Of a DNA stretch of 64,000 nt, positions 1-64,000 are shown in pieces. The position numbers and the translations under genes were made by a program. How positions within the stretch are numbered: the first letter of the stretch is position 1; each line of letters starts with the position of its first letter. Under the pieces are notes generated by a model that made no database searches, was not told the DNA's origin, and saw only the letters and a list, made by a program, of their open reading frames with translations. The DNA comes from Gaetbulibacter saemankumensis DSM 17032 (GTDB lineage: Bacteria; Bacteroidota; Bacteroidia; Flavobacteriales; Flavobacteriaceae), in the NCBI RefSeq assembly GCF_000425645.1, contig NZ_KE384430.1, positions 62,001 to 126,000 on the forward strand, given 5' to 3'.

Positions 1-765
1 TTCAATACTTGGATGAATTAAGATACCTCCTATAGGAAACCCATTCCCCATTCCTTTTGCTATTGAAATAACGTCAGGGGTCACATTATAATGCTGAAAA
101 GCAAAAAACTTACCTGAACGTCCATAACCCGATTGTACCTCATCGGCAATAAACATGGTGTTATTGGCTTTACAGAAAACATCCACTTGTTCAAAAAATT
201 CTGCTGTCGCTTGATCTAAACCACCAACACCTTGAATAAACTCTACAATAACCGCACAAACATCTCCTTTTGCAAGTTCCACTTTTACGCCTTCAATATC
301 ATTAAGTTCTAAAATAGTTACGGCTTGCTGGGCATTAATAGGCGCAATAATATTGGGGTTATCGGTTGCTGCAACGGCTGCCGATGTGCGTCCGTGAAAT
401 CCATTTTTAAAAGCCACAACACGCTTCTTACCGGTCTTGAAAGACGCCAGTTTTAAGGCATTTTCGTTAGCTTCAGCACCCGAGTTACATAAAAATAAAT
501 TATAATCTTTACACCCTGAAAGCGCTTCTAGTTTATTAGCCAATTCCACCTGTAATGGGTTTTGAATAGCATTCGAGTAAAAACCTAATTTAGCAACTTG
601 ATTGCTTACCGCTTCAACATAATTCGGATGGGCATGTCCAATAGAAATTACGGCGTGTCCACCATAAAGATCAAGGTATTCTATATTATTTTCATCGTAC
701 ACATGAATACCTTTCGCGGAAACCGGTGTTACATTATACAATGGATATACGTCAAATAATGGCAT
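1..765 (-). CDS. argD: Acetylornithine-type aminotransferase, C-terminus cut by window edge
   Basis: PLP-dependent class III aminotransferase that would make N-acyl-ornithine from the semialdehyde produced by ArgC. The first 255 codons are visible from ATG at 765; the rest lies left of the window. Visible family signatures are the start MPLFDVYPLYNVTPVSAKG, the CNSGAEANENALK cofactor-binding segment, the DEVQSGYGRSGKF segment, and SIAKGMG with the probable Schiff-base Lys at about residue 237. It starts one base after proC ends, so it is the fifth gene of the arginine operon. Some Bacteroidota use succinylated rather than acetylated intermediates, so the exact acyl group is not settled by the sequence. 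Confidence 0.9.
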   Translation of the reverse strand, partial: MPLFDVYPLYNVTPVSAKGIHVYDENNIEYLDLYGGHAVISIGHAHPNYVEAVSNQVAKLGFYSNAIQNPLQVELANKLEALSGCKDYNLFLCNSGAEANENALKLASFKTGKKRVVAFKNGFHGRTSAAVAATDNPNIIAPINAQQAVTILELNDIEGVKVELAKGDVCAVIVEFIQGVGGLDQATAEFFEQVDVFCKANNTMFIADEVQSGYGRSGKFFAFQHYNVTPDVISIAKGMGNGFPIGGILIHPSIE

Positions 766-766
766 T

Positions 767-1561
767 TTAACTCTTTTTAAGATGATTAATTTTTTCGAAA
801 GACGCTACAATACCCTGAATTAAAGCCGAACTTAACCCTTGGTGCTCCATAGCATTCAATCCTTCAATGGTACAACCACTTGGAGTAGTTACACGATCTA
901 TTTCCTGCTCAGGATGCTTACCTGTTTCAATAAGCAAACTAGCTGCTCCATAACAAGTCTGCACAGCAAGTTTATGAGCTTCATGGGCTTCAAATCCTAA
1001 CTGTATCGCTCCTTGAGTCGTTGCACGTACTAAGCGCATCCAAAAGGCAATTCCACTGGCACAAATAACCGTTGAAGCCTGAATTAACTCTTCTGGAATT
1101 ACTAATGTTGTTCCTAATTGGTTAAATATATCTTGAGCTAAAGACACTTTACCCTGTGCTTTATCGTTAGCAGCTATGCAAGTCATTGACTTACCAATAG
1201 AAATAGCTGTATTTGGCATTACGCGAATAATATTTTTGTCGCTGCCTACGATGTTTTCTATTCTAGGAATTTCAACTCCAGCCGCCACCGAAATAACTAT
1301 ATGTTTTTCGGTAATTAACGAGGTTACACTCTCTAAAACTTTATCGATATGTTTTGGTTGAAGCGCGAAAATAACCATCTCAGATTCCTGTACCGCTAAT
1401 AAATTATCGTTAGTTACAGTTACGTTTTCCAAAGTGTTATAATCATCGACATTAGTCGTATTCTTATCACTTAAATACAATGAAGTGAACGTATTATTCT
1501 TAATAAGACCTTTAGCTATTGAGCTCCCAAGATTTCCAGTTCCTATTATGGCTATTTTCAT
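767..1561 (-). CDS. proC: Pyrroline-5-carboxylate reductase
   Basis: NAD(P)H-dependent reductase forming proline from pyrroline-5-carboxylate; cytosolic. The protein is 264 aa, usual length. The N-terminal Rossmann motif GTGNLGSSIAKG is at residues 7-18, RVMPNTA at 113-119, and the C-terminal dimerisation domain carries TPSGCT at 226-231. The usual SGSGPA stretch is replaced by CASGIAFW, a modest deviation. It sits inside the arginine operon, 14 bases after argC and one base before argD, coupling proline and arginine synthesis. Start ATG at 1561. Confidence 0.93.
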   Translation of the reverse strand: MKIAIIGTGNLGSSIAKGLIKNNTFTSLYLSDKNTTNVDDYNTLENVTVTNDNLLAVQESEMVIFALQPKHIDKVLESVTSLITEKHIVISVAAGVEIPRIENIVGSDKNIIRVMPNTAISIGKSMTCIAANDKAQGKVSLAQDIFNQLGTTLVIPEELIQASTVICASGIAFWMRLVRATTQGAIQLGFEAHEAHKLAVQTCYGAASLLIETGKHPEQEIDRVTTPSGCTIEGLNAMEHQGLSSALIQGIVASFEKINHLKKS

Positions 1562-1575
1562 AATTCGTTAGTTGG

Positions 1576-2553
1576 TTAAAAATATGTGGCCTTTAAATTT
1601 AAACCTGTAGTTTCTTCAAAGCGGAACATTAAATTCATATTCTGTACGGCCTGACCCGAAGCTCCTTTTAACAGGTTATCTATTATACTCGTAATAAGTA
1701 ATTTTCCTTTATGCTTATGTAAATGGACTAAACATTTATTAGTATTTACCACTTGCTTTAAATGTAAAAAATCGTCGGAAACAAACGTAAATTCAGCATC
1801 TGCATAATAAGTATTATAAATAGCTTTAGCCTCTTCGATGTCACCATCAAAATCGGTGTAAAGGGTTGCAAAAATACCTCTTGAAAAATTACCACGGTTT
1901 GGCATAAAAAGTATGTCTGAATTGAATTCGTCTTGCAATTGTTTTACTGACTGATTTATTTCTCCCAAATGCTGATGGGTAAATGGCTTGTAATACGAAA
2001 AATTATTATCTCGCCAGGTATAATGCGTTGTTGCAGATAACGACGTTCCTGCCCCAGTCGCTCCAGTAACCGCATTAATATGTACATCAGAATTCAATAA
2101 ACCTTTATCGGCTAATGGCAACAAAGCTAATTGAATTGCGGTTGCAAAACACCCTGGATTGGCAATATAATTGGCCGATTTAATCAATTCTCTTTGTAAT
2201 TCCGGCAAACCATAAACAAAAGTTTTACCATCGAAGACCTTATCTGCTTCTAATCTGAAATCATTCCCCAAATCGATAATTTTTGTGTTTTCAGAAAACG
2301 TATTTGCCGATAAAAATTTCACAGAATTCCCATGTCCTAAACATAGAAATAGCACATCTATATCTGGGTTTACGGTATCGGTAAACTCCAAATCTAAACT
2401 ACCCACCAAATCCTGATGCACTTTACTAATTTTATTCCCAGCATTTGATGTGCTGTACACAAAATTAATTTCGGTTTCTGGATGGTTTATCAACAATCTA
2501 ATAAGCTCTCCTGCCGTATAACCTGCACCACCAATAATACCTACATGAATCAT
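1576..2553 (-). CDS. argC: N-acetyl-gamma-glutamyl-phosphate reductase
   Basis: NADPH-dependent reductase converting N-acyl-glutamyl phosphate to the semialdehyde in arginine synthesis; cytosolic. The protein is 325 aa. It has an N-terminal dinucleotide-binding motif GIIGGAGYTAGEL (residues 5-17) and the catalytic Cys135 in NPGCFATA, followed by a dehydrogenase dimerisation domain with the family motif THQHLGEI. It begins 3 bases after argG ends, so translation is probably coupled. A short-form (type 1) ArgC; nothing missing. Confidence 0.94.
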   Translation of the reverse strand: MIHVGIIGGAGYTAGELIRLLINHPETEINFVYSTSNAGNKISKVHQDLVGSLDLEFTDTVNPDIDVLFLCLGHGNSVKFLSANTFSENTKIIDLGNDFRLEADKVFDGKTFVYGLPELQRELIKSANYIANPGCFATAIQLALLPLADKGLLNSDVHINAVTGATGAGTSLSATTHYTWRDNNFSYYKPFTHQHLGEINQSVKQLQDEFNSDILFMPNRGNFSRGIFATLYTDFDGDIEEAKAIYNTYYADAEFTFVSDDFLHLKQVVNTNKCLVHLHKHKGKLLITSIIDNLLKGASGQAVQNMNLMFRFEETTGLNLKATYF

Positions 2554-2556
2554 AAT

Positions 2557-3732
2557 TTACGAATTTACCTGTTGATATATTTTGTTCTGATTTCCGAAGA
2601 TTTTAATAAATCCCTTTGCCTCTTCGGCTGTCCAGCCTTTGTTTTCTTCCCCATAACTACCGAATTTAGCACTCATTAAATCGTGTTCTGAACTAATGCC
2701 ATCTAAATTAAAATGATATGGTTTAAGTGTTACAAAAACATCACCACTGACTTTATCCTGACTACTTTCAAAGAACGCTTCCATATCGCGCATTACCGGG
2801 TCTAAATACTGCCCTTCGTGTAAATGCATACCATAGAAACTTGCTAAATAATCTTTATGCTGTAATTGCCATTTGGTAAGCGTATGTTTCTCTAATAAAT
2901 GATGTGCCTTAATAGTAATTAATGCGGCAGCCGCTTCAAAACCAACACGCCCTTTAATACCTACAATGGTATCTCCAACGTGAATATCTCTACCAATGGC
3001 ATAAGCAGAAGCCAGATTATTTAAAACTTCAATATTAATTTGTGGCTCATTTTCAAAGCCATTTACCGCAACAAGTTCACCTTTTTCAAAAGTTAGCTTT
3101 ACTTTTTCATCTTCAGCATGTTTTAATTGCGATGGATATGCTTCACTAGGTAAAGGCTTATCAGAAGTTAATGTTTCTGACCCTCCTACACTGGTTCCCC
3201 ATAATCCCTTATTGATAGAATACTTGGCTTTTTCCCAAGACATATCGATACCATTTTCCTTAAGATAATCAATCTCCTGCTGTCTGGTAAGTTTTTCGTC
3301 TCGAATTGGGGTAATGATTTCTATCTCAGGGGCCAAAGTTTGAAAAATCATATCGAAACGCACCTGATCGTTTCCTGCTCCTGTACTACCATGAGCTATA
3401 TATTCGGCCCCAATGCTTTTTGCATACTCAATAATTTCAATTGCCTGTACAATACGTTCGGCACTTACAGATAATGGATAGGTATTATTTTTTAAAACAT
3501 TTCCAAATATTAAATACTTCACCACCTTTTGATAGAAAGTAGCTACCGCATCAATATTCTTATAACTGGTAACTCCCATCTTATAGGCATTCGCTTCAAT
3601 CTTTTCTATTTCCGCTTTGGTGAAACCTCCTGTATTGACACTCGCTGCATGTACTTCGTATTCTTTTGATAAACTAACCGCACAATATGAAGTGTCCAAT
3701 CCGCCGCTATAGGCAATTACTAATTTTTTCAT
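2557..3732 (-). CDS. argG: Argininosuccinate synthase
   Basis: ATP-dependent ligase joining citrulline and aspartate. The protein is 391 aa. The N-terminal PP-loop ATP pyrophosphatase motif AYSGGLDTS is at residues 7-15, with the family segments EYIAHGSTGAGNDQVRFD and WEKAKYSINKGLWG further on. The start ATG (3732) overlaps the upstream acetyltransferase stop by 4 bases (ATGA type), indicating one transcript and translational coupling. The gene is in the usual flavobacterial position near the start of the arg operon. Confidence 0.95.
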   Translation of the reverse strand: MKKLVIAYSGGLDTSYCAVSLSKEYEVHAASVNTGGFTKAEIEKIEANAYKMGVTSYKNIDAVATFYQKVVKYLIFGNVLKNNTYPLSVSAERIVQAIEIIEYAKSIGAEYIAHGSTGAGNDQVRFDMIFQTLAPEIEIITPIRDEKLTRQQEIDYLKENGIDMSWEKAKYSINKGLWGTSVGGSETLTSDKPLPSEAYPSQLKHAEDEKVKLTFEKGELVAVNGFENEPQINIEVLNNLASAYAIGRDIHVGDTIVGIKGRVGFEAAAALITIKAHHLLEKHTLTKWQLQHKDYLASFYGMHLHEGQYLDPVMRDMEAFFESSQDKVSGDVFVTLKPYHFNLDGISSEHDLMSAKFGSYGEENKGWTAEEAKGFIKIFGNQNKIYQQVNS

Positions 3733-4358
3733 GATTTATTATTTTTATTTTTTTTCAAGAACATGGTTTCCTTAATGTGTTTTAATCTATTAAAAACCTT
3801 TTCTTTTATTTTTTTTGATTCTTTCTTATTTTTTTTAGCCTTAGGATCGAATAACATACCTGTACACAAACACATTTTCCTATTGGTTCGTGTTAAAACA
3901 TCGTAATTCTTACAAGTCTGACAGCCATCCCAGAAGGTGCTATCGTCTGTTAATTCTGAAAATGGTACCGGTTTATACCCCAAATCACTATTCATTTTCA
4001 TTACTGCCAATCCTGTAGTAATACTAAATACTTTAGCATCTGGAAATTTAGCTCTAGAATGCTTAAACACCTTATGTTTAATTTTTTTTGCCAGACCTAC
4101 ACCTCTATAGTCTGGGTGTACAATAAGTCCTGAATTGGCCACAAACTTGCCATGCCCCCACAATTCTATATAACAAAAACCTGCAAACTTATCACCATCT
4201 AGGGCTATAACCGCATTACTATTAGTCATTTTCTTTATGATATACTCAGGAGTACGACGCGCAATACCAGTTCCACGAACAGCTGCTGAATCTGCAATTG
4301 TCTCGCAAATGATTTCTGCATATTTAAAATGTGAACTATCGGCAATTACAACTTTCAT
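3729..4358 (-). CDS. GNAT N-acetyltransferase, first gene of the arginine operon
   Basis: GNAT-fold acyltransferase of 209 aa. The acyl-CoA binding loop is visible as HPDYRGVGLAKKI (residues 81-93). A C-terminal cysteine cluster (Cys146, Cys149, Cys163, Cys165) suggests a bound metal, and the last 35 or so residues are strongly lysine-rich. By position it is a candidate for the glutamate N-acyltransferase that starts arginine synthesis in Bacteroidota, since no classical argA or argJ is in view; that role is inference. It overlaps argG by 4 bases. Start ATG at 4358; the leader upstream is described separately. Confidence 0.8.
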   Translation of the reverse strand: MKVVIADSSHFKYAEIICETIADSAAVRGTGIARRTPEYIIKKMTNSNAVIALDGDKFAGFCYIELWGHGKFVANSGLIVHPDYRGVGLAKKIKHKVFKHSRAKFPDAKVFSITTGLAVMKMNSDLGYKPVPFSELTDDSTFWDGCQTCKNYDVLTRTNRKMCLCTGMLFDPKAKKNKKESKKIKEKVFNRLKHIKETMFLKKNKNNKS

Positions 4359-5167
4359 TATAATTAAAAATCTATATTTTAAAGTTAGTACTTTATTTAA
4401 TTCTAGGTTTTTCGGATTCCTGAACCGGACACACCTGGTTCTAATATATTAATACAACACCCCTACGGGCGACGTGGGAATATATAACCAAAAAAGCGTT
4501 TGTTAATTAAACAACTAACTAATATTTGAAATGCTATAAATGATATTTTGGACACTATGAAAAAAATTAAAATTACGTTATTGGTTTTGCTTCTAAGATA
4601 AGATTATGAGCGGCGGCGACTGCGCACAGGTAAACCGGGTATTGTACAACGTATTTTATTTTCTATTAATTTCATAATGTAAAGCTAAAGCTTTATTTTA
4701 TATATTGGTAACCAAGGAATTAATTTTTCTAAAAAATTATTAAAATCTCTTTTTTTATTAGGTTTTGTTTTAAAAAAATCAGTTTTACCTCATTTTTTTT
4801 CTAAAATATAGCCATAACTATCTTTTAATTTTTTTGATTACTAAAAAGAGAGCTATGGTACAAGCTATTTACAAAACACTTAGCACCAAACCACTGCAAT
4901 AGTGCCTGAATCGACCCAACAGCCGAACTAAATTAACCCTTAAAAATCATGCTATATCCTATAAATAATACATGACATCATGCATTTATACTAAGTGGAT
5001 TCTAGTAGATGAGCAAATAACTCCTTAAATACAGATTCCAGACATAATTAAAAGCCACACTTAGTTACTTTATGACCTAAAAAACACGAGTAGACCTCAT
5101 AAAATAAAATTAAAAAAATGAACACAGCAATAGATTCAACAGTGTGATTACAGCTTGGAGTTTACAA
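4359..5167. other. Long non-coding leader/intergenic region with two GC-rich islands
   Basis: About 800 bases without a convincing gene, upstream of the arg operon and downstream of the lipoprotein gene at 5168. Two islands stand out from very AT-rich surroundings: about 4412-4490 (contains the inverted pair GAACC/GGTTC around 4423-4442 and CCCTACGGG near 4462) and about 4607-4645. An inverted repeat TAAAGT-tagt-ACTTTA lies at 4380-4395 close to the arg start and could be an operator. A 14-codon ORF with a signal-like sequence (4557-4601) runs into a stop just before the second island. I recognise no known RNA family or transposase in it. Confidence 0.5.
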
Positions 5168-5863
5168 CTACTTAACCTTAAAGCTAAACACTTCAGACAT
5201 AGATGCATTTCCTTCTTCATCAGTAGTTTTCACTTTCCAATAATAACCCTTTCCAGAGGAAACACTAATATTATCCAGTTGATTGGATGTAATGTCACTT
5301 TGATATATTTCAGGCGTTGTTGTTTCTCCAAAATAAACAGTATAACTTGCAATATCATTATCCACATCACTGGACGACCACTTTAATGAGACAAAACCAC
5401 CTAATGCCGTTACTTCCGATCCAATTAAAGGCTCAATTACTTCTGCTGGAAAAGGCACATATTTGGTTACGCCTTCTCCGGCATTATAAAAATTCCAAAT
5501 TTCACTCTTTGCTACCGTGTTTGATTTTTTAGATTTTGAAATAACAAACCAGGAAAAAGGCATCCCTCTTTCAATATCAACACTTAAAGACGTACTTGTT
5601 GTGGTGTATATTTTTGTAATTTGTGAATTGAGATTTTTAACATTTACATCGTAGCTATCGGTAAAATTGGCGCTAGCCCATTTAAAGGTTACCGTACTCA
5701 TCTCTGAATTTATAATTTGACCTTCGGTGCATTCAGAACTATTTTCCGGAAACACTAAAACAGCCATTTCAGGGTTAGAAACTTTGGCTTCTGGTGAATC
5801 GCCTCCTGAACTACACGATATCAACAATAAGACAAAACTGTATATATATATTATCTTCTTCAT
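5168..5863 (-). CDS. Secreted lipoprotein with two fibronectin III-like domains
   Basis: A 231-aa protein with a lipoprotein signal peptide: hydrophobic stretch then [11 protein letters not shown], with Cys17 the likely lipidated residue followed by a Gly-Asp-Ser linker as in Bacteroidota surface lipoproteins. Two beta-sandwich-like repeats follow: about residues 33-125, with [16 protein letters not shown], and about 140-231, with [20 protein letters not shown] and the ending [13 protein letters not shown], both typical of fibronectin type III folds. Its start overlaps the stop of the giant T9SS gene by 4 bases, so the two are co-translated and probably work together at the cell surface. Function unknown. 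Confidence 0.75.
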
Positions 5864-8800
5864 TGTTTTATAACTTTAAAATTTCGCTCCATAGTAGCTG
5901 TTTTTAAGCTAAGGTAATACACCCCGGCATCCAAGAAGGAAGCATCTACTACAACTTGTTGATTAACTACTGGTAAAACACGAACTAACACACTTTTACC
6001 AGTGGCATCATACATTTTTACATAGGCCCCACTTACATCTTCTCCTCCTAAGGTTATATACAAATTATCAACAAAAGGATTAGGATGCACCAATATATCA
6101 TCATTAAGCATAATTGTTTTTTCAAACAGCCCCTGACAATCTTTATCTGTTGTTACTCTTATAAGATTAATACCTGATTTTAAATTTAAAGAGACTTTAC
6201 TTTCGGAAGTATTTATTGTCTCCCCATTAAGAGAGATATTGTAAACATTACCATTAAACAATGACAGATCTAATTTTTGTGATTTAGTATTGTATTTAGC
6301 AAGTACAGCCAAATCTAAAGGCTCTTTTACCGTTATATCATAACATCTCTGAAAACTACTCTCATTCTCTACCGTAATGCATAATTGATACACTCCTGCA
6401 CTTAAATTATCTATTGTTAATTGTTGATTGAAAGCATAATTTGTTTGATTATTGTTCCCTTGTAATGTAACCTGATAATTATAATTTTCCAAAGCACTTA
6501 AAATAATTTGCCCATCGTTATTATTCTTACAGGTTTCTGTAACGGTTTTTAATGTAAAATTATTAGCAGGTAAATTAAATAACTCACACCCGTTATCGTT
6601 AACAAACCTACCAAAGGGCGTTTCCGGACACAAATCGTCGACATCCAAAACACCATCATTATCATCGTCATCATCACAGGCATCACCCAAGCCATCATTA
6701 TCAAAATCGGCTTGATCCGGATTATCAACATTTGGACAGTTGTCGTAAACGCATCCAACTAGCGTAACTTCTGCTATAGCTGCCACTGCCCTTCCACTAA
6801 CCTCAGACAAAGCCCTAATTCTCATGTACCTAGCGACTTTTGGCGTAGAAAAGTCTAAACTCTGAAGTGCCGCAGAATTCTCAAAGACTCCTGTAAAATA
6901 AGGATCTCCCCAATTCGATTTGTCTGTACTGAAATAAATTTCATATTCATTAATTCTTCCATTCTCCTGGCCTTGTCTTGGTAAATATGAAAATTTACTC
7001 AAACTATAAACACCACCTAAATCTATCTGAATTTCATGAGGATAAGGATCATATCCTGTACTCCATCTAGTATGCCAGCGGGTACTTGGGTCACCATCAA
7101 ATGCCATTGCACCTAATCCTGGATAATTATTAACTTCTTCGCTGTCCACATATAATAAGGACCATTCATTTTTTGGCAACTCTGCAGGATTATTACAGTC
7201 ATATATAGAAGGACACGTTGTGGTAGTAACCATACCGATTATTGTTTTCACATAATCGATTCCGTTTTGAGTAACTGTTAAAGTAACATCATAGGATCCA
7301 GGGTTTCCTAAAACCACTTTAGGGTTTCTAATATTTACATCGCTAATATATTGTGGAGCTGGAGATATATTCCATTTCCAAGTAGCACCACTATGTTTTA
7401 AAATAGAGTGATCGTCGAAATACAAAGTATCGGACATGCAATCAAACTCTTTCTTCTGCACCCATGGATTAACAATAGGCTCAAATTCTTCCTGAATTGG
7501 TGATTCCCATACACCAGCATTACCAGCGACCCTAATTTTGCCGTCACGATAAAAAGGAACAGCCGTATTAACACCGAAATTTTTAGGATAGTTGTTTTCA
7601 AACAAGCTCCAACTGGTCATATCTGATCTTTTATAAAATATACTGGCTCCAGTTTCTTGTTTTCGGGTTGTAAATAAATAGATGAGATCATTTCCTGTGC
7701 TGGTAGGCTGTATAGCCAAACATTTGCTGAAAAGATCGAGACCTCCAGCAATATTAACCCAAGTATCTCCTCCATCGGTCGATTTGAACACTAAACCTTT
7801 ATTTGCCGTCGAACCGCCATTAGAATAACAGGCGTAAATAGTATTTTCGTTATATGGAGAAACAACCAAACTTGTTCTACCATTCATTACACTTCCTCCG
7901 TTAGTCGAACTGCTTAAGGCTGGTTTATGCGTCCATGTTAAACCTTGATCGATACTTTTATATAAACCACTTTTTTTTACATCAACATACATCACATTAG
8001 GATTTGTTACACTAATAGAAACCCCCATAACACTTCCTGAAAACGTATGAAGTGACTCAAAAGTAGCTCCCATATCGGTACTCATCCATAGATCATTGCC
8101 TTCTCCCAAAAATATAATTTCATAATAATTTGGATGATGCACTAGACTCCCTCGGTTTCCTCCATATTCAAACATATTAGGGTACTTGGTAAAGACAAAA
8201 CGCCCTTCTGCTTTTTCTTCTGCTGTTTTGGGTAGTATCCATCCCTTACCTAAATCGTTAAACGCAACATGTCTACTTTTCCCTTGCAGCACCCAGCCTG
8301 TAGGTGATTCGGCTCCACCCATACGTAAGGCCTTATCACCATAAAAATCAGCTATCGCCGTATTACCGTTATGGTATCTCCCGCCTACAACAATATCTTC
8401 ATTCCATCCCTGATCGAAACCCCACATATTTGAACCTATCAGGTTATTTATTAAAGGTTGAAAATCGTTTTCAAAAGCATCGGTCGAATAGCTAACGCCA
8501 CCATCAGTTGACACCCAAACAGAACCATCATTTAGCCATTTTACATCTTGAATATCAGGATGAAGTCGAAAACGCCCATTATGCCCACCTACATTAACAA
8601 AACTAGCACCTCCATCAACTGTCTTAAATAGCGTTCTGGTTCCTACAAAAAACTCATTTTCATTATTGGGGTTAACCTCCAATACTAAATCAAAATACCC
8701 CTGCCAATTAGTATATTTAAAAGTGCTGGTATTACAATCTATTACCTTACTCCAAGACCAGTTTCCATTATTATTAGTTCCTTTATATAACTGTGGTGTA

Positions 8801-9873
8801 TTATCATCACTAAGTAAGGTTGTATAGATTATGTTTGGATTATTTGGTGTTACTGCAAGTAAGCCTCCTCCTTTATCATTAAACTGGTTTGGAAAATTAG
8901 GTAAAGCTGTAAAGGTAATTCCGCCATCTAAAGATATAATTGCATCAAATTTACCTGTAGCATTTTGTTTCAACCCGTATACAATATTGGTATCCCCTGG
9001 TTTAAACTCTACATCATAAAACTTACCTGTTGCATTATTACTCCAATTAACACCATCGTTAGTACTCGTGTAAATACCTTTATTTGTTGAAGCTATCACC
9101 TTACTAGGATTAGTAGGATCTATAATAATCTGGTTAGCTTGAGCATCAATGAGTACGACACTCCACGTATCCCCTCCATCTATTGATTTATGAATTTTAC
9201 TCCTACTAGACATATAAACTATATTCGGGTTGGTAGGATGTACGGCTATGGCAGGGATTGCTCTTAACTGATAATCTGGTGCCATTAAGGTCCAATTTTG
9301 TCCCTTATCAACTGATTTATTAAGATACCCTGTTTCTGTTCCCGCATATATAATATCTGTATTCGAAGGGGCAACCGCCAAGCTATATACATTCACTTGC
9401 CAGGGTGCCACTCCCGGGATGTCCATAGAGCCATTATTTAGTAAAAAGGTTTGTTTTGGACCTAAAAATGTCCAGTTAGAATTAGAAGCATCAGCCACTT
9501 TACTAACACTAGACGTTTTTCCCAGAGTGTTTTGCTCTGTAGCTAATTCATCAAAATCAGGTAAAACAATTTCACCTTGACCATCAATATAAGGAGCCAC
9601 TACCTGTCTCCAAATTTTATAATAGCGAATTATAGGACTCCTTTGCTTACCGTGGATAACAGTATAGTCATCAAACCCTTTTTCTATTTCAAAATAGTTG
9701 ATTGGATATTCGTAGAGCTTTTTAGCCCATTCAGGAAATTTTTCGTCAAATAAAGGTTTATAGATTTTAATTATACCTGGCAAATCGTCGTAAGGTGTGT
9801 ACTGTTGCTGTGCACATAACACTTTAACTTGCACCAATAATATAAAACACGTAAAATACTTAAGTAGTTTCAT
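5860..9873 (-). CDS. Giant secreted sortilin-like/F5-8C/TSP3 protein with type IX sorting domain
   Basis: 1337-aa exported protein with an N-terminal signal peptide ending near VLCAQQQ. About residues 140-780 hold many BNR/sortilin-like propeller repeats (SxDGGxTW-type motifs such as [26 protein letters not shown]). Next come a PKD-like region (about 800-885), a discoidin-like F5/8 C region (about 905-1040, with [12 protein letters not shown]), thrombospondin type 3 calcium-binding Asp repeats (1044-1088) and an SprB-like stretch. A C-terminal T9SS type A domain starts [11 protein letters not shown] (1263-1337). It should be exported by the type IX system, acting outside the cell in adhesion or glycan binding; no catalytic motif is recognised. 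Its stop overlaps the next gene by 4 bases. Confidence 0.8.
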
Positions 9874-10186
9874 TAATTTTTAATGTTATAAATTAATTAG
9901 CGTGTCAAGAACAAATAATTAATGCGCCGTATGTACGTACTCCACTAAAAATTTAAATAAATTCTTTTTCCAACTTCACAAAGTTATTAGGTATCTAATG
10001 AAAAAACATGGGAGATATTAGGCTTAATAGGGAGATTCTTTGGTATATATTCATGAATAAATGATAAGCCAATAAACTAGATAGTTAAAAACCGTTTTTT
10101 TGCTAATAAAATTCAGGCTTTCATTCATTGACATCAGAAATATGACTTTTATGATAACAGAGTACAATTCAGTGTCTAATCTACTC
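9874..10186. other. Intergenic region with a candidate promoter
   Basis: About 310 bases upstream of the giant secreted-protein gene. On the minus strand TAACTTTG (9979-9986) matches the Bacteroidota -7 consensus TAnnTTTG exactly, about 100 bases before the gene start, but I find no good TTG box at the expected distance. A short palindrome TATTCATGAATA lies near 10050. No ORF or RNA family was recognised. Confidence 0.35.
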
Positions 10187-10221
10187 AAAAAAAAAGCCCC
10201 AAAAACTAATATTTTTAGGGC
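10187..10221 (-). terminator. Rho-independent terminator after the azurin gene
   Basis: On the minus strand the stem GCCCTAAAAA / TTTTTGGGGC (one G-U pair) is followed by a run of nine T. It lies about 22 bases beyond the stop of the azurin-like gene and would end the gapN-azurin transcript. Confidence 0.8.
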
Positions 10222-10243
10222 ATTTACATCTTAAAACTAATAC

Positions 10244-10750
10244 TTATTCCACTATAAACTTCCCTTTCATTAAGGCATAATGCCCGGGAAAACTACATAA
10301 AAAATCGTAAGTCCCACTTTCCGGGGCATCAAATTCAATAACGACCGTTTCTCCACCTCCAATTAACTTGGTATGGACTATAACTTGATCACCTCCTTCC
10401 GGAATATAGTCTGATTCGCGCGCTGTAGCAGCCTTATTTGCGAATTGTACCAAATCGACACCTTTTTTTAAAATAACAAAATTATGCCCCATAACGTTCT
10501 TATCCATTTTCCCAATGTGTCTTAGCGTTATTTTAACCTTCTTACCGGCATCAACTCGTATTTCCTTTTTATTAAATTGCATGGCATCATTACCTGTTAT
10601 AACAACATCGTTAGAATTACCTGCAACTTCCTTAACTACTGACTCTGTTTTTTTCTCATAAGTAAATCCTTCATTCTTTTTCTCTTTACTTCCACATGAA
10701 ACAAAGCATAACACAGAAAAGATTAGTATAAAATATTTTAAAACCTTCAT
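10244..10750 (-). CDS. Azurin-like cupredoxin lipoprotein
   Basis: Small blue-copper electron carrier of 168 aa. A lipoprotein signal peptide ends FVSCGSKEKK, so the protein is tethered to a membrane. The azurin copper site can be read: His in MGHNFV, then Cys, His and Met in CSFPGHYALMKG (Cys-x4-His-x3-Met spacing). Azurins pass electrons between periplasmic redox partners, for example to peroxidases or oxidases. ATG at 10750 is chosen over an upstream in-frame TTG because it begins directly at the signal peptide. It lies 39 bases after gapN on the same strand and is probably co-transcribed. Confidence 0.9.
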   Translation of the reverse strand: MKVLKYFILIFSVLCFVSCGSKEKKNEGFTYEKKTESVVKEVAGNSNDVVITGNDAMQFNKKEIRVDAGKKVKITLRHIGKMDKNVMGHNFVILKKGVDLVQFANKAATARESDYIPEGGDQVIVHTKLIGGGETVVIEFDAPESGTYDFLCSFPGHYALMKGKFIVE

Positions 10751-10789
10751 AATTATCAATTTAAATTCTTATAAATTTAACGAAAAGGT

Positions 10790-12382
10790 TTATAAAATAT
10801 AATCTGTACTTATAAAATTTGAAGTTTTCTTCTCTAATAGTTCCGTTAAAATAGCATTATTATATTCATTATCTTTGGAAGCAACAAAAGTTCTAATCGA
10901 AAATGAGCGTAAGGCATCATGTACACTCAAGGTACCAAAAGCAGAATCTTTTCTCCCTGTAAATGGATAAACATCTGGCCCTCTTTGGCATGAGCTATTG
11001 AGATTCACCCTGCATACTAAATTAACTAACGTATCAATAAGAGGTGCTAAAGTCTGTACATTTTTACCAAATAAACTGACTTGCTGTCCGTAATTAGATT
11101 CGGCCATATCATCTAAAGGTTCTTCAATATCCGAAAATGATAATACGGGTACAACAGGGCCAAACTGCTCTTCGGTAAACACACGCATATCTTTACTTAC
11201 TGGATATAATACCGCAGGAAAGATAAAATTCTCCGTTGTCTCCCCACCTTTTTTATTAATAATATTTGCACCTTTTTCTTGAGCATCACTAATCAATTCC
11301 TGTATATACCCTGGCTTATCTACTTCCGGCAGAGGCGTTAACTTCACACCTTCTTCCCAAGGGTTTCCGAATTTTAATTGATCAACCTTATAAGCAAATC
11401 GTCTGTTAAACTCCTCTACAATCGATTCGTGCACATATAATACTTTTAAAGCCGTACAGCGCTGTCCATTGAACGATAATGTACCAGCAATACATTCTTC
11501 TACAGCTAAATCTAAATCTGCATCCGGCAAGACAATAGCTGGGTTTTTAGCTTCTAAACCTAATACTAATCGCAATCTATTCCCTTTTGGATGCTCAGCT
11601 TGTAAAGCATTAGCTGATTTACTATTTCCAATTAGCGAAAGCACATCCACTTTCCCCGATTTCATAATTGGTGTAGCTAACACACGTCCACGACCATATA
11701 AAATATTAACAACTCCCTCAGGGAAACTACTTTGAAAAGCATCTAATAGGGGAGACAATAATAGTACCCCATGCTTAGCAGGCTTAAATATAACTGGATT
11801 TCCCATTATTAATGCGGGAATCAGCAAGGCAAAGGTCTCATTTAGAGGATAATTATAAGGCCCCAGACAAAGGACTACTCCTAAAGGACCACGACGAATA
11901 TGGGCATATACTCCTGAATTTTTTTCAAATTTAGCAGAACTTCTATCTATTTGTTTGTAGGCTTCAATGGTATCGTAAATATAGTCTACTGTTCTATCAA
12001 ATTCCTTTTCTGAATCCGGTAAGTTTTTACCAATTTCCCACATTAATAATTTAACAACCTGAGCCCGTTTGGTTTTCATCTGTTCTACAAATGTCTCCAT
12101 ACAAGCAATACGGTCGGCTACTTTCATGGTTGGCCACAAGCCTTTTCCATTATCATACGCAGACGTAGCAGAATCAAGTGCCTCAAGCGCTTCAGATTCT
12201 CCTAATTGGGGTATGGTTCCTAATAAGGTTGGTTTATAGGTTTCTGTTGATGAAATCGTAGAATAAACTTCGGCTTTTTCTCCGTGCCATTCTTTCAATT
12301 CTCCATTGACCAGATAGGTGCTCTGATGCAACAATGTATCTATTTTATATTCTTTAGCAATCTGTAGTGAAGTTGTTGTCAT
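10790..12382 (-). CDS. gapN: NADP-dependent glyceraldehyde-3-phosphate dehydrogenase (ALDH family)
   Basis: Non-phosphorylating aldehyde dehydrogenase that would oxidise glyceraldehyde-3-phosphate to 3-phosphoglycerate and yield NADPH; cytosolic. The protein is 530 aa. ALDH signatures: GPYNYPLNE with Asn177, general base Glu277 in LGLEAKN, and catalytic Cys309 in [10 protein letters not shown]. The FNGQRC context and the length fit GapN-like members better than betaine or succinate-semialdehyde dehydrogenases, but substrate is inferred. A perfect-armed hairpin sits 8 bases before the start ATG (12382). The azurin gene follows on the same transcript. Confidence 0.8.
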
Positions 12383-12390
12383 AAATAAAA

Positions 12391-12425
12391 AATATAGGAT
12401 TTACCTTTGCTAAGGTACCTATATT
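12391..12425 (-). promoter_or_regulatory. Hairpin in the gapN 5' leader
   Basis: Two nested inverted repeats: AATATAGG/CCTATATT (8 bp, 12391-12398 with 12418-12425) and ACCTT/AAGGT (5 bp, 12403-12407 with 12412-12416). The structure ends 8 bases upstream of the gapN ATG. As RNA it would cover the ribosome-binding region; as DNA it could be a dyad operator. Confidence 0.5.
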
Positions 12426-12509
12426 TTATTCAAAAAACGAGTTATGACCTACGATGACACTTAAAAATATGGTATTACTATCTCATTAACAAAAAGGCCT
12501 TAAAAAATG

Positions 12510-12560
12510 AAACCCTAAAACGATTTCGGTAAAAAATAACGGATTGTAATTTTAGGGTTT
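12510..12560 (-). terminator. Probable terminator at the end of the ilv operon
   Basis: An 11-bp perfect inverted repeat AAACCCTAAAA / TTTTAGGGTTT with a 29-base spacer lies just after the ilvA stop on the minus strand, followed by a T-rich stretch. The long loop makes it atypical, but its position between ilvA and gapN fits an operon end. Confidence 0.5.
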
Positions 12561-12579
12561 TGAAGCTTATTATTTGTAA

Positions 12580-13845
12580 TTAAACTAAAAATTGAAATAA
12601 ATCGGGTTTGTTATTTAAGTAGTCGCCAAAGAAATTTTTACTTTTCATTCTGTTAATTAATGGCTCTAAGTCATCGGAAGATTTTAATTGGATACCTACA
12701 ACAGCCGAACCATTTTCTCGGTTTGTTTTCTTGGTATATTGAAAATGGGTAATATCATCGTTAGGACCTAAAATATTAACAACAAAATCTCTTAATGCTC
12801 CTGCGCGCTGCGGAAACTTCACAATAAAATAATGCTTTAAATTAGCATAAAGCAAAGCGCGCTCTTTAATTTCGGCAGTACGCGTAATATCGTTATTACT
12901 TCCACTAACCACGCAGACCACATTTTTACCTTTAATCTCTTCAGCATAAAAGTCTAATGCAGAAATACTCAAGGCGCCAGCGGGCTCTACTACAATAGCA
13001 TCCTTATTATACAGTTCTAAAATGGTCTGGCATACTTTACCTTCTGGCACTGTAACCATAGCTTCTAAATTGGTTTTACAAATTTCGAAAGTAAGATCAC
13101 CAACACGTTTTACTGCTGCGCCATCGATAAATTTTTCAATATGTTCAAGCTCGGTATTTTTATTGTTTTCAATAGAAACCGTCATGGAGGGGGCTCCAGC
13201 AGGCTCTACACCAATGATTTTTGTGTTTGGAGACAACTGTTTAAAAACGGTTGACAAACCTGCGGCTAAACCACCACCACCAATTGCTATAAACACATAG
13301 TCGATAGGCTCCGCTGTTTGTTCTAAAATTTCTAATCCAATAGTAGCCTGTCCTTCAATTACTTTCTCATCATTGAATGGATGAATAAACGTTTTAGCCT
13401 TTTTGTCGCACTCTTCCATGGCTGCATGATAAGCATCATCGAAGGTATCGCCGTAAAGCTTAATATCTATATAATCTTCTCCAAACATTTTTACCTGCTC
13501 AACTTTTTGATTGGGTGTTGGTGCAGGCATATAAATCGTTCCCTTAATTTTTAAAAGTTTACAAGATAAAGCAACACCCTGAGCATGATTACCAGCACTG
13601 GCGCAAACAACGCCTTTCGCAGCTTGTTCCTTGGTAAGCGAACTAATTTTATTGTAAGCCCCTCTTATTTTATAAGAACGTACTTGCTGAAGGTCTTCAC
13701 GCTTTAAAAGTATATTAGCTTCAAATTGTTTTGAATACCTTAAACTAGGACTTAAAGGCGTAACTGCCGACACCTTTTTAATGGTATCAGCAGCTACTTT
13801 AACATCTTCAATACTAGGAAAATAAATTATCTTTTCCTTATTCAT
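12580..13845 (-). CDS. ilvA: Threonine dehydratase (threonine ammonia-lyase)
   Basis: PLP enzyme deaminating threonine to 2-oxobutanoate, the entry to isoleucine synthesis. The protein is 421 aa. The cofactor Lys59 is in VRSYKIRGAYNK, the phosphate-binding glycine loop is GGGGLAAGL, and PLP-contacting Ser/Gly residues follow in VCVVSGSNND. The last 90 or so residues form a single ACT-like regulatory domain (HYFIVKFPQRAGALRDFV...), so feedback control by isoleucine is likely. It is the last gene of the ilv operon, 12 bases after ilvC. Confidence 0.94.
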   Translation of the reverse strand: MNKEKIIYFPSIEDVKVAADTIKKVSAVTPLSPSLRYSKQFEANILLKREDLQQVRSYKIRGAYNKISSLTKEQAAKGVVCASAGNHAQGVALSCKLLKIKGTIYMPAPTPNQKVEQVKMFGEDYIDIKLYGDTFDDAYHAAMEECDKKAKTFIHPFNDEKVIEGQATIGLEILEQTAEPIDYVFIAIGGGGLAAGLSTVFKQLSPNTKIIGVEPAGAPSMTVSIENNKNTELEHIEKFIDGAAVKRVGDLTFEICKTNLEAMVTVPEGKVCQTILELYNKDAIVVEPAGALSISALDFYAEEIKGKNVVCVVSGSNNDITRTAEIKERALLYANLKHYFIVKFPQRAGALRDFVVNILGPNDDITHFQYTKKTNRENGSAVVGIQLKSSDDLEPLINRMKSKNFFGDYLNNKPDLFQFLV

Positions 13846-13857
13846 ATTTTGTTTCTT

Positions 13858-15333
13858 TTAAACTATTGGTTTCATTGCAGTCATTGAAGCTCTTAAGAAC
13901 GTTCCAACTTTTTCAACTGGGTGCTCCCTTAAAGCTTTATTAACTTCAATTAATTTTGCATTATCTACACCTTTACCATTGTCTTTTGCATAAGCTTTAC
14001 CAATAACATCTGTATCTATTTTAGTCATAAAATCAGCTAATAACGGCTTACATGCATGATCAAATAAATAACATCCATATTCAGCTGTATCAGAAATCAC
14101 GCGGTTCATTTCAAACAATTTCTTTCTTGCAATCGTATTAGCAATAAGTGGTGTTTCGTGTAACGACTCATAATAGGCAGAGGCATCGATAATACCAGAA
14201 TCGGTCATAGCTTCGAAAGCAAGCTCTACACCAGCTCTTACCATAGCTACCATTAACACCCCATTGTCGTAGTACTCTTGCTCTGAAATTTCAACATCTC
14301 CAGCAGGCGTTTTTTCGAATGCGGTTTCAGCTGTTTCTGCTCTCCATCCTAACAAATCTTTGTCACCATTTGCCCAGTCGGCCATCATGCCGCTAGAAAA
14401 ACGTCCTTCCATAATATCATCCATATGCTTTTGGAATAATGGTCGCATGATATCTTTTAATTCTTCTGAAAGTTCGAAGGCTTTAATTTTTGCTGGATTA
14501 GACAAACGATCCATCATATTAGTAATACCTCCATATTTAAGACCTTCGGTAATCGTTTCCCAACCGTACTGAATTAATTTTGAAGCATAACCAGGCTCAA
14601 TTCCCTTTTCAACCATTTTGTTGAAACATAAAATAGACCCTGTTTGTAACAATCCACATAAAATAGTTTGCTCACCCATTAAGTCAGATTTCACCTCAGC
14701 TACGAAAGACGATGCTAACACTCCAGCTCGGTCTCCTCCTGTAGCAGCAGCATAAGCTTTAGCTTGTGCCCATCCTTTACCTTCTGGATCGTTCTCTTCG
14801 TGAACCGCAATTAAGGTTGGTACACCAAAACCTCTTTTATACTCTTCGCGAACCTCAGAACCTGGAGACTTTGGCGCCACCATAATAACTGTTAAATCTT
14901 CACGTATTTGCATTCCTTCTTCAACAATATTAAAACCGTGAGAATATGATAATGTCGCTCCTTTTTTCATTAAAGGCATTACCGATTGTACAACATTGGT
15001 ATGCTGCTTATCTGGAGTTAAGTTTAATACTAAATCGGCAATAGGAATAAGCTCATTGTACGTACCAACTGTAAATCCATTTTCTGTTGCATTTACAAAA
15101 GAAGCACGCTTTTCTTTAATAGCGGCATCACGTAAGGCATAAGAAACATCTAAACCAGAATCTCTCATATTTAATCCTTGGTTAAGCCCTTGCGCACCAC
15201 ATCCCACAATTACAATTTTCTTGCCTTTTAAAGCATTAACACCATCTTCAAACTCCGAAGATTCCATAAATCTACACTTCGATAATTGACTTAATTTATC
15301 TCTTAACGATAGTGTGTTAAAATAATTTCCCAT
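13858..15333 (-). CDS. ilvC: Ketol-acid reductoisomerase (class II, long form)
   Basis: NADPH- and Mg-dependent enzyme that isomerises and reduces acetolactate or acetohydroxybutanoate in branched-chain amino acid synthesis. At 491 aa it is the long, class II form also found in enteric bacteria, with a duplicated C-terminal knotted domain. The Rossmann motif [17 protein letters not shown] is near residues 44-60, and metal-binding acidic segments ([12 protein letters not shown] and the later EQEYYDNG region) are visible. Gaps of 12-16 bases to both neighbours fit one operon. Confidence 0.95.
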
Positions 15334-15349
15334 TTTTAATTTTAAGTTA

Positions 15350-15883
15350 TTATTGGTTATTGAATGCCTGAAGCATTTCAGTGATTTTCATTTCGTCTTT
15401 AGTAACAGCAATGCGTCCAGAACGCACAAATTGCATAATTCCGTAAACATTTAAGTCTCTACGCAAGGATTCAATTTCATTACGTCTACCTGATTTTTCA
15501 AGTACAAAAAACTCCTTGTTTACAGTTACGATTCGCGTATTACTATCTTTTATTATATTTTGAATTTGAGGTTCTTCAAATAAGAGTGCCGATTTAATTT
15601 TGAACATACAAGACTCGGTAAAAATAGTTTCCTCTTCCGTATGATAATAAGCTCTGATTACCTCAATTTGTTTTTCAAACTGACCTACAATACGTTTTGC
15701 TTGAGACTCTGTTATATTTACAACAATTACAAAACGATTAACACCATCGATTTCGGATTGTGATGTTGTTAAACTTTCAATATTGATATGTCTGCGTTGA
15801 AAAATGGCTGATACACGATTTAACAATCCAATGTTATTTTCGGTGTATATCGATATGGTATATAATTTTATTTCTTCGTTCAT
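15350..15883 (-). CDS. ilvN: Acetolactate synthase small (regulatory) subunit
   Basis: Regulatory partner of IlvB that confers valine feedback inhibition and activates the catalytic subunit. The protein is 177 aa. It has an N-terminal ACT domain ([20 protein letters not shown], residues 8-27) and a C-terminal ferredoxin-like IlvN domain ([26 protein letters not shown] near its end). It lies 14 bases after ilvB and 16 before ilvC, as expected for a catalytic-regulatory pair. Confidence 0.93.
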
Positions 15884-15897
15884 TTTCTTCTAAATAT

Positions 15898-17631
15898 TTA
15901 GCTTAAACGTACATCTGAAACTGAAGCTCCAGTTGGCACCATTGGAAATACATTATCTTCTTTTTCAACACAAACTTCTAGAAAATATGATTCTTCTGAA
16001 GCAATCATTTCTTTAACAGCATCTGCCAACTCCTCACGTTTGGTTACACGTTTACCTTGAATATAATACCCTTTTGCAATGGTTACAAAATCTGGATTGG
16101 TCATTTCGGTAGAGGCATAACGTTTATCGAAAAATAATTGCTGCCATTGACGTACCATACCTAAAAATTCGTTATTTAACACTACAATTTTTACTGGTAC
16201 TTTTTGTTGAAAAATCGTTCCAAGTTCCTGAATATTCATTTGGTAACCGCCGTCACCAATTATTGCTACCACCTCACGATCTGGCGCTCCCATTTTAGCA
16301 CCTATAGCTGCCGGTAAAGCAAAGCCCATAGTTCCTAAACCACCTGAAGTTATATTACTTTTCGTTATATTAAAATCAGCATAACGACATGTTATCATTT
16401 GATGCTGCCCAACATCCGATACGATAGCAGCATTTCCTTTGGTTTCAATGTTTATTTGTTTCAATACTTCGCCCATTGTAAGCCCCTCCTTTGTTGGAGT
16501 CAAGTCATGTTTTATAACCTTTTCAAACTCGATAGCATACAAATCTTTAAATTCTTGTAACCAAGACTCATGAGTATTTACATTTAACAATGGTAACAAC
16601 TGGGCTAAACTATCTTTAGAATCTCCTATTACGGCAACGTCTGTTTTTACGTTTTTATCTATTTCTGCCGGGTCAATATCAAAATGAATAACTTTTGCTT
16701 GCTTAGCATAGACATCTAACTTACCTGTTACACGATCATCAAATCGCATACCTATAGCAATTAACACATCACATTCATTGGTTAATTTATTTGGTGCATA
16801 ATTCCCATGCATTCCAACCATACCAATATTTAATGGGTGTGAAGTCGGAATTGCGGAAGCTCCAAGAATGGTCCAAGCTGAAGGAATACCTGCTTTTTCT
16901 ATAACAGCTTTTAATTCTTCTTCAGCCTTACCTAAAATAACCCCTTGTCCCCAAACAATCATTGGTTTTTTGGCAGCGTTGATTAAATCGGCTGCTGCCT
17001 TTACAGCATCAGGATTTGTTTTAGGAATCGGCACGTAACTACGAACGCCTTTGCATGGTTCATATTCATAATCTAATTCACCTTGCTGTGCATCTTTTGT
17101 AATATCTATTAATACAGGTCCCGGACGTCCACTTTTAGCAATATAAAATGCTTTAGCTATAACACCAGGAATTTCTGAAGCTTTGGTAACTTGGCAATTC
17201 CATTTGGTTACCGGCGTAGAAATACCTACGATATCGGTTTCCTGAAACGCATCACTACCTAACAAATGAGAAAACACTTGACCTGTAATACAAACCACGG
17301 GTGTTGAATCTATTTGCGCATCGGCAATACCGGTTATTAGGTTAGTCGCTCCAGGTCCCGAAGTAGCCATAGCCACACCCACTTTACCAGAAATACGAGC
17401 ATAACCCTGAGCCGCATGTGCTGCCCCTTGCTCATGCCTTGTTAATACATGATGAATTTCGTTTTGAAACTTGTAAAGCTCATCATAAACAGGCATAATA
17501 GCACCACCGGGATATCCATACAGAATATCTACTCCTTCAGCTATTAAGCTTCTTACAACAGCTTCGCATCCTTTAATTCGCATTGTTTTACTTGCCACTC
17601 CTTGTGTTTTGTTTTCCGTTTCTGTATCCAT
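15898..17631 (-). CDS. ilvB: Acetolactate synthase large (catalytic) subunit
   Basis: Thiamine-diphosphate and FAD-dependent enzyme condensing pyruvate with pyruvate or 2-oxobutanoate. The protein is 577 aa with the three-domain TPP-enzyme layout. The cofactor-activating Glu is in LTRHEQGAAHAAQGYAR, the central FAD-contact region includes GMRFDDRVTGKL, and the ThDP/Mg motif is GDGGYQMNIQELGT. It is followed 14 bases later by its regulatory subunit. Start ATG at 17631, 57 bases after ilvD. Confidence 0.95.
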   Translation of the reverse strand: MDTETENKTQGVASKTMRIKGCEAVVRSLIAEGVDILYGYPGGAIMPVYDELYKFQNEIHHVLTRHEQGAAHAAQGYARISGKVGVAMATSGPGATNLITGIADAQIDSTPVVCITGQVFSHLLGSDAFQETDIVGISTPVTKWNCQVTKASEIPGVIAKAFYIAKSGRPGPVLIDITKDAQQGELDYEYEPCKGVRSYVPIPKTNPDAVKAAADLINAAKKPMIVWGQGVILGKAEEELKAVIEKAGIPSAWTILGASAIPTSHPLNIGMVGMHGNYAPNKLTNECDVLIAIGMRFDDRVTGKLDVYAKQAKVIHFDIDPAEIDKNVKTDVAVIGDSKDSLAQLLPLLNVNTHESWLQEFKDLYAIEFEKVIKHDLTPTKEGLTMGEVLKQINIETKGNAAIVSDVGQHQMITCRYADFNITKSNITSGGLGTMGFALPAAIGAKMGAPDREVVAIIGDGGYQMNIQELGTIFQQKVPVKIVVLNNEFLGMVRQWQQLFFDKRYASTEMTNPDFVTIAKGYYIQGKRVTKREELADAVKEMIASEESYFLEVCVEKEDNVFPMVPTGASVSDVRLS

Positions 17632-17688
17632 AATTCTCAGCTTAAAAATGTGAGATTCCCGCTTTAACGAGAATGAAATGTTTTTGAA

Positions 17689-19374
17689 TTAAAATGCATC
17701 GGTTACACAGCCTTTTGAAGCTGATGCTACTGATTTCGCATATTTATATAAAATTCCTTTTTTGTGTTTTAATTCCGGAGCAACCCAAGCTGCTTTTCTT
17801 TCTGCTAATTCCTCCGCTGAAACCAGGAGATTAATAGAATTATCTTCTGCACTAATTCTAATGGTATCACCCGTTTTAATTAATCCAATTGCACCTCCGG
17901 TTTGTGCCTCAGGCGTTATATGCCCTACTACAAACCCATGTGTTCCACCAGAAAAACGACCATCGGTAATTAAAGCTACCGACTTTCCTAAACCTGCCCC
18001 CATAATTAATGACGTAGGTTTTAACATTTCTGGCATTCCAGGTCCTCCTTTTGGCCCTACATAACGAATAACAACCACATCTCCCTTTTCAACTTCACCA
18101 TTGGATATACCTGTATTAGCGGCTTGTTCTCCATCATACACAACTGCTTTTCCTTCAAAAACTAAACCCTCTTTTCCAGATATCTTAGCTACAGCACCTT
18201 CTTCCGCCAGGTTTCCATAAAGAATTTGTAAGTTACCTGAAGATTTTAAAGCCTTATCTGTTGGATAAATAACATCCTGCTCGTCTTCAAATTGAAGTGG
18301 CTCTACATCTTTTAAGTTTTCTGCTAAAGTTTTTCCAGTTACCGTCATACAGTCACCGTGCAAATACCCGTTATCCAGTAAATACTTCATTACAGCAGGT
18401 GTTCCTCCAATTCCATGAACATCTTCCATGAGGTATTTTCCACTCGGTTTTAAATCGGCAATTAAAGGTGTTCTGTCACTTACACGCTGAAAATCTTCTA
18501 AAGTAAATTCTATATCAGCCGCATGTGCAATAGCTAAAAAGTGCAGTACGGCATTGGTAGATCCGCCTAGAGCATTTACAAGAGCTATAGCATTTTCAAT
18601 TGATTTTTTAGAGATTATATCCAAAGGCTTTAAATCTAATTCTAATAAATTTTTAATAGCCACAGCTGTTCTTTCTGCTTCCGATAATTTATTTGGATTC
18701 TCAGCCGGGATAGACGAGTTATAAGGCAAAGCAAACCCCATACATTCTATAGCTGAAGCCATCGTATTAGCAGTATACATACCACCACAGGCACCAGCAC
18801 CTGGTATAGCACTTTTTATAATTTCACGATATTCTTCTTCATCAATCTCTCCGGCAACTTTCTGACCTAAAGCCTCGAATGCAGAAACAATGTTTAATTT
18901 TCTTCCTTTATAGTTTCCTGAAGCAATGGTTCCGCCATACATCATGATAGAAGGACGGTTTAATCTCAACATAGCAATTACTGCACCAGGCATATTTTTA
19001 TCACATCCCACCACTGAAATAAGAGCATCGTAACTTTGAGCATTCATAACAGTCTCAATAGAATCGGCAATTATATCCCGTGATGCTAAAGAATAATTCA
19101 TTCCTGAAGTCCCCATTGAAATACCATCACTAACACCAATTGTATTAAATCCAAGTCCTACCAGACCAGCAATTTTACATTCAATTTTAACCTCACTAGC
19201 CAAACCATTTAAATGCATATTACATGGGTTACCATCATAACCTGTGCTTGCAATACCCACTTGAGCCTTTTTCATATCTTCATCTGTCAATCCTACCGCA
19301 TAAAGCATGGCTTGAGATGCTGGTTGTGATTCATCTTGCGTTAATCTTTTACTATATTTATTAAGTTCCTCCAT
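17689..19374 (-). CDS. ilvD: Dihydroxy-acid dehydratase
   Basis: Iron-sulphur dehydratase giving 2-oxo-3-methylvalerate or 2-oxoisovalerate, precursors of Ile, Val and Leu. The protein is 561 aa. The three cluster cysteines are in [17 protein letters not shown] and [12 protein letters not shown], the last a family signature. It is the first structural gene of the operon ilvD-B-N-C-A. The leader upstream (to about 19748) carries a short Ile/Leu/Val-rich peptide gene and a terminator hairpin, so transcription is probably controlled by attenuation. Confidence 0.95.
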
Positions 19375-19617
19375 TTTTGTTACAGATATTTTACACTATA
19401 TCTCAATATTTTAAGTTTAATAATATATTTTTAAGGTTTTCATTAAAAACCACATAATTCTCAAATTGTCATCGAAAATAATAGTTTTCGGTTTTTACAC
19501 TTCAATTCTTTTATTTTTCAGGGTTAAATTCACAACCCATAAAAACAACCTAACCACTTGTAAAACAATTATTTAACATGCTTTTTTTATGATGTTCAAA
19601 ACTTTAATAAAATCCAT

Positions 19618-19644
19618 AAAAAAAGCCTTCCGTTTTAGGAAGGC
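19618..19644 (-). terminator. ilv attenuator (rho-independent terminator in the leader)
   Basis: On the minus strand GCCTTCC-taaaac-GGAAGGC is followed by seven T (19624-19618). It lies between the leader peptide gene and ilvD, about 240 bases before the ilvD ATG. The leader segment AGGATAGG (complement of 19678-19685), which spans the leader-peptide stop codon, can pair with CCTTCCT of the terminator's 5' arm with one bulged U. That would be the antiterminator. Confidence 0.8.
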
Positions 19645-19678
19645 CTTTTTATAATGTATTTTTATAAATATAGTCTCC

Positions 19679-19741
19679 CTATCCTTGGTCGATAATGACA
19701 AGAATAATAATAGAAACTGTATTTAAAATTTGCTTTTTCAT
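19679..19741 (-). CDS. ilv operon leader peptide, 20 aa
   Basis: A 20-codon ORF from ATG at 19741 to TAG at 19681-19679, encoding a peptide that contains SIIILVII. Seven consecutive codons are Ile, Ile, Ile, Leu, Val, Ile, Ile, and an eighth and ninth (Ile-Leu at residues 5-6) precede them. The end products of the operon are exactly these amino acids. A terminator hairpin lies 34 bases downstream and an antiterminator segment overlaps the stop codon. This is the classical layout of ribosome-mediated attenuation; stalling at Ile/Val/Leu codons would leave AGGATAGG free to block the terminator. The peptide has no expected function of its own. Confidence 0.8.
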   Translation of the reverse strand: MKKQILNTVSIIILVIIDQG

Positions 19742-19752
19742 CTGTGTTGGTA

Positions 19753-19783
19753 CAAATATTATTAAATAAAATTTAACATCCAA
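19753..19783 (-). promoter_or_regulatory. Candidate ilv operon promoter
   Basis: On the minus strand TTG (19783-19781) is followed 19 bases later by TAATATTTG, which is the Bacteroidota box TAnnTTTG with one extra base. Transcription would begin about 8 bases before the leader-peptide ATG. An alternative nearer ilvD (TATTTTCG at 19480-19473) would bypass the attenuator. Confidence 0.5.
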
Positions 19784-19832
19784 TTAATTATCTAAAAAAT
19801 AAAAAGTAGCATACAATTCTTTTAATTTTTAT

Positions 19833-19840
19833 TACTTTTG
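19833..19840 (+). promoter_or_regulatory. Candidate metK promoter -7 box
   Basis: TACTTTTG matches TAnnTTTG exactly and lies about 18 bases before the first arm of the riboswitch, placing the transcript start near 19845. No clear TTG box is seen 17-23 bases upstream. Confidence 0.5.
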
Positions 19841-19857
19841 CAGTCGCAAAAATTAAC

Positions 19858-19951
19858 AGAGGAAAGATTTGACTGATTGCAACCTCTTTATTAAATACCT
19901 TATAAGACAATAATTATCAGGTTTTTAATAAATAAAAATGCTAAAGGCAGT
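19858..19951 (+). ncRNA. SAM-II-like riboswitch upstream of metK, with inserted hairpin
   Basis: The layout of the SAM-II pseudoknot can be read. P1 is AGAGG (19858-19862) with CCTCT (19883-19887). The loop holds GATTT (19866-19870) and TTGCA (19877-19881). The 3' segment AATGCTAAAGG (19937-19947) is the conserved family tail. ACTG in the loop (19872-19875) pairs with CAGT (19948-19951), giving the pseudoknot helix P2. Between P1 and the 3' segment a hairpin is inserted (ATTAAATACCT with AGGTTTTTAAT, 10 of 11 pairs, 19890-19929). SAM-II senses S-adenosylmethionine and usually represses methionine/SAM genes; metK follows at 20002. Assignment by eye only. Confidence 0.75.
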
Positions 19952-19973
19952 GGAAACTTCCTTCGACGTTATC

Positions 19974-19983
19974 GTCAAATCTT
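19974..19983 (+). promoter_or_regulatory. Anti-aptamer strand in the metK leader
   Basis: GTCAAATCTT is perfectly complementary to AAGATTTGAC at 19864-19873, the loop of the riboswitch containing the conserved GATTT. The 10-bp helix cannot coexist with the pseudoknot and ends 18 bases before the metK ATG, so it is a candidate expression platform. A small hairpin GACG-ttat-CGTC (19965-19976) overlaps its first bases and competes with it. Confidence 0.55.
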
Positions 19984-20001
19984 GCAATAAAACATATAAT
20001 T

Positions 20002-21255
20002 ATGGCTTATTTATTTACTTCGGAAAGTGTTTCTGAAGGACACCCGGATAAAGTAGCAGATCAAATTAGTGATGCCTTAATCGACAACTTTTTAGCTTTC
20101 GATAAAGAATCGAAAGTAGCTTGTGAAACTCTTGTTACTACCGGACAAGTGATACTAGCAGGTGAAGTTAAATCTCACACCTATTTAGATGTTCAAAAAA
20201 TAGCAAGAGATACTATTAATAAAATTGGTTACACCAAGGGCGAATATATGTTCGACGGTAATTCATGTGGTGTACTTTCGGCAATTCATGAGCAGTCGGA
20301 CGATATTAATCGTGGTGTAGACAGAGGCTCTAAAGAAGAACAAGGTGCTGGAGACCAAGGAATGATGTTTGGTTATGCAACCAACGAAACGGAAAACTTT
20401 ATGCCTCTCGCTTTAGATTTATCACACTTACTTTTAATTGAATTGGCAGCATTACGTCGTGAAAATAATGAAATTACTTATTTAAGGCCGGACTCTAAAA
20501 GCCAGGTAACCATAGAATATAGCGATGATAATGTACCTCAACGCATCGACTCTATAGTTATCTCAACTCAGCACGACGATTTCGCTGATGAAAACACAAT
20601 GCTTAACAAAATTAGAGAGGATATTATTACTATATTGATTCCTCGTGTTATAGCCAAATTACCTGAGTCACTTCAAGTTTTATTTAACGACGACATTAAA
20701 TACCATATTAATCCAACCGGGAAATTTGTAATCGGAGGGCCTCATGGAGATACTGGATTAACAGGACGTAAAATTATTGTAGACACATACGGGGGCAAGG
20801 GAGCTCACGGTGGTGGTGCTTTTTCAGGAAAAGACCCAAGTAAAGTAGACCGAAGTGCTGCTTACGCTACAAGACATATTGCTAAAAACTTAGTAGCGGC
20901 AGGTGTTGCAGATGAAGTTTTAGTACAAGTAAGTTATGCAATTGGCGTAGTAGAACCTATGGGGATTTTTATAAATACTTATGGAACCTGTCCTTTTAAT
21001 ATGACCGATGGTGAAATTGCTCAAAAAGTATCTGAAATATTCGACATGCGACCATTCGCCATCGAAGAGCGTTTAAAATTAAGAGCGCCTATTTACAGTG
21101 AAACTGCTGCTTACGGACACATGGGTAGAGCCAATGAAATAGTAACAAAATCATTTAGTCAGCCAAACGGAGAAAGCATTACTCTAGATGTAGAATTATT
21201 TACATGGGAGAAACTAGATTATGTTGATAAAGTAAAAGCTGCATTTGACCTTTAA
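20002..21255 (+). CDS. metK: S-adenosylmethionine synthetase
   Basis: Cytosolic enzyme making SAM from methionine and ATP. The protein is 417 aa, slightly longer than the 385-400 usual. Family signatures are [19 protein letters not shown] (residues 7-25), the [12 protein letters not shown] hexapeptide region and the phosphate-binding [19 protein letters not shown]. The gene is alone on its transcript, with a SAM-II-like element before it and a strong terminator after it. It is divergent from the ilv operon. Confidence 0.96.
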
Positions 21256-21280
21256 ATAAAGGTAATTTTATTCCATAACA

Positions 21281-21315
21281 ACAAAACGCCTCATAAAAAT
21301 TATGAGGCGTTTTGT
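21281..21315 (+). terminator. metK terminator
   Basis: A 15-bp perfect stem, ACAAAACGCCTCATA / TATGAGGCGTTTTGT, with a five-base loop, followed by TTTT. It lies 25 bases after the metK stop. Confidence 0.85.
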
Positions 21316-21349
21316 TTTAACCAGTTATGAATACTTAATTCTATATATG

Positions 21350-21373
21350 AAAAAAGCCTGCATTTATGCAGGC
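21350..21373 (-). terminator. Terminator after tRNA-Tyr
   Basis: On the minus strand GCCTGCA-taaa-TGCAGGC is followed by six T. It begins 10 bases after the tRNA 3' CCA and ends the tRNA transcript. Confidence 0.85.
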
Positions 21374-21383
21374 TTCTCTTTTT

Positions 21384-21468
<85 letters not shown>

Positions 21469-21632
21469 AAAACCGGGTGCAAATATATCATAGTTTACTT
21501 ATTCTGCAAAATAAATTTTCAGCTATTTTTAGTTAAAAAAGATAACCCTTTAATAATTAACCCTATCCCTAAACTTCAATTTTTAAAACGTATAAGTTTT
21601 CAGTACTATATTAGTAAGAAAACAACAATTCA

Positions 21633-22439
21633 TCAATTTCTACGATCTTCTCTCAAATTGCTACGCATTTCACTTAACTTTTCTTTCATCATAGCCTCGA
21701 AATCTGATTTTGAAACTTCCTTTCCTTTTGAGGGTCTTTCAATTGCCATCTTATCTTCAGAATTGATAATTAATTTAGTACAGAATATAGTGGTTCTATC
21801 TGTGTTTAATTCTAATATTAAGCCAGGTAAGCCCCAATAATCACCGGGCCCTTGATTCACTGGAACTTGTAATGTATACCACACGACTATTTCTATTTCT
21901 TTAGTTTGTTCCGCTTCGGATTTATCACGCGATGGTCTTCCAAAACCAAAAGCTCTAGCAGGAACACTTTTCGTAGTTGTCGCTTTAAAACACATATAAT
22001 CACCAATCTGTTTGGTTTCCCCAAGCATTTTCCAGTTGTAGTTTGGCAGACTGTCCTTGATTAAAAATTTTTTACCTAATAACACCTGCTCCTGTAACAA
22101 CAATTCTTCTTTAATATTTTTATAATGAGGTCCACTGGTCATTTCCAACATCATCCTAAACCGTCCACCTCTCCAGGTATTAGGTTTTTCTTCTTCTGCA
22201 TATATGGATTCTGTTTGATTAAAGGTTAATACAAAAGATTTTTCAAAGTTCGATCGCATTCTCTCCGCCATTTCTCTCTTTCTCGCCTCACTCATATTAT
22301 CTCTACCAAAATTCTCCATATCGAAAGATGTTTTTGAATCATAATATGCCTGACCTTGAATCTCCTTCTGAGCAAAACATAATACAGTACAAAGGAGTAA
22401 TAAATATTTTATGTTTTGTTTTAAAATTTTAATAAGCAT
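21633..22439 (-). CDS. GLPGLI family exported protein
   Basis: A 268-aa protein with an N-terminal signal peptide (hydrophobic residues 8-23, then FAQKEIQGQAYY). The central motif YWGLPGLILELN, about residues 201-212, defines the Bacteroidota-specific GLPGLI family. The start of the mature part (GQAYYDSKTS) and the sequence EIEIVVWYT also fit. Family members are secreted or outer-membrane-associated and of unknown function. The gene stands alone; the intergenic regions on both sides are AT-rich. Confidence 0.85.
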   Translation of the reverse strand: MLIKILKQNIKYLLLLCTVLCFAQKEIQGQAYYDSKTSFDMENFGRDNMSEARKREMAERMRSNFEKSFVLTFNQTESIYAEEEKPNTWRGGRFRMMLEMTSGPHYKNIKEELLLQEQVLLGKKFLIKDSLPNYNWKMLGETKQIGDYMCFKATTTKSVPARAFGFGRPSRDKSEAEQTKEIEIVVWYTLQVPVNQGPGDYWGLPGLILELNTDRTTIFCTKLIINSEDKMAIERPSKGKEVSKSDFEAMMKEKLSEMRSNLREDRRN

Positions 22440-22643
22440 AAGTTTTGTAATTTAATAGTTTTTATTTTTTACGACCTTTACAATACTCCTTGATTTTAGA
22501 CTGTAATTATATTAAAAAGTTTAACCTAAAATATATTTATACGATTACATCCTAGCATTATTTTTTTTTAATCTTAATTAGGACACTAATTGTATTTATA
22601 GTTTTGCTACATAACTAAAGGTTTTTTGTAATTTGCGATAACC

Positions 22644-23432
22644 ATGAAACATTTTTTATATATCGTTACATTTATACTGTTTTCAACTAATACGCAAGAT
22701 AAGCTTAAAATCACACTAGTTAAACAAATCGATTTAGAAGCTAATACCTTAGTAAGTGTTGATGCTTTTAATACTATTTTCTACATATCCGAAAATGTCT
22801 TATTTAAAAGAAAAAATGATTCTAAAGGTATCGATATCGGTTACAACAATTTTCAATTAGGCGACATAAGTTCTGTAAACACGTTTAACTCTTTAAAAAT
22901 AAATGTTTTTTATCGCGATTTTAATACAGCCATTATTCTTGACAATCGGCTCGCCGAAATGTTTAAAATCGATTTCAACACCATCACGCCGTATAAGAAT
23001 GTCTCACATATTACAACTGGATTTGATAATACCATCTGGGTTTTTAATCAAAATAACCAACAATTAGAACTTTTCGATTATAAAACTAAAACTACAAGAG
23101 CACAAACCCTCCCCATTAAAAGCAAGGTTTTAGACTTAAAAAGCAACTACAACAATTGCATATTACTTACCGAAGATTATATTTATGTTTATAATTATTT
23201 TGGAAGCCTAATCAAGAAACTAAACAATACCGGTTTTACTGAATTTTATGAAAATCAAGGAAACTTAGTCTTAAAAAAAGAAGACTCGTTATTTTTCTAT
23301 GATAATTCTACAGATGAAATATCAAAAATAGAAGTACCGAATTTATCTATAGATCAGTTTTTTGTAACCAACGAAACCTTGTATATTTACGATAAAGAAA
23401 CCATATACGAATACCAAATCAAAACAAACTAA
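22644..23432 (+). CDS. Predicted periplasmic beta-propeller-like protein
   Basis: 262-aa protein with a short signal peptide (MKHFLYIVTFILFSTNTQ). The rest is made of repeated beta-strand-rich blocks with aromatic and Asn/Asp turns, for example TGFDNTIWVFNQNNQQLELF and LFFYDNSTDEI, resembling a propeller of about six blades. No catalytic motif is seen and the function is unknown. It is four bases upstream of a deoxynucleoside kinase, so it is the first gene of a three-gene transcript. Confidence 0.6.
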   Translation: MKHFLYIVTFILFSTNTQDKLKITLVKQIDLEANTLVSVDAFNTIFYISENVLFKRKNDSKGIDIGYNNFQLGDISSVNTFNSLKINVFYRDFNTAIILDNRLAEMFKIDFNTITPYKNVSHITTGFDNTIWVFNQNNQQLELFDYKTKTTRAQTLPIKSKVLDLKSNYNNCILLTEDYIYVYNYFGSLIKKLNNTGFTEFYENQGNLVLKKEDSLFFYDNSTDEISKIEVPNLSIDQFFVTNETLYIYDKETIYEYQIKTN

Positions 23433-23436
23433 CACT

Positions 23437-24051
23437 ATGCATATTGCCATTGCGGGAAATATTGGTGCTGGAAAAACTACACTTACAAAACTATTGTCCA
23501 AGCATTATCAGTGGGAAGCTCAACTGGAAGACGTTGTTGATAATCCATATCTTGATGATTTTTATAACCAAATGGAACGCTGGAGTTTCAACCTTCAGGT
23601 ATATTTTTTAAATAGTCGATTTCGTCAAGTTTTACAGATACATCAAAGTGGTAAAGATATCATTCAGGACAGAACCATTTACGAAGACGCTCATATTTTT
23701 GCACCCAATCTACATGCTATGGGGCTTATGACCAATCGTGATTTTGAAAACTACCGTGCCTTATTTGAGTTAATGGAATCACTAGTTAAAGGCCCTGATG
23801 TTCTTATTTACCTAAGAAGCTCGATACCTAATCTGGTATCTCAAATTCATAAACGTGGGCGAGAATACGAAAACTCTATAAGTATTGATTACTTAAGTCG
23901 CCTAAATGAACGTTACGAAGCATGGATTCATGATTACAACAAAGGCAAATTATTAATTATTGATGTAGACAAACTAGATTTTGTAGATAACCCTGAAGAT
24001 CTGGGAAGTATAATAAACACGATTGATGCTGAAATTAACGGCTTGTTTTAA
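23437..24051 (+). CDS. Deoxynucleoside kinase
   Basis: Cytosolic salvage kinase phosphorylating deoxynucleosides. The protein is 204 aa. The P-loop GNIGAGKTTLTK is at residues 7-18, and the family DR(T/S) motif in QDRTIYEDAHIF and the lid-type arginines in HKRGREYE are visible. This fits the dNK/dCK/dGK family; nucleobase preference cannot be read. It overlaps nothing but is only 4 bases after the propeller gene and 12 before the hydroxylase gene. Confidence 0.88.
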   Translation: MHIAIAGNIGAGKTTLTKLLSKHYQWEAQLEDVVDNPYLDDFYNQMERWSFNLQVYFLNSRFRQVLQIHQSGKDIIQDRTIYEDAHIFAPNLHAMGLMTNRDFENYRALFELMESLVKGPDVLIYLRSSIPNLVSQIHKRGREYENSISIDYLSRLNERYEAWIHDYNKGKLLIIDVDKLDFVDNPEDLGSIINTIDAEINGLF

Positions 24052-24063
24052 ACTTATATCATT

Positions 24064-24735
24064 ATGGAATCAACTAACGCAGAATCAACCAAATTAAAAC
24101 GACCTAAGCACAAGGGGTCTCCACAATTATTTGACAATCCATTATTAGAAAAGCTTACCCATACTCATATTTCTTTTCCTCTTATAATTTTCTCCGTAAT
24201 TGCAGCTGCTTTAATATACTACGGGATTATAGAAAAGGGATTTAAAACCCCCGAAATGATACTTTTATTCTTTGCCGGGTTTATATTTTTTACTTTTATT
24301 GAATATATCGCGCATCGGTATTTATATCATATCCCAGCAACAACCGAACGCCGAAAAAAGATAGCTTATACCATGCATGGTGTTCATCATGACTACCCTA
24401 AAGATAAATCAAGATTAGCCATGCCTCCATTATTAAGCTTGATAATCGCTACGGTATTTTTTATTATTTACCGTGTTATTTTAGGTGATTATGCCTTCGG
24501 TTTTTTGGCAGGGTTTTTAATGGGCTATGCGACCTATTTAGCTGTACACTATTCCATTCATGCTTTTAGAGTTCCCAAAAATATACTGAAACATTTATGG
24601 TATCACCACAGTATTCATCATTATAGAGAGACCGACAGAGCTTTTGGAGTTTCATCACCTTTGTGGGATGTTATTTTTAGAACCATGCCAAGAAAATATT
24701 TGAAAGAAGAAAACAGTAAAATTCAAGATGTATAA
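24064..24735 (+). CDS. Fatty acid hydroxylase superfamily (di-iron) membrane enzyme
   Basis: 223-aa integral membrane protein with about four hydrophobic segments. It carries the histidine boxes of the fatty acid hydroxylase/sterol desaturase superfamily: HRYLYH, HGVHHDYP, HYSIH and HHSIHHY, which bind a di-iron centre. The short length and YHIPATTERRKK context are similar to fatty acid 2-hydroxylases, so a role in making hydroxy fatty acids of sphingolipids or sulphonolipids is plausible but inferred. Last gene of the plus-strand operon, ending at a strong terminator. Confidence 0.82.
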   Translation: MESTNAESTKLKRPKHKGSPQLFDNPLLEKLTHTHISFPLIIFSVIAAALIYYGIIEKGFKTPEMILLFFAGFIFFTFIEYIAHRYLYHIPATTERRKKIAYTMHGVHHDYPKDKSRLAMPPLLSLIIATVFFIIYRVILGDYAFGFLAGFLMGYATYLAVHYSIHAFRVPKNILKHLWYHHSIHHYRETDRAFGVSSPLWDVIFRTMPRKYLKEENSKIQDV

Positions 24736-24765
24736 AAAAAGGTCGCCAAATGGCGACCTTTTTTT
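24734..24765 (+). terminator. Bidirectional terminator between converging genes
   Basis: GGTCGCCA-aa-TGGCGACC flanked by seven A on the left and seven T on the right. It can terminate both the hydroxylase transcript and the converging membrane pyrophosphatase transcript. Confidence 0.85.
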
Positions 24766-24783
24766 ATGTTTAAATCATAAACC

Positions 24784-27171
24784 CTATTCTGTGCGTTTTA
24801 TTACTTTCTCAATTTGAATATGATTTTCTGAATCCGCTTTAGCTTGTAAACTTTCAATACGAGCTTCCACATCTGCTTTTAGTCCTTCAATTGTTTCGTA
24901 ACTTGTTTCACTTGCTCCATTTTGCTCGGTTACTGTTTTAATAACGGCTTTTACTGTGCCGTCTGCATTTTCAGTCATTTCTACATTTACATTTTGAAGA
25001 ACTTCAATCAACTCAGGTGTACTCCCCTCAACATAAGCCATTACAGAGTCTGAAGAGTTTGCAATACTTGGTGCGATAACTAAAGCAACCACCGACATTA
25101 ACTTTAAAAGTATATTTAAAGATGGTCCAGAGGTATCTTTAAACGGATCACCAACCGTATCACCTACTACAGCGGCTTTATGTGCATCGGAACCTTTTCG
25201 TCCTTGCTCTTCAATGGTTTTCTTAGCATTATCCCAGGCCCCACCGGCATTCGATTGAAAAATAGCCATAAGCACACCACAGGTAGTAACACCCGCTAAT
25301 AATCCACCTAACATTTCAGGTGTACCAATAAATCCTACTGCAACTGGCACAGCAATTGCTAATAACCCTGGAAATACCATTTCCTTGATAGACGCTTTAG
25401 TTGAGATATCCACACATTTATCATATTCAGCATAACCATCGGCAGCATCAAATATCTTTCTATCAGCTTCACTTGCCTTCGTCATATCAGAATCATACTT
25501 GCGCATCACTTCTAAGGCTGCTTTTAACTGAGGAATATCTCGGAATTGTCTACGAACCTCCTCAATCATAGCCATGGCTGCCCGCCCAACAGCATTCATA
25601 GATAAAGCTGAAAAAACAAATGGTAACATACCTCCTACCAATAATCCAGCCATAATATCTGGTTTGGACACATCAATAGCCGTTACATTAGCCGTTTTCA
25701 TAAAAGCAGCAAACAAGGCCAATGCAGTAAGCGCAGCCGAAGCAATAGCAAACCCTTTTCCTATTGCAGCCGTCGTATTACCTACCGCATCTAATTTATC
25801 TGTACGCTCACGTACTTCACTAGGTAATTCTGCCATTTCAGCAATACCTCCCGCATTATCGGAAATTGGTCCATAAGCATCAACCGCCAACTGAATTCCT
25901 GTATTAGCTAACATTCCAACCGCTGCAATAGCAATACCGTATAAGCCAGCAAAATGATGTGATACTAATATCGCGGCTGCAATTAAGATAATGGGAATAG
26001 CTGTAGACATCATCCCGATACCTAAACCTGCAATAATATTGGTAGCTGATCCTGTTTCAGATTGTTTTACTATAGAATTAACCGGTGGTTTTCCTGTTCC
26101 CGTATAATACTCTGTTACTTTCCCTACTGCCAAACCAGCAACCAAACCGGCAATTACCGCTATAAATACACCCAATGGACCGCTAGGCAAACCTTCGGTA
26201 CTAGATGGTATCAATTCATAAATAATAAAGTAAGAAGCAACAACCATAAGCCCTGCAGAACCAAACTCACCTATATTTAAAGCTGTTTGAGGATTACCAC
26301 CATCTTTTACCTTTACAAAAAAGGTTCCTATAATAGACATCACGATTCCAATAGCAGCCAGTACCAGTGGCAAATATACGGCACCTAAACCATTTGCTAT
26401 TCCCGGAGTTATAACAAAGGCACCAAGAACCATGGTCCCTATAATTGACCCCACATAGGACTCAAATAAATCGGCTCCCATACCTGCAACATCTCCAACA
26501 TTATCACCTACGTTATCGGCTATAGTAGCCGGATTTAAAGGGTGATCCTCTGGAATACCAGCTTCAACCTTTCCAACCAAATCGGCACCCACATCGGCCG
26601 CTTTGGTATAAATTCCACCTCCAACACGAGCAAATAAAGCTATAGAAGAAGCTCCTAAAGAAAATCCAGAAAGCACATTTAGTACTTCACTTATTCCCCA
26701 GCCCATTTCACTGTAAATCATAAAGAGACTACTTAGGCCAAGAACACCTAAACCAACAACTCCTAACCCCATAACAGCTCCTCCGGCAAAAGCCACTTCT
26801 AAGGCCTTTCCTAAAGATGTTCTTGCTGCACTGGTAGTCCTTACATTGGCTTTGGTGGCTACCTTCATACCAATAAATCCTGCCAATGCCGAACAAATAG
26901 CTCCAACAATAAACGAAATAGCCACAACCCCATTAGAACCTGCTTCACTTGCCCCTTTGAAATATAACAGAATAGCGACGGCAATAACGAAGATTGATAA
27001 AATTTTATATTCAGCTTTTAAGAAAGACATGGCTCCATCGGCAATATTTTTGGCAATTTTTATCATTTTCTCATTGCCTTGATCTTGTTTAGACACCCAT
27101 GCACTTTTCACAAATACAAACGCTAATCCGAGCACCCCGAAAAGCGGTAACATTTTCAATATTAATTCCAT
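24784..27171 (-). CDS. hppA: Membrane ion-pumping pyrophosphatase, K+-dependent type
   Basis: Integral membrane enzyme that couples pyrophosphate hydrolysis to Na+ and/or H+ export. The protein is 795 aa with about 16 membrane segments. Catalytic signatures include [11 protein letters not shown] (193-203), [10 protein letters not shown] (218-227) and [19 protein letters not shown] (464-469) carries Ala where K+-independent enzymes have Lys, which predicts K+ dependence. The last 90 or so residues are a hydrophilic, Glu-rich extension beyond the usual final membrane segment. The soluble pyrophosphatase gene lies directly upstream on the same strand but is separated by a terminator. Confidence 0.92.
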
Positions 27172-27233
27172 ATTAAATTAGTTGGTTAAAATTATTTTTT
27201 TTATTCTGCTAAAAATAGGAAAATATAAGTGAT

Positions 27234-27264
27234 AAAAAAAACCATCCTAAAATTAGAATGGTTT
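27234..27264 (-). terminator. Terminator after soluble pyrophosphatase
   Basis: On the minus strand the stem AAACCAT-x-CTAA / TTAG-x-ATGGTTT with one mismatch is followed by a T run. It would end the ppa transcript before hppA. Confidence 0.75.
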
Positions 27265-27298
27265 AAAATTTTGAAGATATTTTTAAGAATACATCAAC

Positions 27299-27826
27299 CT
27301 ATATTGTAAACGTGCGTTTCTTTTTATGATCGCTTTCTTCGTAGCGTTTCACACATTGGTGATAAATCTCGATAGCTTCTTGGGCATTACCCCATCCACC
27401 AACATCAACTTTCTTTTTCTCTAAGTCTTTATAAACTTGGAAAAAGTGTTCAATTTCTTTTAAACGGTGTGGATTTAAGTCACTTATATCCTTATTGTTG
27501 CTCCAAATTGGATCTGATACTGGTACACAGATTATTTTCTCATCTGGTCCCTTTTCATCAGCCATATGGAATACACCTATTGGCCTTACTTCCATTACTA
27601 CCATTGGATAAGTTGGTTGATGACCTAACACTAATACATCCAGTGGATCTTGATCTAAAGCCAAAGTTTCAGGAATAAAACCATAATCACCCGGATACAT
27701 CATTGATGAAAACAACATACGATCAAAACGTATTTTATGTAATGTAAAATCGTATTCGTATTTATTTCTACTACCCTTTGGTATTTCTATTAAAACATCA
27801 AATGTTACTGGTTGTTCCTTGCTCAT
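27299..27826 (-). CDS. ppa: Soluble inorganic pyrophosphatase (family I)
   Basis: Cytosolic Mg-dependent enzyme hydrolysing pyrophosphate. The protein is 175 aa, usual for bacterial family I. Visible signatures are EIPKGSRNKYEYD near residue 13 and the metal-binding DQDPLDVLVLG (Asp-x-Asp-Pro-x-Asp). YPGDYGFIPETL also matches. The promoter on the minus strand is one of the best in the window. It pairs with the membrane pyrophosphatase next door, so the cell can either waste or conserve pyrophosphate energy. Confidence 0.95.
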   Translation of the reverse strand: MSKEQPVTFDVLIEIPKGSRNKYEYDFTLHKIRFDRMLFSSMMYPGDYGFIPETLALDQDPLDVLVLGHQPTYPMVVMEVRPIGVFHMADEKGPDEKIICVPVSDPIWSNNKDISDLNPHRLKEIEHFFQVYKDLEKKKVDVGGWGNAQEAIEIYHQCVKRYEESDHKKKRTFTI

Positions 27827-27847
27827 TATAATTTTTATTTAAGACCG

Positions 27848-27878
27848 CAAATGTACTGAAGAGTAAGAGATTTAACAA
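27848..27878 (-). promoter_or_regulatory. ppa promoter
   Basis: On the minus strand TTG (27878-27876) and TACATTTG (27855-27848) are separated by 20 bases, an exact match to the flavobacterial TTG-N17-23-TAnnTTTG pattern. The expected transcript start leaves a leader of about 15-20 bases before the ppa ATG. Confidence 0.7.
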
Positions 27879-28003
27879 CAAATGCTACCTATTTATATTT
27901 TAATTTTATACTATATCGTTTAAGAAAAAATCAATCAAGCATAAGCATCTTTCTATTTCTAAATTATTATCTTGTAATTGAATACGTGACTAATTCAATT
28001 TTT

Positions 28004-30229
28004 ATGAGACTTTTTATCATTCTATTATGGACATGTTTCATATGTCCTTTAATGACTGCCCAAAACCAACCTTGGCAAGGTAAATTTGAACCGTTAGACA
28101 ACCTAATACAACCAGCAAACACCTATCGAACGGCAAGTGGTGCTCCAGGTAAAGCCTATTGGCAACAACAAGCTAATTATAAAATTAAGGCAACCCTTGA
28201 CGAAAAGAACAATATACTTTCAGGGGAAGAAACCATTACATACATTAACAACTCTCCGGATATTTTAAATTATGTATGGATTCAATTAGAACAAAATGTA
28301 AATAAAAAAGAAAATGAGAGTTTTGGTGATTTCAATAATAGTTTAATAGATTCTATAACCACACGCCAGATGCAGTTATTAACTCGTGCAAAGGATTTCC
28401 CCGCAGGTTATACTATTAAACATGTTAAAGATAATTCTGACAACCATTTGAAGCACATCATCAATAATACCATGATGAAAGTAACATTAAACACACCATT
28501 AAACCCTGGTGAATCAACAAATATTTCAATTTCTTGGTCTTACCCAATTACCGATAGAAGTATGTTTCTTTTATCAAGAGAAGGCTACGAATATTTCCCC
28601 GAAGATGATAATACTGTATACCTAATTGCCCATTGGTTTCCTAGAATGGCCGTTTATAATGACACTGAAGGTTGGCAAAACAAACAATTTCAACGTTTAG
28701 GTGAATTCGCTTTGGAATTTGGAAATTATGAAGTTGAAATTTCGGTACCTGAAGACCATATTATTGCGTCGACTGGAAGTTTACAAAACCATAATCAGGT
28801 TCTATCTAAAACACAGATAAAACGTTTCGAAGAAGCCAAATCATCCTACAATAAACCCATTCAAATTATTACAAAAGAAGAAGCTGAGGCTAACGAAAAG
28901 ACAAAAGCAACCAAACTAAAAACCTGGAAATTTTCCGCCACCAACGTACGAGATTTTGCTTTTGCTTCTTCTAGAAAATTTATGTGGGATGCTCAGGCTG
29001 TAAACTTACCAACTAATACGGTTATGGCCATGTCTTATTACCCTAAGGAAGGATTACCTGTTTGGCAGGAAGAATCAACAAAAGCTGTTATTCAAGCTCT
29101 AGAAGTGTATTCTGAAGCTACTTTCGATTACCCTTATCCCGTAGCCATTTCTGTTAACACATCAAATGTAGGCATGGAATTTCCGATGATTAGCTTTAAT
29201 GGTGGTCGACCTAAAAATGGGAAAATAAGTGATTTTCAAAAACAAAATATGATTCGGGTAATAATTCATGAAGTAGGACACAATTGGTTTCCTATGATCG
29301 TGAGTTCTGACGAACGCAAATGGATGTGGATGGATGAAGGATTAAACACCTTTTTAGACCAGCGGACTGTTGCCGAAAGATACCCGAATTTCGATTATGT
29401 TACTCCTAAAAACATTGTTCCTTTTATGGATGGTGATAAAAATATTTTACGTCCAATAATGACAACTTCAGACAGTGAATTATTCAGTCAATTTGGTAAT
29501 AATTTCTACAACAAACCTACGGTTGGACTGCAAATGCTACGGAATTCTATTATAGGAAAAGAACTTTTTGACGAGGCTTTTAAAGAATATGCGAACCGAT
29601 GGAAATTCAAACATCCAAATCCGAGTGATTTATTCAGAACGCTGTCTGACGCCACAGCTGCCGATATCGATTGGTTTGTAAGAGGATGGTTTTTTACAAC
29701 CGACCATGTAGACATGGAATTAAGCAATGTAAGATGGTTTAAAGTAGATGAAGAAAACACCAATATTGAAGACAAGCTACTAAAATATCAAACTAAAATT
29801 AACACGAAAACAAAGGGTTCACAAGCTAATGCCAAAGATTTCTCGAATGGCCCAGAAATTATAACCATGACCGATACACCCGATAGTCATTACGGAGGAT
29901 TCCTGTCTCGTATCAACGAAAAAGACATGAGAAAGAGCCTCTCTGGAAAAAATCTTTACGAATTAACCATTAAAAATCTTGGCGGTCTTGTTATGCCTGT
30001 CACCATAGAATGGAATTTTACAGATGGCACCTCTGAAATTGAAACCTTACCTGCTCAAATATGGAGATTCGATGAATACCAAGTCACAAAAACCTTTATA
30101 AAAAACAAAGAAGTTTCAAGTATTAACTTAGACCCTAATTTTGAATTTGCAGATGTTAATATGACTAATAACTCCTTCCCAAAAACAGAAATTCCATCGG
30201 AGTTTGAACAGTTTAAAAAGAAAAACTAA
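28004..30229 (+). CDS. M1 family metallopeptidase (gluzincin aminopeptidase), exported
   Basis: Exported zinc peptidase of 741 aa, probably periplasmic or surface-bound. The zinc site HEVGHNW begins at residue 422, with the third ligand Glu in WMDEGLNTF, giving HExxH-x18-E. The upstream GMEFPMI segment corresponds to the GAMEN substrate-binding loop of the family. ATG at 28004 is chosen over an in-frame GTG 18 bases earlier because it begins a clean signal peptide (MRLFIILLWTCFICPLMTAQ). No lipobox or T9SS domain is seen at the C-terminus. Confidence 0.9.
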   Translation: MRLFIILLWTCFICPLMTAQNQPWQGKFEPLDNLIQPANTYRTASGAPGKAYWQQQANYKIKATLDEKNNILSGEETITYINNSPDILNYVWIQLEQNVNKKENESFGDFNNSLIDSITTRQMQLLTRAKDFPAGYTIKHVKDNSDNHLKHIINNTMMKVTLNTPLNPGESTNISISWSYPITDRSMFLLSREGYEYFPEDDNTVYLIAHWFPRMAVYNDTEGWQNKQFQRLGEFALEFGNYEVEISVPEDHIIASTGSLQNHNQVLSKTQIKRFEEAKSSYNKPIQIITKEEAEANEKTKATKLKTWKFSATNVRDFAFASSRKFMWDAQAVNLPTNTVMAMSYYPKEGLPVWQEESTKAVIQALEVYSEATFDYPYPVAISVNTSNVGMEFPMISFNGGRPKNGKISDFQKQNMIRVIIHEVGHNWFPMIVSSDERKWMWMDEGLNTFLDQRTVAERYPNFDYVTPKNIVPFMDGDKNILRPIMTTSDSELFSQFGNNFYNKPTVGLQMLRNSIIGKELFDEAFKEYANRWKFKHPNPSDLFRTLSDATAADIDWFVRGWFFTTDHVDMELSNVRWFKVDEENTNIEDKLLKYQTKINTKTKGSQANAKDFSNGPEIITMTDTPDSHYGGFLSRINEKDMRKSLSGKNLYELTIKNLGGLVMPVTIEWNFTDGTSEIETLPAQIWRFDEYQVTKTFIKNKEVSSINLDPNFEFADVNMTNNSFPKTEIPSEFEQFKKKN

Positions 30230-30380
30230 GAATTTTATCGAGAGACGAATTGATATTCTTTGTAACTCTGCTGAGAATAAAACGAAAAAATACTATAAAA
30301 AGCTTTACAAAAAAAATTAAAGACTATGAAGATCAATAATTTAAATTAAGCACCAAACAAGTTTAATTTTTAAAATATTT

Positions 30381-32885
30381 CTAAAAGTAAAAACCAAAAG
30401 TACCGGTAACACCAAACTTTCGGGCATCGGGATGATCTATATCGTTAATATAGTTTCCTCTAAAATTGAAATCGATTCTGAATACTTTAAAAATATTACC
30501 TATACCCACGCTGTATTCATAATAAATCTCATTGCTAGGCGCATTTAAAGGTATACTATTAGGATTATTAGTTGTATTTAACGCTATATTCTCATCAGAC
30601 AAATCACCCCAAACCCCTCGAATACTAAAAATTTCCCGCCAATTAAGTTTACGTAATAACGGAATTCTTGAAAACAAGCGACCATTAAAATTATGTTCCA
30701 GATGTACCGAGGTATAAGTATCTGTTACAAATTCGTAATAATCTAGTAAAGTAAAAGTGTTATATATTGAAAAATATGTCTGATTTCCTGGCACCACACT
30801 TAACAGCCCAAGTGGTATTTCACCAAAAGTTTTACCGGCTTCCACAACACTTGTTAAACGTCCAAAGCCACCTACTTGCCAGGGTTGTATATATGAAAAC
30901 TGGACTTTTGTATAATCAAAATCACTATTAAAAACATCTTTTTCACCGTGGCTTACCTGAGCAAATAACCGTGCAAAATCATCATTGGCTTCATAGCGTT
31001 CCACTCCAAAACCGGTCATCTTACGTTTTGGAAAATAAGATACTGAAAACACAGATTCAAACTGCTTAACTTCAGAAGCAACACCATTTGGTGTATTATA
31101 ATCAAGGCTGAATGTTGGCGATGCCGACTCTAAGGTTCTGTAATTGGCGCTAGCTCGAAAAACAACATTTCTCCAAGGTTCTATTTCAAGTGCTAAACTG
31201 GTTAAATTTATGTTGGTTAATTTATCGTTCGGACCGGTAGTTATTAATCCCGATGAAGCAAAGCTACGCCCTAAAACATCAGTACTCGCCGTTAAACTTA
31301 CTCCTATTTGCTCCACATCCCGACGATTCCCTCCTGAAACAATAACCCGATTCTTTTTATCTAATAACCATTTTCCAGAAATACCATACTTAAATTTATC
31401 ATCTCGAAGTCCATAAGCTAAAAACCCTTCTATTCTCCAGAGATCATTACGCCCAAAATAGGTTCTACCACCAGTTCGAAGACGTAAACCTTCAACCTCA
31501 TTAAACCCAAAACTAGAAAACACGGGTCCATAATCCAGAGGTAATGAATTAAATTCAATATATCCAGAAGCGAGTATACTACCTAAGTTATACAGCCTTT
31601 TAAACTTATTAACGGTCTTTAAGGTATCGAGCATTTTATAAACACCTTTTTCATCCTTATTAAGAGATTCTAATCGGTTGGCTTCCCAAAATGCTTCATC
31701 TTTATCATAGATATCCTCATCGTACAAATAAACACCTTGTTCGTAAAATTTTTTATCTTTTATAATATTGAATTTATAGTTATCGTATAGCGTCGTCCGT
31801 TTTCCATAAAGTCCACGAGACTTTTCCTTTTTATTAATCGCGAAATCCGACATCATATAATCACGCTTTACAAGAAATACCGAATCGCTCACCACTTCGA
31901 ATTCCTGCTCAATATAAATTTCTTTCACCCAGTTTATATTGGCACTTTTTGAAGCTTGTAATTTAATTTCTTTTATAGCATATGTGGTATCAGCTACCCA
32001 AAAATCACCTTTAAAAGTGAGCTCATTTTTTCTTCTCGGATAATAAATAATATTATAACACCATTTATTATCAAGATAAGCACTGTCTTTTAAAACATAA
32101 TTATAGGTATTGATACCGGTTCTTGATAACGGACTCACAAAACTCTTATCAAAAAACTTTAAATAATTATCGTATACATTGAAATCAGAATACAGGTCAT
32201 CGACAAAATCAATTATAAACTGATTATCACTAAAACCCGAATTCTTATTTCCATTTAAGACTTCCTTCTCTTTATTGAAATTGTTATCTCCATAGACAGC
32301 ATAAACGGCTTCGTTTATAAATATGGGTAAATAGGTTTTTCCGGTTACATCCGAGGTATCAACTTCATCGAACACAAACTCCATACCCTTAAAAAGTCGA
32401 CTATTAATTAGAGCACTATCAATAGTATTAATATCAAATTCGACTTTTTCATATTTTTGAAATTCATACTGATTATAGAGGTTGAGACCATTTTTACGTT
32501 TACGTTCCCATATTTTTCTTAAGATATCGATAGCTGGGTTATTTTTTTTAGATTGTTTTCCAGACACGATAAATACCTGATCTAATTGTGAGGCTTCTTC
32601 GTTTAACACAAATTTTAAATCATAATTCACTTTTTTAGTAAGTGGTACCACTAAGGTTTCATAGCCTATAAAAGAAATGGTTAATCCGTCCCAAGTTTCA
32701 TTAGATTCTAAATAAAATCGACCGTCTTCATTGGTAATAGTCCCTTTTGTTGAGCCTTTAAAAATAACATTCGCAAAAGAAATAGGTTCGTTAAATTCGT
32801 CGTAAACATAGCCACTGACCTTGGTTTGGGAAAAGGCACAGATGGTAGTTAGTAGAAAAAATATGGTTAGTAGTCTTAAGTTCAT
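30381..32885 (-). CDS. DUF5686 outer-membrane protein with carboxypeptidase-regulatory-like domain
   Basis: 834-aa protein with a signal peptide ending near CAFSQTKV. Residues about 20-105 form a CarboxypepD_reg-like (SusC N-terminal-like) beta-sandwich domain (VSGYVYDEFNEPISFANVIF). The rest matches the DUF5686 pattern, with a C-terminal region of alternating amphipathic strands that ends in Phe (GTFGFYF), typical of an outer-membrane beta-barrel. Function unknown; common in Bacteroidota. A perfect palindrome lies just before the ATG. It is downstream of pdhB on the same strand. Confidence 0.83.
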   Translation of the reverse strand: MNLRLLTIFFLLTTICAFSQTKVSGYVYDEFNEPISFANVIFKGSTKGTITNEDGRFYLESNETWDGLTISFIGYETLVVPLTKKVNYDLKFVLNEEASQLDQVFIVSGKQSKKNNPAIDILRKIWERKRKNGLNLYNQYEFQKYEKVEFDINTIDSALINSRLFKGMEFVFDEVDTSDVTGKTYLPIFINEAVYAVYGDNNFNKEKEVLNGNKNSGFSDNQFIIDFVDDLYSDFNVYDNYLKFFDKSFVSPLSRTGINTYNYVLKDSAYLDNKWCYNIIYYPRRKNELTFKGDFWVADTTYAIKEIKLQASKSANINWVKEIYIEQEFEVVSDSVFLVKRDYMMSDFAINKKEKSRGLYGKRTTLYDNYKFNIIKDKKFYEQGVYLYDEDIYDKDEAFWEANRLESLNKDEKGVYKMLDTLKTVNKFKRLYNLGSILASGYIEFNSLPLDYGPVFSSFGFNEVEGLRLRTGGRTYFGRNDLWRIEGFLAYGLRDDKFKYGISGKWLLDKKNRVIVSGGNRRDVEQIGVSLTASTDVLGRSFASSGLITTGPNDKLTNINLTSLALEIEPWRNVVFRASANYRTLESASPTFSLDYNTPNGVASEVKQFESVFSVSYFPKRKMTGFGVERYEANDDFARLFAQVSHGEKDVFNSDFDYTKVQFSYIQPWQVGGFGRLTSVVEAGKTFGEIPLGLLSVVPGNQTYFSIYNTFTLLDYYEFVTDTYTSVHLEHNFNGRLFSRIPLLRKLNWREIFSIRGVWGDLSDENIALNTTNNPNSIPLNAPSNEIYYEYSVGIGNIFKVFRIDFNFRGNYINDIDHPDARKFGVTGTFGFYF

Positions 32886-32887
32886 AA

Positions 32888-32925
32888 TACAAAAAACTTC
32901 ATCAACAAGCTTGTTGATGAAGTTT
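32888..32925 (-). terminator. Perfect 32-bp palindrome: pdhB terminator abutting the next start codon
   Basis: AAACTTCATCAACAAG and its exact reverse complement are adjacent (32894-32909, 32910-32925). On the minus strand a six-T run follows, as in a rho-independent terminator for pdhB. The T run ends only 2 bases before the ATG of the DUF5686 gene, which is an unusual position. Confidence 0.7.
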
Positions 32926-32948
32926 AGCTAACGTAAAAACGTTATATT

Positions 32949-33926
32949 TTATTTATACAATACCTTATTTACAGCCTTAACAACCTCGTTGCTATTTGGC
33001 AGCCATTCTTCTAATAAAACAGGAGAATAAGGGGCTGGTGTATCTGCTGTATTTATTTTTATAATTGGAGCATCTAAATAATCGAATGCTTCATTTTGTA
33101 CAATATAAGTAATTTCTGTTGAAACGTTTCCAAATGGCCAAGCTTCTTCAACAATAACCAAACGGTTTGTCTTTTTAACGGACTCTAAAATTGCTTGCTT
33201 ATCTAAGGGGCGAACTGTACGTAAATCGATAATTTCACAAGACACACCTTCTTTCGCTAGTTCGTCTGCTGCCTTATAAACTTCTTTAATAATTTTACCA
33301 AACGATACAATAGTTACATCGCTACCTTCACGTTTCACATCGGCAACACCTAATGGTAAAATGTACTCACCTTCTGGCACCTCACCTTTATCACCATACA
33401 TTTGCTCACTCTCCATAAAAATAACCGGATCATCATCACGAATAGCTGCTTTTAATAATCCTTTAGCATCGTATGGGTTTGATGGCACTACCACTTTTAA
33501 TCCTGGTGTATTGGCAAACCAGCTTTCAAACGCTTGCGAGTGTGTTGCACCTAATTGACCTGCCGAAGCTGTTGGCCCTCGAAATACAATCGGACACTTA
33601 AACTGTCCACCAGACATTTGTCTGATTTTAGCTGCGTTGTTTATAATTTGATCAATACCAACAAGAGAAAAGTTAAAAGTCATGTATTCAACGATTGGAC
33701 GATTACCTGTCATTGTAGATCCAACTGCAATTCCTGCAAAACCAAGCTCTGCAATTGGGGTATCAATAACACGTTTTGGACCGAACTCATCTAACATTCC
33801 TTTTGATGCCTTGTATGCACCATTGTACTCAGCGACCTCTTCACCCATCAAATAAATGCTCTCATCTCTGCGCATCTCTTCGCTCATAGCTTCACAGATA
33901 GCTTCTCTAAATTGAATTGTCTTCAT
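32949..33926 (-). CDS. pdhB: Pyruvate dehydrogenase E1 component, beta subunit
   Basis: Beta subunit of the thiamine-dependent E1 of the pyruvate dehydrogenase complex. The protein is 325 aa. Signatures are DTPIAELGFAGIAVGS, with the Glu that activates thiamine diphosphate, EYMTFNF, and the transketolase C-terminal domain ending in LEEWLPNSNEVVKAV. Alpha subunit and E2 genes are not adjacent, so pdhB is alone, as in many flavobacteria. On the minus strand TATTTTTG (33956-33949) is a possible promoter box. Branched-chain dehydrogenase beta subunit is a less likely alternative. Confidence 0.88.
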   Translation of the reverse strand: MKTIQFREAICEAMSEEMRRDESIYLMGEEVAEYNGAYKASKGMLDEFGPKRVIDTPIAELGFAGIAVGSTMTGNRPIVEYMTFNFSLVGIDQIINNAAKIRQMSGGQFKCPIVFRGPTASAGQLGATHSQAFESWFANTPGLKVVVPSNPYDAKGLLKAAIRDDDPVIFMESEQMYGDKGEVPEGEYILPLGVADVKREGSDVTIVSFGKIIKEVYKAADELAKEGVSCEIIDLRTVRPLDKQAILESVKKTNRLVIVEEAWPFGNVSTEITYIVQNEAFDYLDAPIIKINTADTPAPYSPVLLEEWLPNSNEVVKAVNKVLYK

Positions 33927-34081
33927 TAAATCTATTTTAAATCGAACACAAAAATAACAATAAATAGCTAGTATTAAATAGTAAATATTTAAAATTTATT
34001 ATGCGTGCATAATATTTATATTGAATAAAATAATTAACTTCGTAACCTCATTAAAAACTAAGCTCTTAATTTAATTATATT

Positions 34082-34828
34082 ATGAAAATATTAGTGTGTA
34101 TTAGTCACGTTCCCGACACCACTTCAAAGATTAACTTTACTGAAGACAACACTCTATTTGACACTAATGGTGTACAATTTATAATCAATCCGAATGACGA
34201 ATTTGGATTAACACGTGCTATGTGGTTTAAAGAAAAACAAGGCGCACATGTAACCGTTGTAAATGTGGGTCAAGTTGATACAGAACCTACTTTGCGCAAG
34301 GCCTTGGCTATTGGTGCCGATGAGGCGATTCGAGTAAACTTTAAACCTGCCGATGGTTTTTCGGTAGCTAAGCAACTTGCTAACGTAGTAAAAACAGGGG
34401 GGTACGATTTAGTCATTGCAGGTCGTGAATCTATTGACTATAATGGCGGTATGGTTCCTGGCATGATTGCGGGACTAACCAACATCAATTTCGTAAACAC
34501 CTGTATTGGCATCGAGGTAGAAGGAAACCATGCTACAGTAATAAGAGAAATTGATGGTGGAAAAGAAACTGTTAGAACTTCTCTTCCTTTGGTTATTGGT
34601 GTACAAAAAGGTATTGTTGAAGAAAGTGATTTACGCATTCCAAACATGCGTGGTATTATGATGGCTCGTAAAAAACCTTTAACCGTTTTAGAGCCTGTTG
34701 AAAGTAATTCAGAAACGACCTCTGTAATATTTGAGAAACCAGCACCTAAAGGCGCTATTAAAATGGTTGATACAGATAACTTAGATGAATTAGTAAACTT
34801 ACTTCATAACGAAGCTAAGGTTATTTAA
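34082..34828 (+). CDS. etfB: Electron transfer flavoprotein, beta subunit
   Basis: Beta subunit of the soluble FAD/AMP heterodimer that takes electrons from acyl-CoA dehydrogenases and passes them to ETF:quinone oxidoreductase. The protein is 248 aa. Visible family features are the N-terminal LVCISHVPDTTSKI, AGRESIDYNGGMVPGMIA with its AMP-binding role, and RIPNMRGIMMARKKPLTV, the ETF-beta signature region. The alpha subunit follows 83 bases later on the same strand. Confidence 0.94.
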   Translation: MKILVCISHVPDTTSKINFTEDNTLFDTNGVQFIINPNDEFGLTRAMWFKEKQGAHVTVVNVGQVDTEPTLRKALAIGADEAIRVNFKPADGFSVAKQLANVVKTGGYDLVIAGRESIDYNGGMVPGMIAGLTNINFVNTCIGIEVEGNHATVIREIDGGKETVRTSLPLVIGVQKGIVEESDLRIPNMRGIMMARKKPLTVLEPVESNSETTSVIFEKPAPKGAIKMVDTDNLDELVNLLHNEAKVI

Positions 34829-34911
34829 GCTTTTCTCAATCAAACAACAAAACCAAACTATTAATATCCAATCCCTAATTTATCAGGGACACAACTAAAA
34901 ACATAAAACAC

Positions 34912-35871
34912 ATGTCAGTTTTAGTATATACAGAATCAGAACAAGGTAAATTAAAAAAAGTTGCTTTTGAAGTGGCCTCCTACGCTAAAGCCGTAGCCAA
35001 TCTATTAGGTACTACTGTTACCGCTATTACTATAAATACAGAAGACACTTCAGAATTAGGCGCCTATGGTGTTGATAAAATTCTAAACGTAACCAACGAG
35101 CAATTAAATACATTTTGTGCTACATCTTATGCCGAAGCTATTAAACAAGCAGCGCAAAAAGAAGCGTCGAAAGTGGTTGTTTTAAGCTCGAGTGCTAACA
35201 GTAAATATTTAGCACCACTTGTAGCAGTTAGTTTAAATGCGGGATACGTTTCCAATGTTATTGAAGCACCTTCAAACACGGCTCCATTTACTGTAAAGCG
35301 TACTGCTTTCACAAATAAAGCTTTTGAACAAACCGCTATCAATACCGAGGTAAAAATATTAGGAGTCTCTAATAACGCTTTTGGGCTTGTTGAACATAAT
35401 GGTGCAGCAGCAGTAGAATCCTTTTCTCCTGAAATTTCAGAATCAGGTGTAAAAGTTGAATCTGTTGATAAAGCAAGTAATAAAGTAAGCATAGCCGATG
35501 CCGATATTGTAGTATCTGGTGGTCGTGGTTTAAAAGGTCCTGAAAACTGGGGAATGATTGAAGAATTAGCAGATGTTTTAGGTGCTGCAACCGCCTGTTC
35601 TAAGCCTGTATCAGATTTAGGATGGAGACCACATGGTGAGCACGTAGGACAAACCGGAAAACCTGTAGCTGCGAACTTATACATCGCCATAGGTATTTCA
35701 GGAGCTATTCAACACCTTGCTGGAATAAACGCTTCAAAAGTAAAAGTTGTTATTAATACAGATTCTGAAGCACCATTCTTTAAAGCTGCCGATTATGGCG
35801 TTGTTGGGGATGCTTTCGAAGTTGTACCTCAACTTATAGAAAAATTAAAAGCTTTTAAGGCACAACAATAA
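34912..35871 (+). CDS. etfA: Electron transfer flavoprotein, alpha subunit
   Basis: Alpha subunit of ETF; binds the redox-active FAD. The protein is 319 aa. The C-terminal FAD domain has the motifs VSGGRGLKGPENW, SDLGWRPHGEHVGQTGKPV and YIAIGISGAIQHLAGI, which are close to invariant in the family. The N-terminal domain has the alpha/beta fold shared with ETF-beta. Forms an operon with etfB. A structured inverted repeat follows the stop. Confidence 0.95.
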   Translation: MSVLVYTESEQGKLKKVAFEVASYAKAVANLLGTTVTAITINTEDTSELGAYGVDKILNVTNEQLNTFCATSYAEAIKQAAQKEASKVVVLSSSANSKYLAPLVAVSLNAGYVSNVIEAPSNTAPFTVKRTAFTNKAFEQTAINTEVKILGVSNNAFGLVEHNGAAAVESFSPEISESGVKVESVDKASNKVSIADADIVVSGGRGLKGPENWGMIEELADVLGAATACSKPVSDLGWRPHGEHVGQTGKPVAANLYIAIGISGAIQHLAGINASKVKVVINTDSEAPFFKAADYGVVGDAFEVVPQLIEKLKAFKAQQ

Positions 35872-35899
35872 ATTATTTTTTTTTAAATTGTATAGTTCT

Positions 35900-35977
35900 A
35901 AAGAACTGTTTAAATTGGCATTGTATTCTTAAATCTGCCCTTGGCAGTTGGTAAAGTCCTAATTTAAACAGTTCTTT
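35900..35977. repeat. 17-bp perfect inverted repeat enclosing a small hairpin
   Basis: AAAGAACTGTTTAAATT (35900-35916) and its exact reverse complement (35961-35977) enclose 44 bases that hold a second hairpin CTGCC-ctt-GGCAG (35935-35947). The element fills the gap between etfA and the bifunctional nuclease gene and ends 16 bases before the next ATG. It could be a terminator for etfBA (GCGCTTTTT follows), a regulatory RNA, or a MITE-like element. No target-site duplication is obvious. Confidence 0.6.
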
Positions 35978-35993
35978 GCGCTTTTTATTATAT

Positions 35994-36617
35994 ATGAGTT
36001 TAGTAAGATTAAACATAAAAGGAATTTCGTATAGCCAAACTCAAAATGGAGCCTATGCGTTAATATTGAATGAAGTAGACGGCGATAGAAAACTCCCTAT
36101 TGTTATTGGAGCGTTCGAAGCTCAGTCTATTGCCATAGCTTTAGAAAAAGAAATTCGTCCACCCAGACCATTAACCCACGATTTATTTAAAAATTTCGCC
36201 GATCGCTTTGATATTGTGGTTAAACAAGTTATTATTCATAAGTTGGTCGATGGCGTATTTTATTCTAGTTTAATTTGTGAACGCGATAAAATTGAAGAAA
36301 TTATTGATGCCCGAACCAGCGATGCTATTGCTTTAGCTCTTCGCTTTAACGCGCCTATTTTCACTTACAAAAATATTCTTGATAAGGCAGGCATTTACTT
36401 AAAGGTAAATCCTAAAAAAGAAGATGAATCTGAAGAAAGCCAAGACAGCATATTAGTAGACGATTTAATAGCTGATGAAGTTGAAGCGAGTATGCCAAAA
36501 GAAGATTATAAAGGAAAAACACTTACCGAATTAAAAAAACTTCTCGATGAAGCCGTAAATAATGAAGATTACGAAAAAGCAGCGAGGATTAGGGATGAAA
36601 TTTCAAAACGGCAATAA
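35994..36617 (+). CDS. Bifunctional nuclease family protein with UVR motif
   Basis: 207-aa cytosolic protein. Residues 1-135 or so match the bifunctional nuclease (DUF151) family: LPIVIGAFEAQSIAIALE, RPLTHDLFKN and ARTSDAIALALRFNAPIF. The last 35 residues form a UvrB/UvrC-type helix-turn-helix interaction motif (LKKLLDEAVNNEDYEKAARI). This two-domain layout is common in Bacteroidota and Thermotoga-type proteins. ATG at 35994 is used rather than an upstream in-frame TTG because MSLVRLNIKG is the conserved family start. Confidence 0.88.
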   Translation: MSLVRLNIKGISYSQTQNGAYALILNEVDGDRKLPIVIGAFEAQSIAIALEKEIRPPRPLTHDLFKNFADRFDIVVKQVIIHKLVDGVFYSSLICERDKIEEIIDARTSDAIALALRFNAPIFTYKNILDKAGIYLKVNPKKEDESEESQDSILVDDLIADEVEASMPKEDYKGKTLTELKKLLDEAVNNEDYEKAARIRDEISKRQ

Positions 36618-36638
36618 CCATTAACACCCTTACGCATT

Positions 36639-38162
36639 ATGAAGCAGGTATTTTTGTCTCTCTTTCTAATAATTACCATCTCAACAACTTTATTAGCTCA
36701 GGACAAAATTACAACTTCAGACAGCATTCAATCGGAAATTATCACCGACAGCATTAGCACCGACCTTAAGATAACGGACATTATTTCTAGGCCAGACACA
36801 AGCGCTAAAACTACCCAACAAGCTGCTAATACTATTACTACTCCTATTATTTCAAGTCAAGGCTTTTCGATTCACAGTATTTGGCGCGGTGTTTTGGGGA
36901 TGATTACGCTTGTATTTATTGCCTTTCTTTTTAGCAGTAACCGTAAAGCGATTAACTGGCGAATTGTTGGCATTGGCTTATCCTTTCAACTCCTAATTGC
37001 AATAGGTGTTTTAAAAGTAGACCTCATAAAGTCTGTATTTGAATTTGTTGGAGGACTCTTTGTAAGTATACTGGATTTTACGCGTGCCGGTAGCCAGTTT
37101 TTATTTGAAGGACTAGTTGGTGATATGGACAAATTTGGATACATTTTTGCTTTTCAGGTTTTACCAACCATCATATTTTTCTCAGCATTAACCTCAGTTT
37201 TATTCTATTTAGGTATTATACAAAAAGTCGTTAAGGCTATGGCTTGGCTACTCTCTAAAACCTTAAAAATTTCAGGTGCAGAAAGCCTAAGTGTCGCGGG
37301 AAATATTTTTTTAGGACAAACAGAAGCCCCACTCCTCATCAAGGCTTACCTTGAAAAAATGAACAAATCGGAAATGTTGCTGGTTATGATTGGAGGCATG
37401 GCTACTGTAGCCGGGGCTGTTCTTGCGGCCTATATTGGATTTCTAGGTGGCGATGATGAAATATTACGCCTGTTTTATGCCAAGCACCTTTTAGCCGCTT
37501 CAGTTATGGCAGCACCTGGTGCTATTGTTATTTCTAAAATATTATATCCACAAACTGAAACTATTAATACCGATGTAACCGTTTCCCAAGACCAAATTGG
37601 GTCTAACTTTCTTGATGCCATTGCTAATGGGACTACCGAAGGTCTTAAACTAGCCGTTAATGTAGGTGCTATGCTGTTAGTTTTTGTTGCCTTTATTGCC
37701 ATGTTTAATGGAATTCTTGCTTGGGTTGGAGATATTTCCACTATCAACAACTGGATTATTAGCAACACGCCTTACGAAAGTTTATCTATCGAATTTATTC
37801 TCGGTTACGCCTTTGCACCGCTTATGTGGCTTATAGGTATTGCTAAGGAAGATGTGATGCTGATGGGACAACTCCTGGGAATTAAATTAGCTGCCAGTGA
37901 ATTTATTGGTTATATTCAATTACGAGATTTAAAAAATGTAGCTAGTACTATTCATTTAAATTATGAAAAGTCTATTATTATGGCTACTTATATGCTTTGT
38001 GGCTTTGCCAACTTCGCTTCAATAGGCATACAAATTGGAGGTATAGGTTCGTTAGCACCTGGACAGCGAAAAACACTTTCTAAATTTGGCATGACGGCTT
38101 TAATTGGAGGTACTATTGCTTCATTAATATCGGCTACCATCGCTGGAATGATTATAGGTTAG
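36639..38162 (+). CDS. Concentrative nucleoside transporter (CNT/NupC family)
   Basis: Inner-membrane nucleoside:cation symporter of 507 aa. The first 23 residues look like a cleavable signal peptide (SLFLIITISTTLLAQDK) and about 60 Ser/Thr-rich residues follow before the transporter core. The core has CNT features: NIFLGQTEAPLLIKAYLEKM, EFIGYIQL and MLCGFANFASIGIQIGG. It begins 21 bases after the nuclease gene. Nucleoside salvage fits the nearby thyA gene and the deoxynucleoside kinase, but the exact substrate is unknown. Confidence 0.9.
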   Translation: MKQVFLSLFLIITISTTLLAQDKITTSDSIQSEIITDSISTDLKITDIISRPDTSAKTTQQAANTITTPIISSQGFSIHSIWRGVLGMITLVFIAFLFSSNRKAINWRIVGIGLSFQLLIAIGVLKVDLIKSVFEFVGGLFVSILDFTRAGSQFLFEGLVGDMDKFGYIFAFQVLPTIIFFSALTSVLFYLGIIQKVVKAMAWLLSKTLKISGAESLSVAGNIFLGQTEAPLLIKAYLEKMNKSEMLLVMIGGMATVAGAVLAAYIGFLGGDDEILRLFYAKHLLAASVMAAPGAIVISKILYPQTETINTDVTVSQDQIGSNFLDAIANGTTEGLKLAVNVGAMLLVFVAFIAMFNGILAWVGDISTINNWIISNTPYESLSIEFILGYAFAPLMWLIGIAKEDVMLMGQLLGIKLAASEFIGYIQLRDLKNVASTIHLNYEKSIIMATYMLCGFANFASIGIQIGGIGSLAPGQRKTLSKFGMTALIGGTIASLISATIAGMIIG

Positions 38163-38311
38163 TATACACAGATTAAGTTGAGCATATATAAATTTTTATA
38201 GTTAATAACTTTTTAATATTAACCTTTTAGAAATCAAGTTAGACTTCGGCATTTTATTTATTTTCGTCAACGCAATCATTTTTCTTGATTTGCTACTCTA
38301 TAACTATAATT

Positions 38312-39136
38312 ATGAAACAATATCACGACCTTGTAAAACATGTTTTAGAACATGGTAATGAAAAAGCAGATCGTACCGGCACAGGAACAAAAAGTGTTTT
38401 CGGTTATCAAATGCGTTTTGATTTAAGTGAGGGGTTCCCTATGGTTACCACCAAAAAATTACACTTAAAATCTATTATTCATGAATTACTTTGGTTCTTA
38501 AAAGGCGATACTAATATTAAATACCTTACCGATAACGGGGTACGCATATGGAATGAGTGGGCTGATGAAAATGGCGATCTAGGCCCTGTATATGGACACC
38601 AATGGCGGAACTGGAACAGTGATGAAATAGACCAGATTAAAGAAGTTATTGACACTTTAAAAAATAATCCAGATAGCCGACGCATGTTAGTTTCGGCTTG
38701 GAATCCATCGGTTTTACCAGACACCTCTAAATCATTTAGCGACAATGTTGCAAACGGTAAAGCCGCATTACCTCCTTGTCATGCCTTTTTTCAATTTTAC
38801 GTAGCAAATGGAAAATTATCCTGTCAACTTTATCAACGTAGTGCCGATATCTTTTTAGGTGTCCCATTCAACATTGCATCATACGCATTATTCACCATGA
38901 TGGTAGCTCAGGTTTGCGGTTACCAAGCAGGAGAGTTTATCCATACCTTTGGTGATGCTCATATCTACAGTAATCATTATGAGCAACTAAAGCTACAGTT
39001 GTCTCGTGATATTCGACCTTTACCAAAAATGACTCTAAACCCTGAAGTAAAAGATATTTTCAATTTCACATTCGATGATTTCACTTTAACCGATTACAAC
39101 CCACATCCTCATATAAAAGGACAGGTCGCTGTATAA
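38312..39136 (+). CDS. thyA: Thymidylate synthase
   Basis: Converts dUMP to dTMP with methylene-tetrahydrofolate, generating dihydrofolate. The protein is 274 aa. Conserved segments: [19 protein letters not shown], the catalytic Cys in [12 protein letters not shown], the phosphate-binding [10 protein letters not shown], and [21 protein letters not shown] at 38312 is preferred to an upstream in-frame TTG because [12 protein letters not shown] matches the family start. The partner dihydrofolate reductase lies 660 bases downstream, separated by one inverted gene. Confidence 0.95.
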
Positions 39137-39140
39137 AATA

Positions 39141-39175
39141 AAAAAAGGGCTTTTATAAATAAAAGCCCTTTTTTT
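39141..39175 (+). terminator. Bidirectional terminator after thyA
   Basis: AAAAAAGGGCTTTTAT and its complement ATAAAAGCCCTTTTTTT form a long stem with A and T tracts on the two sides. It serves thyA and the converging small gene. Confidence 0.85.
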
Positions 39176-39197
39176 ATTTTATACCTTATTTTTTTAA

Positions 39198-39494
39198 CTA
39201 AACAGATACAACACTGTTATCTGCTCCTGCGAAATCATTCCATTGGTATGAATCGGCAGCATCATCATTTACATAAGTGCCATCCACTAAATATTTAAAT
39301 TCATAAGCACTATCTTTATCTAAATCTACCGTGCCTTTAAATAGACCACTTTTTAATTTTTTTAAAGGTGTAGCTTTTTCATTCCATTCGTTAAAACTTC
39401 CTACAAGAGAAACTTTTTTAGCATCCTCAGCTAGGATCGAAAAAGTTACTTTACATACTGGTTTAGTTTTTAGGTATTGTTTTGCAATTGCCAT
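39198..39494 (-). CDS. Small isoamylase early-set (CBM48/AMPK-like) domain protein
   Basis: 98-aa protein made only of a glycogen-binding-like immunoglobulin fold. The signature VSLVGSFNEWNEKATPLKKL, then GLFKGTVDL and YEFKYLVDGTYVNDD, match the isoamylase N-terminal/AMPK glycogen-binding domain. The Trp in NEWN and the Lys of FKYLVDG are expected sugar contacts. It is probably cytosolic, as no signal peptide is seen. ATG at 39494 is chosen because MAIAKQYLKTKPVCKVTF begins the conserved region. A good -7 box lies about 30 bases upstream. Confidence 0.85.
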   Translation of the reverse strand: MAIAKQYLKTKPVCKVTFSILAEDAKKVSLVGSFNEWNEKATPLKKLKSGLFKGTVDLDKDSAYEFKYLVDGTYVNDDAADSYQWNDFAGADNSVVSV

Positions 39495-39798
39495 AATAAA
39501 TGAGTTTTGTGTGTTGTTTGTTGAAACAAATTTAAAAAAGAATTTCATTACATATATGATTAATATAGTTTTGACCGTAAGAATTATCAATTTATTAATA
39601 TCGACTTAACTTATTTTCTACTTAGCAATAATTTTAAGCCTAATATTTTTATATCTACAACATATTACATGTCATCAAACCTGATTTTCAATACTTTCAA
39701 TACAACTTTAGCTCATTCCACCTCTCATTTGAGGACAACAAATTAAATTTAAGGATTGTCTTAAAAATCTTTAACTTTACCGAACACATTTTGGTATT
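39495..39798. other. Divergent intergenic region with candidate promoters
   Basis: On the minus strand TAAATTTG (39534-39527) matches TAnnTTTG and would start the small glycogen-binding protein with a leader of about 28 bases. Toward the plus-strand DHFR fusion, TAACTTTA (39772-39779) is a one-mismatch box about 20 bases before the ATG. TAGTTTTG at 39566 also matches on the plus strand but is 226 bases away. No other structure is seen. Confidence 0.4.
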
Positions 39799-40686
39799 AT
39801 GTTTAATAAAAAAAAATCTACCCCACAGATAGATAAAGAACAATTAGAGTTATTAGAAAACGCTCAAAAACGCATCAAACAAAAAAAACGTTTATATGCG
39901 CACTTTATCATATTCCTAATCGGTTCAGTTATATTAATAATAGCCAATACAGTTTTAGGTATCGGCAAAGAATTTACACCTTTCGGAAAAGAATGGTTTT
40001 TATTTGCAATTTTAATTTGGTTTTTCATTCTACTTTATCACACCTTTAATGTTTTTATAACTAATAAATTCATGGGTAAAGAATGGGAGAAAAAACAATT
40101 GGATAAATTAATGGTATTACAACAACAGAGAATAAAAAAAATGCGTGAAGATCTACGAAAAGAAGAAATCGATATTGTGAAAAACAAACCTACTAAACAA
40201 ACAATTACCTTAATAGCCGCTACAGCAGAAAACAACGCTATTGGAAAAGATAACAAGTTAATTTGGCACTTAAGCGACGACTTAAAACATTTTAAAAACT
40301 TAACTAACGGACACCATATTATTATGGGGAGAAAAACATTTGAAAGTTTTCCAAAGCCCCTGCCTAACCGCACCCATATAGTAATCACCAGACAGGAAAA
40401 TTATAAAGTTCCTGATGGAGTTATAGTTGTAAATAACCTAGAAGATGCTATTGATGCTGCTAAATCCGACCTACAACCTTATATTATTGGCGGAGGAGAA
40501 ATATACAAACAAGCATTAGATATAGCTGATAAAATTGAATTAACTCGTGTGCATGACACTTTTGAAGCGGATACTTTCTTCCCTGAAATAGACCCACAGA
40601 TTTGGAAAGAAACCTCGCATCGTAAGTTTAGTAAAGATGAAAAAAATGACCATGACTATTCCTTTATAACTTATGAACGTAAATAG
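39799..40686 (+). CDS. folA: Membrane-anchored dihydrofolate reductase (2TM domain-DHFR fusion)
   Basis: 295-aa fusion. Residues 30-95 are a 2TM domain with membrane helices at about 33-51 and 66-84, flanked by a basic N-terminus and a charged coiled-coil-like linker (95-130). Residues 135-295 are a complete type I DHFR: LIAATAENNAIGKDNKLIWHL, Trp156, the catalytic Asp161 in SDDLKHFK, MGRKTFESFPKPLPNRTHIVITR cofactor region, and YIIGGGEIYKQ. There is no Met at the start of the DHFR part, so a separate DHFR start is unlikely. It regenerates tetrahydrofolate consumed by thyA nearby. Confidence 0.88.
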   Translation: MFNKKKSTPQIDKEQLELLENAQKRIKQKKRLYAHFIIFLIGSVILIIANTVLGIGKEFTPFGKEWFLFAILIWFFILLYHTFNVFITNKFMGKEWEKKQLDKLMVLQQQRIKKMREDLRKEEIDIVKNKPTKQTITLIAATAENNAIGKDNKLIWHLSDDLKHFKNLTNGHHIIMGRKTFESFPKPLPNRTHIVITRQENYKVPDGVIVVNNLEDAIDAAKSDLQPYIIGGGEIYKQALDIADKIELTRVHDTFEADTFFPEIDPQIWKETSHRKFSKDEKNDHDYSFITYERK

Positions 40687-40726
40687 TTAAGATTCTTCAT
40701 TTTTAAAGGCATCTTTACCATTTCTT

Positions 40727-40760
40727 TTTGAAAAAGGCATGGCTATTTTCCATAATTTTG
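40727..40760 (+). promoter_or_regulatory. Strong promoter giving a leaderless transcript
   Basis: TTTG (40727-40730), 22 bases, then TAATTTTG (40753-40760) match the flavobacterial pattern TTG-N17-23-TAnnTTTG. The expected transcript start falls on or next to the ATG at 40765. Confidence 0.65.
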
Positions 40761-40764
40761 TCGC

Positions 40765-42321
40765 ATGGTAAAAGAATTGCAACTACGTATATCACTTAAG
40801 GAAGAAGAAATTAGTGATATTTTAATTATAAAATCATCACAAGCACTTGGTATCGATAAGGAGGATATCACGGGCGTTAAGGCACTTCGCAAATCAATTG
40901 ATGCGCGCAAGCCAAAAATCATCTTCAATTATAAGGTAGCTGTTTATATACGTGAAGCACTTCCCAAATCATCAGAGTATCAATTCGATTACAAAGATGT
41001 TTCTAAAGCAAAACCAGTTCATATCGTTGGTTTTGGACCTGCCGGCATGTATGCTGCTTTGCGATGCATCGAGCTTGGTTTTAAACCTATTGTTTTAGAA
41101 CGCGGAAAAAATGTTCAGGACAGACGTCGCGATTTACGAGCTATTAATCAGCAGCATTTTGTAAACGAAGATTCAAACTATTGCTTTGGCGAAGGCGGTG
41201 CCGGCACTTACAGTGATGGTAAATTATACACACGAAGTCTAAAGCGTGGAGATGTTCGTAAAATATTTGAAAATTTAGTTTTTCATGGAGCAACCGAGCA
41301 AATTTTAGTAGATGCACATCCGCATATTGGAACGAACAAATTACCTAAAGTTGTTCAAAATATTAGAGAAACTATTTTAAAATTTGGAGGCGAAATTCAT
41401 TTTGAAACGCGTGTAACCGATTTTATTATAAAAAACAATAGCATCCAGGCCATTCAATTAAACAATAGTGAAGAAATGCCTGCAAATCGCGTTGTTCTAG
41501 CTACCGGACATTCGGCGCGAGACATCTTTTACTTACTTCATAAAAAAGAGATTGCTTTAGAAGCGAAATCCTTTGCTATGGGAGTTCGTGTAGAACATCC
41601 ACAACATATTATCGACTCCATTCAATACCATTGTAAAGGGGATCGACATGAATTATTACCAGCTGCTTCCTACAGTTTGGTACAACAAATCAACGATCGT
41701 GGCGTATATTCATTTTGTATGTGTCCCGGCGGATTTATTGTTCCGGCTGCAACGGCTAACGGTGAAGTTGTGGTAAACGGTATGTCTCCTTCAAAACGAA
41801 ATAATTTATATGCGAATTCTGGTATTGTTGTAGAAATTAATGCTGATAAAGACTTATCCAAATACGAAAAATTCGGAGCGCTAAAAGGGCTCGAATATCA
41901 GAAAAATTTAGAACGCATGGCTTTTACTGCCGGAGGCAGATCTCAGGTAGCTCCCGCCCAACGGTTAACCGATTTTGTTGAAGGCCGACTATCGACCCAT
42001 TTAAATCCTACCTCCTACCAACCTGGATTAAACGCTTCACCTTTACATTCATTGCTACCAAGATTAATTGGCAGCCGATTAAGAAAAGGGTTTGATGCCT
42101 TTGGAAAAAAAATGCACGGTTACTACACTTCCGAAGCTAATATAGTAGGCGTTGAATCGAGAACTTCTTCACCTGTTTGTATTCCTCGAAATGAACAATT
42201 GGAACACCCTCAAATTAAAGGTTTATTCCCATGTGGTGAAGGTGGTGGTTATGCCGGTGGTATCGTTTCTGCTGCTATGGATGGCGAACGCTGTGCTGAA
42301 GCAGCTATTGTAGGATTATAA
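40765..42321 (+). CDS. FAD-dependent oxidoreductase (uncharacterised dehydrogenase, COG2509-like)
   Basis: 518-aa cytosolic flavoprotein. After an N-terminal 85-residue domain (KSSQALGIDKEDITGVK...) comes the dinucleotide-binding motif HIVGFGPAGMYAALRCIELG (about residues 90-109). SNYCFGEGGAGTYSDGKLYTR, a long conserved segment, and the C-terminal FAD motif PCGEGGGYAGGIVSAAMDG also fit this family of FAD-dependent dehydrogenases. Substrate unknown. The gene is very close to its promoter, so the mRNA is probably leaderless; no Shine-Dalgarno sequence is needed or seen. Confidence 0.85.
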   Translation: MVKELQLRISLKEEEISDILIIKSSQALGIDKEDITGVKALRKSIDARKPKIIFNYKVAVYIREALPKSSEYQFDYKDVSKAKPVHIVGFGPAGMYAALRCIELGFKPIVLERGKNVQDRRRDLRAINQQHFVNEDSNYCFGEGGAGTYSDGKLYTRSLKRGDVRKIFENLVFHGATEQILVDAHPHIGTNKLPKVVQNIRETILKFGGEIHFETRVTDFIIKNNSIQAIQLNNSEEMPANRVVLATGHSARDIFYLLHKKEIALEAKSFAMGVRVEHPQHIIDSIQYHCKGDRHELLPAASYSLVQQINDRGVYSFCMCPGGFIVPAATANGEVVVNGMSPSKRNNLYANSGIVVEINADKDLSKYEKFGALKGLEYQKNLERMAFTAGGRSQVAPAQRLTDFVEGRLSTHLNPTSYQPGLNASPLHSLLPRLIGSRLRKGFDAFGKKMHGYYTSEANIVGVESRTSSPVCIPRNEQLEHPQIKGLFPCGEGGGYAGGIVSAAMDGERCAEAAIVGL

Positions 42322-42342
42322 TAAAAGTTTAATTAGCTACTG

Positions 42343-42376
42343 TTTATTTCAATTCTTAATTTAATTCCTATTTTTG
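42343..42376 (+). promoter_or_regulatory. Candidate fabD promoter
   Basis: TATTTTTG (42369-42376) matches TAnnTTTG exactly, 22 bases before the fabD ATG. A weak TTTA box lies about 20 bases upstream (42343). The location after the FAD oxidoreductase stop suggests fabD-lspA have their own transcript. Confidence 0.5.
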
Positions 42377-42398
42377 CAGCACTAAAAACTAAAAATTT

Positions 42399-43280
42399 AT
42401 GAAGGCTTATATATTTCCCGGTCAAGGAGCTCAGTTTACAGGTATGGGTTTAGACTTATATGAAAACTCTCAATTAGCTCAAGAATTATTTGAAAAAGCA
42501 AACCAGATATTAGGATTCAACATCACAGATATCATGTTTGAAGGTTCTGCCGAAGCACTTAAAGAAACTAAGGTAACACAGCCAGCCATCTTTTTGCATT
42601 CTGTTATTTTAGCCAAAACTTTGGGAGACAGTTTTAAACCTGATATGGTTGCAGGACACTCCTTGGGTGAATTTTCAGCTTTAGTAGCTAATGGAACTCT
42701 AAATTTTGAGGACGGACTTAAACTAGTATCTCAGCGTGCTCTTGCCATGCAAAAAGCATGTGAATTACAACCTAGTACAATGGCTGCCGTTTTAGGACTG
42801 GAAGACGAAGTGGTTGAAAATGTATGTGCTGCTACCGAAGGCGTGGTGGTTGCTGCAAATTACAACTGTCCTGGACAATTAGTAATCTCTGGTGAAGTTG
42901 AAGCTATTAATAAAGCCTGCGAAACCTTAAAAGAAGCTGGTGCCCGCCGTGCACTTGTATTACCTGTTGGAGGAGCTTTCCACTCACCACTAATGGAACC
43001 GGCACGCGAAGAATTGGCTGCGGCTATAGAAAATACTACATTTAGCAAGCCTAACTGCCCAATATACCAAAATGTAACAGCCAATGCCGTGATTGATGGA
43101 GCTGCCATTAAAACTAATTTAATTTCTCAATTAACAGCTCCTGTACGTTGGACACAATCTGTTCAACAAATGGTTGCCGATGGAGCTACGCTATTTACCG
43201 AAGTAGGTCCTGGGAAAGTATTACAAGGCTTGGTTAAGAAAATCAACAGAGAATCTGAAACCGTATCAGCCAGTTTATAA
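42399..43280 (+). CDS. fabD: Malonyl-CoA:ACP transacylase
   Basis: Transfers malonyl groups to acyl carrier protein for fatty acid synthesis. The protein is 293 aa. The nucleophile Ser88 lies in GHSLGEFSALV, the N-terminal FPGQGAQFTGMG (oxyanion region) and catalytic His in GGAFHSPLM are clear. The C-terminal EVGPGKVLQGLVKKI is also diagnostic. Its stop codon overlaps the lspA start by one base (TAATG). A separate upstream promoter is likely. Confidence 0.96.
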   Translation: MKAYIFPGQGAQFTGMGLDLYENSQLAQELFEKANQILGFNITDIMFEGSAEALKETKVTQPAIFLHSVILAKTLGDSFKPDMVAGHSLGEFSALVANGTLNFEDGLKLVSQRALAMQKACELQPSTMAAVLGLEDEVVENVCAATEGVVVAANYNCPGQLVISGEVEAINKACETLKEAGARRALVLPVGGAFHSPLMEPAREELAAAIENTTFSKPNCPIYQNVTANAVIDGAAIKTNLISQLTAPVRWTQSVQQMVADGATLFTEVGPGKVLQGLVKKINRESETVSASL

Positions 43281-43792
43281 TGAAATTATCAAAGCGTAAT
43301 ATTTACATATTTCTGGTAATTATTATTACCATTGCTGTAGACCAAATATCTAAGATTCTTGTTAGACAAGATATTGAACCAAGAACAGCATCAAGTGCAG
43401 GGGAACGTATTTCATTAATAGGAGATATGTTTATCATGATGAACGTTGAAAATACCGGTGCTTTTTTAGGAATGGGTAGTGACTTAAACCCAATGCTTCG
43501 ACTGATAGTATTACTCATATTACCTATCGTAGTTTTAGGCATGGTACTTTTTCATATTCTAAAAGAGCAAAATATTGATAAATGGTCTTTATTTGCGTTC
43601 GCTAGTATTATTGGTGGTGGTATTGCCAATGTTTATGACCGTATTGTTTATGGTTCGGTAACCGACTTTTTCTATATCGATCTAGGCGGTGTTTTTAGAA
43701 CGGGCATCTTTAATATGGCCGATGTATCGGTAACTACCGGCATGATAATATTACTCTTTGTTAGCTTAGGAAAGAAGAAAAAAACAACATAG
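43280..43792 (+). CDS. lspA: Lipoprotein signal peptidase (signal peptidase II)
   Basis: Inner-membrane aspartyl peptidase that removes signal peptides from prolipoproteins. The protein is 170 aa with four predicted membrane segments. Catalytic Asp120 is in GGGIANVYDRIVYG and Asp148 in FNMADVSVTTG. NTGAFLGMG corresponds to the NxGAxF conserved stretch. It serves the many lipoproteins in the window. Translationally coupled to fabD. Confidence 0.94.
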   Translation: MKLSKRNIYIFLVIIITIAVDQISKILVRQDIEPRTASSAGERISLIGDMFIMMNVENTGAFLGMGSDLNPMLRLIVLLILPIVVLGMVLFHILKEQNIDKWSLFAFASIIGGGIANVYDRIVYGSVTDFFYIDLGGVFRTGIFNMADVSVTTGMIILLFVSLGKKKKTT

Positions 43793-43811
43793 TATACGCT
43801 ATTTTATAAAT

Positions 43812-43845
43812 AAAAAAGAGCCGCTAATATTAGCAGCTCTTTTTT
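43812..43845 (+). terminator. Bidirectional terminator between lspA and galE
   Basis: AAAAAAGAGC-x-GCTAAT pairs with ATTAGC-x-GCTCTTTTTT (one mismatch), with A and T tracts. It ends both the lspA transcript and the converging galE transcript. Confidence 0.85.
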
Positions 43846-43872
43846 ATTTACACTTAAAATTTGTTTAACTTT

Positions 43873-44898
43873 TTACGATTCACTTCTTACTTTTTGTTCC
43901 CATTTCCAAGCAGAAAGCATCGCATCATCTAATGTTAATTCTGTTTTCCAACCTAATTCTTCATTAGCTTTTGTTGTATCGGCGTAAGCTGAAATAATAT
44001 CACCCTCACGACGACCTACAATTTTATAATTTAATTTCTTACCAGAAACACGCTCAAAAGCCTGAACAACTTCTAATACAGAACTTCCTTTACCTGTTCC
44101 TAGATTAAAGGTTTCGTAACGTTCTTTATTCTTACCACTCAATAAGCGTCCTAACGCCACAACATGAGCTTTAGCTAAATCGACTACATGAATATAATCG
44201 CGAATACAAGTACCATCTGGTGTTGGATAATCATCACCAAATACAGATAATTCCTGACGAAGTCCAATAGCTGTTTGTGTGATAAATGGCACTAAGTTTT
44301 GAGGTACACCAATAGGTAATTCCCCTATTTCAACAGACTCATGTGCTCCAACCGGATTAAAATAACGCAACGCAATAGCGTTTAATGATGGTACCACTTT
44401 ACAAGTATCTCTAATAATTTCTTCTCCTATTTGTTTTGTATTTCCATAAGGAGATTCCGCTTGTTTTACGGGTGCATTCTCTGTTATAGGCAATTCATCT
44501 GCTTGTCCATAAACGGTACATGACGAACTAAAAATAAAAGCCGCTGAAGGCAATTTCTTCAATTCTTTTAATATGTAAACCAAGGTTCCGATATTGTTTT
44601 CATAATACAACAGAGGCTCTTGTACACTTTCACCAACCGCTTTACTGGCTGCAAAATGAATTACCCCCTTGATATCGTTGTGCATTTTAAAGAAGGCTTC
44701 TACCCCAGCTTTGTCTTTTAAATCCAGCTTCTCAAAAATTGGTTTCTTTCCTGTAATGGCCGTTATGCCGTCTAGAACTTTAATTGAGGAGTTAGATAAG
44801 TCGTCGATAATAACAACTTCATAACCTTCATTTTGTAATTCTACTACGGTATGCGATCCAATAAAACCTAATCCTCCTGTGACTAATATTTTATCCAT
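43873..44898 (-). CDS. galE: UDP-glucose 4-epimerase
   Basis: NAD-dependent epimerase interconverting UDP-glucose and UDP-galactose (or the GlcNAc/GalNAc forms). The protein is 341 aa, usual length. Rossmann motif GGLGFIGSHT at residues 8-17, catalytic Ser in FSSSCTVYG, and Tyr-x3-Lys in PYGNTKQIGEE. Its start lies 8 bases inside the end of the DegT aminotransferase gene, so the two are co-translated, suggesting surface polysaccharide synthesis. Substrate preference cannot be read. Confidence 0.92.
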   Translation of the reverse strand: MDKILVTGGLGFIGSHTVVELQNEGYEVVIIDDLSNSSIKVLDGITAITGKKPIFEKLDLKDKAGVEAFFKMHNDIKGVIHFAASKAVGESVQEPLLYYENNIGTLVYILKELKKLPSAAFIFSSSCTVYGQADELPITENAPVKQAESPYGNTKQIGEEIIRDTCKVVPSLNAIALRYFNPVGAHESVEIGELPIGVPQNLVPFITQTAIGLRQELSVFGDDYPTPDGTCIRDYIHVVDLAKAHVVALGRLLSGKNKERYETFNLGTGKGSSVLEVVQAFERVSGKKLNYKIVGRREGDIISAYADTTKANEELGWKTELTLDDAMLSAWKWEQKVRSES

Positions 44899-46045
44899 TA
44901 ATGTAGTTTAAAATAGTGTTTGTTATATAATTGATTTGTTCGTTGTCTAATTCTGTGTGCATTGGTAAAGAAATGACTTCTTTCACTAATTGATTCGTTA
45001 CTGTAAAATCTGATTCATTATAACGCGTATCGGCATATGCCTTTTGTTTATGTAATGGAATTGGGTAATAAACACCACAAGGAATCGATTTTTCATTTAG
45101 ATGTTTTACTAAGGCATCTCTATCAATTCCAACTAAACGCAGGGTGTACTGGTGAAACACATGACAATCGCAAGTATCACATATATCTAAACAGCCATTA
45201 GATACTTTTGGTATAATTACACCCTCAATACCTTTAAAAGCTTGATTATATTTTCTAGCAGCTACTTGTCTCTTTTTATTATAGCTATTCAATCTTGGCA
45301 ATTTAGCGTCAAGAACAGCGGCTTGCAAACTATCTAATCGAGAGTTCACGCCAACTACATCATGATGATAACGCTCGTACATCCCATGATTAACAATGCC
45401 TCTTATGGTATGTGCTAATTCATCATCGTTGGTAAAAATAGCTCCACCATCGCCATAACATCCTAAATTTTTAGAAGGAAAAAACGAGGTTGCACCCACA
45501 TTGCCAATGGTTCCTGCCTTTGCTTTAGTTCCATTTTTATAAGTATAATTTGCGCCAATAGCTTGTGCAGTATCTTCTATTACAAATAAATTATGCTCCT
45601 TAGCTATTTCCATAATAGCTTCCATGTTTGCACATTGACCGAATAAATGCACAGGAACTATAGCTTTAGTTTTTGGTGTAATAGCCTCCTTTAAAGCTTC
45701 GATATTGATATTAAAATCATCCTCGTTAACATCTACTAACACAGGAGTTAATTGTAATAAGGCGATAACTTCAACAGTAGCTGCAAAAGTAAAATCGGCC
45801 GTGATAACTTCATCGCCTGGTTTTAATCCTAATCCCATCATAGCTATTTGAAGAGCATCGGTTCCATTTGCACATGGAATAACGTGCTTTACATCTAAAT
45901 ATGCTTCTAAATTCTTTTGAAATTGATGAACTTTCGGACCGTTTATAAATGCAGTAGTTTCTAAAACTTCTTCAAAAGAAGCGTTCACTTCTTCTTTTAT
46001 CTCTTCGTATTGACCTTTAAGATCAACCATTTGAATTTTTCTCAT
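44891..46045 (-). CDS. DegT/DnrJ/EryC1/StrS sugar-nucleotide aminotransferase
   Basis: PLP enzyme of 384 aa that aminates keto-sugars on nucleotide carriers for surface glycans. PLP-binding Lys192 is in TSFFPSKNLGCYGDGG; ANGTDALQIA and VIEDTAQAIGA also fit. An insertion near residue 283 carries four close cysteines (CLDICDTCDCHVFHQY), unusual for the family at large. It overlaps galE by 8 bases. Product (for example GlcNAc3NA or QuiNAc-type) cannot be decided. On the minus strand TAATTTTG (46132-46125) is a possible promoter box. Confidence 0.88.
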   Translation of the reverse strand: MRKIQMVDLKGQYEEIKEEVNASFEEVLETTAFINGPKVHQFQKNLEAYLDVKHVIPCANGTDALQIAMMGLGLKPGDEVITADFTFAATVEVIALLQLTPVLVDVNEDDFNINIEALKEAITPKTKAIVPVHLFGQCANMEAIMEIAKEHNLFVIEDTAQAIGANYTYKNGTKAKAGTIGNVGATSFFPSKNLGCYGDGGAIFTNDDELAHTIRGIVNHGMYERYHHDVVGVNSRLDSLQAAVLDAKLPRLNSYNKKRQVAARKYNQAFKGIEGVIIPKVSNGCLDICDTCDCHVFHQYTLRLVGIDRDALVKHLNEKSIPCGVYYPIPLHKQKAYADTRYNESDFTVTNQLVKEVISLPMHTELDNEQINYITNTILNYING

Positions 46046-46193
46046 CTAAATTTGCAGCTACTGTGAGTTCTAAATTTATATTTTTAAAACCTTCACATCA
46101 TTAAGTAATTAGGCTGCGAAATTACAAAATTACTGCGCGGTAAGCAATGAATTTATTTTAAAGAAATGTATTTTAGCCGCAAATAAATAAGTA

Positions 46194-47441
46194 TTGAGTT
46201 TTATTTACAACATAGGCATAAAACTAGCTAACCTAGGGCTTCAAGCTATTGCTCCATTTAATGATAAAATTAAACGAGGAGTTATGGGTAGAAAAGCGGC
46301 TTTTTCTAAATTAGAAAAGATTGTTTCTGCTAACGATAAGACCCTTTGGTTCCACTGTGCATCATTAGGCGAATACGAACAAGGCCTCCCAGTGTTTAGC
46401 GGATTAAGAACTTATTATAGAAACCATAAAATTGTTCTAACATTCTTTTCTCCTTCGGGTTATGAAATACGAAAAAACAGCCCTATTGCCGATGTCGTGA
46501 TTTATTTACCAATTGATAGCAAAAGGAATGCCAGAAAATTTTTAGATATTGTAAATCCTGAACTTACTGTTTTTGTAAAATATGATATTTGGCCTAATTA
46601 TTTAAACGAACTTAAATCAAGACAGTTACCTGCCATTTTAATTTCGGCAGCATTTAGACCCCACCAATCTTACTTTAAATTTTATGGCAGCTATTTAAGA
46701 AAGGCCTTATTTGCTTTTGAACATATCTTTACGCAAAACAAAACTTCTAAAGCCCTGCTAAACTCTATTGGTTATAATAATGTTACCATTTCTGGTGATA
46801 CACGGTTCGATCGTGTTTCTAATCAATTAAACATTGACAATACATTAGATTATATTGAAAATTTTAAGCAAAATAAAGTTTGTGTTGTTGCCGGGAGCAC
46901 CTGGCCAGAAGGCGAAGCTTTAATTGCTCGTTACATTAACGAACACGCTTTAGATAATGTGAAATTTATTATTGCTCCACATAACATTAAAACCAATCAA
47001 ATAAAACAATTGAAGAATAGTTTAGAAGTTGAAACTGTGTTATTCTCTGAAAAAGATAATTCTAAGCTTTCATCGGCTAAAGTATTTATTGTAGACACGA
47101 TTGGAATTTTATCAAAAATATATAGCTATGCCGATATCGCCTATGTAGGTGGTGCTTTAGGAAATACAGGACTCCACAACACTTTAGAACCAGCCGTTTT
47201 TGGCATGCCCATTATTATAGGAAACAACTACGATAAATTTCCAGAAGCTAGTGAAATGATTGCAAACGAGGGTATGTTTTCCATTTCAAATCAGAAAGAA
47301 TTCAATTATGTTTTAAATGAACTCATTGAAAATTCAGAAAAACGAAGGTTTTCCGGAAATTCCAACCTAAATTATATTAAATCCAATAAAGGGGCGGTTA
47401 CAAAAATTCTTGAGTACCTCAACATTCCATTGACAAATTAG
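46194..47441 (+). CDS. waaA: 3-deoxy-D-manno-octulosonic acid transferase
   Basis: GT30 glycosyltransferase adding Kdo to lipid A precursor, essential for LPS core; anchored to the inner membrane by an N-terminal helix. The protein is 415 aa. Family segments are the N-terminal IYNIGIKLANLG, WFHCASLGEYEQGLPV with the acidic catalytic residue, GSTWPEGE, and VGGALGNTGLHNTLEPAVFG near the C-terminus. An in-frame stop at 46188-46190 rules out an earlier start, and the first initiation codon is TTG at 46194. A TTG start is therefore most likely. Confidence 0.93.
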   Translation: MSFIYNIGIKLANLGLQAIAPFNDKIKRGVMGRKAAFSKLEKIVSANDKTLWFHCASLGEYEQGLPVFSGLRTYYRNHKIVLTFFSPSGYEIRKNSPIADVVIYLPIDSKRNARKFLDIVNPELTVFVKYDIWPNYLNELKSRQLPAILISAAFRPHQSYFKFYGSYLRKALFAFEHIFTQNKTSKALLNSIGYNNVTISGDTRFDRVSNQLNIDNTLDYIENFKQNKVCVVAGSTWPEGEALIARYINEHALDNVKFIIAPHNIKTNQIKQLKNSLEVETVLFSEKDNSKLSSAKVFIVDTIGILSKIYSYADIAYVGGALGNTGLHNTLEPAVFGMPIIIGNNYDKFPEASEMIANEGMFSISNQKEFNYVLNELIENSEKRRFSGNSNLNYIKSNKGAVTKILEYLNIPLTN

Positions 47442-47525
47442 TTTTTATTTCAAACCTGAAACATCCAAATGTGCATTGGTGTCGTATATGAAGTTAACAA
47501 ATAATTAACACTAAATCGAAAACCA

Positions 47526-47834
47526 ATGAAAAAAGTATTTTTAAGTACCGCTTTATTACTTGCCTTAAGTTTAAGTTTCACCTCTTGTAGAGACACCAAA
47601 AAATCTGACTCGGTAAAAGAGGCTATGGAAAATGTAGGTGACGCTATGGAAGATGCTGCCGATGAAGTTGGAGAAGCTTCTGAAGACGCTATTGAAGATG
47701 CTAGCGATGCCATCAACGAAGCTGCCGACGAGGTAGACAATGCTTTAAAAGATGCAGCAGAAGCTACTGAAGAAGCTGTAAATGACGCTAGCGAAGCCAT
47801 TGAGAAAAAATCTGAAGAGCTAATAGGTGAATAA
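47526..47834 (+). CDS. Small repetitive Ala/Glu/Asp-rich lipoprotein
   Basis: 102-aa exported protein. The signal peptide MKKVFLSTALLLALSLSFTS is followed by Cys21 (SFTSCRD), a lipobox. The mature part is a single run of imperfect 11-residue-like repeats (A-M-E-D-A-A-D-E-V, A-I-E-D-A-S-D-A-I, A-A-E-A-T-E-E-A-V), predicted to form one long amphipathic helix, strongly acidic. Similar repeats occur in LEA-like and YtxH-like stress proteins; role here unknown. A terminator follows closely. Confidence 0.75.
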   Translation: MKKVFLSTALLLALSLSFTSCRDTKKSDSVKEAMENVGDAMEDAADEVGEASEDAIEDASDAINEAADEVDNALKDAAEATEEAVNDASEAIEKKSEELIGE

Positions 47835-47860
47835 TTAATAACCTTTAGAATTAGAATACG

Positions 47861-47888
47861 AAAACGCCTGCCTATCGACAGGCGTTTT
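47861..47888 (+). terminator. Terminator after the small lipoprotein gene
   Basis: AAAACGCCTG-cctatcga-CAGGCGTTTT with a T run. It lies 27 bases after the stop and also serves the converging VCBS gene. Confidence 0.85.
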
Positions 47889-47894
47889 TGTTAC

Positions 47895-50800
47895 TTAATT
47901 GTTAACTCTTAAAATATTAAGAGGTGCATTTTTATTTAGAATTATAAAATGTATCTGGCCGTTAATAATAATTTTACTAATTGATTTTGCTTCATTATAA
48001 TTCACAAAACCAGAATTCTCAACATTTATAAGTTTCCCTTTATCAGCCCCCAATAATACAAAACCTTTCGAAGCATCATACCTAATAGTCTCCACCTCTG
48101 CATCGTACACGTTACCTACGCCTAAAACATCTAATCTACCATCGTTATTTAAATCTTCTATTTCAAAACTTAATACAGGTCCAAATTGAACTTGCTCTGG
48201 TAATTCATTAATTTCAAAGTGCCCATCCCCCGTATTTTTAAGAATAATACTTTTAAAAGTTTCAACCTTAAAATGCACGGCGTTCTTCAAGCTTTCGGCA
48301 CCATATATATCTGGCAGGGTTGAATTTGCAAACTCTTTAAAGGTCTTTAATTTATCATTAATAAAAGGATTTTGTTGCGACGAACATTCCTTACCACGAA
48401 CAGGAAGTAACTCGCCCGTTTTAGAAACTTTACTTAATACAACATCAAAAGTTTTGTTATCATCAAAATAATCGGCATATATATGTAACGGTTTATCTGT
48501 TTTAGGATGAAATTTATTATTCCCTCCCCAATTTCCAATTAAAAAGTCGACATGACCATCATTATTTAAATCTGCAGATTTTATAGTTTGATTCCAACCA
48601 TTAGTATTCTCTAATACAGGTAAATCTAGTTTTTCATATTTCTTATTTACATTTTCAAAAATTATTATTGGCATCCATTCCCCTACAACAATTAGGTCTA
48701 AATCATTGTCGTTATCATAATCGCAAAAAACAGCATCATTTACCATATTTATGCCTGAAAAATCATCAAACACTTCATGGGTTATATTTTTAAACATTCC
48801 TTTATCGTTCTCCAGCAATAAAGATTGATGAGCTAAAGGATATTTACCATGAATAACTCCTCCACAAACAAAAGCATCTTGATCTCCGTCTTTATCATAA
48901 TCTGCAAAAATTACCTTTTTAGTGTTTGTAAAAATTTCAGGAATCACCGTTTTCGTAAACTGGCCATAACCATTATTTACATACAACCTATCTTGAAGGA
49001 GTTTGTTGCCTGTATTCATTTCATATCCTCCAGATGACACGTATAAATCTAAATCATTATCATTATCAAAATCAAGAAAAGTAGCACTGGTATCTTCATA
49101 AAGCTTATCGGCTTCAAATAAATTTTGATTAATTGATTCAAAACCACCGGCTTCATTTTGCATATATAACGCTCCTGAAGCTCCACTAGCATTCCCCACA
49201 AAAAAATCATCTAACCCATCATTATTAATATCTGCGACCGCAATTGGCGCTCCTTTTTCCGATTGCTTCTGTGGTAACAATAGCTGCAATTCAAAATCAT
49301 TAAAACTATTTTCCTTTTGAATGTAATTAATCCCTATTTCTATAGGATCAACAGATTCAAATAATAATGGTTTCTCAACCGAATTAATTTTTTCTGTATT
49401 GGCATTATTATAATCTAGATTAATAAGTGTATTGGGACTTACATTAGTAAGTTTTTGTTTTCTTGTATCAGGCCAAACTACTATAACACTATCAATAGAA
49501 TTTAAATTCCCAAGTCCAAAATGTAACTTATTGGTTACTGATGATTGATACCCCCTACTTAAATATAATGTTTTTGATTGCTTTAAGTTTTTTGAATAAA
49601 CATTAATAGTTGCCCCTATTCCATTAATGTTTTCTTCTGCTCCCTTAAATTGAAACATTAAGTAGTTGTTTTTCGCATTATTTTTATAAACAGAAGCCTC
49701 ATCACTTTGATTGGCCAGTACCAAATCTAAATCTCCATCGTTATCTAAATCAGCATAAACAGCTCCTGTTGAATTTACTTCTTGATTAATCCCCCATCTA
49801 CTGGTTGTATTCTCAAACTTTAAATTACCCTTGTTTTTAAAACTATAATTGCTCAATTTTTCAGAAGGCATCATAGCTATAGCTTCCTCTAAAGATATTT
49901 TTTTACGATTTTGAATATTACGGCGCATCTGATTTCTAAAATCCTGATTCGACAAATCGTTTTCAATCCCATTACTCACAAATAAATCGTTATATCCATC
50001 ATTATCAAAATCAGCTATAAGTGGCGCCCAACTCCAATCTGTTTTTGCAATACCTGCTAATTGTCCTATTTCACTAAAATGACCATCCCCATTATTTAAT
50101 TGAAGCATATTAGACATGTATTGATGATGATATCCGCTATTAACCAAAAGATTAAAATTATCAGTACTCATAGTAGCCATATTTTGCTTACCTCGAATAT
50201 GATCTTCAGCCATCATATCCAGAACTACCAAATCAGGTTTTAAATCATTGTTCAAATCCGCAAAATCAGACCCCATACTATTTGCCGAAATATGTTTAAA
50301 CCGGTTTAAAACCTCATCCTTAAAGGTACCATCTCCTTGATTAATATATAGAAAATCCGGTTCTAAAAAATCGTTCGCCACATAAATATCGGGAAGATTG
50401 TCATTGTTAAAATCACCAAGACTCGCACTTAAACCCCATGCCTTGTTTTCAAGTCCCGCTTCCTTCGTTACATTCTTAAATGTATTACCATCGTTTCTAA
50501 ATAACTGATCAGAGAAAAATGCCTCCTTGGTTTTCTGCAGTTCGGGATTTATAGTTATATTATTCCTAAAATCGGCTCGATGATTTACTAAATACATGTC
50601 TAAATCATTATCAAGATCATAATCGAAAAAATAAGCTTGTGTTGAAAACCCAAAATGATCTAAACCATATTCTGCCGACACTTCTTTGAAACTATTATCT
50701 TTTTGATTTAGAAATAATTTATTTCTCCTTAAATCGTGATTCTCTAAAGAGCCAGATTTACAAACATATATATCTAACCAACCATCATTATTGATATCAA

Positions 50801-51173
50801 TCATTGATACACCTGTGGACCAACCATTAGCATCGGAGACGCCTGCAGATTCAGTTATATCTTTAAACTTAAAACCACCCTGATTTAAATATAATTTATT
50901 AGATTCCTGATTTGATGTAAAGTATAAATCTTCAAATCCATCGTTATTTATATCACCAACAGCAACACCAGTGCCATTATAGATATAAGAATAATTTAAA
51001 AAATTAAAATATAAATTTTCTTTTACGGTATTTTTAAAAGTAATACCAGTAAACTCACTGTTAACAAGACTAAAGAGTGTATTGTCTTTAACAGTAATTT
51101 CTTTTTGCTTATTGCAAGCCGTTATAAAAACAAAAAGTAAAACCATTGACAGCCTTACTTTTAATTGTAACAT
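47895..51173 (-). CDS. VCBS/FG-GAP repeat lipoprotein with ASPIC/UnbV domain
   Basis: 1092-aa surface lipoprotein. Signal peptide then LLFVFITACNKQ gives a lipobox Cys. Many FG-GAP/VCBS integrin-like repeats follow, recognisable by calcium-binding D-x-N-x-D-G-x-x-D loops (DINNDGFEDLYF, DFNNDNLPDIYV, DLDNDGDLDLV, DINNDGLDDFFV). A UnbV/ASPIC domain sits near the middle (NGIGATINVY ... LSRGYQSS ... VWPDTRKQ). ATG at 51173 is used in preference to an upstream TTG. As the last gene of the GlcNAc locus it may bind glycans or other surface ligands; function not known. Confidence 0.85.
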   Translation of the reverse strand: MLQLKVRLSMVLLFVFITACNKQKEITVKDNTLFSLVNSEFTGITFKNTVKENLYFNFLNYSYIYNGTGVAVGDINNDGFEDLYFTSNQESNKLYLNQGGFKFKDITESAGVSDANGWSTGVSMIDINNDGWLDIYVCKSGSLENHDLRRNKLFLNQKDNSFKEVSAEYGLDHFGFSTQAYFFDYDLDNDLDMYLVNHRADFRNNITINPELQKTKEAFFSDQLFRNDGNTFKNVTKEAGLENKAWGLSASLGDFNNDNLPDIYVANDFLEPDFLYINQGDGTFKDEVLNRFKHISANSMGSDFADLNNDLKPDLVVLDMMAEDHIRGKQNMATMSTDNFNLLVNSGYHHQYMSNMLQLNNGDGHFSEIGQLAGIAKTDWSWAPLIADFDNDGYNDLFVSNGIENDLSNQDFRNQMRRNIQNRKKISLEEAIAMMPSEKLSNYSFKNKGNLKFENTTSRWGINQEVNSTGAVYADLDNDGDLDLVLANQSDEASVYKNNAKNNYLMFQFKGAEENINGIGATINVYSKNLKQSKTLYLSRGYQSSVTNKLHFGLGNLNSIDSVIVVWPDTRKQKLTNVSPNTLINLDYNNANTEKINSVEKPLLFESVDPIEIGINYIQKENSFNDFELQLLLPQKQSEKGAPIAVADINNDGLDDFFVGNASGASGALYMQNEAGGFESINQNLFEADKLYEDTSATFLDFDNDNDLDLYVSSGGYEMNTGNKLLQDRLYVNNGYGQFTKTVIPEIFTNTKKVIFADYDKDGDQDAFVCGGVIHGKYPLAHQSLLLENDKGMFKNITHEVFDDFSGINMVNDAVFCDYDNDNDLDLIVVGEWMPIIIFENVNKKYEKLDLPVLENTNGWNQTIKSADLNNDGHVDFLIGNWGGNNKFHPKTDKPLHIYADYFDDNKTFDVVLSKVSKTGELLPVRGKECSSQQNPFINDKLKTFKEFANSTLPDIYGAESLKNAVHFKVETFKSIILKNTGDGHFEINELPEQVQFGPVLSFEIEDLNNDGRLDVLGVGNVYDAEVETIRYDASKGFVLLGADKGKLINVENSGFVNYNEAKSISKIIINGQIHFIILNKNAPLNILRVNN

Positions 51174-51230
51174 ATTTGAGACTCTGTTCAAAATATTATT
51201 ATTTAAATTATATACTTCGATTTTAATAAA

Positions 51231-53288
51231 TTATTCTGACACTTTAAAGTTTTCTTCAGCATAATTTAATAGATAATTTAAATCACGTAAAATTACCACC
51301 TCAACATCTTCAACTGGTTGCTTTAAAGCTTCTATATATTGATTTATTTCTGAAATTGTTTTTTTAGATACTTCACGATTTTGAAATATTTCAAACAATA
51401 ACCCGGATACCTCTGAAACATTCAAAGATAAATTCTCCAACGGTTTTGTTTTAGGATTCAAATCTAATTTTCGAAATTCTTCATGGTTATTAGACCAAAT
51501 GCTCAGATAATCCAATAAGGCATTTTGCACTTCCATTCCACCATCAGCAATAAACTGAGACACCAAATTATTGAACTTTAAAGCGTCTTCTGCATCCACA
51601 ACACAGGCATCTGCAAATAATGAAAACGGTGAAAACGTTTTATATTCAACGCCATCTTTATTACGTTTGTAAATCTTTAAGGGTTCACAAATCTTAGACA
51701 ACACCTCTAAAGATTTAATATCCTGGTTGTGTGTCATACTACGTAAAATAACAGCCTTATTTCTTATGTGGGTAATTCCTAATTCTTCTAGGTCGAAAGA
51801 TACCGTTTTTAATCGCGACAGCATATTATCAATATCATTTACTGATTGCGCAGACCAAAATCTTTCTGCTATAGCTGCTGTACGAGGCCAAATTCTGGAA
51901 TCTATGGTTCGTGGAGTTACTAATTCACTCCACATGGTAGCTTCTCCTCCCAAAACACGGGCACGCTGTTCGGGAGTTAGCACGACATCACCTATAGGAT
52001 CCACCGTGTAATGATGTTTTATAGACAGCATTCTGTCTATATAATAACCATTCGACAGTACCGTCTGATACCCCTGTTTAGCAGCACTAATTAATGACCC
52101 TCCTTTAGGCAACCCTTCATTTTCACCACGCCATGAATGTATCACGGCTGTGGTTGGCATGTTAGGGGTCATGATTTCATCCCAGCCCATTAATTTTTTT
52201 CCTAATTTATTCAGTATTTCTTCCAGTCTAATATTAAAATAAGTCTGTAAATCGTGATTCGAAGTTAAATTATGCTGCTTTTTAAACTTCTGAATCTCTT
52301 CATTTTCATCCCAGTGCTTCCCTTCATTCTCATCACCCCCAATGTGGAAATAGGTATCTGGAAATAAAGGAACCATTTCTGAAAATAAATTTTCAAGAAA
52401 CGTATAAGTAATATCTTTTGTTGGATCTAATGTTGGATCGAACACCCCAGAGAATCGTTCTATGGCATAATGATAACCGTCTTTACTCCCCAATTCCGGA
52501 TAAGCTGTTAATATAGCTGAAGCATGACCAGGCACATCAAATTCTGGAATGACACGAATACCTAGTTTATTGGCATAAGCCACCACATCTTTTATTTGTT
52601 CCTGAGTATAGTACAACCCATCGGAAGCTAATTGATGCAATTTGGGATACACTTTTGATTCGACACGAAAACCCTGATCGTCGGTTAAATGCCAATGGAA
52701 TACATTCATTTTAACCGAGGCCATGGCTTCCAAATTTCGCTTAATAACCCCTATAGGATGAAAATGCCTAGACACATCAATCATAAGACCCCGCCATACA
52801 AACCGAGGCGCATCATTAATATCCGCTCCTTGAAAGTAATAGTCTGTCGCGTCGTGGGTTATTAATTGCAACAAAGTGTTCAGAGCTCTAATAGCCCCAA
52901 CATCCGTTTTAGCATGTATACGAATCTCTTTATCAGATACATGTAGTTGATACGATTCGTCAGTTTGGATATTCAATTCGGCTACCGAATTAAATGTAAT
53001 TTTAATATTACCTCTATCATTTGCTACGGGAAATCCTTCTTCAATAAAAATCCCTGTTCGCGTAACTAATCGTCTTAAAAAATTAACAGTGGCATTACGA
53101 ACACGCTCTTGAGAATCATCACCCATTATGGAGACCGCAACCCCACTATTAATAATAAACTTAGCAGAATTTTTTGTTATTTCTTTTGGCCAAGGCAAGA
53201 GATTATACTCCTGAAGTAAGGTCGTCTGAGAGAAAGCATTTCTGCTAAAAACGCCTAGTATTAAAATAAGAAATATAATTTTTTTCAT
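51231..53288 (-). CDS. Beta-N-acetylhexosaminidase (GH20), exported
   Basis: Glycoside hydrolase that releases terminal GlcNAc or GalNAc from oligosaccharides. The protein is 685 aa with a signal peptide (MKKIIFLILILGVFSRNAFSQ). An N-terminal GH20b domain (about 30-160) precedes the catalytic barrel. Substrate-assisted catalysis residues Asp319-Glu320 are in HIGGDENEG; HWHLTDDQGFR and EFDVPGHA also fit. A helical C-terminal extension follows. It is 44 bases downstream of the nagB fusion, so the chain goes SusCD, deaminase, hexosaminidase. Probably periplasmic. Confidence 0.93.
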   Translation of the reverse strand: MKKIIFLILILGVFSRNAFSQTTLLQEYNLLPWPKEITKNSAKFIINSGVAVSIMGDDSQERVRNATVNFLRRLVTRTGIFIEEGFPVANDRGNIKITFNSVAELNIQTDESYQLHVSDKEIRIHAKTDVGAIRALNTLLQLITHDATDYYFQGADINDAPRFVWRGLMIDVSRHFHPIGVIKRNLEAMASVKMNVFHWHLTDDQGFRVESKVYPKLHQLASDGLYYTQEQIKDVVAYANKLGIRVIPEFDVPGHASAILTAYPELGSKDGYHYAIERFSGVFDPTLDPTKDITYTFLENLFSEMVPLFPDTYFHIGGDENEGKHWDENEEIQKFKKQHNLTSNHDLQTYFNIRLEEILNKLGKKLMGWDEIMTPNMPTTAVIHSWRGENEGLPKGGSLISAAKQGYQTVLSNGYYIDRMLSIKHHYTVDPIGDVVLTPEQRARVLGGEATMWSELVTPRTIDSRIWPRTAAIAERFWSAQSVNDIDNMLSRLKTVSFDLEELGITHIRNKAVILRSMTHNQDIKSLEVLSKICEPLKIYKRNKDGVEYKTFSPFSLFADACVVDAEDALKFNNLVSQFIADGGMEVQNALLDYLSIWSNNHEEFRKLDLNPKTKPLENLSLNVSEVSGLLFEIFQNREVSKKTISEINQYIEALKQPVEDVEVVILRDLNYLLNYAEENFKVSE

Positions 53289-53332
53289 GCCTTTGGATAC
53301 TTTGTATTTTATAACTTATCCTCAATTAATGA

Positions 53333-55255
53333 TTAAAAATAATAGCGTTTAAATGCTTCAATAGCGGCATATTCTGCCAATCCTAACTCATTATACTTAT
53401 TTGCCGTTAACCGATTTCTATCTTCAACGCGCACCCAAAACTCTCTTGAATCGTCACCTTGAAACATCACTCCATCTTTTTGAGATTGATGGTAAAAAAT
53501 AGCATGTCGCTTTCTTAAAACCTGATCTGGGCTCATAGGCACAGCCATTTCAATCTGATAAGATTCCCACTCGTGCCAAGCTCCACGGTACAACCACACC
53601 CAACAATCGTCCATAAAAGATTTTGGCTTTAATATTTTCAATGCTTCAAACAAAGCATCTAAACACACCTTATGTGTTCCATGTGGATCGGCTAAATCTC
53701 CAGCGGCATATATTTGGTGAGGCTTAATATCTTCTATTAGGGCACACATTATATCAATATCATCTTGTGATAAATTATTCTTTTTAATGGTTCCTGTTTC
53801 GTAGAATGGTAAATCTAAAAAGTGTACATACGCATCGGGAACCCCTAAATAACGGGTCGCCCCATAAGATTCGGCACGACGTATCAATCCTTTTAGTTTT
53901 CTTACTTCTTTAGAATCGATAGCATTTTCTTTTTTCGATTTAAGAAAATCTATAATCTCTTTTGATGTGGTACAATCAGGATTTAAATTCTGAACAATCT
54001 CGGCAAATTTTATGGCTTCATCATCGGAAACCGCAATATTACCGGATGTTTGATATGCAATATGCACTTCATGTCCCTGCTCTACGAGACGATCGAAAGT
54101 TCCTCCCATTGAGATGACATCATCATCGGGATGCGGACTAAATATAATAACTCGTTTTTTGGGAATATGAGCACGTTCTGGTCGATTCGTATCATCGGCC
54201 CCCGGCTTTCCTCCCGGCCAACCTGTAATGGTATGCTGCAACTTATTAAACATTTTTATGTTTAAATTGTATGCCGTTCCTTCTTCGGTAAGCAACCCAG
54301 ACATTCCATTATCATTATAATCCTTATCCGTTAACTTTAAAATTGGTTTCTTGGTTAATTCACTTAACCATACAACAGCCTTTAATTTCAACTCGTCATT
54401 CCAGGCGCAGGCTGTTACAATCCAAGGTGTTTTTACACGAGTTAATTCAGAAGAAGCGGCCTCATCTAGCAAAAAGCTAGTGTTGTCATGATTTTGAAGA
54501 TAAGTCGCAGGAACTTCTGCCGTGACCTCACCTTCTATGGTTCGTTTCACAATCTCAGCCTTATTACCTCCCCATGCTAATAACACGATTCGTTTCGCGG
54601 CCATAACTGTACCTATCCCCATAGTAATGGCCTTTCTTGGCACATTATCAATTCCCAAAAATGCCGGAGCGGCATCCACCCTTGTGATATGATCTAAGGT
54701 TATATTTCGGGTGCCAGAATTATAATGTGATCCAGGTTCATTAAATCCTATATGACCTGTTCTACCAATACCTAAAAGCTGAAAATCTAAACCACCAACA
54801 GCTTTAATCTTCATTTCGTAATCAATGCAGTATTGATACAAATCTTCAGAGCTTACTTTACCATTTGGAATATTAATATTTTCAGGTAAAATATCAATAT
54901 GATTAAACAAGTGTTCATGCATAAAATAGTAGTAACTCTGAATATCACTTTTTTCCATTGGGTAATATTCATCTAAATTGAAGGTTATTACATTAGAGAA
55001 ACTCAGCCCTTCCTCTTTATGCATTCTTACCAACTCCTCATAAACTTTTATTGGTGAAGACCCTGTAGCTAAACCAAGCACACAAAACTCTCCCTTACCC
55101 TCTTTTTCTCTTATTAAAGTTGCTATTTCCTCTGCTACTAAAACCGAGGCCTCATTTGAATTATTGAATATTACGTTATGTATTTTTTCATAACGTGTTT
55201 CCTCGAATTTGCCAGCTTTTGTGAAAGCTATTTTTTTATGATCTACAATTTTCAC
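53333..55255 (-). CDS. nagB: Glucosamine-6-phosphate deaminase fused to a PIG-L/LmbE deacetylase domain
   Basis: 640-aa cytosolic fusion. Residues 1-300 are a NagB-type deaminase: GLATGSSPIKVYEEL, the catalytic Asp in TFNLDEYYPM, and GIGRTGHIGFNEPGS. In the last segment the position occupied by Asp141 in E. coli NagB is Thr166, next to the conserved His168. Residues 365-640 are a PIG-L zinc deacetylase: HPDDD at 375-379 and the third ligand His in ADPHGTHKVC. Together they could turn GlcNAc-6-P or related sugar into fructose-6-P; the deacetylase substrate is inferred. GTG start at 55255, supported by AAAGGATT just upstream. Confidence 0.9.
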   Translation of the reverse strand: MKIVDHKKIAFTKAGKFEETRYEKIHNVIFNNSNEASVLVAEEIATLIREKEGKGEFCVLGLATGSSPIKVYEELVRMHKEEGLSFSNVITFNLDEYYPMEKSDIQSYYYFMHEHLFNHIDILPENINIPNGKVSSEDLYQYCIDYEMKIKAVGGLDFQLLGIGRTGHIGFNEPGSHYNSGTRNITLDHITRVDAAPAFLGIDNVPRKAITMGIGTVMAAKRIVLLAWGGNKAEIVKRTIEGEVTAEVPATYLQNHDNTSFLLDEAASSELTRVKTPWIVTACAWNDELKLKAVVWLSELTKKPILKLTDKDYNDNGMSGLLTEEGTAYNLNIKMFNKLQHTITGWPGGKPGADDTNRPERAHIPKKRVIIFSPHPDDDVISMGGTFDRLVEQGHEVHIAYQTSGNIAVSDDEAIKFAEIVQNLNPDCTTSKEIIDFLKSKKENAIDSKEVRKLKGLIRRAESYGATRYLGVPDAYVHFLDLPFYETGTIKKNNLSQDDIDIMCALIEDIKPHQIYAAGDLADPHGTHKVCLDALFEALKILKPKSFMDDCWVWLYRGAWHEWESYQIEMAVPMSPDQVLRKRHAIFYHQSQKDGVMFQGDDSREFWVRVEDRNRLTANKYNELGLAEYAAIEAFKRYYF

Positions 55256-55354
55256 AATAATCCTTTTTGAAAATTACTATTGTTTAAGCAAGCAGAAAAC
55301 CGAAATCTCCTGCTTGCATACCAACAAACTAACTATGATAAAACTATCTGAATA

Positions 55355-56941
55355 TTAAAAATTAGCAGCTCCAGTATCCCACCATAAGCGCGTACCTCCG
55401 TTGTCTGGACCTGATAATTTTGTAACAGCATCTTGTACCCCTTCCGGATTTGTTGATAACTCACTATCTACAAACGGAATTCTTCTAATCTGAATATTAG
55501 TATCGATAGTGCCTCCACTTTGATTACTAACAACAGGGAATATTTTAGGGTATCCAGTACGTCTAAACTCACTCCAAGCTTCTTGTCCTTCAGGGAACAT
55601 AGCAATCCACTTTTGAGTAATAATACGCTCTAATTTCTCTTCATTCGTTGCTCCTTCATCCCAGGCAATTGTAATGTCTGTTAAAGCAGCTATATTATTA
55701 CTAGGATTTACAGGATCTACATAATCTGCAGGTGTTGAAGTATTATCGGCTATATAGTTTGATGCTCCACTAGCCCCATGCTGCTCAAAAGATAATTGTA
55801 TACCTGTTTCATAATTTGTTTTAGCATCTCCGGCACCTTGCCATCCACGTAAAGCGGCTTCAGCTTTCAAAAATGCTACTTCTGCTGCCGTCATTAACTG
55901 AACAGTTGAAGTATGAATATTATCATTTATTGAAGAGAAACCTATATAATCCGCCTTTTGCGCAAGCTCATCGGCATATCCCGGAAGTAATGGTAATCCG
56001 CCTCGAACCCCCTTAACCGTTCCAGAAACACTTGTAGGTGCATCAAAATAACTCGTCGCTCTTGCATCGTCGTAACCAACTAATATAGATTCCATAGATG
56101 CATTCATTCGAATATCTCCCCAAGAGTTATCTATAATAGATAATGGATGGTCCAAAGCACTATTAACAAAAAATCCTTCAGGATTTGTTCCCATAACCCC
56201 TAAAGACTGAGATAACGCTTTTTCTCCTTCTGTTTTCGCTTTTACTGGATTTACTTTCGAAATACGAATAGCCAGACGTAATCTTAATGAATTGGCTAAT
56301 TTTACCCAATTGGTGTAATTACCCCCATAAGATAAATCGAATGCAGCAAATCTTTCACTATCTATATCTGTCATTAAATTAGCAACAGCCGTATCTAAAT
56401 CTGTAAAAAAGGCATTATATGCTTCCTCTTGTGAATCATAAACCCCTGCATTTTCTAAATCTCCAAAGTTCGTATAAACAATGGGGCCAAATACATCAGA
56501 AACTCGATGCATTGCTGCAACCTTTAAAATTAAGGCAACTGCGTGCAATGTAGGATAATCCGCTTCTGTTAACTTAGATATTTCACTAACGTTATTCATT
56601 ACATTAGAATATGGAACAGACCAAATAAAATTATTCCATCCACTAACCAAACTATATGTAGTATTATTCGCTCCCGCAACAAATGGCCTTGGGTTGGTCA
56701 AATAACCAGAATAGACATCGGCATTTAAATTTTGTTGTAACTGATACGACCACGCCGGCGTATACTGGTATATACTCTCAAATATTGGTTTATACTTAGA
56801 CCCTACATGTTGAAAGTCGACTTCCAATTGTTCCTGAGTAATATTTCTTTCGTTTACATTAAATCGTTCTAAATCACTACAAGATGTATTTAGAAGCCCT
56901 GCGGCAACTAAACATGACAATATGTTCTTTATATTTTTCAT
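55355..56941 (-). CDS. SusD/RagB-like nutrient-binding lipoprotein
   Basis: Outer-membrane surface lipoprotein of 528 aa that binds glycan together with its SusC partner. The signal peptide ends LLNTSCSDLERF with Cys21 as the lipidated residue. The sequence has the helical TPR-like layout of the SusD-like family (YPTLHAVALILKVAAMHRVSD, MTAAEVAFLKAEAALRGW, ITQKWIAMFPEGQEAWSEFRRTGYP), the last being diagnostic. Located 11 bases after susC. Ligand probably a GlcNAc-containing oligosaccharide from the locus content. Confidence 0.93.
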   Translation of the reverse strand: MKNIKNILSCLVAAGLLNTSCSDLERFNVNERNITQEQLEVDFQHVGSKYKPIFESIYQYTPAWSYQLQQNLNADVYSGYLTNPRPFVAGANNTTYSLVSGWNNFIWSVPYSNVMNNVSEISKLTEADYPTLHAVALILKVAAMHRVSDVFGPIVYTNFGDLENAGVYDSQEEAYNAFFTDLDTAVANLMTDIDSERFAAFDLSYGGNYTNWVKLANSLRLRLAIRISKVNPVKAKTEGEKALSQSLGVMGTNPEGFFVNSALDHPLSIIDNSWGDIRMNASMESILVGYDDARATSYFDAPTSVSGTVKGVRGGLPLLPGYADELAQKADYIGFSSINDNIHTSTVQLMTAAEVAFLKAEAALRGWQGAGDAKTNYETGIQLSFEQHGASGASNYIADNTSTPADYVDPVNPSNNIAALTDITIAWDEGATNEEKLERIITQKWIAMFPEGQEAWSEFRRTGYPKIFPVVSNQSGGTIDTNIQIRRIPFVDSELSTNPEGVQDAVTKLSGPDNGGTRLWWDTGAANF

Positions 56942-56952
56942 TGCTTATTTTT

Positions 56953-59900
56953 TTAGAATGTTAAATTAAGATTAAGACCTATACTTCTCGTCGAAGGCAG
57001 AGCTAACACATCCACACCTTGTAATGCATTACCTGTGCTCATAGATAAATTAGGGTCATGCGGCGCATCTTTATAAAAGAAAAACAGGTTATTACCCACT
57101 AATGAAGCTTTTACTCTAGAGAAAAAAGAATTCTCACCTAAATTAAAATTGTATCCTAAAGCAAACTCTGCAAGCCTAACATTGGTTGCACTATAAATAT
57201 ACTCACCTGTAAATCCATTTCTACCGCCTACTTTACCATAATAGTCTTTCGCTGACATTGTAGTTGGTGTACCATCTATCTGTACATTAACATTATTATT
57301 TGCGGTTTCTCTTGCCGAATTATTACTAGTACCTTCCACTACAGCCTCTGTCATACTCATTGTTTCTCCTCCAAATTTTCCATCGATTAAGAAATCGACT
57401 GTGAAATTTTTAATAGAAAACGAGTTATTCCACCCTAAAGTAAAATCCGGGTTAGCATTACCTACCTTAGTAAGTCCATCCACTGTATTATCATTATCAG
57501 CTATAACTGCATCTCCTTCTATGATCGGTAAGCCATCAGCATTTCTTTTAACTACCTGAGCATAAATATCACCAAATGATCCGCCCTCAACTAAATAGGA
57601 ACCAAAAGTATTAACTCCTTTTCCTGATAATGTAAAGAATTCAGGTTCTATTAAACCTTCAAGCACCTGTCCATTATAGATTTTTTCAATCCTATTTTTA
57701 TTAGAAGCGAAATTTAATGAAGTATTCCATGAGAAATTATCATTCTGAACAGGTATTGCAAATACCGTTGCTTCAAAACCTTTGTTCGAAATTTCACCAG
57801 AATTTAAATATGCCTGAGGAGCACCTATAATTGAAACTGAAGTAGAAAACGCGTAATACTGATCTACCGTTTTAGTATTATAATACCCTAAATCGATTCC
57901 TAATCTATTATTTGCAAACTTCCATTCGGTACCTATTTCAAAAGATTTTTGTCTTTCTGGTTTTGGTGTAGAACCTGGGAATGGTCTTATTGGATCGGCA
58001 GGGCTAACGCCTCCACCTCCAAAAATAATCGAACGCTGAGGGTTAATTTGATCCGCAGCAAAACCATTACCTACCTCTGCATACGATGCACGTAATTTTG
58101 CAAAAGACACAGCTTCAGGCAATTCAAATAACTCACTTAAAACACCGGTTAAACCAATTGATGGATAGAAGAATGAATTATTTTCTTTTGGAAGTGTAGA
58201 TGTCCAATCATTTCTTGCTGTTAAATCTACAAATATTTTATCATTAAAACCTATAGTAGCACTAGCAAACACCGAGTTCACTCGTGTCTCTAATGAATTT
58301 TGTGTAAAGTTAACCGACGGATTTCCATTAAAGTTCTGAAATGAAAACACATTTGCATACTGTAACCCGCCATTAGTTCCTGAATCACCTATAAAAGATT
58401 CTGAAGTTGTTCTAGTCGTACTAGTACCAACAATTGCAGATAAAGAAATTGTTTCTCCAAACTGCTTATTAATATTAGCTATAACATCACCATAATATTG
58501 TGTAAAATCATTATTATTTACAATGTAACGCCCATTCGCCGGAGCCAAAGTTGCCTCTGTAGTTGCATAAATTCTTCTTTCAAAATTGAACAACGACTTA
58601 TCATATGTTCCTCTAGTTTGTAGGGCTAACCAATCGTTAACTTGATAATTTAAATTTACAGAAGCTACTAACTTTTGATTTGTATCCTCTGATGCATTTC
58701 TATGTAAAATCCAATATGGATTTTGCTCAATATCAGAAGTACCTCTAAACCAACGCTGAGCCATAATATTTCTTGAAGGATCATAACTTTCAAAATTTTC
58801 ATAATCAGACAACTTTTCAGTATCAGACGCAAAACCATATACTCCTACTAACGGATTAAAATATAACCCTGATATAGGTCTATTAGTAACATTTTGCGTA
58901 GATGCCATTACACTAGCATTAATACTTAACTTATCATCAAAAAGTTTCGCAGTTTCACGGACATTAAATGTATGCTGCTTTAACCTATTTTCAGGCATAA
59001 CGCCCGTTGCAAACGAATTACTATATGAAAAATACGTTTGTGCTTTATCGGTTCCACCAGAAACAGATAAGGCATTAATATTTGTAAATCCAGTATTTAA
59101 GAAATCATCAATATTACTTTGAGTTTCATCATTGAAATCCATTGCATAAGCAGCAGAATCAACTGTTAAATTTGACGAAAAATCAACTTTAAAACTTCCG
59201 GATTTACCTCTTTTGGTCGTAATTAAAATAACCCCATTCAATCCTGCACTACCATATAATGCCGATGCCGAAGCTCCTTTTAAAACTGTTAAAGACTCAA
59301 TATCCTCTGGATTAATTAAAGACATAGCATCTCCACCATCTCTGTTTCCTCCATTTATATCACCAAAGCTATCTTCTGGTTGACTTGAAGATGGATTAGA
59401 TAAAGGAACTCCATCTACAACATATAATGGCTGATTATTCCCTATAGACGAGTTACCACGTAAAGTAACTTTTACCGAGCCACCAACACCAGAACTACTT
59501 CTGGTTATCGACACCCCTGCCACCTTACCAGATAAACTATTTACCGGATTGGTTTGTTTCACCTTATTTAACTCATCAGCATTAATATCCTGAGCTGCAT
59601 AAGTCAATGACTTTCTTGTTTTTTTAATACCTAAAGCCGTTACTACAACTTCGTTTAATTGTTCAGCATCTTCTTCTAAAGCTACATTAATAACATTTGA
59701 TTCTCCAACTGTTACTTCAACAGAAGTCATTCCCAAGTAAGAGAAATTTAATACATCTCCAACATTTACCGTTAAAGAATAATTCCCATCAAAATCTGTT
59801 TGAGCCCCATTAGAGGTCCCTTTAACTGTTACATTCACTCCAGGCAATGGAATTCCATCGCTTTTTGAAGTTACTACTCCTGTTATATCTTTTTCCTGAC

Positions 59901-59967
59901 CAAAGGTTAATTGCCCTATTAGCAGCACAAAAGAAAACAAGAAAAGAGTTCGTAAGTTTTGTTTCAT
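56953..59967 (-). CDS. SusC/RagA TonB-dependent outer-membrane transporter
   Basis: 1004-aa outer-membrane importer. Signal peptide ends GQLTFGQEKD; then a carboxypeptidase-regulatory-like domain (VTGVVTSKSDGIPLPGVNVTV, about 25-110), TonB-box and plug (VVVTALGIKKTRKSL, IRG-type LRGNSSIGNNQPLYVVDGV, MSLINPEDIESLTVLKGASASALYG). A 22-stranded-type barrel follows and ends in Phe. ATG at 59967 is chosen over an upstream TTG because it begins the signal peptide MKQNLRTLF. It opens the GlcNAc-locus operon, divergent from the LytS-type kinase. Confidence 0.94.
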   Translation of the reverse strand: MKQNLRTLFLFSFVLLIGQLTFGQEKDITGVVTSKSDGIPLPGVNVTVKGTSNGAQTDFDGNYSLTVNVGDVLNFSYLGMTSVEVTVGESNVINVALEEDAEQLNEVVVTALGIKKTRKSLTYAAQDINADELNKVKQTNPVNSLSGKVAGVSITRSSSGVGGSVKVTLRGNSSIGNNQPLYVVDGVPLSNPSSSQPEDSFGDINGGNRDGGDAMSLINPEDIESLTVLKGASASALYGSAGLNGVILITTKRGKSGSFKVDFSSNLTVDSAAYAMDFNDETQSNIDDFLNTGFTNINALSVSGGTDKAQTYFSYSNSFATGVMPENRLKQHTFNVRETAKLFDDKLSINASVMASTQNVTNRPISGLYFNPLVGVYGFASDTEKLSDYENFESYDPSRNIMAQRWFRGTSDIEQNPYWILHRNASEDTNQKLVASVNLNYQVNDWLALQTRGTYDKSLFNFERRIYATTEATLAPANGRYIVNNNDFTQYYGDVIANINKQFGETISLSAIVGTSTTRTTSESFIGDSGTNGGLQYANVFSFQNFNGNPSVNFTQNSLETRVNSVFASATIGFNDKIFVDLTARNDWTSTLPKENNSFFYPSIGLTGVLSELFELPEAVSFAKLRASYAEVGNGFAADQINPQRSIIFGGGGVSPADPIRPFPGSTPKPERQKSFEIGTEWKFANNRLGIDLGYYNTKTVDQYYAFSTSVSIIGAPQAYLNSGEISNKGFEATVFAIPVQNDNFSWNTSLNFASNKNRIEKIYNGQVLEGLIEPEFFTLSGKGVNTFGSYLVEGGSFGDIYAQVVKRNADGLPIIEGDAVIADNDNTVDGLTKVGNANPDFTLGWNNSFSIKNFTVDFLIDGKFGGETMSMTEAVVEGTSNNSARETANNNVNVQIDGTPTTMSAKDYYGKVGGRNGFTGEYIYSATNVRLAEFALGYNFNLGENSFFSRVKASLVGNNLFFFYKDAPHDPNLSMSTGNALQGVDVLALPSTRSIGLNLNLTF

Positions 59968-60246
59968 AATTAAATTATTTAGTTTTTCTAGTTGTGCCAA
60001 ACTATTGATTATTAAAAAAATGTTAAAAAAATTTATATAGACGACAGTATTTTACATACAGACAACACAATTAGTTAGATAAGACATTCTGCTACAATAA
60101 ACTATTTATAAAATAATTGGTAATTAATGATTATATGATTAAAATTGCTTTATTTTATTATTGTTTTACCAACAAAATCTTAAATAATTAATTTTATCTC
60201 AACCTTTAAACAAAAAATAGGAACCACCATACCAGTCAAATATCAC

Positions 60247-61245
60247 TTGATATTTTGGTTGATATATTTTGCATTTAATGTTTGGCGCTGGGGAAGTTAT
60301 TTTAACGATTATGTCTATTCGTTTAAATCAAACGTAGTAGAGTTTGCGATTCATATTATTATCGTGTATGGTAATATATTTTATTTAATCCCAAAATTTA
60401 TTTTACGTAAAAAATACAAGCGCTACGTAGCTATTATGATTTTTATTTTGGTTCTAGTGTATGTTATTAGAACATCTTTAAATTATATTTTGGTTACCGA
60501 AAAAATATATCCAGAATCTCACTTAGCATCTAACTTTTTTGACATCAACTATATAGTAGCAGTAATTTTAGGAGAACTGTATGTCATTTCTTTTGTAACC
60601 TCTATTAAGTTCGTTGTAGAGTGGTTTATGGAGAAAAAGAAAAATGAAGACCTAGCAAAATTACAATTAAGCACCGAACTGAAATACCTAAGAACGCAAA
60701 TACAACCACATTTCTTTTTCAATACTTTAAACAATCTGTATGCCTTAACGCTCCAAAAATCTGATAATGCACCCAGACTAGTTATTAAATTGTCTGAAAT
60801 GATGCAATACGTTCTTTATGAAATTGACGGAACCAAAACCAATTTACTACAAGAAATAAACCACATAAATAATTTTGTGGATATTGAACGTTTACGTTTT
60901 GAAGACCGCATTCATGTTGAAATGGATATTACCGGCAATCTTGAAGACATTGAAGTTCCACCATTGCTTCTGCTTTCTTTTGTTGAAAACAGTTTCAAGC
61001 ATGGCATGAAAGGTAACGACAAATTAGAAATAGATATGAGTTTCAATGTGGAACAAAGCGGCTATTTAGAATTTAAACTTACGAATAGTTTTAATCCGAA
61101 TGTTTTCGAGGATAACAGTAAACCCCATGGAATTGGCAATGAAAATGCACTAAGACGATTAAAACTACTATTTGCTAATGATTTTGTTTTAGAAACAAAA
61201 ACTATTGATAACAAACACCAACTATTTTTAAAAATCCCTGTTTGA
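60247..61245 (+). CDS. LytS/YehU-type sensor histidine kinase
   Basis: Membrane sensor kinase of at least 332 aa. Four predicted membrane segments lie in residues 1-125, followed by a His_kinase domain with phospho-acceptor His155 in LRTQIQPHFFFNTLNNL, the signature of the LytS family, and an HATPase N-box in LLSFVENSFKHG. The only usable start is TTG at 60247. In-frame similarity seems to extend upstream (IPVKYHLIFW) with no ATG or GTG before a stop at 60181-60183. Its stop overlaps the response regulator start by one base. It probably senses GlcNAc-locus signals. Confidence 0.85.
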   Translation: MIFWLIYFAFNVWRWGSYFNDYVYSFKSNVVEFAIHIIIVYGNIFYLIPKFILRKKYKRYVAIMIFILVLVYVIRTSLNYILVTEKIYPESHLASNFFDINYIVAVILGELYVISFVTSIKFVVEWFMEKKKNEDLAKLQLSTELKYLRTQIQPHFFFNTLNNLYALTLQKSDNAPRLVIKLSEMMQYVLYEIDGTKTNLLQEINHINNFVDIERLRFEDRIHVEMDITGNLEDIEVPPLLLLSFVENSFKHGMKGNDKLEIDMSFNVEQSGYLEFKLTNSFNPNVFEDNSKPHGIGNENALRRLKLLFANDFVLETKTIDNKHQLFLKIPV

Positions 61246-61967
61246 TGAAGATTAAATGTATCATTATTGATGACGAACCTTTAGCAATTACGGTGATTGA
61301 AAACCATCTAAAAAATTTCGATCATATAGAAATTGTTGAAACCTTCAACAACCCATTAAAAGCATACCACATTTTAGAAAAAGAAAAAATAGATGTTATT
61401 TTTCTGGATATAAACATGCCACAGATGACTGGTTTCGCGTTTATAGACAACCTGAGTTATAAGCCATTAATTGTAATCACCACAGCATATCGCGAATACG
61501 CTGTTAAAGGATTTGAAATAAATATCTTAGACTATTTAGTAAAACCAATTCCTTTTGAGCGCTTTTTAAAAACCATTAATAAAATTTATCAACAAATGTA
61601 TGTGAGCAATACCATGGGAGATTCCAGCATACATCAAGAGCCTCATATTTTCTTAAAAGTTAACAAGAAGTTGATTAAGGTGAATTTAAACGATATTTTA
61701 TATATAGAAAGCTTAAAAGATTACATTAAGGTTATTACTAATTTGGGCGATTATGTTGTTCATAAATCATTATCTGCCATCACCGAAGAATTACCACAAT
61801 CGAATTTTTTACGTATACACCGATCCTATACCATATCAATAAATAAAATAAGCGCCTTAGAAGGTAACACCGTAGAAATTTCAAACCGAAAAATACCTAT
61901 TGGACGAAATTACCTGAAACAAACAAAAGAACGCATTTTCAACATAACAGACGACAACGAAAACTAA
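61245..61967 (+). CDS. LytTR-type response regulator
   Basis: 240-aa transcription factor. Receiver domain with acidic DDEP near residue 9 and phospho-acceptor Asp55 in VIFLDINMPQMTG; Lys in LVKPIPFERF completes the active site. The C-terminal LytTR DNA-binding domain (about 135-235) has FLKVNKKLIKVNLNDILYI and the RIHRSYTISINKI motif. ATG at 61245 overlaps the kinase stop (TGATG), so the pair is co-translated. It likely binds the region between it and susC, or the promoter of the transporter operon. Confidence 0.93.
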   Translation: MKIKCIIIDDEPLAITVIENHLKNFDHIEIVETFNNPLKAYHILEKEKIDVIFLDINMPQMTGFAFIDNLSYKPLIVITTAYREYAVKGFEINILDYLVKPIPFERFLKTINKIYQQMYVSNTMGDSSIHQEPHIFLKVNKKLIKVNLNDILYIESLKDYIKVITNLGDYVVHKSLSAITEELPQSNFLRIHRSYTISINKISALEGNTVEISNRKIPIGRNYLKQTKERIFNITDDNEN

Positions 61968-61998
61968 TCAATAACCTTTTATAATTAACTATTTTATC

Positions 61999-63327
61999 AT
62001 GGCTCAAACCATAGAAGAATCGACTCCATCAAAAAACAGCACCCTTATACCTATATTTATAATTGCTGGACTTTTTTTCATTTTCGGATTTGTAACCTGG
62101 ATTAATGGCGCACTCATTCCCTTTATGAAAACCATTAACGAGCTTACCGATGCACAATCATACCTGGTAGCCTCGGCTTCCTATATTTCCTTTGTAGTCA
62201 TGGCCATTCCTGCTTCCTACATCATTAACAAATTAGGATACAGAAAAAGCATGTCTCTCGGACTTATTATTATGGCTTTGGGCGCTTTAATTTTCATTCC
62301 TGCAGCCGAAGCTCGCACTTACTGGGTGTTTTTAACGGCTATATTTATTCAAGGAGCCGGCATGACTCTCCTTCAAACAGCATCAAACCCTTATATAACT
62401 ATTCTAGGGCCTATTGAAAGCGCCGCCAAACGTATTGCCATCATGGGTATTGCTAATAAAGTAGCTGGAGCACTAGGTTCTGTAATTTTTGGAGCTATTT
62501 TATTATCGGGTATCGATAGCTTAAAAGACAAGCTTAGTACTGTAAACGATTCCGAAAAAATCGAATTACTTAATACCATGGCCGATAGCGTTATAACACC
62601 GTACATAGTTATGGCTATCGTCTTAATATTGCTAGGCCTATTAATTAGAAAAGCACCTTTACCACATGTTGAAGCCAAACCTATTGATGCTTCTGAAACT
62701 GGCGAAAAAACTAAAACCAGTATTTTCCAATTTCCACATTTATGGTTGGGAGTTTTAGCTTTATTCGTATATGTAGGCGTTGAAGTTATTGCTGGAGATA
62801 CAATTATTTCTTATGGTATTTCCTTAGACATCCCTGTTGAACAAGCCAAGTTTTTTACCTTATTTACCTTAATGGCAATGGTAGCCACCTATGCGCTCGG
62901 CGTATTTTTAATTCCTAAATACATTAGTCAAGCTTTAGCCTTAAAATCCAGCGCGATACTGGGTATAATATTTTCTTTTTGCATTGTATCTACTAGTGGT
63001 TTCACATCTGTTCTTTTCGTGGCTGCCTTAGGAATAGCAAATGCACTAGTTTGGCCCGCTATTTGGCCTTTAGCTTTAAATGGTTTAGGTCAGTTTACAA
63101 AAACCGCCTCAGCATTATTAATAATGGCTATTTCTGGCGGAGCCATATTACCGCCATTATATGGCAAGTTAGTTGATGTTAAAAAAGAGCAATTAATATC
63201 CGAAGGTAATGAAATTTTAGCTGCAACTGCTGATGCCGCTTCGTTTGGATATTGGATATTGTTACCGTGTTATCTCATCATTCTATACTATGCTTTTATT
63301 GGTCATAAAGTAGGCTTAAAAAAGTAA
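61999..63327 (+). CDS. FucP-like major facilitator sugar transporter, probably for GlcNAc
   Basis: Inner-membrane MFS permease of 442 aa with about 12 predicted helices. The FucP-family sequence is visible: IFGFVTWINGALIPFMKTINELT, SYLVASASYISFVVMAIPASYI and FIQGAGMTLLQTASNPYITILGP. Located 31 bases after the response regulator and next to a NagX-like gene and GlcNAc-catabolic genes, so GlcNAc import (NagP-type) is the best guess; fucose, glucose or galactose transport by other FucP relatives is possible. Confidence 0.88.
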   Translation: MAQTIEESTPSKNSTLIPIFIIAGLFFIFGFVTWINGALIPFMKTINELTDAQSYLVASASYISFVVMAIPASYIINKLGYRKSMSLGLIIMALGALIFIPAAEARTYWVFLTAIFIQGAGMTLLQTASNPYITILGPIESAAKRIAIMGIANKVAGALGSVIFGAILLSGIDSLKDKLSTVNDSEKIELLNTMADSVITPYIVMAIVLILLGLLIRKAPLPHVEAKPIDASETGEKTKTSIFQFPHLWLGVLALFVYVGVEVIAGDTIISYGISLDIPVEQAKFFTLFTLMAMVATYALGVFLIPKYISQALALKSSAILGIIFSFCIVSTSGFTSVLFVAALGIANALVWPAIWPLALNGLGQFTKTASALLIMAISGGAILPPLYGKLVDVKKEQLISEGNEILAATADAASFGYWILLPCYLIILYYAFIGHKVGLKK

Positions 63328-63348
63328 CATACTTTACTTTATAGTATA

Positions 63349-64000
63349 ATGATGAAAAAAAGAATTGAATCGGTTGATATACTCAGAGGGCTAACTATCA
63401 TCGCTATGGTATTAGTAAATACACCCGGAGACTGGAATAACATATATCCTCCTTTACGACATGCTCAATGGCATGGACTTACCCCAACCGATTTAATCTT
63501 CCCATTCTTTCTTTTTATTGTAGGCATCTCGATTTACTTCGCCTATAAAAACAAAACACCCAATGCTTCAACCATAAAAAAAATCAGCATTCGAAGTTTA
63601 AAACTTATTGGATTAGGACTGTTTCTAAATGCATTTATCCCGCAAATGCCTTTTATTTCCGATATCGAAACATTAAGATTTCCAGGAGTATTACAACGTA
63701 TAGGTATTGTCTTTTTTGTTTCCGCCCTTCTTTACCTCAACTTTTCATGGAAAAAACTTTTAGCCATTTGTGTTTTCATATTGATAGGCTACTGGATCTT
63801 ATTGGATTTTATTCCTTTGCCCAACGGAAATGTACCAACCTTAGATAGAAGCATAAATAATTGGGCGAATTATATTGATTTAAACATTTTAGGAAACCAT
63901 ATGTGGCAGGCTGATTATGACCCAGAAGGACTGTTAAGCACCCTAACTTCAATAGTGTCATGTCTTTCAGGTGTATTAACAGCTAAAGTTTTAGACCATT
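63349..64000 (+). CDS. NagX-like membrane acyltransferase (DUF5009/HGSNAT type), cut by window edge
   Basis: N-terminal 217 residues of a multi-membrane-segment protein. The start RIESVDILRGLTIIAMVLVN and the segment LTPTDLIFPFFLFIVGISI match bacterial relatives of heparan-alpha-glucosaminide N-acetyltransferase (DUF5009, NagX). FPGVLQRIGIVFFVSALLY follows the family pattern. These proteins occur in GlcNAc/chitin catabolic loci where their exact role (transport or acetyl transfer) is unsettled. ATG at 63349; a second ATG follows immediately. The C-terminus lies beyond the window. Confidence 0.85.
   Translation, partial: MMKKRIESVDILRGLTIIAMVLVNTPGDWNNIYPPLRHAQWHGLTPTDLIFPFFLFIVGISIYFAYKNKTPNASTIKKISIRSLKLIGLGLFLNAFIPQMPFISDIETLRFPGVLQRIGIVFFVSALLYLNFSWKKLLAICVFILIGYWILLDFIPLPNGNVPTLDRSINNWANYIDLNILGNHMWQADYDPEGLLSTLTSIVSCLSGVLTAKVLDH

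Follow-up and report, generated by a model that had tools for sequence, protein, structure and literature searches.

SAM-II riboswitches were reported from the Bacteroides group in 2005 (PMC1273637), and a form with long loops from Bacteroidetes and marine metagenomes was described in 2010 by Weinberg et al. (PMC2864571). The corresponding model, RF01726, spans 60 positions and stops at the aptamer. The platforms described for the Alphaproteobacterial SAM-II (RF00521; Sargasso metX, Sinorhizobium metA/metZ) are occlusion of a Shine-Dalgarno (SD) sequence inside the aptamer or a terminator. Strand exchange is known from the purine switch yxjA (PMC9756952) and the ZTP switch (PMC10085676), in which the ligand decides during transcription between the aptamer and a competing helix, and which control terminators. 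The metK leader analyzed here shares the aptamer core, the expanded loop and a Bacteroidetes host with RF01726, and P1, the putative pseudoknot, the loop, the 3' strand and the association with met genes with the Alphaproteobacterial switches. However, its anti-loop strand and alternative hairpin fall outside the RF01726 model, and unlike the Alphaproteobacterial leaders it has neither of their platforms but a separate antisense strand about 18 nt 5' of the ATG. The choice between aptamer and competing helix would resemble that of yxjA and ZTP, although the invaded part would be the ligand-binding loop of the pseudoknot. The proposed strand-exchange platform for SAM-II is conserved and apparently undescribed so far: no earlier description was found in the open-licence papers searched.

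The DNA examined is a window of 64,000 nt from Gaetbulibacter saemankumensis DSM 17032 (NZ_KE384430.1, positions 62,001-126,000 of the forward strand; GCF_000425645.1), the one genome that represents its genus in our comparison collection. A first-pass annotation of the window had noted a SAM-II-like pattern before metK, and RF01726 indeed scores above its gathering cut-off 5' of this gene (Table 1). The gene product, methionine adenosyltransferase, belongs to the methionine/SAM functions that SAM-II membership leads one to expect. The P1 arms, the ACTG/CAGT pairing, the 3' strand and the 10-bp complement named in that annotation were all found where it had placed them. Both ways in which it had proposed to refute the assignment, a covariance-model search and the conservation of the motifs in related metK leaders, left it standing. 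By its sequence the aptamer is a known SAM-II of the long-loop type, one that would be expected to bind SAM.

Table 1. The metK leader of G. saemankumensis: features by window position
Feature	Position	Strand	Basis
Bacteroidota-type -7 promoter box TACTTTTG (TAnnTTTG)	19833..19840	+	motif counts in related leaders versus control ORFs
SAM-II aptamer (RF01726) including loop insert	19853..19954	+	cmscan 47.1 bits, gathering 44, E 7.5e-6 over whole window
P1 5' arm AGAGG	19858..19862	+	sequence; P1 pairs covary in relatives
Conserved aptamer loop AAGATTTGACTGATTGCAA: putative SAM-pocket strand, pseudoknot ACTG, anti-aptamer target	19864..19882	+	sequence, cmscan, relatives
P1 3' arm CCTCT	19883..19887	+	sequence
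Inserted AU-rich hairpin in SAM-II long loop	19888..19932	+	folding z -4.75
Aptamer 3' strand TGCTAAAGGCAGT; its CAGT pairs with loop ACTG (P2 pseudoknot)	19939..19951	+	sequence, cmscan
Alternative hairpin: 3'-strand AAGG, AGT pair with ACT, CCTT across C/T mismatch	19944..19964	+	free folds of relatives; covariation
Anti-aptamer extension; can continue pairing with GATTGC part of loop past bulged U	19966..19973	+	duplex/fold predictions only
Anti-aptamer strand GTCAAATCTT, exact complement of 19864-19873	19974..19983	+	sequence and comparison of relatives
AU-rich spacer, 18 nt, before start codon (translation initiation region)	19984..20001	+	sequence
metK, methionine adenosyltransferase	20002..21255	+	Pfam PF00438/PF02772/PF02773 and TIGR01034, 507.8 bits

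Among the relatives the top covarying pairs are those of P1 (p 0.002 on the MetK tree). The ACTG/CAGT match of the putative pseudoknot is present in the window and in 119 of 204 leaders. P2 matches of at least 3 nt occur in 179 of the 204, against 78 with shuffled tails; they are mostly invariant and hence show little covariation. The extra inserted hairpin claimed by the first-pass annotation does fold as a hairpin, and relatives' inserts of at least 26 nt (80 leaders) fold with a median z of -4.22, with insert sizes across the relatives ranging from a few nt or nearly none to more than 60 nt. The annotation had also read this SAM-II as a Bacteroidota variant with an expanded loop. Because RF01726 was described in 2010, under the very name "SAM-II long loop" (PMC2864571), and because the expanded loop is common across the family, the loop is no discovery, and the aptamer with its expanded loop offers nothing new. 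In fact, the SAM-II aptamer was found in 141 of 149 genomes of the Flavobacteriaceae, taken one per genus, and the count for the class Bacteroidia was 44 of 295 genomes. No second SAM-II was found in the genome of G. saemankumensis; the next-best match (26.6 bits) sits within an ffh-like reading frame and was taken as chance.

Of 204 leaders, 192 have the promoter motif TAnnTTTG at most 60 nt 5' of P1, at a median gap of 13 nt, compared with 12 of 204 for control ORF sequence. Between the upstream minus-strand gene (17689-19374) and the metK promoter there is a terminator-like hairpin, AAAAAGCCTTCCGTTTTAGGAAGGCCTTTTT (19620-19653), and shortly 3' of metK a tRNA-Tyr (GTA) is encoded on the opposite strand (21384-21468, minus). 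An ATG within the aptamer (AATGCTAAAGG) starts a short frame (19938-20036) that overlaps the start of metK. As the frame from the same ATG ends after 4-5 codons in many relatives (GTGTAA, CAGTAA), it is probably not conserved coding sequence.

The loop consists of AAGATTTGAC (19864-19873) followed by TGATTGCAA, and the first part has its exact complement downstream of the aptamer. When the downstream stretch was dinucleotide-shuffled 5000 times, 16 of the shuffles gave an exact complement of at least 10 nt and 31 an equally good duplex energy; a bulged U may extend the predicted helix to about 15 bp. The proposal that this complement competes with the aptamer gained support from the relatives, in which the complementarity is conserved far beyond chance. 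Over 121 related leaders the pairing between loop and downstream stretch has a median z of -2.63, with 66% at p<0.05, whereas the controls (reversed loop, loop versus upstream, P1 arm versus downstream) gave medians from -0.07 to +0.27 and 4-6% at p<0.05. Over all 204 leaders the median z was -2.41. Moreover, a leader pairs better with its own loop than with those of others (-2.0 kcal/mol, versus about -0.6 when loops are randomly reassigned among leaders). The helix does not end "just before" the ATG, as the first-pass annotation had it, but 18 nt 5' of this start codon at 20002, and the corresponding distance in the relatives' leaders has a median of 23 nt. These figures come from a leader set drawn mainly from one family, the Flavobacteriaceae; leaders from outside it show less anti-loop pairing (median z -1.42, 28% at p<0.05), and a significant element is missing in about 40% of all leaders. 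The pairing of the P1 5' arm with the downstream leader, which occurs in the window's minimum-energy fold, was at chance level in the relatives and was rejected.

Covariation points in the same direction. Alignment columns 7 and 74 (A-U 51, G-C 23) covary in register (p 0.002, simulation on the MetK protein tree), and the neighbouring registers (columns 70-73 and 75-80) carry no such signal. Column 7, just 5' of GATTTG, is the one freely varying position of the helix; most loop pairs cannot covary because the loop core is invariant, presumably owing to the need to bind SAM. A general scan ranked 7/74 high, and nothing but one P1 pair came near significance against its crude null; this simulated whole-alignment null was too broad to decide the matter, and targeted in-register tests were used in its place. 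The two classes of loop tell a similar story. GATTTG loops are accompanied by TCAAA[TA] in 94 of 143 leaders (shuffles 30) and AATTTG loops by GCAAT[CT] in 36 of 61 (shuffles 4). Where the loop is AATTTG, TCAAAT is mostly absent and GCAATC, complementary to the loop's other half, stands in its place; a handful of leaders (L040 and L139 among them) contain both. We read either half as serving one selected function, that of an antisense to the binding loop, and on this comparative evidence the 10-bp complement is real and selected. The same GTCAAATC anti-loop strand also follows a SAM-II (L017, G004 contig 13) located before a PLP enzyme of Cys/Met metabolism, similar to O-acetylhomoserine sulfhydrylase.

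A second competing element concerns the 3' strand of the aptamer, which can form an alternative hairpin with the form AAGG-C-AGT / ACT-T-CCTT here and CTAAAG-C-AGT / ACT-T-CTTTAG in other genera. As plain complementarity it is weaker (median z -0.84, versus -0.45 for the reversed control), so that its case rests on covariation: leaders with the additional G (AAAGG) have a C in the 3' arm in 45 of 49 cases, versus 12 of 59 among those that lack it (p 0.0005, MetK tree). A GACG/CGTC hairpin was also considered as a conserved platform and discarded, being confined to the AAAGG subset and invariant in its stem there.

The aptamer, the two competing helices and their conservation and covariation are established by this comparison. 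The reading that we favour, with a probability of roughly 0.7, joins the known long-loop aptamer to a strand-exchange expression platform, for which we infer SAM binding, timing, sign and output. Transcription would start shortly 5' of P1. If SAM is available while the aptamer is being made, the loop would be locked by P1, the pseudoknot and the ligand. In its absence GTCAAATCTT, once transcribed, would pair with the loop over 10 to about 15 bp and the ACTTCCTT arm would take the 3' strand, by which the aptamer would be dismantled and the leader structured from about -45 to -18. The gene metK would then be ON without SAM and OFF with it, a sign suggested by the logic of the pathway and by SAM-II elsewhere. 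In the window, before the pseudoknot and SAM are added, both of which the energy models leave out, the anti-loop fold is predicted to be more stable than the aptamer state by about 6-8 kcal/mol. The choice of fold is therefore likely to be made during transcription, with the aptamer formed first. The unconstrained minimum-energy fold of this leader is a different one, which also disrupts the aptamer and surpasses the anti-loop fold by about 2 kcal/mol. Of the "clear switch mechanism" announced by the first-pass annotation, the two mutually exclusive folds are supported; the clarity of the switching was put too strongly.

How a change of fold would be turned into expression is where the alternatives have to be weighed. 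In the mode described for SAM-II (PMC10907184) the pseudoknot with its bound SAM is itself what keeps the ribosome out, here with AAAGG as the SD sequence, and the downstream complement would stand outside the switch. In Sinorhizobium metA the riboswitch SD acts as far as 74 nt 5' of the start (PMC9373788), and within the same family one SAM-II, before a homocysteine methyltransferase gene (metH-like; L241, G055 contig 3), has its ATG 3 nt after the core GCTAAA, which looks like a direct-occlusion arrangement without space for an anti-loop platform. In the metK leader, however, AAAGG lies about 54 nt from the ATG and the aptamer ends 47 nt from it, which does not fit a functional SD in or next to the aptamer and near the start. 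Moreover, SD sequences are not recognised by Bacteroidia ribosomes (PMC9976891, PMC6847099), which makes classical SD occlusion unlikely, and direct occlusion would leave the conserved, covarying anti-loop strand without an explanation. We regard it as improbable for metK. A reversal of the sign seems equally improbable. In that case the anti-aptamer helix, ending at about -19, would hinder initiation, and SAM would free the leader and turn metK ON or derepress it. The free-state helix does end at the border of the stretch from -20 to +20, for which F. johnsoniae shows reduced structure (PMC6847099), and the region from -45 to -18 is predicted to be more open in the aptamer state; against this, the accessibility from -20 to +13 is the same in both states, product feedback predicts OFF with SAM, and in reporter tests elsewhere SAM-II behaves as an OFF switch (PMC9373788).

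In alpha- and beta-Proteobacteria SAM-II is commonly followed by a terminator (PMC2258182, PMC1273637), and an intrinsic terminator forming in the SAM state would give transcription attenuation. Yet a search of 19650-20150 for a G+C-rich hairpin with a U run returned 0 terminator-like sites, in the aptamer-state fold no hairpin precedes a U run, T6 runs occur in just 42 of 204 leaders, and T5 runs, most frequent in the AATTTG class, could pair there with the A-rich loop. Attenuation is accordingly extremely unlikely. Hardly better placed, and still very unlikely, is conservation of the downstream strand as a binding site for a protein or a small RNA, with the loop complementarity as a secondary matter: GTCAAATC is itself strongly conserved in one loop class, but the downstream element changes with the loop class, tracks its own loop, and recurs before the different gene in L017.

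Within the strand-exchange reading, the predicted consequence of SAM lies upstream of the start region. In 90 of 121 leaders the aptamer state is predicted to leave the stretch from -45 to -18 with less pairing, the unpaired fraction being 0.33 in the SAM-free fold and 0.49 in the aptamer state. No difference was predicted at the start codon, where accessibility from -20 to +13 averages 0.506 in both states over the relatives' leaders. Occlusion of the ribosome-binding site by the released strand was rejected, as its pairing to -17..+13 and to +1..+60 did not exceed the controls. Since accessibility is equal and the released strand has no target in the start region, the fold itself points to no output step. 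The output might consist in Rho gaining access to a leader rich in C and poor in G, or in changed ribosome loading or mRNA decay. The leader between the aptamer and -17 has 24% C and 11% G, a composition that, if exposed by SAM, would suit Rho; this argument is weak because a strand antisense to a G-rich loop will usually contain much C in any case. A SAM-gated strand exchange in most genera of the Flavobacteriaceae, independent of SD sequences and with SAM exposing the C-rich leader to Rho or to the initiation machinery, is put forward tentatively, as a possibility short of an even chance.

A few small-genome relatives have a second SAM-II-like aptamer (L260, G052 contig 2, 324-905; L261, G081 contig 28; L259, G004 contig 2). 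These second aptamers precede either queF (preQ1 synthase, TIGR03139), with a DUF6580-like membrane protein coming next in L260, or, in L259, DUF6580 (PF20221) directly. One would not expect to see a SAM-II core in front of a queuosine gene, and the arrangement may reflect a role of DUF6580 in the pathway or a changed ligand.

As far as we found in the literature, little has been described of how riboswitches operate in a phylum without SD usage. The leader described here supplies defined, conserved competing helices 5' of the SAM synthetase gene in most Flavobacteriaceae, and because their positions are exact the question can be tested with a few point mutants. Strand exchange may be how SAM-II switches where ribosomes ignore SD sequences.
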